A stretch of DNA of 64,000 nt. It comes from Amphiura filiformis (Eukaryota > Echinodermata > Ophiuroidea > Amphilepidida > Amphiuridae). Position numbers and translations under genes: made by a program. Below, piece after piece: positions 1 to 64,000 of the stretch; the stretch's first letter is position 1, and every line of letters starts with the position of its first letter. A model generated the notes under the pieces. The model was not told where the DNA came from. It did no database searches and worked only from the letters and a program-made list of their open reading frames with translations. The stretch lies in the NCBI RefSeq assembly GCF_039555335.1, contig NC_092628.1, forward strand, positions 73,968,713-74,032,712, in the 5' to 3' direction.

Positions 1-141
1 AACCCCATCTCAGAATTAGGTACCAGCGCCCTATGCGCTGGCGAAAACTAACTAAATTTTGGAAACTGTCCAATGCTACATGTAAGTACATGATTTCTGT
101 CATCAAAATGACAGCATCAAAGCTCCAAATTTTAAAGTTAC

Positions 142-20328
<20,187 letters not shown>

Positions 20329-22788
20329 TCTGCACTGTTGATGTACACAGAATGTTGGCTGGATGGGCGTTGCCAAGCTAACGATGATCTTACTCCAATG
20401 CCGATCACTTCCACCGTTTTCGCTTCCTACATCAACTCATAAAGTAACATTATACTATAAAAAATCATTTTAATAATTGCTCATGTCCATCAGTGCACAA
20501 AAACCGTGAAACAAACTCGCACAAATTACTCCATTCGTCGTTTTTCAGCGCAAGCTCTTGCCAAATAGCAGATGAGGTCAAAGGTTACAACGGGAATTTG
20601 TCATAACGCCCTCAATATTTCCCAAAGTGTGACAGGTATCTGACAAATATGCAATAATGGTTTTCGTCATCAAATAATTGGAATTCCATGAAGTCACGTC
20701 CTTTGTGTGTTGGTATTGTTGGCATGAATCATTCTGATTTGATGAATTTGCTGTGGCAACGAACTTTGTTGCTAAGTAGCTCTTGCCAGATTACTTATTA
20801 TGTTTTAAATATGCGATGTTAGATCAAGTAAAATCTTTTTTTTTCAACTATATTTATTTATATAGGGCCTAGGCCTATTTGCTGGGATTTGAAAAGACGC
20901 TTTTTTCAACTAGGGGTAGGGCTTTGGAGAAGTAACAGAAATAATATTTTTGTTAAAATGTTACTAGGGGCCTCTACGTTTTTATGATGTGTTAACAAAG
21001 CCTTTGCAATTACAATTCCACACTGAACTAATAAATTAAGGGCCGGGCATCCCTCTTTTTGATAACATTAAATATCGGGTTATATAAAGGTCAGGTCATG
21101 AAAACGTTTTTTTAAAGCACAACTTTAAAAAAAACCGTTTTGTATCAAAACACACTGCAACAATATTTGTTAAATGTTTTCAAAATATTATTATAAACTA
21201 TTTTTTTGCAAACACTGATTTTGGCCAAATATTTTGTCAAGCTCCCTCCACCTCATTCCACTCATCTTCGCGGTTCATCTTTATCATGAGCAATATGCTA
21301 AATAGCTATGGTCTTGTGGCTAACAAGAATGTGTCTTTAAAAAGTCACGGATCAGGTGTATAGTACATGTACTTTGAGCTACTTTGGTCTAACATTCAAT
21401 ATTCATATCTAACCTACTCTGCACTTATTCGACAATAAATAAGTGATATGAGGCTTAATAATGATACCTGCGTCTTGACTCTGGAAAACAATTTTTTTTT
21501 TAAACTCATTTTGCATTTAGTTTTTAAGCCACCTCGGGAGCCACCTACAGGATCTCGTTTTGCATGTAGGTTTTTATTGCGTTGCAAAGTAGCAAAACTT
21601 TCTTTATATAGGCCTATGGCCCAATTCGTGCCTGGAAAGGGCTATCCCCTTTTACAACCTATCGACAGGTCTGATTTCTATAATGAGGTGTCACCGGGTT
21701 TGCAAGAGATAATAATACCAAATCTAAACACCATGAAATTTACCACATCACGACCAAGCTCACATTGGGCGCCCATTCCTTTTTAAAGGAATTTTATTAA
21801 GTCACCTACTAGGAAACAAATTTGGCTATAACTACGAAGAAAATTGTATCTTAAGTCTATCTTATCACAAGTAAACAAAATAATTACACAGCTTGCTCTT
21901 GCTAGCTTTTGTCAGGGTCAGGGATATGTATGAACACCAATATTATACAGGTTTATAGGCCTACACATGGGTTATTACAAGAGTCAATAAACATTAGCTA
22001 ACATTCAATTAACTATAGAGTATAGATAATGGACTTAGTTTTGTGCAATGTAGTAATTTTCTGAAGTAAATCGCTTGCTGCACAGTTTTCTATACAGAAT
22101 GATAATTATGTTTACTTTGTAATCAGGCCTGGCCATGACCCTGCTAGTTTTGATTAACCAATCAGTTATGTGTATTGTCAGCATGTGATGGCTATAAGCC
22201 AATTGCAAACATGTTTCTAAAAAAGGCTAAAAAATTCCTACTCCTGGACAGACTCTTTTCCGGGTTAGGGCTAATTAGTAAGTTGTCATGTGTGGCAAGA
22301 TTAGATAAAGGCATACAAACTAGGGTATGAGATATTAGGAATTATTTCCTAGACTCTTAACCACCGGCTTGGGGGGCAACAATACCTATTCATGACACAG
22401 GATATGTAAGGGATAAACTGTGCATATGAGATGTGGGGAAATCATTTCACTGCCGTGGAAAAAAAAATAATCACGTCCTATACTCGTCGACTACTGTGGC
22501 ATCCGCACTACTCTGTAGTCCAGTCCCGGGAGTCCAGTCCCGGGAGTCCAGTCCAGTCCAGCTACCCAGAATACCAGCTATAATACCATGTGTATATACA
22601 GTACGAACAAAAATGTTATGCATATTAAATTATATCTATATCCATAATTTATATCTAGGCCTTACAAGCTTTGCTTATGATGTCCAAACCAATATCCACC
22701 CTGCCCAAACCCGGCCTTTTTTTTACCGTACTCGAAGAAAATGGCATGATGTTTTCCAATCAGTGACCGATACACTTTCATTCAGATA
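20329..22788. other. Spacer upstream of the minus-strand UGCG gene
   Basis: Should contain that gene's promoter and 5' UTR. No TATA box or other promoter element could be fixed. A small tandem repeat of AGTCCAGTCCCGGG lies at 22513-22562. The short frames, including 112 and 126 codons, show no recognisable domain. Confidence 0.4.
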
Positions 22789-24122
22789 CGAGGGGTGGTC
22801 AATAAATTCGTAGAACAGGATAAGGCTTCTTGAAAAAGTACCAGCAAAATTCTCACAATTTTTCTTGAAAACTTTTTTGTCAACAAAATGGAAGTCTTCC
22901 GATTGCTCCATGTGACTCTTCAATGAAGGTTCATCAGCATTAACAATTGATATTATGGGTAGGACATAATATTCTAACATTCTAGGTTTCACTAACTCAA
23001 CTGGAAGCCATGCGACTCCCATCACGACTCTCCCTGAATCGCATAAAACAGCGACGAACTTCTTACTCTTAGGGGTAGGATATCCAGGTGATTTCACTGA
23101 GTGGACTCATAATTGCTGTGAATATTCATATTGTACATGTATGTCTTATCTCCTTTACGCGCGGGAGCGATCGTTATTTATGGCAGGGGGGGAATGGGTA
23201 AATTTAGGGGGGAACACGAAATTTTGTTGTGGTCTTGAGGGGGGAACCTGAAATTTTTAGTTAAACCAGGAGGGGGGATTGTTAAATTTTAAATGGAGAA
23301 AATTGGGAAAACTTTTTGAGCGGACGCGAGGGGGGAACGCGAAATTTTTTGTCGATATATTTGCCAAAACACCCATTCCCCCCTGCCGTAAATAACGATC
23401 GGTCCCTTAGCATGTTTAGCCAAATATGAATAAAACTTGTCTTGGCGTTCATTCTTTAAGTGTGTAGGAGAAGTGGACTTGATTCTGTCAACTGGTAGGC
23501 CTATCAATTTTGTGCATGAAAACTCTGGGACCCCATCCAAATTTTAATGGAATTATGTTGAAAACATTTCCATATATGTAGTTGTCATATTTTTTGCTAT
23601 CTTATTTTTCTTGTTTTTGTTCTTTATCATAATCAATACCTTTGTATTAGCACGTATGTCATTAGTACTATAGTGGGGACGTCAGCAAGTCTTGTGGACC
23701 AATTGATGATCTTCAAGGACCCTCATTCCATCATTCATGGGGTATCATAGTTTCGAGAAACCGCGTGCAGTTCGTATTGTTCTTCCGAGTTCAAATTTAA
23801 AATCGTGAAGTTAATAGGCCTATCTCTTGAACTCGAAGGACCACTGAGTGATATCAAGAACTTTGCGGCTTTCGCCACTGTACATTGATAAATTTCATTC
23901 AAAGTTTTCACTTTCATCGGCAACAAAATAATACCATGGTAATCATGTGTTCCAGTGAATTCAAGGAGGTATATACAGTGATGCAAAATATTTTTGCAGT
24001 AATGCTGTGAAGGAACAAGCTTTCAAATGAGACCAAATCCCGGGAACCAAATTCATACCCTGTGACAAAGTAACATCCCGGAGTAACATACTTTGTTCTA
24101 CGAACTTATTGACCGCCCCTCG
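22789..24122 (-). mobile_element. Mariner-type element, 1,334 bp, degenerate
   Basis: Ends are inverted repeats of 28 bp with two mismatches, starting CGAGGGGTGGTCAATAA (22789) and ending GACCGCCCCTCG (24122). The left flank is TA (22787-22788); the right flank is TG. Length is typical for mariner. On the minus strand, around 23070-22990, the translation PGYPTPKSKKFVAVLCDSGR followed by VVMGVAWLP resembles the mariner stretch before the second catalytic Asp (SPKKFK...SGKVMATVFWD). Other fragments are at 23735-23986. The transposase is broken and has a MITE inside. Confidence 0.68.
23163..23406. mobile_element. MITE, 244 bp, nested in the mariner relic
   Basis: Ends GGGAGCGATCGTTATTTATG and its near-exact inverted copy ending at 23406 (about 32 of 34 bp, including GGCAGGGGGGAATGG). 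The interior has repeated GGGGGGAAC.CGAAATTTT. No clear target duplication. Confidence 0.75.
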
Positions 24123-24732
24123 TGTAAAAGTAACCAATGACCGTACAATGTACGAAGTCCAAAGATTATATTTGCTTTTTGCTTGTCTTGTGTCCCTGAC
24201 GTAATCATGAATAGCTATAGCTGCCGTATTTTATTTACAAAAGTGACAAATCTTGTGCGGACTGTAACCTATATAGGCCTAGGCCTCCCAGTGGGCACAA
24301 TTGGTTGCTACTATGTTGTGTCAACGTCAATATCTAACGTTGGACGACGGTTGCCTGGAGGATGGATATGAAAGTTTTTTTGACGCCAAAATAGAACGTT
24401 GGTGCGACGTCCACATTCAGCGTTGTGCAGACGTTAGCCAACGTCGATCCAACATTGACCCAACCCTAATAAAGATGTAATTTGTGACGTTGGGCTAACA
24501 TAATATCGTTGATGTTGGGCCAATGTTATTAATCCATCCATTGACCAACGTTAAACCAACGTTGATCCAACCATTGGCAAGTAACCCCAAAGAGACGAAA
24601 AATCATGAAAAAAAGAAAGAAGAATATTATTTAGTAGCATATACTCTGCTTACACAGAGCCTTACACTTAATACTGTCTATATTACAACGGAAGCAAATT
24701 TCCTAGCTTAATTTTATACATAACACTTACCT

Positions 24733-24807
24733 TGATGTACCTTCCGGGATTCGAACCCATGACCTTTGGATTATGAGACTGATGCCCTACCGACTGAGCT
24801 AACGGGG
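24733..24807 (-). tRNA. tRNA-Met(CAT)-like sequence, degenerate; probable pseudogene or SINE head
   Basis: On the minus strand it keeps a perfect A box (TAGCTCAGTCGG), a loop CTCATAA with anticodon CAT, and a perfect B box (GGTTCGAATCC). The acceptor stem pairs at only about three of seven positions and the anticodon stem has several mismatches, so a working tRNA is unlikely. A SINE-like tail could follow toward 24600. Confidence 0.55.
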
Positions 24808-25068
24808 TTTACATATTCGATGAAGTGTTTTAAGTTAATATAAGCAATATTTTGATGGCTAAACCTGCTAAAGTGAATTATTTAAAGGATATTGATCAAA
24901 TTTACTGTAAATATTGATAACATTTAATAAATTTGTTGATTTTTTGCCTTTCTTTTTTTTAAATAAAAAATCTTACTGACGATTGAATTCCAAAGTTTTA
25001 TTGTTATTATAAATATAATTATATATTTATTAGGTTTATATATTACATTATCACTAAGCATTATATTC

Positions 25069-25129
25069 ATCACCATCATCATCATCATCATCATCATCAT
25101 CACCATCATCATCAACATCATCATCATCC
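25069..25129 (+). repeat. (CAT)n/(ATC)n microsatellite
   Basis: Interrupted ATC repeat. Further short ATC tracts occur at 25241-25262 and 26370-26425, on both sides of the telomeric array. Confidence 0.95.
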
Positions 25130-25280
25130 AACCCATTCTCATTCTTATTTTGTACATATGATACAAATGGTCAAAGCAGTTAAAATGTATATATGATACA
25201 AATTAGACCATGCGCAAGAATGGATGCGCAGTAGTCAAGGATCATCATCATCATCATCATCAAATTATACAGCAGTAAAT

Positions 25281-25853
25281 AGCGCCCTCTGTTGATCAAA
25301 ATTCACTTTAGTAAGTACTTTTTAAGAGAGTTAATTAATATTTGAGTTAATAAGTAACACTATAAAATGTAAAAAGCAGAATTTTGTTAATTTAAAAACT
25401 GAAATGAGGTATGGGGCTGGCTGGGGGTGGCCACGGGGCGTTAGCTCAAGCTCAAGGACAATATTGTTCAAGGTTGCGCCGCAGGCCTATAAAGAAACAA
25501 TGTTGCTCCCAATACAATAGCAAACAAGCTTAAACTGTAAATTAGCCACCGATAGAGGGCAGGGCCTGAAGAATGAGGGAAATTACGGGGTAAAAATGTA
25601 AAATAAGTAGAAAGTGTGAAATGGGTGACGGGCTGTCTCTAAGTATGGATATGGGTGACGAGCTGTCGATAACATAATCACAGCCCGTCACCCTTAAGGT
25701 TACCCTAACACTAACCCTAATCCTAATCCCCTAACCCTAACCCTAATCCTAACCATAATCCTAACCCTAATCCTAACCCTGACCCACTAACCCTAACCCC
25801 TAACCCTAACCCTAACCCTAACCTAACCCTAACCCTAACCCTAACCCTAACCA

Positions 25854-25893
<40 letters not shown>

Positions 25894-26172
25894 CCCTAAC
25901 CCTAACCCTAACCCTAACCCTAACCCCCTAACCCTAACCCTAACCCCTAACCCCTAACCCTAACCCCCTAACCCTAACCCTAACCCTAACCCTAACACTA
26001 ACCCCTAACCCTAACCCTAACCCTAAACCCCTAACCCTAACCCTAACCCTAACCCACTAATCCTAACCCTAATCCACTATCCCTAACCCTAACCTTAATG
26101 TAACATTGACCAACAGTAACCTTAATGTATAAAATTGGCCAACAGCACCATTAATGTAACACAGAGGGCGCT
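25281..26172. repeat. Inner inverted-repeat unit enclosing the telomeric array
   Basis: AGCGCCCTCTGT at 25281-25292 is inverted exactly at 26161-26172. Between them lie GGGTGACGGGCTGT repeats, with inverted copies at 25621-25692, and the telomeric array. AGCGCCCTC motifs occur elsewhere in the window (for example 19409), so this may be the end signature of a common MITE. Confidence 0.5.
25700..26094 (+). repeat. Interstitial telomeric repeat array (CCCTAA)n, about 395 bp
   Basis: Dozens of CCCTAA units with variants (CCCCTAA, CCACTAA, TCCTAA, CACTAA). The plus strand is C-rich, so TTAGGG is on the minus strand. Unit decay shows an old interstitial array, not a chromosome end. Unique sequence continues on both sides. 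Confidence 0.96.
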
Positions 26173-26599
26173 AATTACAGCCGTGCTAAATATACAAAAT
26201 AAGCATCATCATCACTTCAGTGAAATGCGCAGAAGTCGGATTTTTCTTAAAATGTAATATATTTACATTTTAATCTTTCTATTGCGCATGCCTTAAAATG
26301 TATCATATAAACAAAATTAGGTGTTCACGATTTGTAACATATATACAATTTAGCTAGAGAATGTCTTGCATCATCATCATCATGAGTTGCAACATCATCA
26401 TCATCCTCATCATTATTATTATTAGTTTATCTAGTGGGCTTTTATAGTCTTTATTTAATGTTACACTCTAATACGCCTAGTAAATAGAAAATTTTGGACC
26501 AACTTGACCATTCCGATGACTTGGAAACAGTAGGCCTGTCAACTGTCATGGTGTTTACCAACGTTGGTCCGATATCGCGGACGGCATTCTGACCGTCAT

Positions 26600-26641
26600 A
26601 TTAAGGTTTGTGCGACGACGTGTCGTCGCACAAACCTTAAT
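26600..26641. repeat. 42-bp near-perfect palindrome
   Basis: ATTAAGGTTTGTGCGACGAC, then GT, then the exact reverse complement of the first 20 bases. It would form a 20-bp hairpin or cruciform. Inside the 4.0-kb element. Confidence 0.95.
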
Positions 26642-27610
26642 TTTTCCCCAACGTTTCCCCAATCTCGGCGTAAGAAACTGTCATTTTAAGACAATATAAG
26701 CCAAATGCAACATATTTATCGTCGGTCGTACCGATCATACTGCAGTTACTGTCCGTTTTCCTATACACAATACACAGTGCTCTCACCATTGACGCGTGAC
26801 CCCTACAAATGATGTATGTTGGGAGAATGGACACTTGCCTAGTTAACATCACTGTGTGAAAAATAACCAGCCAATATTTTATTTATTCTCCAAAACTTCT
26901 AGCAAATATATTTCTCTAACATGACCTAAAATTACAGCTAGGTTAGATGTTCAGAAATGGTCGTACTTTTGTAAAATATGAGTGAGGGCAAGGCATAGCT
27001 AGCCAACTCCCCGTGTTATTTGAATGGAGATTTGACCGAAAATATTGGTATCGGACCGCTCACTTCTGAAGGATGCCACAAAAAACCCGGTAAAAGCTAC
27101 ATTTAAATTATTCTAAATAGGTTCTAGAAAATAAAGTTTTGTAACATGTCCTAAATTTTTAGCTAATTTAGGTGTTTGGAGAGGGTCGTACTTTTGTGTT
27201 TTAGGAAGGACATGTAAACGACAGATAACACCAAAAATATGAAGAAATTATTTCTAAACCGTGTTAAGTCAAAAATCATTATGTTGCTCATTTTCAAGAA
27301 TGCTGGTTTACAAAAAGCACGACATTGTCTGATTTCGTGAACAAAGCCACACATAACATTGTTTCCTTTCGTTTCCTTTATAATCGGTTACCCAACTGAA
27401 GCTATGAATACCAGTTTTATTGCGATATCGCACATGAAAACAGTCACTTGTGCACAACCAGAGAAGATCCGATTTAATCAGTTGAGCTGTTTCAATGAGT
27501 GTTATCTTGGTTTAATAGCTTTTAATGGGGTTAAGTCCTGCAAAGGTCGAGATGAATTCTACTGTAGACATGACTGCATCATGTGTCGTCAATGAAGTGT
27601 TACCGTACTT

Positions 27611-28150
27611 CAACGTTAGTAGGCCTATTGAGGTCATACGACAACCAGCGTATGGCAGACGATGTCGTCAAAGAAGTGTTACCTCAACGTTATATTGAGA
27701 TCGTACAACAACCATTGCACGGCAGTCATTATGTGACCTTAATACAACGTCTTTATCGCAGTTGTACCGATGTCGTCAATAAAGTGCTGCTTCAACGTTA
27801 GTATTGAGGTCATACGACAACCATCGTACGGCAGACGTTGTTGCGACGTCTTCAATCATTGGTGTACCGATGTCGTCAATGAAGTGTTACCTCAACGTTA
27901 TATTGAAGTCGTACGACAACTGTCGCAGGGTAGTCAACAGGTGACGTTAATGCAACATCTTTATTGTCAGTTGTACTGATGTCGGCAATGAAGTATTGCC
28001 TCAACGTTATATTGAAGTCGTACGACAACTGTCGCAGGGTAGTCAACAGGTGACGTTAATGCAACATCTTTATTGTCAGTTGTACTGATGTCGGCAATGA
28101 AGTGTTGCCTCAACGTTGTATTGAAGTCGTACGACGATCGTCTTACGGCC
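27611..28150 (+). repeat. 109-bp minisatellite
   Basis: Units start at CAACGTT near 27611, 27684, 27793, 27893, 28002 and 28111. The last two full units are almost identical (GTACGACAACTGTCGCAGGG). It forms the right sub-terminal part of the 4.0-kb element. Short frames here are repeat artefacts. Confidence 0.85.
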
Positions 28151-28302
28151 GACATTACCACAACGTTTGTGCGACGTCGTCACTAATAGGTGCACTGACG
28201 TCCTAGATTATTACTTGCGTTAACGTTGGAATTTGGTTGCCCGACGTCCGATCTTATTACAACGTCCATACAACGTAGTTTTTCCCGATTGTGCCCACTG
28301 GG

Positions 28303-29121
28303 CTGGCTTATTGTTCTCCCGGATTGTTCTTATTGGTGCTCCTTTGAAAAAGCAGTAAATCCATGTCATTTATTTCATGTCGTTTTTTTAAGAAGCGGTT
28401 CGAGTCCATGGATGAAACGACCGAGTTTTTTGTGCCAATGCGAGATTTAATTCCTTTTTTTTTTACTTCTGGCAGCAATAAGTTTATTTTGCAGATACGC
28501 CTCTTTCTCGAGGTTTTCAAAAAATGACAGTCGCGTGTGACGGCGAGATTGTCATGCTCAGACGAATTTAACCCGTTGTCTACCGACGTGGCACCATGTA
28601 CCAGCAGAAGGCTTACAAACCCAGGATTACAAATTTAAGAAATATAAAACTTCGTTTGATTTTACTGAAGTAATTTCCTGTTAACCAGGTTTAAGTACTG
28701 CAAAGGTCGAATCATGTTTGCTGTGCAGAATAACTGAATATGTTATTTCACTGACTTTCGTGTACTTTTTATAGGCCTGTGAACATAGTGAAGATTTTAT
28801 TCATACACCGTCGCATGGAAGTATAAATATAACAAGAATCATCCGGTTGACTAATTTTTGCCGGCACGATATCGCGATACTCGTGATACCGAGCTAGTTA
28901 ATATGAGGATTGGTATCAAATTGTGATATCACCCTGGTCATGATGCATGGATTACGAATTATTTGAAATTTCATCGTTTTGATTCAACTGTTGGACCATC
29001 TCGATATGGAATCATATCGCAAGTAAAATTGGAAAAGAAACACCGTGCCAGACTATATAGCTAATCACCGGAGAAACTACTAGAGGCTGAGGATACCCCG
29101 GGAGGATACCGAACCACATCA
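28303..29121. other. Region upstream of the plus-strand UGCG gene
   Basis: Expected to carry the promoter and 5' UTR of the plus-strand UGCG copy. No TATA box or other element could be assigned and no repeat was recognised. Confidence 0.4.
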
Positions 29122-32100
29122 ATGATGATATCGGGATTATACCCGGATCCGTATCCCTGTAATTATACAACTTTTAGCAGCAAGAAGATGCATGATATAT
29201 TAGACTGGGATATTGGAATACCATCAAGTGAAATTGTATTTTCACTATGTGTAATTGCATTTGCATTGGAAATTATGTTACTTCTATTTCATTTTATTGG
29301 AATTATTTATGCGTAAGTTATCATATAATATAAAATCCCAAACCACATAAAAAAAATCAAAATATCATTGGTTCAATTGTGTTATATAAGATATTGACAC
29401 ATCTCGCAATTATACTCGCACAAAATATATGTGTAAACCCTTTTGTAATTTTCTTTCAAATTGAAGTAAAATGAAAAAAAAAAGCTTGAAAGGAGGCTAT
29501 TGGGCTGTCACGTTCGTCAGGTTGAGGCTCAAATATTGCTGATCATAATATAATAAGAAATCGAAAACACGAGTTCTTTGAGAGTGCAAGTGCATGTATT
29601 CTTGATGGCAAGTTGATGCTGGTATAAATAAACGCCCTTTTTACTTTTTGCACAAGTAGGGGCCTACTCGTTAAAATAAGCTAAAATACGATTTTGTTTT
29701 TCATATCACAAAAGAACGAGTTTTAAAACAACATTTTACATGTTTAAATTGACAATCAGGACTGGTTTAATAATTTGTTGTTTTTAGTACATTTTAGCAG
29801 AGTAGGCCCCCGGTATAAACGCCTGAAATTATAGAGAAAGATGTTTAGAATGTGGGATGGACGTTGGAATATCCCTATCTTATCTGATATATACACATTA
29901 TACACATCCAATAAGAATATTATGTAACAAATATTTGTCATGAGTCAACTGGTATGAATATCGTGACCTTTGCGTGTTGCATCATATCAGTCCATTTGAC
30001 TATCATGCCATTTATTTATTTCAAGGTTTATTCTCACATGATGTTGTATATTTATATCAAAGATACTCTTGCAAGGTCCGGATTGTAAATTGATTAAAGT
30101 GTTTCAATCTTTTCGGTTGATGATCATGATGATAGGTCAATACAGATTGTAAAATAGCTTAAAATGGAATTTTAGATTAACTCGAACGTTTTTTGTAGAC
30201 TGATTTCATCTTCCAACATGTCCAATCAACGTAGGCATACTGCCAAATGGCATGCATTACATTGGTTGAAATGAGATTTCAATCTTTTTAGAGTCAATAT
30301 TTTCAATCTTTACATTTTTTTTTCAATTAGAAAGAATTTGGCCCTTACTTCTGTCGGTAAAAGATTGAAAAACAATGAATACCAATCATTTCGATTGAAT
30401 AATCAATTGGAAAAGATTCCTATAAACTTCAATCACGAAAATTTAGATTTAATTAGAATTAATCTAATTAAATAGATTGAAAATTCCAATAATTCGATGG
30501 AATATTCGATCGACTTGCACGGCAAGAGATTGCAAGTTTAGATTGAATATTCAAGGGAGTGGTACACGTTCACGTCAATGGGGGAGAGTTTAGGACACCA
30601 ATAAAAGCCCGGGAAGAAAGTCATATTTTTCTCCAGTAAAATTTAACCTCTGTCCTATGTTTCGTTTTATGCATGGGCATTTGTTTTATACATATTTTGC
30701 TTCTCATATGAAAACCGCTGGAGCAAACTCAGAATTTGGAAACAATTTTTTAACATTCATGGTAGGCATATCACCACGCCCCTTTAAAGGCCCACTGGCT
30801 TTTATTGGTGTCCTAAACTTCACAAAATATGCAAGAAACTAAGATCAACAGTAGCACATAGTTTCTTTTTATTTAGTTTTTATATATACCTCAAATTGAG
30901 ATTAGTGAATATCTTGTTTTACAGAAATGACAAACACGCGAAGATATAAAAGACATGCAGTGTGTACGTCAGTGATTAGAATCTTTGTCCAAAAATGTTG
31001 GAAGTCCTATAAATATGTGACCTGACCTCTATGCTATAAATGTAAATATATACATGATATTTTTGATTCATGAATGTGTAATACCGGATCTCGTATTATG
31101 CACATTTTGCCCTCTGAATGATTTAGAATAATACTATACATGTATACTGAATTATACATTTCATTTCGTAACTAAGTTTCCGTTCTGGCCAGTTCAAATA
31201 AACACTATTTACTCAATTGGCCACAACATATTTATAGCATCAAATGCGTATATTTTTGGATATCTTTATGGGGCGATGTTATAATAAGATTATTGTTTGG
31301 ACAACTTATTCCTTTGTTTACTTATTACCATCCGTAACAATATTAATTGTGATAAAATTAAGAACCTGGGTATCGAAGTCACCGTATTTGAGAGCACACG
31401 ATCTCCATGGGGATTTTATTTTCATAATTTTACCTAGTAATATCAATATTATTATGCCATTATTGCCATGTTGATCTCCAAGTCTGACATGTAGGCTTGG
31501 GCAAATTACGTTTTAGTAAAGTTTCACGTTTCTCAATAATAGGCGATTATAACCGGTATATTGGTATATATGGTTAGTAAATAGAAACTTATAATTGGGC
31601 CTCTATTGCTATTCTCAACATTTCCTACCGAAATATAGAATTAATAGGATGAAATATGTAATAGATGGTGCAAGTACAAGGTTCTTTTCCAAGGTTCTTT
31701 CTGGGAAAAATAAAAATCAACACAAATATTTCAGGTCATTGATTATGGCTAGAGTATAGTATAGGCTATACTTTTGATCAATACCGTTTGATGAAAAATC
31801 ATGCATGCTGGGATCGAAAACTTAGGTCGGTAACCAAAAGTTTCATTTTAAAACACTGCCGACTAATTTTCAATAGACGATATAACAATTGATTGTTTTT
31901 TTTGTTTTTTTTTTGTTTTTTTCGTTTTCCGCAGCAAGTATGTCTTATATCAAAAGCCAAGTGTGAATATGTCAAGAGAAGAGCTACCTGGTGTTTCTAT
32001 TTTAAAACCTCTTGTTGGTGTTGATCCACATTTACAAGACAATTTGGAAACATATTTTAATATTAATTACCCTAAGGTAAGATATAATACATAATATGAT

Positions 32101-35100
32101 AACCCTTCCCCAACCCCACCCCTAAAAAAAAACCGAGAAAAATATAAATAAAACGGCAGCAACCGCGTATAACAAACCCAAAAATGTCAAAACTTACGTT
32201 GCATGTCTTTTGTGATATATTATATGATTATGATAACTCGCCAAGTATGGAAGAAGGTAACGGAAGCAACATGCAGGAAAGTACTATGATACAAAAATGA
32301 AATGTTCATTCGGAGAATTTCCTAGCAATATTTTAGGAATATAACTATATAGAAGTAGGCCTAAACATAATCAATTTATAAAATGTAATCTCATATCCAT
32401 TTTTTCCTTGCACCATATACAGTACGAATTATTACTATGTGTTCAATTAGAAGGAGACCCATGCCTTCAAGTAGTAGAATTACTCATGACAAAATACCCA
32501 GATATAGACGCACAGTTATTCATAGGTAAGTACGAGTAGGCATACTGGTTTACTAGTCCTAGGCCTACTAGTATTATAACCCATTCATAATGGATACGAT
32601 ATGACAGCTCACTGCGTGGCGTGGGTCCCACGCCATTTTCCATATTAGTTGGGCAACCCTTTACCTGGTCCATCCGTGCCAGAATTTCTACCCACCACAT
32701 ACCCCGGGCCACAGACACTCCCATGCACCCGCAATAAGCCATCTTACAAGCCGGGCTTACAACATTAGTTATCAACGTGCTCCTACCAGTAATAGGGGAC
32801 ACACGCAAAACAAAATAACATGCAGCAAAGATAGACAAACAGGCACATACACCCCCCCCCCACACACACACAAATACCCCACCCCGCAATCCTCTAACAC
32901 TCCCGCAAACTCACATATATAGGAATAATATAGTGTTACTCTCCCAATCAAGAACACCACCTTCCCACGCGAATAGGAGGATGTTATAAACCATCAAACA
33001 TTGTTATCAACGTGCGCTTACAGGAGACACATGCACACAAAACAAATAATTATTATTATAACAACCAGAAAGATAGACAGAGGATAGACACATACACACA
33101 AACACACCCCACGCCCACATTCATGACACACCACCCTCCCACCCACACCCCCACACGCTCAGCCATCGTAATTATGAATTAAATGTTGGTCAGTAAGTAC
33201 AACCTGTCGTCTCAGGTACAACATTGTTATCAACGTATAATACGCTTACCAGTAACAGGGGACACACACAGAACAAATCTTATAGGCAGTCAATGTACGC
33301 CCACACACCCCTACACCACTCCACCCCTCGACGCACACTGGGAACAAATTTAAAAAAATGTATTTGTTCAACATTTGCCCTTTGAGTTATCTTCTTGAGA
33401 CATTTTTAGAAAATCTGCCTTCTTTTTATTGACCAAATTAATTATTGATTTTAAAGGCAAAATATACTTTTTTATTCAAAAAGTTTATGTTTGCCTAAAA
33501 ACGTAAGACCGATATTTCCAAAATAAAATATTAACACGTGCGTTTATAACGGTGGCAGAAGACTCGCGTAAAATGAGTGCTAATATTAAGGAAAAACTTC
33601 AATATCTTCCCGAAAATGTGGTGTATTGTTTGTGTGTGCACACGTACACAATGTTCTGCTATATAGATACATACAACGTGCGCTTTTTACCTGTGCCGGG
33701 GGATCCACGCAAAACGTACTTTTGAGCCTGTGTGTGACGTATAACCTGAAATACATTTTGACGAATCAGGACATCAGTCGACCTACCTATTCATACCTTG
33801 ATTCGTTAAACAGATATTTTCCCCTATCTTCGCATAAAAACATGGCATTAACTATTATTATATATATTTTATCATTATTAAAATGTTCTCTTTCTTGATT
33901 TTCAGGAGGAAATAAAATAGGTGAAAATCCCAAAATGAACAACATAATGCCTGGTTACAAGGCTAGCAAATATGAAATCGTACTAATTAGCGATAGTGGC
34001 ATACAAGGTAAGGGATTTAAAACGATACTTTAGTATGTATGATATGAGCAGTACCTATAGGGCATATTTTGAAATTATTGTCAGTCCCATGGAATTTCTC
34101 CAAATTGCAAGCCAAAAATCGCTTTACTCCTCTCGACCTGACATGTCGAAATCGGCATGCCAAAAATGTATGCCTCTGATCTTTGTAGAGGCCACATTAT
34201 TAACCCATATAACAAAAGATGTTGTCTAAAAAGAAATGCAATTTCGCATTAGATCGCGTTCATTCTATTTTGTAAAATAAATTTGTTTGGCAGAGATCCG
34301 ACTTGCCGAAAAGTGCCCATATTGGATTTTAATAATACCCGCCCTATATAGGGCACACAATAACGGTTGATATGGTTAATACTAGGCATCAGCAAAACTC
34401 AGATCAGTCTGAAGAGTTTTCTTACAGAATGCTTTTTTTCCTTTTCTTCTACAGCATATTCAGATATTTTAATAGACATGGTAGCACGGATGGGTCCGAA
34501 AGTAGGGCTGGTACAAGGTCTTCCTTTTTGTACAGATAGAAAGGGATTCCCAGCCGTATTAGAGAAGGTAAGTAGTGTTTTCGGTGTCGTCGTCATCATC
34601 CATCATGTCCATCGCTGCCAACATCTCTTCTTCCACCAGTAACATCATCACTATCACTGTACTAAATCCATCATTCGACACACCTTCGTAATCATGTGAA
34701 TATTTTACCTATCTTACTTTTCAGGTTTATTTTGGTGGTGCTCTCGCACGGGTGTATATCAGTCTGAGCGTCCTAGGAATCAACTGTGTATCTGGAATGT
34801 CCAATTTAATCAGAAAATGCGTCTTAGAAGAGGCTGGTGGTCTGGTTGAATTTGCCAAGTACATATCTGAAGATTTTTACATGGGTGAAGCTTGTGTAAA
34901 AAGGTGCGTATGCTACGTCATTAATGGATATACAAAATCATTGACGTATACGGATGATGTATTAATTTATGCTTTTGGATGTATTTGCAGATATTTCCCT
35001 AAATTTTATAATTACTAAAAAAAGAAATCCTTATTATCATGTAGAATTGATATGAAGAAAAAAGAGGAAAATTATTGAATATGCCTAAGAAAGCGTATAC

Positions 35101-37061
35101 CGTATCTATATAGTTCTGGGAGCCACTCAGCGGGACGAATATGCAATTTTGTCTCCTGGAAATTTCGGCCGGTACGCTCTACTTTGATGTTTCATCCAAC
35201 AATGGCACGAAATATGTTCCCACGGATGTTCCATGAAGTAAAATATCTTTGTACCTAAAGAGGCTTACAGGACCAGTTTTAACAGGAATATGAAAATGTT
35301 ACAGTATACTACAGATCAATTGTTGCATTCCACATCATTAGATCTTGCTTTTAATTCGTTATATGTAATTATTGTAGAAATATTACATAGTAAAATGATC
35401 ATTTGTTATTTGCAGTGGTTATAGTATGAGCCTGAGCTATTTTCCAGCAATGCAGAATGCAGGTAATCCGTCACTACAATCTTTCAGGAGCAGAATGGTT
35501 AGGTAAGTGGGGTGCCAGAGCGTGGGTGGGAGTGAGATATAGGCCTATAAGTAGATATTAGAGATCATCTGTTATAAATGTATATTCAAGTATATAAAGA
35601 CATGTCTACAGTAGATATAGCAGCTTATAGATAACATAAGTATGTCTACAGTATAGATAGCAGATATATAGTATGGAGCTTAGCAGTATATGATCATGGC
35701 GCTTAGGTTTGGGTGCAAAATAAAGGACACATTTTCAAAAAGATTTCCACATTCGTGTCACAACTTCTCAATAATAATTGTGTCGTTCTTGTTTACCCAG
35801 AGCGAAACTATGGGGCTGACCCATTGAGCTCCTTTGGCTCGGAATGATCTTGTGGTCGACTTCTTCGCACCCATGCGATACGCACCTGTATGATACATTG
35901 GGCTGTTACAGAAAATAGATGCACATCCTCTATAGAGGAGTTCGGATTTCCGGACTTTTTCCAGTCGTGATTGTTGGAAATCCAGACTTTTAAAGTGCCC
36001 AAAGGCAAAAATATCCAGTTGAAAAAAAGTTCAAAATCAGAAATCTTCAATTATTTGAGAGCTCATTTCGGACAATTCCATGATTTTTATTTTATTGTAT
36101 TTCCAAGCTTTTTCCAGTAATATTGGCAACTGGAATTCCCAGGGAATTCCAGTCGTTTTCAGGAAGCACACCTGGAAATCCAGACATTTATTTTATTGAA
36201 AATTTACTCCTATTATTCTGGAATAGCCCATATGAAATGATATCTGCGTTTTGAGGGGCGGTGAGGTGTTTGGTCGTCGTATAGTTGTAATACATATACC
36301 ATTGTATACAATGCATATTTTCATTTATGAATAATTTTGTTCCTTTCAGGTGGACAACCGTTCGTTTAGCTACAAGCCCTGCAACTTTAATCTTTGAACC
36401 TTTATCAGAATGTTTACCTCTCGGTTTCTTTGTGTCGTGGGCTGGATGGTATCTGTTCAACGTAGACCCCAGATTATTCTTCGTGTGTCATATATTACAA
36501 TGGTTTTTTCTAGACTATCTTCAACTCATGGCGTTACAGGTGAGCTTTTAGCTGCTTTTCTTGGTGTATAAGTTGTCTTCATTAATTTTGATTAGCTATG
36601 TCTCATAACAAAGCCGGCAAATCTCTACTCAAGTTAATAAATAACATGACATCGACAGTATTATCTCAAGTTTGATTTTTTTCTGCAAAATTAAGTCTAC
36701 CCATTTATGTGATTGGTCACAAACAGAGTTTGCCCTGCATGCTCCTCCATAGTTTGCAGTAAATATTTTCAAATTATTACTTATTACAAAATTATTCAAA
36801 TTTTACTTTGCACGTCTATATATTGTTAAGTCATATGTAAAAGGTTCATGATCCACAATATTCTAAAAGTTAGTTTCAATTTGTTTTCTTTTGCAGAGGG
36901 AGCCCGTCACATTTTCCAAGTTTGACTATGCATTGGCCTGGACATTCCGTGAAATCATGTTCATATTTTACTTTCTTGAAGGAGTTTTCTCAAAATCTGT
37001 GACATGGAGAACTGGGTCCTACCGAATCAAATATGGTGGATATTTAGAAGAAATACACTGA
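29122..37061 (+). CDS. UGCG: Ceramide glucosyltransferase paralogue (UGCG-like), complete, nine exons
   Basis: Same reaction and location as the minus-strand copy. Exons: 29122-29312, 31935-32076, 32423-32525, 33906-34007, 34455-34567, 34725-34903, 35416-35502, 36350-36539 and 36897-37061. All have GT-AG borders and the joined frame is open for 423 codons plus TGA. Human UGCG is 394 aa. The internal ATG at 29188 (MHDILDW, better context) would give 401 aa and aligns better with the other copy's start. Order of motifs: N-terminal membrane segment ending [37 protein letters not shown] (D92 equivalent); ISDSGIQ (D144); [15 protein letters not shown] (C207); SEDFYMG (D236); FRSRMVRW (the R-x-x-R-W signature). 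The residue matching human H193 is not His ([13 protein letters not shown]). A hydrophobic C-terminal part follows. A possible poly(A) signal AATAAA is at 37923. Exon 2 differs from the paralogue at about 10 of 47 residues. Confidence 0.96.
30587..30819. repeat. MITE-like element with perfect 23-bp inverted repeats
   Basis: AGTTTAGGACACCAATAAAA at 30587 is inverted exactly at 30797-30819. Non-coding interior, in intron 1 of the plus-strand UGCG gene. No target duplication seen. Confidence 0.8.
32735..33710 (+). repeat. Diverged repeats with C/A-rich tracts in intron 3
   Basis: Four diverged copies of ATTGTTATCAACGTGCGCTT followed by AGTAACAGGGGACACACGCA occur near 32765, 32993, 33222 and 33688. 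ACACACCCC-rich tracts follow the first three. The 140-codon minus-strand frame over the first copy is not supported as a gene. Confidence 0.6.
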
Positions 37062-38012
37062 GTTAAGAGCCATTGCAAAAGACAGTATTATATTATTATT
37101 ATTTTTATATGAACTAGTCCATTTTCTACACACATGATATTATAGCAGCTGTTTTAGCGAAAGGAGGAGTTTTGCCAGTCGGTGCATGGGCAGAGCAGTG
37201 CTCTAGAAACGTGGCTATACTATAATTTGAATGCTTTTACAAAATAGTGTAATCCATGGCATATTAAACTTGTATTCACATAACTCTGCAAAACGAATGT
37301 CAACTTTTTGAAAGCAAAAAGTCAATTATAGCGTTACACTTATTTTTATGTGTAAACGGTGCGTTAGTTGGAGCATGACTGGATTGGTATGAGGTGTGCT
37401 GCCCTGATTTTGGGGCAAAAATGGCCTTACTGAACCGAAATTTCAATATGGGGGGGGGGGGGGTAGTGAACTAAAATTGGGCCAAAAAATAATTTTCCAA
37501 ATCGCCAAAATCGCTGAAAAGATACCCCAAGGCACATGCCCGTATATACCTTTAACCAGGGAGAACCCCGGGCCCGTTTGCCACTCCTCTACAGGGGGCA
37601 AGCACATATAGGGTGGGGTGTGTGTTGGGTGTGTGGGTGGCACGTCGCGCTTCAAAACTTTATGAAGCTCAATTGTAATGTAAAACATGTCCCAATTACG
37701 GACACTTAACTTGAGCCATATTTGTTGTTCTTCAATTTTGCATATTATTATCATAATTTATATAAACCCCTGATACAGCTCAGTCCACGTGAACCGCCAA
37801 GATATAGTGTAGTCTGTGTTTTTTTACCTCGTTATTTCAGCTTAAGATGGTCAGAAAAATGACAGAAATCGCACATTATGGCTTTAAATATTGCAGAACG
37901 ACACTGAATGAAACGTGATACAAATAAAACGTACTGATGTGCATACGTATGTTGATTGGTGATTTATTTATCCATAATAGTTTCGTAAATTAAGTAATGA
38001 ACAAGGTCGGTA
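37062..38012. other. 3' flank of the plus-strand UGCG gene
   Basis: Probably 3' UTR at first. AATAAA at 37923 is a candidate poly(A) signal, 862 nt after the stop. A G-run (37450-37462) and A/T-rich sequence follow. No gene seen. Confidence 0.45.
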
Positions 38013-38020
38013 CCGATTAT

Positions 38021-38189
38021 CAGTGGCGTAGCGTCATAGGGACACGGGGGTGGGGATGGGCACGTGCCCCAAGCGATCTGCAATTTGAAAAAAATCCCAT
38101 AGGAAAATGGCCAAAAAACGGCTTGTGTCCCCCCCATCAGACCCGGTGTGTCCCCCCCCCCCAATCGGATGACCCACGCTACGCCACTG
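38021..38189. mobile_element. hAT-type MITE, 169 bp
   Basis: CAGTGGCGTAGCGT ends, exactly inverted. The 8-bp flanks are CCGATTAT (38013-38020) and CCGGTTAT (38190-38197), a target duplication with one mismatch. Non-coding interior with C-runs. Confidence 0.85.
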
Positions 38190-38279
38190 CCGGTTATATA
38201 CGTTGTAGAATAAAATACTTCATAGCATTTTATACATATCCCATCCATCCGCTTGCTACATTTACTATGTGCTATATTC

Positions 38280-39990
38280 ATCAGTAGATATCATACCTTC
38301 CCCATGCCTATACATTTACTGTGTGTTATCTTCAGCAGATGTACTGTAGGCCTACACCTGTCTCATGGCTACATATTTGCTACTTGCTATCTTCAGTAGA
38401 CAGCATACTTGTCCTATGGATTATTATTTGCTATCTTTGCAAGATAGCACACCTGCACCTGTCCTATAGGATGCAGTTAAAGTGTGTGCTATAGCACATC
38501 ATATATCCACGGATACATTTTGATATGTGCTATCTTCAGTAGATAGCAAACCTCCTGCCCCATGGCTACATTGCTACTAGCTACCGTATTTTCAGTAGAA
38601 ACCTGTCCTGATCTAGATCAATTTACTAATTGATATTAACTTTTGTCCACCTGTCCTAGCGATACAGTTATATAATGTGTGTGCTATAATAGCACATCAT
38701 ACCCATGATACGTGCTATCTTCAGTAGATAGCAAACATCATGCCCCATGGCTAGCTATCTTCAGTAGATAGCATACATGTCCTGATCTAGATAAATTAAC
38801 CACTTGATTTAACTTTTTGTCCACCTGTGTATGGATATACCGTATTTGTTATTCGCTATCTTTGTAGAGAGCACACTTGCCCCAGGAATGCAGTTTTTGT
38901 GTATGATATCTTCAGCAGATCATATATCTTGCCCCGTGGTTATATTTGCTACTTGCAATCTTTAGCAGATAGCATACCTGTCCCATGGATACATTTCTTG
39001 GTTGATATATTCAGGAAATATCTGTCCTGAATGGATTCGTATGTTTGCTACCTGCATTAGATAGCATACATGTCTATATTAATTTTGCTGTATGACATAG
39101 GCCCGTTAAGTAGATACAACATACCCGTCTCATGGCTGTGTATGATGTGTGCTATCTACTGACCAGCCCTATGGCTAGCTACTAGATATCTTCAGTAGAT
39201 ACCATACCTGTCCTATGGATATACATTAATGATATCTTCAGGGGATTGCCCAACTCTTCTGTCACCTGCATATGGCTAGATTTGCTACTTGACTTGCTAT
39301 CTTCAGTAGATAGCACACGTGACCTATGGAAACCCTGTCGAATCTGATCTGAGCGAAGCTAGACTTGCTAAATTTAATCTATTTTATGTATAGTACAGTA
39401 TAGCAAAAATCATTATTTCAAGTAAGTTGCTCAAAATGGCAAGCAAAATAAAATTAGCATCTAATATAAAACAAACAAACAAAAATAACATTATCAGAAT
39501 TTTTAATAAAATAAATCCCATATTTTACTGATTGTACCCTATTTTACCGCACGGTCAATTATGATGGCGATAAATAACCGGTAAACCATATAACTTTGCC
39601 GGTAATTTACCGTCTCATAACACTTCAATATACCTAAATACTACCCCTAACCTATAACCTAAATGCCTTAAAGCCTAACTTTAACCCTTTTCGGACTAAT
39701 AACCCTTCAGACTAGGGATGTTCCCGTCCTATTGATGTATTTGCTATTTGCTATCTTCAGTAGATAGAACACTTGTCTCATGGAAACGTTTGCTGTGTGC
39801 TATCTTCAGTTGATAGCACATCTGCCCCATGGATACATTTGTTGTGTAGGCCTGCTGTCCTCAGCCGATCACACTTTTCCCATGGATATATTTGTTTTGT
39901 GCTGCTATCTTCAGTAGATAGCACACAATGACATGTCCTGTGTAGAAATAAGGTAAGGTGTAGAACTATCTTCAATAGATAGTTCACCTG
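38280..39990 (+). repeat. Minisatellite with conserved hairpin core
   Basis: At least a dozen diverged units of about 60-110 bp share the imperfect palindrome GCTATCTTCAGTAGATAGC followed by ACACCTGTCC(C/T)ATGGATAC and ATTTGCT. Copies cluster at 38280-39345 and 39717-39990, with stragglers at 41395-41480 and 41815-41845. No coding content. Confidence 0.85.
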
Positions 39991-40021
39991 CATGTATATA
40001 GGCCTATAGCTACATGTTATT

Positions 40022-40210
40022 TACGTTATTTAATCTATTGCCATTCTATTTCCAGTAATGTTTAAGTTCTAACGAATGTTTGATGACGAAAAATCGATAA
40101 TATGTTACATATAATATCTAGCAGAAATATATTATCGATTTTGCGTCATCAAACATTCGTTAGAACTTAAACATTACTGGTAATAGAATGGCAATAGATT
40201 AAACAACGTA
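40022..40210. repeat. Foldback element, 82-bp arms
   Basis: 40022-40103 and 40129-40210 pair almost completely (GTTTAAGTTCTAACGAATGT and its complement), with a 25-nt loop. It interrupts the end of the hairpin-core minisatellite region. Confidence 0.9.
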
Positions 40211-41094
40211 GATATGATATACAATATTTTACGTACAATAAAAAGTCTGAATACTGCTTTAAAACCGCTTGGGCCATTTTTGTCTGATGAAAAGTGGCTG
40301 AATAGAGTTGAACCATGGACCAATTAATGGTCGGTGCTCTTCTGGGTCTGTGTTTAAACAAAGGGGTATTCGAAATGGTACAAATATTACATTTTTGAAA
40401 GTCACAACTAATGCACTGACATAATCATGATAACAACCTCATTTACAAGAAAAATCGTGGCTGCAGCTCAATAACTTCAACCCCAATTCACGTTGGAAGA
40501 GCGCATCTTTATGATTGTGACATTCGGTAGCACATGGAGTCAAGCAGAAACCATAAGATTGCTTATAGCTCATTTTCCAAACTCACGTCTTCCATCAAGT
40601 CATACAATTACGCATAACTATGAGAAGTAAACGTAGAATTTGTTAAGAGTATAACAGAAATTAAATGCTGGCAATTATAGTGGTCTCCCCAGATAGCTAG
40701 AAGCTCAGCTGAACTTAAAATTTTATTGTTTTGTACTCATGGATGCAAAAAACTATTCTCAGTTTTACCAATGATACCTCAGGGATATGCTTTATTTATA
40801 AGATAATTTGAAAGAAATATCATGACTTCATTTATAGATTTTAAAGAAATATTATATGAAAAAACACCACTTATTGATTTGTGTAAGTTCTTTGATGTTT
40901 AATGCATGATAGCTACGTGGTTCAAACTTTCAAACTTGATATGCACAAATATTATATGCACGGGTAACATGGCAAAAGTGGCCCAACACGTTTTCTGGAC
41001 GATTTAATTAATTGGACATAACTTTTGTATCCAAGCTAGTAAAGAAACCAACTAAACGTCTTCTTTTAGCCACGATATTACTGACTGTATTGCA

Positions 41095-41309
41095 TACCGT
41101 AAACGTTCGCCTAATGGCGCTATGGGCTCCCTTGACATAAGTGGAATTTTAGGCACAACCTAAAAGTGCCCTCCCGTAAAATTCCCACCAGCAAATAAGG
41201 GCACGGAACCTTAATTCCTTTTGGGATTTCAGACGATGGAGCTCTCTATTTGCACATGACATTTACCCCAAGGACCCCAGGTGCGCCATTAGGCGAACGT
41301 TTACGGTGT
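41095..41309. mobile_element. MITE, ACCGTAAACGTTCGCC ends, copy 1
   Basis: The first 25 bp (ACCGTAAACGTTCGCCTAAT...) are exactly inverted at the right end. A diverged copy in opposite orientation lies at 61469-61690. The left flank ends in TA in both copies. Confidence 0.8.
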
Positions 41310-41512
41310 GCCATAACTCTTAGTTTTTTCATGAGAAATCGAAATGCAATTGTATAAATTTTATATTGTTACACCCATAACACACGTGTCCCAAGGATAC
41401 ATTGCTGTGTGCTATCTTCAACATATAGGCCTACAGCACACGTGTCCCACGGAAATATTTGTTGTGTGCAATCGTAAGTAGTCACCTGTACCTGTTATGA
41501 TATATACATGGA

Positions 41513-41740
41513 TACACCACTCTTCGCCATACATACATTCTCCCAGCCACATTTCCCCAACATAATATGAAATTTAAAAAAAAATTGTCAGAGGCGCCGG
41601 CGGGGTTCGAACTCAAAACTCGAACTCGGGGTTCAAAACGGTAACCACGCTTCCCTAGAATGTGCCATAAATTAGCATTAAAATTGTTCTTATTCTAACA
41701 GCAAGCGTTTCTAAAATGCAGTATGGCGAAATGTGGTGTG
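41513..41740. repeat. Inverted-repeat element with tRNA-like B boxes inside
   Basis: ACACCACTCTTCGCCATA near 41514 is inverted (TATGGCGAAATGTGGTGT) near 41721. Inside are GGGGTTCGAACTC and GGGGTTCAAAAC, B-box-like motifs, but no tRNA fold. Confidence 0.45.
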
Positions 41741-41859
41741 ATACATGGATATACGTTTATTTACACTGCACTGTCATATAATAGATAGAAAACTACCCCC
41801 ATTCAAACATTAATTGTTGTGCACCATCTTTAGTAGATAACACACCTGCATGCCCAATC

Positions 41860-42005
41860 AGCCTTTTTGAAGTATGGCGGGAACAAAAGGAGAGGGCGTA
41901 CTTTGGTTTGGGTAATCTTTTGTATGCTAGCTTCTCAGCTGACAAAAGATTACCCAAATCAAAGTACGCCCTCTCCTTTTGCGCCCGCCATATTTCAAAA
42001 AGGCT
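41860..42005. repeat. Foldback element, 64-bp arms
   Basis: 41860-41923 and 41942-42005 pair with four mismatches (AGGAGAGGGCGTACTTTG core); the loop is 18 nt (41924-41941). Inserted next to the last hairpin-core minisatellite unit. Confidence 0.92.
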
Positions 42006-42029
42006 TATGGCTACATTTGCGGTGTGCTA

Positions 42030-43192
42030 TCTGCCAGTCTTTGCCTATCATTACTTACCAATCTGTGAAATTATCCTGTAGCTGTGTCCGAAATGTCCTT
42101 GTGTTCAACCAATAATTGATTAAATTTTATGATAAACAAAACAATGAAGCAAATAAAAGTTCATATCAAAGTAACCATACAAAATGTAAAAGCTTAGAAA
42201 GTTTCACTGGCGTGTGACCATTATTAATAAGGACTCAGTTGCTATTTTTGCGAGCCGTGTTAAAATGCAGTCACGCGAAGTCAATTAAAATAACATGAAT
42301 TGAAATCACAGTTTCACCACTTTCTTTACAATAATTGACAGATCACCTTGCATGTCACTATGAGGATAGAACTTTATGTGAGATTCTGAGGGAAAAAACG
42401 CCTAGAGTACCTACCACAAAAAGTCTGGGAAGTGATCCATGTTCTGATTGTTCTCTAATAAACTTGTTTATTTTAAAAACAAATTCAAAGTATAGACCTC
42501 TGGAAAAGACAACCGTTGTACTAGTTTCACGGCATACCCTCCAAAGTCTAAACAATTTTGAAAAATCTATTTAAAAAAAAACAATTAAAAAATCTGTCAA
42601 ATCCCAGAAATAGGAGGGAGTGGACGAGAACCAAAACATTGATTTTATACGGCTTATGAACATCGTCCCAACTTACACCTTTAATGGAAGTAGGCAAATT
42701 CGTAGTGTGCTATGTCAAGTTGTCAGAGCAATTTTGATATAGGCCTAGCCTAGCCTATAAAATTGACATTTAGAATTCTATCACATTAAAACCTTCACTT
42801 TACCACAGAGAGTCCAATAAGCAACTTGAATGTAAAACTATTATGAGATTGAAAAAAAAGTTGACTGCTTTTTCAATTCTGATTGGTTGAAAGTTATTGT
42901 GCCGTCTCATTAGGAAACGCCTTTTATGCCAGTCAATCACTTACGACTTAGCAACAGCGTTAGAAATGTTGAAAACATTTCTCATAAAGCACACATATTG
43001 CGAATCTGCTATTCTATCTTTTACTGAGCTGATTACAATAATTTCAACTGAAATGATTATGTAATTAAATTTGACACTAATTTCAAGCCAATAATATCCA
43101 CATGAGGTACCATTTTTGTTTTTAAATATAATTTTAGAGAAAGATTATTTTGGTGTTTCTAGAAATATTGACCACAACCAATAATAACAAAA
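42030..43192. other. Region upstream of the SAMD15-like gene
   Basis: A/T-rich, only short frames. It should contain the promoter and 5' UTR of the SAMD15-like gene, but no element could be assigned. Confidence 0.4.
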
Positions 43193-46100
43193 ATGGCCGA
43201 TGAACCTGCTTGTTTGAGTTGGTCTTGTGAACAAGTCGCTAACTGGGTCGCTCAGCTAGGTTTTCCACAATATAAGGTAAACTAATATGTCGTGGTCATT
43301 CATTTTTGTATTTAGATGGATCACATGTATATTCAAAATTCACCATTTTCTCGATATGAAAGACATAAATTGGCAAGCCTGTCATGCATGGCTGTTGAAT
43401 TCGTCAGTCATGTCAGTCAGGCCACACAATCTGTGTTTATATTTACCTACACTGCAGTTTTTGGCAGAGAAGAATGGCATTGATTACACTTTGAGATCGT
43501 GCACAACGTGGGTCGGTAATTGACATGATTGAAGGGGAAAACAACAAAGCGCCCCATTCATAATATATGTCATTCATTAAAAAGGGCGCTCACATCAATC
43601 CGAGCAAGTGACTGACATTCTTCTCTTATACCAAGTGTAGGCCTACATTTGACACTACGGGCGCACAGAGTTTTTATGAGACATACTTACTTGTCCCGCA
43701 ATAACGGGAATTCCTTTAACAACCAGACTTTGCTGTCCTGCAATATCGGGTAATCCGGTCATATTAAACAAGACAATATGTTTTTATCATGCTTTTCGGG
43801 CTAAAGGATTGAGTCTCGCATTTTGTGAATAGCGCAATCGTGTTCAGCGTGAAAAGAACCCTAAGTTGATGTTGGTGGGGGGTTCAGTGTTCGATTTACC
43901 ACCTGCATACCTGCACCAGTGCATGTAACATTCCTTCTGTGCATGCAGCTTTTCACTACCTGCCTGCAAGCGTGCATGTACGATTTTAGCGCTAGCGATA
44001 TGACAAGGCAATATACAAAAGTAAACAAGCAGTCAGTCCGATTTGGAAAAACCCAATCTATTTTTAGCGCAATATCCTGACTTCATTAGAAGGGCTGGCG
44101 CAAATCGCGCAATTGACAATTCCCGATACCCCTATCACGTGAGAACTGTCACTTTTTTTCATTGACTTCCCTAGTCTCCTACACAGCCACTTTGCGTCGG
44201 TCTGATACTTATCGATCCTAACGAACATTCGAGATAGCCACATACAGTCTGGTCCGAGACTATGACTTCCCTTAGAGGGGCTAGCGTAATGTGACGTTAT
44301 CCACCAATTGACCTTTTCGGTAAATCCCATAACCCTTTGCGAGTACACCTGAGAACTCGTCATTTGACGTCACGCCGACTTGCAATGCGCAGTAACGATG
44401 TTCGATAAACGATGTGCGCGCATCGGCGCGAGCGGCGTGACGCAGAATGACAAGTTCTTAGGTGTACTCGCAAAGGCTTATGGGATTTACCGAAAAGGTG
44501 AATTCCCGATACCCTCGCACATGTAGAAGCTGTCATTTTCATTTCATTGAAAAAAAAGAACCGGAATTTAAACCGTGGGAAATATTTGTTTACGTACTGA
44601 AAATAATCACAATAATGTCCAGCAAAAAAGGAAATAGCTCAAAAAACACTTGCATCATTCTGGAAATCGTGCACCTCGTCGGCGACTAGTTCTAGAACAG
44701 ATGAAGCCACAGCATCCAGTGTTTTGGCTAAGAAATCGGCGAGTGATCGGCATAAAAATGACAATGACAGTGGAGCCGGGAATATTATTACAAGCTTAAC
44801 TGACAATGACCGTGATTCAATGTGATTTTATGTTTGCTTTAATTTTGGTGCATGCACACTTTTTGCTGTGCATGTAGAAATTTTGGGCTACATGCACCAG
44901 TGCAGGTAGGAAAAAATTTGTAAATCGGACACTGGGGGGGTTACGGTAAAATGGGATGTTACTGATATTTTGCTATTTCTTGTTTTCCATTGAAATATCC
45001 ATAGACAATTTGAAAAATGCAATACGTTTTTAGCAACGTAATATAAACAATTTTTTATTTGACTTATTTTAAACAAAATATATTTTATTTGTTCCAACAA
45101 AGAATTTCCAACAACTGAGGAGTCAAATTTTACTAGTACAGTTAATTTCCCGACTCCAAACAAAATTTATAAAAGTAATTTTTAACCACATGGCACATTC
45201 CACTGATACATTTTCAAAATATCGTGCTCACATTTGTGGAATTATTTATCGATAAGCGGTTCAAAAAAGTAGCATAATTTGCTGAAAACTGAATCAATTC
45301 CCACCGGGTTTTCTTTCAGTGGGTGCCATGATGCTTATTAATATTCTTACGTAAAAAGGTCATATGTTGCGTATTTGCATAATTCGGAAACTTCGCTGCT
45401 AAATTTCATTCATAAATCTAAAGTCAGAAGCTTTTTCCGACCGATAATGGTGGTGATGTCACCTAAAAATGAGCTAGCTGCGCTTGCGCCGAGTGAAAAT
45501 AACATCGGCCATTACACACTGCCGAATGCATACTTCAATTATGTCCTCTCATGGTAGTTTTCATGTTATAACAGGACTTCCTTCAATGACCGGACTTAAG
45601 GGTACGGTGGGTAATAGTAATTACGAATATTTAATAATGTCCGTTTATTGCAAGGCATCCTATAATGTAAGAAAGTCCGGTAAAAGTCTGTGCGCCAGCA
45701 CTGTTTGATCGAGAAGTCTATCCTTAATCCAGGCTACTGATAACCGACGATGGATATGAGGACAGAGCTTGGAGCCAGCTCAAATCGTGGCAGAATCAGT
45801 GAAGCATAACACCATGTAAAGCAGGAAATTTGTCAGTCAACAATACCGATCACAATGGGTGCATGCAGGGTCTTAGCTAGCCACCCGTCTGGCCGTCATT
45901 TTAGACGGGGAGTTTGCTCCTGGGACGGGCAAAATTAATGCCTTTGACAGATGCTATATTATAAATTGTATGTTTTGAGAAGCTAATTGACTTTCTTAGT
46001 AGACCCAATTTGTAGAACAAGGCCATATCAACACATATTTGAACTCTTTGAACCCCCAATAGGCTATAGACGTCTGGTAAATGTTTTAAAGGTCATATTA

Positions 46101-49100
46101 GGACAGGCAATTTTATTCAAATGACGGGCAACTCTCAATTTCTAGCTAAGACCCTGGGTGCATGGGTTATCATAGCACCCAAAATTTGCTCAAATGACAC
46201 GTCGCTGAATTTGAACATGGTTAATCTCTTAAAAATTAGCAAACTTTACTCTGAAAATACACATTTAAAGTCATCACATTAAATTTCGGTACCATTGAAC
46301 TTCACAAAAAATTGTTTTTATGTGTTTGAAAATTGGCGACGACTAAGTGACTGAAGTAGTTATTGTTCCATACTGTATCTCTATCAGGGTTCCCGTTAAG
46401 GGTTTTAAAATGTGCGTCATGTGTGACGCAAGTTTGCTGACAAGATTGAAAAAACTTGCGTCCAGGCAGATTTTTGTGCGTCCATCTGAAATTCACGATC
46501 AATCATACTGAGAGCTATACTGGGAAACGCAACGGCAACCCCTCGTTGCTAACACACATACCCCGGGTCTACCTCATCACATGTTGATTGTTAAAATAAA
46601 ATTTTCGCCGTGATATTCCATCTCCAGTCGCAATGATAATTTTTCTCATTTCTGCATCAGTTTTTGTCCGAAACATGGTCAGAAACAGCTGCAAAAACAT
46701 GCGCAAAGTCTGTCAATCTTTAGCAAATTTTCGTACTTTTACTTCCGGGTTTTACTTTAACTTCGATCCACGTGTTGTTGATGATGCAATAAAAGCTAAA
46801 ACACGCGCTGCCACAAATAATACAAAAAAAGGTTATCATTTGGATTTTGTCTTTAAAATTGCTTTTATTCATCGTAACAATAATACTAATAAAGGAAACG
46901 TAGATTATTTATGAAAAATAAACTTAAAATATTAAAACTGAATATTGTCAGGTTATGATAAATAACTAAATAAACATTAACTGCACGTCGTCAGTTCAGC
47001 ATGCTTTGTAAACAAACAATTGCATCAATTGGGACTTTCCCCATCAAACAGCGATCGCGACGGAAAGCATGCAAAAAGTGCACGATTTCCTGACGTTGCA
47101 TTTACAAATATTGCAGAATTTACTTCAATTCTTAGCAGGTTGGTCAAAATTTTGGGGCTTTTATTATCGTAAAAATAAAACAATTTCTTATTTTTATCAT
47201 CAATTAATGATTAAATTTCGAAGTTTTGTCTGCGTCCACATGGACGCAAAATACTTGATTAGCCATGTGAACTTGCGTCCAAATTTGTAAAATACGCGTC
47301 TGGACGCAATGACGCACACTAACGGGAAGCCTGGGCTGATATTCATAAAACCACGCTAGGCCTAGTTGACAGCTAAAATTGACTTTAGCAAGCTGCTAAG
47401 CCTAGCTGATTGCTAATTCTTATTCATAAAACCCAGTTAGAGTTAGCAACATTCTAAAATTTTGCCAAAACTTAGAGTTGATCTGGGGCAGCGCTAAGTC
47501 ACTAGTTGACAACTAGTCTTAATGATTTTGAACTAAGTTTGACATGATTTATTGTTTTAATTTCATATTAACTGTTGTCAATTATGAAAAATAATGTTCT
47601 CAGAATATTCTGTTTCTGAGGTCTTCAGTGTGTTTTACACATAAGAAACTGTCTTAAAAACACACAACAAATTTAGGGTGAATGAATAAACATTGAACTA
47701 AGCCAGTATTGTTTAACCAAATTTGCACAAGAAAATGATTATGATATAGCAAGTAATCTTTAGTTAAGCAGATATGTTCAATCGAAGCAATTCTGTTCAA
47801 TTGTTTGATACGTAAAATATATATTTTGGAGACATGTTACCAATGTTCTCTTTGGTAAAGATGCATGACTTATTTTCAATAACAAATTATATGTCAATTT
47901 GATAAAGATAAATCATGCTTGGCTTTTGTCAGGACAACAAGCAAGATATATCATATGCTATTAAATTATCTAATATTATTTACACAGTGTTGCTCATGAA
48001 GCTAAATGAGCAGCGTTAAGTGGATGCATGTTGTTTTCTATTTGATGAAGCAATATAGTATGTATAGTATGTTTTTACAACAAACCAAGGACTTAACATG
48101 TATATGAACTTTACTTGTTCAGAGTATCTTTTTAATTTAATTTGCCGTAACAACCTTGTAGGCCTATATAGCTTACAAAATACACATGTAATTTTATTAA
48201 CGAAATCTCAATGAAGACCATCAGCAATGAGTCATTACATTTTGATCATTTTGACTGTGGTTCAGAGCTCAAGTATAATAGACATGTATTATATAAGCCT
48301 ATTGTATTAGATGTTACACAACTGTTGAAGGCCATAGCACCCAAAACACCCAAATAAGTTATCAGCTAAATATTTCTAGTTGATAGCTAGTTAGCAAAGT
48401 GTTTAGCAAGGTTTTATGAATAAGAAATTAGTTGATTGTTACGTAGCTATCAACTAGTGGATTTAGCATCTTGCTAAGCACTAGTTGGTTGCTAATTTAG
48501 CAAGGCTTTATGAATATCGGCCCAGATCTCTATCCACACAGTTATATTGAGTCGTCGTGGACCTAACATTACGCAGCGTCTTTTGGAGGTTGCCTTAATA
48601 TTTTGAACAGTCTAATCTGTACACAATGCTCCCTACTGGAACCAGGCATATAGACTTAGAGAAGTCTACCTTTGAAATTGCTCACCGATAGCTTCATTTA
48701 ACATTATCAAAACAAAACTAGTAACTACATACCGGTATTTTAAGTTTAGACGAAATTAATTTGCGTGATGGAAAATGGATCTACAATTATAAGAATAGGC
48801 ATTTAGTTGATTGAAACATAAAAAATCATGGAATTATTCAATATTCAATATAATGTCAATGGGGTTTATTAGAAAGGATCCACGCAATGTATAGGGCCCG
48901 GTCCCTCAACTCAACACAAAAGTTGGCATATCAACCTATCAGAGTGACTCCGTAAGGAGTGTTGGACAGTATCAACATCAAAATCAAGACCATGAGAGAT
49001 ACCAAATCTTTCAAAGACCTCCTTTGCAATGATTTTTAATCAAATTTACCCCGTTTTCATGCAAAATCAAGGACAAAATTTGTCCAAAAAGAACTCCTTT

Positions 49101-50117
49101 TTTGTGGTTTTCAATGACTAGAATTTCAAACAGCCCTTTTCAATGACCAAAATTTCAAACACCCCTTCACAATGACACTAAAATATTGACATTAAATTAC
49201 CAGATTTTCCCAGGTAACCCTTTTATCGAAATTTTGCCAACAGTGCAAATTAAATACCCCTATTTTGCCTATTTCACAGTCCTCACTACTGGTAAAAAAT
49301 TACCCTCTTTACCCGGTATGTTACACAAAAGATGATGACCAATTCATGACATGTGACCATGGGTCTACTTCAATGAAGCATCATTATTCAATCCTTTTTT
49401 AATCTCATTTCTGTTACAGGAGTGTTTTACAAGAAATTTAATAGATGGTAGAAAGCTGATATTAATAGATGCATCTCATTTACCTCAGCTTGGAATCACA
49501 GATTTCAAACATATTCAGGTAAGCTATAAAAAGCATCAACTAGCACTGAGTACACCACTGATCATGTCGGTATAAGCCCGTAGTTTACTGCAACTGTAAG
49601 TCCATCTCTAGTCCCTACTCCAATTCCAGAAACAGACATCACTCATTTTTTTGGATTAAAAATTCAAAATTTTGGAAATTTTTGGAAATAAGGGTCAAAA
49701 ACATGCATTTGTAGGTTGTTTTGTACATTGCATGACAATCAAGCAAAGACTTGTACAAAGACTAATTTGAGGTTATTAAGCATTCTATTTTGGGAAAACA
49801 CATTTTCTAATCAATTTTATCAAATTGTGAGTAAGGGAAAACTGTTATTTCTACCAATTTTTCATCCTCAGTACCGTATTTTTCTTTCTTTCTTCCAGTT
49901 CATATCACAATGCGTTCGGCAGATGTTAGAAATTGAAGATCCTGACTGGAGTCGTAGCATCTCATTACCGCACAGGGAGCCGCTGGGGATGTATCTGGAA
50001 AGGAAAAGCATCACTGGATACAAAGCAGACAATCTCACATTTAATAAGTACCAGAAAGAAGTTAGGAGAGATGAGTTGGCATTCCATGCTGGAGCTAAAC
50101 TGGTTATACCAAAATAA
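43193..50117 (+). CDS. SAMD15: SAM-domain protein, SAMD15-like, three exons, 133 aa
   Basis: Exons 43193-43276, 49420-49518 and 49899-50117 join in phase 0 with GT-AG borders to give 133 aa ending in TAA. The start MADEPACLSW is the first Met of the exon. Residues about 8-75 form a sterile alpha motif domain: WSCEQVANWVAQLGFPQYK, then ECFTRNLIDGRKLI, then LPQLGITDFKHIQ. After it come QMLEIEDPDWSRSISLPHRE and GMYLERKSITGYKADNLTF, which match the C-terminal half of vertebrate SAMD15 as I remember it. SAM domains bind other proteins; the cellular role of SAMD15 is not established. Vertebrate SAMD15 has a long N-terminal region that is absent here. Intron 1 is 6.1 kb and holds several transposons. 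A variant poly(A) signal ATTAAA lies at 50251. No membrane segment or signal peptide is seen. The symbol is by motif resemblance only. Confidence 0.86.
43885..44934 (+). mobile_element. hAT element relic, 1,050 bp, perfect 8-bp target duplication
   Basis: Ends CAGTGTTCGATTTAC and CAGTGTCCGATTTAC (inverted). GGGGGGTT is duplicated exactly at 43877-43884 and 44935-44942. Sub-terminal GTGCATG/ACCTGCA repeats lie at both ends, and a second inverted pair inside (about 44307-44375 and 44433-44502). From 44615 on the plus strand a broken frame reads MSSKKGNSS and, after a frameshift in an A-run, KKTLASFWKSCTSSATSSRT. Basic and Ser-rich sequence before a short SFW-type motif is what the N-terminus of many hAT transposases looks like. 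The catalytic region is absent. In SAMD15-like intron 1. Confidence 0.82.
45866..46156. mobile_element. hAT-type MITE, CAGGGTCTTAGCTAG ends, copy 1
   Basis: 291 bp. The 8-bp target duplication GGTGCATG at 45858-45865 and 46157-46164 is exact. The copy at 51043-51332 is about 95% identical in the same orientation. Non-coding, in SAMD15-like intron 1. Confidence 0.93.
46385..47333. mobile_element. hAT-type element, CAGGGTTCCCGTTA ends, interrupted at its right edge
   Basis: Ends CAGGGTTCCCGTTA and CAGGCTTCCCGTTA (inverted). Many GCGTC/GACGC motifs near both ends. ATCTCTAT at 46377-46384 recurs not next to the right end but at 48526-48533, beyond the following element. The second element therefore inserted at this one's right edge and pushed the duplication away. 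No intact transposase. Confidence 0.75.
47334..48522. mobile_element. Harbinger-like non-autonomous element, 1.19 kb
   Basis: Ends GGCTGATATTCATAAA and GGCCGATATTCATAAA (inverted). Sub-terminal CTAGTTG/TTAGCAA motifs occur in both orientations at both ends (47360-47530 and 48355-48505). Flanks CTG (47331-47333) and CAG (48523-48525) may be a 3-bp duplication with one change. No gene inside. Confidence 0.65.
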
Positions 50118-51042
50118 CATTTGTGTTGTAGACACTTGTACTTCAAAAGTGAACAATCTGACAATGTAGTGAATATCATGCGGAGATTTAATTGATTGAC
50201 AGTCCCCTGCGAAAGCTGAAATGTTTGAAGTATTATAAGTCATCATCAATATTAAAAGGAATTGGTTTATATGAATGAATGTCATGTTTGTTTTTATGTG
50301 GATAAGGAGTGAATCTAAGAACCTGTGACAAATCCTTTCAAAATTATGTAAGCAGCAAGAAAGCTGCCATATTCACTGTCTTGGAAGAATTTTACTTAAA
50401 ATATTTTTGTATTACTCCAGGGAACTTTGCTTATGAAATATGAAATAAGTTATCACTTTTATCACATGAATTCCATTTATTACAGATGATTGTTCTTACT
50501 TGATAACATCATACATGTACATTACATATTGTAAGTCATCATTGATAATGTGTCTGCAGAATTCAATACCTGAATATGAAAAGGGTCCAGGCTCCAGGCC
50601 CATTTTGAAAATTTGTCCTTGTCATCTCAATGAGACCAATGATGATTCCTTCTTTGTAACAACTAGTATGTATCATAATCAGATATGGTTATGATATACT
50701 AGCAGTTTGCTTTTGAAACTATAAATGTTGTCATCTTTAGTTTCATCTCAAATGACAAAGACAAATTTCCCAAATGGACTTGGGCACTTTTCATATTCAG
50801 ATACAAAGCGATTTGTGTGTACTAGTTTTTCCTGTATATTATGTACTTATAGCACGGTCGTGACAGTGCAAGAGAAAATCATCACCTTGATTATATTAAT
50901 ATTTATATTTGTATATACCTATTAACCATGAAAATAATTTATTGCAGTTATTTCAAAGTATAACCATAATTATGACCAAAAGAAAATGAAGTAAGAAAAG
51001 TTTGTATGTGGATGTGGTGGATGTGATGTACAGACTGCACAG

Positions 51043-51332
51043 CAGGGTCTTAGCTAGCCACCCGTCTGGTCGTCATTTTAGACGGCCAGTTTGCTCCTGG
51101 GACGGGCAAAATTAATGCCTTTGACAGATGCTATATTGTAAATTGTATGTGTTGAGAAGCTAATTGACCTTTTTAGTAGACACAATTTGTAGAACAAGGC
51201 CATATCAGCACATTTGAACTCTTTGAACCCCCCAATGGGCTATAGATGTCTGGTAAATGTTTTAAAGGTCAAATTAGGACAGGCAATTTTATTCAAATGA
51301 CGGGCAACCCTCAATTTCTAGCTAAGACCCTG
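51043..51332. mobile_element. hAT-type MITE, CAGGGTCTTAGCTAG ends, copy 2
   Basis: 290 bp, near-identical to 45866-46156. CTGCACAG is duplicated exactly at 51035-51042 and 51333-51340. It lies downstream of the SAMD15-like gene. A third, decayed relative in reverse orientation is seen around 57430-57570 (GACGGGTG, GGAGCAAACT, GGCATTAATC). Confidence 0.93.
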
Positions 51333-51602
51333 CTGCACAGAGTGGATTTGGTTGTACATCAAGTGAACTTGGGGACTCAGATGGCTGAATATATCTGAAT
51401 GACATTCACATACCACGTCACCCTCAAAACTGCAGGTTGTAAATGTATGTATATGTTTGTAAACACCAACCAACAAGGACACACACAGAAAATCACTGTA
51501 CAACAGTGGACGTGTGGTTCTAGGTGTAAAACACCAAAAGAAAGCTTCAAATCAATATAGCTATTAGCTAATGAGTCTCACTTGGATAGTATACAAAAAT
51601 GT

Positions 51603-51737
51603 ACAAATACAACATGGTATAGAGGGAAGTAGTGGAAAATACTGGTCCCGAGGTGTTGGATGATTGGGTCCCAATCATCCAACACCAAGGGACCAGTATT
51701 TTCCACTACTTCCCGAAAATAACCATGTAGTATTTGT
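51603..51737. repeat. 135-bp near-perfect palindrome (foldback)
   Basis: Arms 51603-51668 and 51670-51737 fold around a single T at 51669. The inner 17 bp (GGTGTTGGATGATTGGG) and a 25-bp block starting GGAAGTAGTGGAAAATACTG pair perfectly. The outer ends pair as ACAAATACAACATGGT against its complement with one mismatch. It lies 2 bp from the recombinase element's left inverted repeat. Confidence 0.85.
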
Positions 51738-52116
51738 TTTACTATACCTCATAAATATTTACTATGATAATTTGCTATAAAATGATAATTTGACCTTACC
51801 TTATCATCATGTCCATGGCAGCCACGTAGCCTCCGAAGAAAACAAGTTTAATGTTGCACTTTGCTGTGCTTGGACATGTTGTACAATATTATTCACAACA
51901 GTTTCCAAAAGTTTGCTAATATAAGCATAAGTTCATTCTAAATATTACCAAAAAGTCAAATGCTCAACTTCAAATCCAACAGCAATAAATCCAACAGTGA
52001 TAAAAACCGAAGTCCAACAGTAAACATCCGTTGCAAAAGTAGTAACACGTAAACAGTTTTAAAGTCATTGAAATGCAAGAAAAAAATATACAGTCTCCTT
52101 TTGATGCGTTTTTCTT

Positions 52117-52392
52117 TTACGCATGGTAGATATTTACTTGACAGTTAAAGCTGGCAGTTGATGCCTTTTGATTCACTTGACGTGTGACATCGATATTCAA
52201 GCCAAGAGCTGGGGCCATTGGCGAGTTGGTCAAGTCGCTTAGAATTTGGTCTTCTTGGGAATCTGACAAAAGCTGCAACTCGAAAGTTGGCTCTGCATCT
52301 GTAGTAGAGATGCTGGGAACAGACGTTGTGGGTCTAGTTGAGGTGCTAGGCGCGGAACTAGCATTAGCAAGACTAGGGTTAGGCCCGGGCCG
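52117..52392 (-). pseudogene. 3' continuation of the recombinase frame beyond two in-frame TAG codons
   Basis: Directly downstream and in the same frame as the recombinase, after TAG at 52402-52404 and 52393-52395, the frame is open for about 91 codons to TAA 52117-52119. Composition looks coding: Ser/Thr/Pro-rich (SSAPSTSTRPTTS), then acidic (LLSDSQEDQILSDLTNSP), ending in SFNCQVNIYHA. Recombinases of this family often have a low-complexity C-terminal tail. A GTAAGC donor sits just before the TAGs and an AG just after the second one, but removing that 38-nt stretch would break the frame. The simplest reading is two nonsense changes within a GCCTAG-rich stretch; read-through is possible but not shown. 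Confidence 0.6.
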
Positions 52393-52401
52393 CTAGGCAT
52401 G

Positions 52402-53526
52402 CTAGGCACTGAAGGCGAAGATAAGCTTACCGCACTGTTGTCTGTTGGACCCCCCGTAAGCCAGTGATGACAAGCTTTCACTCATCTTTCGCTTTTGGCT
52501 ATTACCGGTGCGACTGTAGCTTCGAATGCTGGCTTCTGACTTGTGCCCTGTAATACTCATGATGTGCCTGGCTTCAAAGCCAGCTTGATCCAATGTGGTC
52601 ACATTTGTTGCACGAAGGCAATGGTTCGTGTAAATTTGCGATTTTTTAGCTTCAATTGATATATTCCTCATCTTATTATACAGTGTGTTTTTGCCCATCG
52701 GCGCGTTGTCATGACTGTCCTTCAATTGACATGCCTCTTTCGGTCGTTGCCAAAAGGCGTTGCAACCAGGGTTAAGATGGCTTATATATCTTTCAAATGC
52801 TTGCACGGGACAATTCTCTGGAAACTGTGGCGTTTCATACATGAGACCTGCGTGACTTTTTTCATCATCAACATGGTGATTTTTTGTCAGGCGATCTCTG
52901 ATGCGTGTAACATAACGACGGTTGTTAGCATCCACTTTGACTTGGAACTCGTCTTTCTCCATCTCTCGCAGATTCTCACGGCCACGCTGACTCATAAAAA
53001 GCATGATGTCAATGAAGACTTTATTCATGAGACCTCTTGGTGTGTTCTGATTCAAGGCATCACTTGGTCTGATTTTCTGCATATCTTGCGGCTCAATTGG
53101 TTGCTTGTGATTGACGGCAGCTTTCCCTTCGTCTTTCAGCTTAACAACCATGGCAGCAAACATCTCATTTGCATCTTTAAATGCACTGTCATTCACAATG
53201 TCAAATTTCCTGAGCTTGGAAAAATGCTTCTGAAGCCCATACCTGATGGTTTGCATAGACTTCTTTGCATAAAAGTCTCCTTTCTGAGTACGAATCTCTG
53301 CGTAAAACTGTCGTAAAAAGATGCACAAGTCCTCTTCTTTGAGCTGCTCAATTTCTGTAATATCATTCCCTTTGCTTGCACAGTACGATGAAAAAGTTAC
53401 CACGGCTTTCTCGACGATTTTCTTCGTTTGTTTAGCATCTTTTCCATCCAAAATGTTTTGCAAATCCACTTCTGACAGCACTGCAAACCTGTCTGCAGCC
53501 GGCACCGCCATTGTCACTGTTAACAC
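52402..53526 (-). CDS. Crypton-type tyrosine recombinase (KIAA1958/QRICH1-like, DUF3504 family)
   Basis: An uninterrupted 374-codon frame encodes a tyrosine recombinase of the kind carried by Crypton DNA transposons and by the domesticated KIAA1958/ZMYM/QRICH1 genes. Residues about 35-135 are a helical core-binding region. The catalytic set is present: Arg in FMSQRGREN (about 181-183), H-x-x-R in NHCLRATNVTTL (302, 305), His in ITGHKS (328) and the nucleophile Tyr in SIRSYSR (337). These enzymes cut and rejoin DNA through a Tyr-DNA intermediate. Start choice: MLTVTM or the second Met (MAVPAADRF). The frame stops at TAG 52402-52404, but the same frame stays open after a second TAG down to 52117. 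It lies inside perfect 22-bp inverted repeats (51740-53832), unusual for Cryptons as described. No second element gene is seen. It could be an element gene or a recently dead copy. Confidence 0.9.
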   Translation of the reverse strand: MLTVTMAVPAADRFAVLSEVDLQNILDGKDAKQTKKIVEKAVVTFSSYCASKGNDITEIEQLKEEDLCIFLRQFYAEIRTQKGDFYAKKSMQTIRYGLQKHFSKLRKFDIVNDSAFKDANEMFAAMVVKLKDEGKAAVNHKQPIEPQDMQKIRPSDALNQNTPRGLMNKVFIDIMLFMSQRGRENLREMEKDEFQVKVDANNRRYVTRIRDRLTKNHHVDDEKSHAGLMYETPQFPENCPVQAFERYISHLNPGCNAFWQRPKEACQLKDSHDNAPMGKNTLYNKMRNISIEAKKSQIYTNHCLRATNVTTLDQAGFEARHIMSITGHKSEASIRSYSRTGNSQKRKMSESLSSLAYGGSNRQQCGKLIFAFSA

Positions 53527-53832
53527 CGAAAAATTTTGTATTTTTTATTTCTGTTGTTGTCGTCTGATCTCTCCGCTTTAACTCAACTACCTATTTCAAA
53601 GTTCCGAATGTAGCGTAATGGCAATTTTGAACTTTGCATGTGGGCCTTAGTGGGGGATGATATGAGGTGTGGTAGTAGATTTTGTAGTACATTTTGGATA
53701 GCACATTTTCCCCCGCGTACGCATAATCGCACAGGCGCGGGGAAGTAGCGAAAATACCGTACTCGGACGCTGGCGTTATTAACCAATATAAAGATGTCTG
53801 GATTACCTAATAAATATTTATGAGGTATAGTA

Positions 53833-54195
53833 ATACACATTTACCATATCCACAGTAAGGTGAAAAACTCTGTGTGTGTCCATGGTTGCATAGTAACTCT
53901 TATTATGCAAGTAGTATTTTTCAAGTAATCATTTGCTGTTTTGTGATCTTGTGCATGCAAAAAATAAATTATTGCAGCCCTATGAACTTGACCAATGTTA
54001 ACTAGCTGTACTACAAGATGACCCTTGTGATGAAACCAAATGAGCAAAATTACATTGATATCCTTCAACAGTATTTATGAGAAACACAATCAGCATTTTA
54101 CCCCCTCCCTAAAGAAACTACAGTCCAACCTGTTTTAATGGCTATGATGGGACCAAGCATCAGGCGGAAAATGAAATATCTGGATATAAAGTGAA
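53833..54195. other. No gene or repeat recognised
   Basis: A/T-rich flank right of the recombinase element. Only short frames. Confidence 0.4.
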
Positions 54196-54196
54196 G

Positions 54197-54354
54197 AGTG
54201 TATAATTCGACTGGTCAGTGCCAGAAGTGGGTAAGTGCAATAGTTGCCATGTGTAGATGAGTACAATACACTGTGTGTAGCTTACCAAATGTTCACAGGG
54301 TGGCTATTGCATTTACACACTTCTGGCACTGATCAGTCAAATTCTACATTGAAT
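54197..54354. repeat. Foldback/MITE-like inverted repeat
   Basis: GTCAGTGCCAGAAGTGGGTA near 54208 pairs with its near-complement near 54312-54338. Arms are about 45-50 bp with several mismatches. Confidence 0.7.
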
Positions 54355-54904
54355 GCCCAAGTGTAGAATTGGGACATCAAGCGATTACTTCATAATTTTT
54401 ACACTGAAAACATGGTATTTGAGTACATGTATAACACAGTAGTACACAGAAAAACATGTTCAATCCTTCAGAGCATGAAAACCAGGTGTTATGGCATTGT
54501 AAAACATGTTTCCCATTGAAGATCATTTGACCAGGTAACCAGGGAGATCTATATAAAAGAGTTCTGGATATGAAAGGTTGGACTATAGTATCATTCATAG
54601 GACTGCATCAATCTTTTTGTTTGTTTTTGCGAGTTATAAAATTTATTATCTGGTTCACTGGTTGTACTTGATTCCATCACAATATACAAATTGTATGTCA
54701 AATATTTATGTTTACTTCAGTGTAGTTCTATGGTCAGTAATTATTGTTTTAGGATGCTTGGTTTGTGTGTAGATTCATGCTCTCCCATATATGTATTATG
54801 TAATGAACAGATATTTGGGTAGATATTTGAGTATTAAAATTAAATCCATTCACAAAGAAAATCTGTACATTTTGTTGTTTGTGTACCTTGTGTCAGTAAT
54901 ACAT

Positions 54905-55562
54905 GAATATACTGCGCCAAAAAGTATCCTTACACTTGGAAAAATAATCACAATTCCAAAACTGAACCATAATGGGGTAAATTTGTTTTTGCAATAGATG
55001 CACTATTTAATCCTGCACATTATGACACCACATTGAATCCAATGTGACCTCAAGAAGTAAAGTAACAAGCGATTGAATAGACAAAGGTCCAGTTTCAAAA
55101 GTGATAAACAGGCCTATACAAGGCGCAAAAAGATTCCAACAAGCGCAGCAAAGACAACACAGTTTCTTCCATGAAGCTTTATTTAAAGCAGTTTTTATTT
55201 CAGATTTTACTTCTCTGTACTTTCATAACTCATATTTTATTTGTCAGTTCTTTTGTTTCAGTTTCAGTTTTCTTTTGTTCCTTTTGTTTAAATTTAAATT
55301 AAAGGCACACATAAATTAGCCATTCACAACTCTCAAAGCAGATGTCTAGTCGGTGGAGTTTTGAATAGGCCAGTTTGTCACTTTTAAAACTGGACATTCA
55401 TCTATTCAAATGCTTGTAACTTTGCTTCTTGAAGTCACATTGGATTCAATGGGATCTCATAATGTGCCAGATAAGAAATTTACCCCAATATGGTTCAGTT
55501 TTGAAATTGTGATTATTTTTCCAAGTGCAAGGATACTTTTTTTGGTGCAGTATAGTATACCA
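54905..55562. mobile_element. Element with about 180-bp inverted repeats
   Basis: The left arm, about 54907-55105, starts ATACTGCGCCAAAAAGTATC. It is inverted at about 55365-55556, ending with the complement of ATACTGCACCAAAAAAAGTA. Shared blocks include AATAATCACAATT and CATTGAATCCAATGTGA. TA-rich flanks suggest a Tc1/mariner-type MITE. Short frames inside are not genes. Confidence 0.65.
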
Positions 55563-55699
55563 ACATTACAGATGATCAAAATAAATAAAGGGCAAAAACG
55601 GGTATTTTCTTAAAAGATAACGTTAATTTAAATGCATGCAATATTCACCATTAACATATCATATTTTGTCAGTGGCCTCTACATGATCAAACCTATGCT

Positions 55700-56012
55700 G
55701 CAGACTAAGGACTGTCGATATATTGATAATAATCAATACTATCGATATAGCCAATATCACTTTCTGAAAAAAAAAAAAAAGATATATCCAAGTTACCAAT
55801 AATGAAAAAAAGTATTGAAAAATCAGGTGTATGCAGTGTGTTCGCTGCCGCTATTACAACAGAACAGACACATTTTAAAATGTCAAAACCTCTGGAATAA
55901 ATAACTGTTCCTTTATTTTACTGCAGTTTATATTCCATTCTACTTTCTGAAGCTTTTAGTGACACAAAAAATTGGGAGGAAAATCGATATATCGATGGTC
56001 CTTACTGCAGAC
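55700..56012. repeat. MITE-like inverted repeat
   Basis: CTGCAGACTAAGGACTGTCG near 55697 is inverted at about 55984-56012 (CGATGGTCCTTACTGCAG). TCGATATATCGA-like motifs lie at both ends. Non-coding. Confidence 0.6.
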
Positions 56013-57430
56013 ACATGTCCTGCTGGTGAAATTAGCACCTATGGCCACTGGAGCTCACTGGCAAAAACTGGTGCCTTTTATCTGTTCCAAATCCAGTGAC
56101 ACCTCATGCATATTTTCTGGATAGGAGTAGGCCTATGTTCACTGGAGGGGTAAAACACTAGTAGTAGTACTATAACAGCCCTGTTGTATTGATTTTCCAA
56201 CGTAAAATGTGGATACCTATTTCAGTATGTACATCCACAGGTCCAGGGAAATTAATGAGGTGTCACGTACTGGAGTTGGAATAGATAATATTAAATAGCT
56301 ACTACAGTGAATTTTCTAGGACACTACAGTGAATTTTCTAGGACAAATAATAAAAAAACCAAGTGACCTATGAAGTTTCCTAGGCAGAAAGAAAAACAAA
56401 CCACACAAATTCTGTACCTAAAATATAACCAAAGTTTTATTAATTGCATAATTTCATTTTCTCAGTACTGACAAATACATGTATGAAGTAGTTTTCCAAT
56501 CATGTTATATTCCATTACTCCTTTACATCAAAATGAGCAGTAAAACTTCAATATTCATAATTATTAGTATGAAAAACAAGCTGTAGCAAAATGATTGGTA
56601 CCCATCAGTTTTCAGTGATACTTATTATGGACAAGAATACCACATCAAAATGCAACATAATTAACCTTATAAAATGTCAAAAATATATAAGTATTGGACA
56701 TTTTCAAAGGTAGCATTTGGAAAAAGTCTGCTTTTTAAATAAACATTGACACTGAAGTGCGTCTCAATTATTTTTATACAGCCTGTAGAACTCCATACAA
56801 TACCCAGCAAACACAAAAATGTTTTTGAAATGTTATAAATGTGTTATGAACATGTTTTGGTTTTGGTCATAACTTTTGAATGACATTCAAATGTCAGGTT
56901 ATGTAAAGGTCATGAACAGGTTTTAAAACATAATTATGAAAAAACTACAATATTAAAATGTTATTGCAAAATACTTTTTGGCGAACATTTTTGAAAAACA
57001 CTGAATAATATTATGTTAGAATGTTTTGCATTAAGTTTTCAAAAATTGTTCTGAATGTTATTGAAACCATTGCTACCCTTTATATAGCCCAACATTTAAG
57101 CGTTTTCTGTAAAACGTTTTGTGTTTATTGGGTATATCAGTATCATAAGAATATACAGCAAGGCATTTCAATGACTATTGTATGTAACGGCATCTTAGCT
57201 AGGATTTGACATGGGCTTGGTCATTTTCACCAAAACTGCGTCCAAATTTTGACCCTGCACCTTCTTGGGGTTCAGTCCATGGTCTTATTTGACAAGTGTC
57301 CGTCATTTTCACCAGAACTTCCTGTCCAAAATTTGACCTGAAAACACAAATTAGACCTCTACACATTCTGGGAGTTCAGTCAGTTCAAATACCTATTGCT
57401 ATAGCCTTGATTTATTGTCTAGTTTTGTTT
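56013..57430. other. Gene-free stretch
   Basis: A/T-rich sequence. The only structure seen is a tandem pair of a 23-bp unit (CTACAGTGAATTTTCTAGGA) at 56303-56346. Confidence 0.45.
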
Positions 57431-57731
57431 TGAGTTCACAGAACTTATTTGAGCATTATTTTAGTATCTGCCAGAGGCATTAATCCCAGGCATTAATCTT
57501 GCTTGTCTCAGGAGCAAACTGCCCATCTAAAATGACGGGTGAACGGTTAAGAGAATGCATTCAAATTCTATCTGGAACCCTGTCCGTTTTACAAACCTGG
57601 TCCTTGAATGACTGGAATAAGGTCAAATTGATTTATAATAATCATAATTCTCTAATTCATGGTTTGATATTGTGATTAACAAAATTATACAAAATAAATT
57701 CAACTTTTATATTATTCCTCTGTAATAAAGC

Positions 57732-57775
57732 AACTCTTATGAAAGACATACTTTGTGTAAGAAAATAGAATCTCA
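57732..57775 (+). repeat. 44-bp direct repeat, left copy
   Basis: AACTCTTATGAAAGACATAC... recurs at 59012-59055 with one difference. The two copies bracket the duplicated segment. Confidence 0.9.
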
Positions 57776-59012
57776 CCCAACTGCAACATGACATTCTATA
57801 TCAATACATGGTGTTATGAGTCTTATTTTTTCTGCCTTATATTAGTTCCAGTAACTGTAACTCGTCATACCTAGAGTTACAGTGCACTCTATTGCTATCT
57901 TTTCCACAAATAAGAAACATCACAATATGTGGGCTCATTTTGGGCTCTAAGGATGCAGCTGAGGAACTCTCTCAAGGACAGTTTGGGCATGCACTGATGA
58001 TTTTAATCCCATTGTACCAGGGTTTGGGCGTGCCTGGATGATTTTAATCCCACTGTACTAGTCTATACTCACAAAGTTGAGGCAGAGAAGATGAGAAAAG
58101 AGGAGATCGCTCGAACATATAATCCGATTACCCACAGTTAACCTCTATTCACTTTTCTTTGTTTGGGGTACTTAAAACACCACTTGAAACTTCCTTTGTG
58201 GTAATCTGTTCATCCGCCACACGCCGTCTGATTTGGTAGTTCTCTCCAGTGGAGAAAATATTCCACACACGGAAGTACATCGTTAAAGTCCCAATTTTGC
58301 AGTCAAATCATGCTTTTTTGTTTAAAAAAAAAAAATACTAACTAGGGTGACCATGATTTTTAAACGAGTGAAGAAGCATTATATATATTGCAACTCCCAT
58401 TAAAAAAATCAAAAAAATTGTTAAGTTATGGAAAGTCAAGCATAATTAATTTTCCAGTCAAATTAATATAAGGTCAAAGGAAAAGAAATTTAAATGATAA
58501 CTATTTGAATATTTGCGGCAGTTTACGGAAACATAAAACCAGTGTAATCAGTAATTCAAACTCGTGTCAGTTTCTCCATATACTCCCGTTTTGTGTCCAA
58601 ACGTGTCCAAAATGCTATTTGGATCCAAAATGCGGGTCTTTTTCACAGGGATCTCGGGTCAAACTTAGCAGCCAGTCATGCCAAACAATACAGAAATTAT
58701 ATTTCGCGGTCAACTGACGTAACAAATTGATATCCGGCATGCGCCGTTTAGAGCTAGACAGTCGTGACTGCATAAAGCCACTTATCGTATTAGTTGATCA
58801 ATCGGATTAGATCATTGTTTCCATCAATAGGCGGATGCACACATTATTTATTTGATGTGGGCAGCGAGCGACCTCCTCTTTTATCATCTTCTCTGGTTGA
58901 GGTAATTGATCTACATTGATCTCATCTTTTGGGTGGGTTCAAAATTCCCTGAGTTGGAAAAACCTGCAATCTTCATGGGAGTAATTTACTTAGTGCAAAA
59001 GTGGTCAAAATA
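57774..59012 (+). repeat. Segmental duplication, left copy (interrupted)
   Basis: 57774-58082 plus 58896-59012 match 62184-62602 almost base for base. The left copy is split by an 813-bp insertion. No coding frame is shared. Confidence 0.92.
58083..58895. mobile_element. 813-bp element with 31-bp inverted repeats and a 7-bp target duplication
   Basis: Ends CAGAGAAGATGAGAAAAGAG... with 29 of 31 bp inverted at the right. GTTGAGG is duplicated at 58076-58082 and 58896-58902. The empty site (AAAGTTGAGGTAATTG) is in the other segment copy at about 62483-62498. Non-coding interior. A 7-bp duplication fits P-like or Dada-like elements; no transposase is there to decide. Confidence 0.85.
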
Positions 59013-59055
59013 ACTCTTATGAAAGACATATTTTGTGTAAGAAAATAGAATCTCA
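59012..59055 (+). repeat. 44-bp direct repeat, right copy
   Basis: Partner of 57732-57775. Confidence 0.9.
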
Positions 59056-59910
59056 TCACGCTTCTACCTACGATGTCCGACTATATTTTACGTTATCAGT
59101 TCATTCTCTGAACGGACAAAGACAATGCAAGACACAAACAAAGAATGTTACTTTCACATAAGTTCTTCGGAAAATACAATGAAATGGTCTTTGTGATCAC
59201 ACATTTTGACTTAACAATCAAAATTTTATGCAACTTTTTAGTGAATATTGAAAAGTATACTTATTTCAATTTATTTCTTACATGTATATAAACTAATGTA
59301 ACAGAAAACTTTCAGGTTTGCCTTGGAAACACTGTTTTAACAAACAATACTACTTCATTCATCATTTATTTCCATAACATAATGCATGAAAGCATCACAT
59401 AACATCACAAATCAATGAAAGACAATTTACAAGTTGCACTACAACTAAGCCTACATGATGCATACATGTATACCCCTAACCTAACCTAACCTATCCAAAA
59501 TATAATCATTTGACTCCAAATAAAGAATATGAAAGTTAATGAAATTTAAAATGTATGCCAGTGTCAATTGCAAGACGATACAGTAAAATAACTGTAAGGT
59601 CCGTTCATACAACGCCGCAATTGCAGTGTGGTGCGTTGCCGATATATTGATTACTTTTTGCCGCAACTCAACTCGTCGCATTTCCAATTGAAAATGTATT
59701 TAACCTTATTGCGATATTGCAATACAGTAGTTTGCAGTACGATACAATGTGGCAATGCACCGCACCACAAAGCAATTGCGCCGTAGTAAGAACAGACCTT
59801 TACATATGCAATACATATAAATATAAAACATGTCTTTGTACTTGAGATGGCTGAACATTTACCAAAATACTGTAATCAATCACACATTTTCAGTGAAAAA
59901 AAAGATCAAA
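59056..59910. other. Gene-free stretch left of tandem-array element 3
   Basis: A/T-rich; short frames only. No repeat or RNA gene recognised. Confidence 0.4.
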
Positions 59911-61165
59911 CTAGAGCGGTTCTCGACTTGCGCGGTTCTCGACGCAAAGCGTCGGCCACAATGCCTCCACCTTGAGGCGTATCATTTTAACCGGTGCAAT
60001 TTCACTAGGAGCTGGCCATCTGTAGATGACAGTGTAAGTTTTAGCCACTAAGTTTCATGCCCATACAACAGTTTTTAGTAATTTGACCTCAGGTGACCCC
60101 TGGGTGACCCCAAAATGACCGCCCAAAAATGTAACCCTAAATGTTGACTGTACCCACCAAATTCCATGCCAATCGACAGTTTTAGTAACTTGACCTCAGA
60201 TGACCCCGGATTACCCCAAAATGACCTTCCAACAATTTAACTCTAAATGTTGACTGTACCCACCAAGTTTCATGCCCATACGACAGTTTTAAGTTATTTG
60301 ACCTCAGATGACCCCGGATGACCCCAAAATGACCTTCCAAGAATTTAACTCTAAATGTTGACTGTACCCACCAAGATTCATGCCCATACGACAGTTTTAA
60401 GTTATTTGACCTCAGATGACCCCTAGGTGACCCCGGATGACCCCAAAATGACCGTCCAAGTATTTGACTCTAAATGTTGACTGTACCCACTTAGTTTCAT
60501 GCCCATACGACAGTTTTAAGTTATTTGACCTCAGATGACCCCTGGGTGACCCCGGATGACCCCAAAATGACCGCCCAAGAATTTGATTCTAAATGTTGAC
60601 TGTACCCACCAAGTTTCATGCCCATATGACAGTTTTAAGTTATTTGACCTCAGATGACCCCTGTGTGACCCCAGATGACCCCAAAATGCCATTCAAAAAA
60701 AAATTTGGTTCTAAATGTTTACAGTACCCACCAAGGTTCATGCCCATACGACGGTTTTTGCTAATTTGACCTCAGATGACCCCTAGATGACCTTGGGTGA
60801 CCTTGACCCACTAACCATACCTACTGGAATTTGGAGACCGCCAACGACCATCCCTCCACCAAATTGCATCACTGTACACCAAGGTTCATGCCCATATGAC
60901 GGTTTTTGCTAATTTGACCTCAGATGACCCCTAGATGACCTTGGGTGACCTTGACCCACTAACCAAACCTACTGGAATTTGAAGACTGCCAACGACCATC
61001 CCCCCACCAAATTGCATCACTGTACATCTTACCAGTTTCGAGAAATTGCACCCGCAAGCTCGGACGGACAGATGGACGGACGGATGGACGGATGGACGGA
61101 AGGACGGATGGACGGACGGACGGACAACCAGGAAACATAATACCTCCGGTGGAGGCATAAAAATC
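59911..61165 (-). mobile_element. Tandem-array element 3 with TGACCT half-sites
   Basis: Read on the minus strand: palindrome CCTCCACCGGAGG (about 61144), a (GTCC)n microsatellite (61060-61125), then about eight units of 105-125 bp (61020-60040), each with TGACCT/AGGTCA half-sites. On the plus strand the units read AAATGTTGACTGTACCCACC, AGTTTCATGCCCATACGACA and GACCTCAGATGACCCC. Then come the hairpin GACGCTTTGCGTC (59941-59953) and CTAG (59911-59914) before T. Same architecture as elements 1 and 2 but different unit sequence. It may overlap the 3' UTR of the APMAP-like gene. Confidence 0.58.
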
Positions 61166-61176
61166 ACATGTTTTCA

Positions 61177-63940
61177 TCACATCTTATTAGTTCTCATGTC
61201 AACTTTCACTAAATATGGTGCACTAAATGATCCCAGATAGAGGGCATCTCCCGTATCTAACACTTCACTGACGGAACCAACGACTTCTCCTGTTGGGTCA
61301 TGAAGACTTCTCCTTATAAGACCTTCTTGGTCCAGCTCAATTATCATACCATATGTGGGTAAGAGTGACAGAAGTTTTGCTGGATTCACAAACTGAAACA
61401 AGAAAAGAGAAAATATAAGTGTTCATAGTGTTCATTAATGAAAAGAGGGATGACTGATTGAAAGCCACATACCGTAAAGATTCGCCTAATGGTGCACTTG
61501 GGCTCCTTTGTCTTGGGGTAAATATCATAGGCAAATAGAGAACTCCCTACTCTGAAATCCTACAAGAATTAAGGTTCTGTGCCCTTATTGGTTTTTTTTT
61601 TTTTTTTGTGGAATTTTTACTAAAGGGCACTTGCCTAAAATTCCACTTACGTTAAGTAAGCCCATAGCTCCATTAGGCGATCTTTGCGGTTTGTGAATAG
61701 AAAATTTCATCTATATGACATTACTTGTTACCTTCTAGATGATATGTTACTTTGCTGCTCTATCACAAGGATACACTGAAATATTTTCTTCACCACTGTA
61801 TGATGTGTTAATAATTTCAAAATTGGTTTCCAAGATAAAATGCTCCTACTTCCTCCTAACAATTAGTTAGGATTGCTGGATTGGTGTAATGTCTTCATTT
61901 AAAATGTGTTAGTTTTTCCCAACCTAACAGCAAAGCTAGAGTTACTCATAATGCAATTCAGACAGGTGTAATATACAGCACTGTGATTGTCAAGGCAGGA
62001 TACAGGTCAACATGGCCAAGTTGTTATTAACACTATCTAAAGTTTGTTCGGCTTATATAAGGCAAGAAATTATTTGTCTTTTGTTATTGCGCACATTAAT
62101 AAAGTTCCAACTAATGATCGCGTAAATTCACATAAGCGTGCGCCAATCACCCATTACGCAACGCAAAACTAGCGTTAGCATTGCACCCAACTGCAACATG
62201 ACATTCTATATCAATACATGGTGTTATGAGTCTTATTTTTTCTGCCTTATATTAGTTCCAGTAACTGTAACTCGTCATACCTAGAGTTACAGTGCACTCT
62301 ATTGCTATCTTTTCCACAAATAAGAAACATCACAATATGTGGGCTCATTTTGGGCTCTAAGGATGCAGCTGAGGAACTCTCTCAAGGACAGTTTGGGCAT
62401 GCACTGATGATTTTAATCCCATTGTACCAGGGTTTGGGCGTGCCTGGATGATTTTAATCCCACTGTACTAGTCTATACTCACAAAGTTGAGGTAATTGAT
62501 CTACATTGATCTCATCTTTTGGGTGGGTTCAAAATTCCCTGAGTTGGAAAAACCTGCAATCTTCATGGGAGTAATTTACTTAGTGCAAAAGTGGTCAAAA
62601 TATTGCTCTGCAAAATGTCTTGATTTTCATGATTTGGATTTATAATATTGAGCAGCATTCTACTTGTGATGTTTCTACACTGTGTAGAGAGGGTCTACAG
62701 CATCTCTGAGGTAAAACTGACAAATACAAGGTATATTTCTTGATGCTTGAAGTTTGGATTTCTTAAACGTACAGTGCATCCCTATGTACCGCTGCAAGAC
62801 TTCAGGTCCGTAGATGTCATTATGTTTATGATAAAGACTGAAGTCTTGCTGGCAGGACTAGCCTTATATAAGCCAAACAAACTTTAGTTAGAATTATTAT
62901 TACAGTAAGAAAGAACATAATGACACTGCTGCTTAATTTAAAGGTGTATATCAATACAACACAATAACAGAACTCCTTTCAGGTCATACAATAACCAGTG
63001 GAGTCAATTTCATAGCTTACAAAAATACCTATATAAAAACTTATTACTAGTAAACACATACCTTTGTAATTAGATTCCTTAACCAGGGTTTGTCTGCTAA
63101 GAAATCAAAGAATGGATATGACCCCATTCGTCCTCCAACATAGGCTAATCCTACCCAATATCCTCCTGTACTGCTAGGTGTTATGTTATCTGGAATACCG
63201 GGCAAATTATCTGCAAATATTTCTAAGTTACCAGACTTGGGTCCATCAATGTAATATCTGACAAGTAAAGCGATATCAAAGCTATTATTTTTGACATTGA
63301 ATCCTATACTGGAAATGATTGGTTGGTAACTCACTTTGTTAAAGTTTGTTCGGCTGATATAAGGTGAAAATTATTTGGCTTTTATTACTGCGTGCCTCAA
63401 TAAAGTCCCAACTCACGCTCACATAAATTCACATATGTGTGCCCCAGTCGTTCATTATGCGAAGCACAACTAGCGTAAGCACTGCCCCCAACTGCATGCA
63501 AGCCATTCTACACACACAGTGTTATGAGTCTTATTTTTTCCACCTTATATGAGCCGAACAAACTGTACATTCAGTTATTTCTTAAATTAGTGAGAAGTTG
63601 TACAAAGTCCACACAGTTATAAAGATTTCAATCAAAAACTTTGATGAACCTGTGCCTGGGCTTCTTGGTCAGTCTGGATACTAGCATTAACATTTCTCAC
63701 AGCTTTCCTAATCACTATATGTCAGAATAAATTTGCTCTAAAGTTACCTTTGATTGTCTACCTTTTAAAGTTTTATTTCCTTTTGAGGTGACTATTAATA
63801 CTTACTTCAGAATTCTGAACCTAGATGACTCTGCGATCAATAAGAAATCTTCTTGTGGTGACATTGTTATACCATTTGGAAAGAATAGCTTTGGTAATGC
63901 AACATTGCTTCGGGAACTCTTAGGATTGTACCAAATTAAC
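61177..63940 (-). CDS. APMAP: APMAP-like (strictosidine-synthase-like beta-propeller) protein, last three exons
   Basis: Exons on the minus strand: 63806-63940, 63062-63257 and 61177-61392 (TGA at the end). They have GT-AG borders and compatible phases; the 5' exons lie beyond the right edge. The protein reads LIWYNPKSSRSNVALPKLFF, FPNGITMSPQEDFLLIAES, then FADNLPGIPDNI, TPSSTGGYWVGLA and KPWLRNLITK, ending with IELDQEGLIRRSLHDPTG, VSEVLDTGDALYLGSF and APYLVKVD. These match the C-terminal half of vertebrate APMAP (for example PGFPDNIRPSSSGGYWVG and RRSLHDPDG in human). APMAP is a type II membrane glycoprotein with a six-bladed propeller and reported arylesterase activity; the anchor would be encoded upstream. 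About 181 residues are visible, close to the matching part of human APMAP. The introns (549 and 1,669 bp) contain copies of one MITE family. Confidence 0.94.
61469..61692. mobile_element. MITE, ACCGTAAAGATTCGCC ends, copy 2
   Basis: Diverged inverted-orientation relative of 41095-41309. The ends (CGCCTAATGG.GC) and internal blocks (GGGGTAAAT, AGGGCAC, AAATTCCAC) match. In the last intron of the APMAP-like gene. Confidence 0.75.
62033..62884. mobile_element. MITE family in APMAP introns, copy A (852 bp)
   Basis: CTAAAGTTTGTTCGGCTTAT at 62033 is inverted at 62859-62884 with one mismatch in 26. It contains the right copy of the segmental duplication (62184-62602). Confidence 0.7.
62184..62602 (+). 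repeat. Segmental duplication, right copy (uninterrupted)
   Basis: Contiguous 419-bp version of the sequence at 57774-59012. It preserves the empty site of the 813-bp element. Confidence 0.92.
63338..63570. mobile_element. MITE family in APMAP introns, copy B (about 230 bp)
   Basis: AAGTTTGTTCGGCTGATATA at 63340 is inverted near 63544-63568 (CCTTATATGAGCCGAACAAACT). Its left half matches 62038-62190 (AAACTAGCGT...CCCAACTGCA), so it is a shorter member of copy A's family. Confidence 0.75.
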
Positions 63941-64000
63941 CTGCAAATACAAATAGGTTCATGCAATAAAATGTGAATATTAGGTAGCAGTAGGGCCTTG

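Follow-up and report, generated by a model that had tools for sequence, protein, structure and literature searches.

The survey of Kojima and Jurka 2011 describes animal Cryptons as lacking terminal repeats; in its account short direct repeats probably serve as the substrates of Crypton recombination, and a recombinase site consists of two inverted arms of 11-13 bp around 6-8 bp (PMC3212892). CryptonA elements resemble the element described here in being recombinase-only and in encoding a DUF3504-related recombinase with a complete catalytic set, but the survey's account of this group reports no terminal repeats, whereas the present element is flanked by 11-nt direct repeats and perfect 23-nt inverted repeats (PMC3212892). 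Short direct repeats at both ends, as found here, are described for CryptonF and CryptonS (fungi, oomycetes and a diatom); these measure 5-6 bp in the groups of the survey, and 4 or 6 bp according to its background part, compared to 11 nt in the present case, and CryptonF also carries a GCR1_C domain, which a Pfam scan of the frames of at least 60 codons did not find in our element (PMC3212892). Elements of the DIRS/Ngaro type have a reverse transcriptase beside the recombinase, while the element here (2.06 kb) gave no match to a reverse transcriptase or to a DDE transposase in the Pfam scan of its frames of at least 60 codons.

Three further systems share single features with this locus. MarCry-1_FO contains a Crypton recombinase inside TA-compatible inverted repeats, as here, although its definition drew on four copies, each flanked by TA duplications, and it encodes a mariner-type DDE transposase that has no counterpart among the scanned frames of our element (PMC3212892). 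In Cre-loxP and loxPsym, inverted arms surround a central spacer, and loxP (34 bp) is close in length to the 36-bp palindrome predicted below, a likeness of plan only (PMC5964202). Finally, some crustacean endogenous nimaviruses with tyrosine recombinases enter 28S rDNA and leave an 11-mer direct repeat, but these are large viral elements with rDNA or telomere targets, and their recombinases are not close to those of Cryptons (PMC10871703).

The 64-kb window (the whole stretch of DNA analysed) holds what looks like a partly decayed animal-type Crypton of about 2.06 kb with a tyrosine recombinase as its sole gene. The minus-strand frame from 53544 to 52405 stays open over 380 codons from stop to stop, and the four other frames of the window that reach 130 codons are all shorter; its first ATG lies at 53511 and its in-frame stop at 52404. 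Read from a GTG, the recombinase ORF (52405..53526, minus strand) encodes 374 residues. Two Pfam families were matched above their cut-offs, DUF3504 (32.1 against 29.7 bits) and Phage_integrase (28.9 against 27.1 bits), while the N-terminal part is QRICH1-like with a score below the cut-off (27.8 bits; cut-off 30.8). These matches support, at the level of sequence, the assignment of the gene to the Crypton-type tyrosine recombinases. Five motifs were located on the minus strand within the ORF: QRGREN (52989-52972), RLTKNHH (52893-52873), NHCLR (52626-52612), GHKS (52548-52537) and SIRSYSR (52530-52510). Assigned by eye, we take these to contain the catalytic Arg, the Lys, the HxxR, the His and the Tyr, respectively. 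The first-pass annotation had proposed a single gene with a full R..HxxR..H..Y set between the repeats, and both the motifs and the Pfam matches bear this out.

Downstream in the same frame, a stretch of 91 codons (52392..52120, minus strand), rich in Ser, Thr and Pro and ending in NCQVNIYHA, is separated from the recombinase ORF by two stop codons in frame, which start at 52404 and 52395; it gave no match in the Pfam scan. Because of these stops this copy of the element is probably not fully intact, although the frame of its catalytic part is open. Besides the recombinase, only the frame antisense to it reaches 130 codons inside the element. Seven further frames of at least 60 codons were scanned there, the tail and the antisense frame included, and gave no Pfam match above cut-off (one was sub-threshold). 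That no second enzyme was seen inside the element counts for a recombinase-only Crypton. A single-sequence structure prediction of the recombinase was unsuccessful (mean pLDDT 36.6), and a search of the PDB by sequence returned only XerA (E 0.13) and VP39 (E 0.88).

Relatives of the element were searched for at several levels. With tblastn no second copy of the recombinase was found in the window (best other match E 0.36), and neither an empty site nor a second copy of the element was seen in these 64 kb, which weighs against the interpretation proposed below. Searches for recombinase relatives yielded one unconfirmed pattern match in viral contigs and 32 pattern matches in prokaryote genomes, none of them confirmed; the 80-residue catalytic stretch gave 18 pattern matches in viral contigs, again with none confirmed. 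The repeat DNA (21 nt) had no match in viral contigs. A 19-nt version matched genome contigs five times, and since all five matches lie in bacterial records and none continues as a palindrome, they were taken as chance. Rfam gave no match at gathering score on the window. Among the titles and abstracts listed from the open-licence literature, none deals with a palindromic target or terminal inverted repeats (TIRs) for animal Cryptons, which is not proof of absence.

Exact inverted repeats lie at both ends of the segment that carries the gene. The left one (51739..51761, plus strand) is the reverse complement of the right one (53811..53833, minus strand) over 23 nt, rather than the 22 previously noted, with a mismatch next on either side; allowing mismatches, the inverted match covers 33 nt at 91%. 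In order-2 Markov versions of the window (n=20), inverted pairs no more than 3 kb apart averaged 0.05 per sequence for 16-mers and were absent at 18, 20 and 22 nt. As the simulated windows lack even inverted 18-mers, the 23-nt repeat pair is not a product of chance. At the same distance limit, 112 inverted pairs of 22-mers were counted in the real window. They fall on 11 diagonals, one of them that of the 23-nt repeat, and inverted repeats are thus fairly common here. The 21-nt repeat core, with up to three mismatches allowed, was found nowhere else in the 64-kb window.

The inner part of each inverted repeat holds AAATATTT, which is its own reverse complement. Because this core is self-palindromic, both ends are also direct repeats, as site-specific recombination would leave them. 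An exact 11-nt direct repeat, ATAAATATTTA, is present on the plus strand at the left end (51751..51761) and at the right end (53810..53820), and it extends to TACCT(C/A)ATAAATATTTA, 17 nt with one mismatch. Given that the animal Cryptons of the Kojima and Jurka survey lack terminal repeats, an 11-nt direct repeat is itself unusual, a point against the interpretation given below. We place the predicted crossover region in this 11-mer, with its centre between 51756 and 51757 on the left and between 53815 and 53816 on the right, so that the predicted element spans 51757..53815 (minus strand), a length of 2,059 bp from one crossover centre to the other.

The two junctions differ in their symmetry. 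At the right junction a 24-bp near-palindrome (53804..53827) pairs at 11/12 positions and resembles the plan of a tyrosine recombinase core site, with two inverted putative recombinase-binding arms around the short spacer AAATATTT. Only three centres in the window reach 11 palindromic pairs, this junction among them. Five of its pairs are the core common to both ends and the next seven match at 6/7, a level reached by 182 of the 127,512 7-mers of the window, both strands counted (0.14%). The left junction pairs at 7/12 positions and at 2/7 beyond the shared core; the site predicted for a circular form of the element would pair at 8/12 and 3/7, respectively. The left junction is a poor recombinase site, and this counts against reading the repeats as halves of a split target. 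The probability of about 0.003 obtained for the two junctions is modest and was computed post hoc, as was that of the outward match reported below (0.007).

These features are best accommodated, in our view, if site-specific recombination brought an animal Crypton into a palindromic target and the apparent TIRs are the halves of that target; we regard this as somewhat probable. Under this reading the recombinase would form a circle whose joined ends read ...TTACCTAATAAATATTTACTATG..., the circle site would recombine with the chromosomal palindrome TTACTATACCTCATAAATATTTATGAGGTATAGTAA, and strand exchange would take place within the shared ATAAATATTTA. The left inverted repeat can then be read as comprising the crossover region and, outside it, the left half of the palindromic target. 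Since the inserted element would part the two halves of the palindrome, these would come to look like perfect terminal inverted repeats, an option left out of the earlier reading of this locus. Joined at a crossover within the 11-mer, the flanks would indeed read TTACTATACCTCATAAATATTTATGAGGTATAGTAA, a perfect palindrome of 36 bp, and the inner ends joined at the same crossover would read GGATTACCTAATAAATATTTACTATGATAA. An inverted repeat rewritten as a joined palindrome adds by itself no evidence; what counts for a split target is the direct repeat beside the inverted one (11 nt if exact, 17 nt if a single mismatch is allowed), the near-palindrome at the right junction, and the outward similarity and the lack of a target duplication described below. 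As a perfect 36-bp palindrome is rare by chance, the target must itself have been a special sequence, and this weighs against the reading.

The natural loxP spacer is asymmetric, and symmetric lox sites allow both orientations and inversion. As the inner overlap is symmetric here, insertion in either orientation and inversion in place, besides excision, would be expected for this element as well; for a genome with loxPsym sites, deletion and inversion are mentioned (PMC5964202).

The sequence outside the repeats bears on the same question. Outward of the 23-nt repeat, past one mismatch, inverted similarity is back at 5/6 nt, and among 200,000 random pairs 0.7% match as well as this; such a resumption fits a target palindrome and not a TIR with a sharp outer edge. 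Farther out (beyond 51732) the similarity fades to 4/12, and its loss past this position has to be counted against a split target. No target duplication of 2-12 nt was found outside the inverted repeats, whether their edge is set at 22 or at 23 nt, yet the hAT-like MITE copies of this window have clean 8-nt ones, which again argues for a split target.

The first-pass annotation had offered two options, a Crypton lineage that gained inverted ends or a recombinase captured by a MITE-like element. The recombinase part holds on the Pfam matches; the ownership of the repeats does not fare as well, as the palindromic core and the direct repeat favour a split target. A Crypton lineage with acquired inverted ends, on which its recombinase would act, would account for a perfect identity of 23 nt at both ends around a single recombinase gene, and the weak left inner arm agrees with it. 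We nevertheless consider such a lineage unlikely, given the absence of a target duplication and the inverted match that resumes outward, and it offers no reason for the right inner arm to be an inverted repeat of the outer one. Two full recombinase sites in inverted arrangement favour inversion of the segment between them over excision, and the same outcome would be favoured for this element if each of its ends were such a site.

A second option, which we hold to be quite improbable, is that a non-autonomous cut-and-paste element with a 20-nt TIR, CTATACCTCATAAATATTTA, and TA flanks contains the Crypton or has captured it, in the manner of MarCry-1_FO. The repeats can be read as TA plus 20 nt and, at the other end, 20 nt plus TA, and a composite of mariner and Crypton that has TIRs of 16 bp and TA duplications has been recorded from Fusarium (PMC3212892). 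However, the TA pair lies inside the perfect 23-nt repeat and is forced by it, so it offers no independent evidence. Moreover, no transposase was seen in the scanned frames, the 64 kb hold no further copy of the repeat, and no separate inner ends of a Crypton were noticed. That the gene is a host gene or a decayed domesticated recombinase, with the inverted repeats as remnants of unrelated palindromic repeats, is very improbable: similarity to DUF3504 and QRICH1 is common to domesticated Crypton genes and the region has other palindromes, but the survey describes domesticated animal DUF3504 genes as having lost the catalytic tyrosine and the second arginine (PMC3212892), whereas the residue set is complete here, the tail is cut off by two in-frame stops, and the direct 11-mer at both ends would be unaccounted for.

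One base before the left inverted repeat ends a near-perfect hairpin, a MITE-like palindrome of about 135 bp (51603..51737). The predicted fold within 51595-51745 has an energy of -61 kcal/mol, compared to a mean of -14.2 for 200 shuffles, and at the tip of the hairpin arms of 17 enclose a loop of 1. The hairpin was considered as part of the element and rejected: a 19-nt resemblance to the interior is weak (6/200 shuffles were as good), and in six further comparisons of the hairpin, the flanks and the interior with one another, 13 to 134 of 200 shuffles were as good. It is on account of this weak resemblance that the hairpin is treated here as flank. Its arm (26 nt) had no match in viral contigs.

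Another palindrome in the window, at 26600-26641, has arms of 20 nt and a 2-nt loop. Two MITE copies (45866-46156 and 51043-51332) are 94.5% identical, with ends CAGGGTCTTAGCTAG; they are hAT-like, and their target duplications read GGTGCATG and CTGCACAG. Long direct repeats are present at 57766-58082 and 62176-62492 (317 bp, 99% identity), and a further exact repeat of 117 bp at 58896-59012 and 62486-62602. Minisatellite arrays are found at 6951-7968 (units of 128 bp) and 60045-61026 (units of 119 and 148 bp), and about 400 bp of interstitial ACCCTA (telomere-type) repeats at 25702-26098. Among the ten frames scanned with Pfam outside the element, two at 34364-35015 match Glyco_transf_21 and probably represent exons of a gene for ceramide glucosyltransferase; by eye, the frames at 31867 and 36291 resemble further exons, but they had no match in the Pfam scan. 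Taken with the DUF3504/QRICH1-type recombinase, this gene would point to an animal as the source of the DNA.

Since long, nearly loopless palindromes occur elsewhere in the window, targets of the kind proposed for the split-palindrome insertion would be available. A broader proposal can be put forward tentatively, and we regard it as doubtful in its full extent: the recombinase of an animal Crypton may target palindromes that are long and AT-rich, such as perhaps the tips of palindromic MITEs, through a fully symmetric crossover, with insertion in either orientation and flipping in place.

The choice of target by animal Cryptons is poorly described in the literature covered here. As the animal Cryptons of the main survey lack terminal repeats (PMC3212892), the junctions of the present copy are of use: with junctions that resemble a recombinase site, it becomes directly testable which target was used, where the crossover fell and how symmetric the reaction is. 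The locus also carries a warning, as not every pair of inverted ends around a recombinase gene has to consist of terminal inverted repeats. If true, the targeting of AT-rich palindromes with a symmetric crossover would define the anatomy of an insertion site for an animal Crypton.
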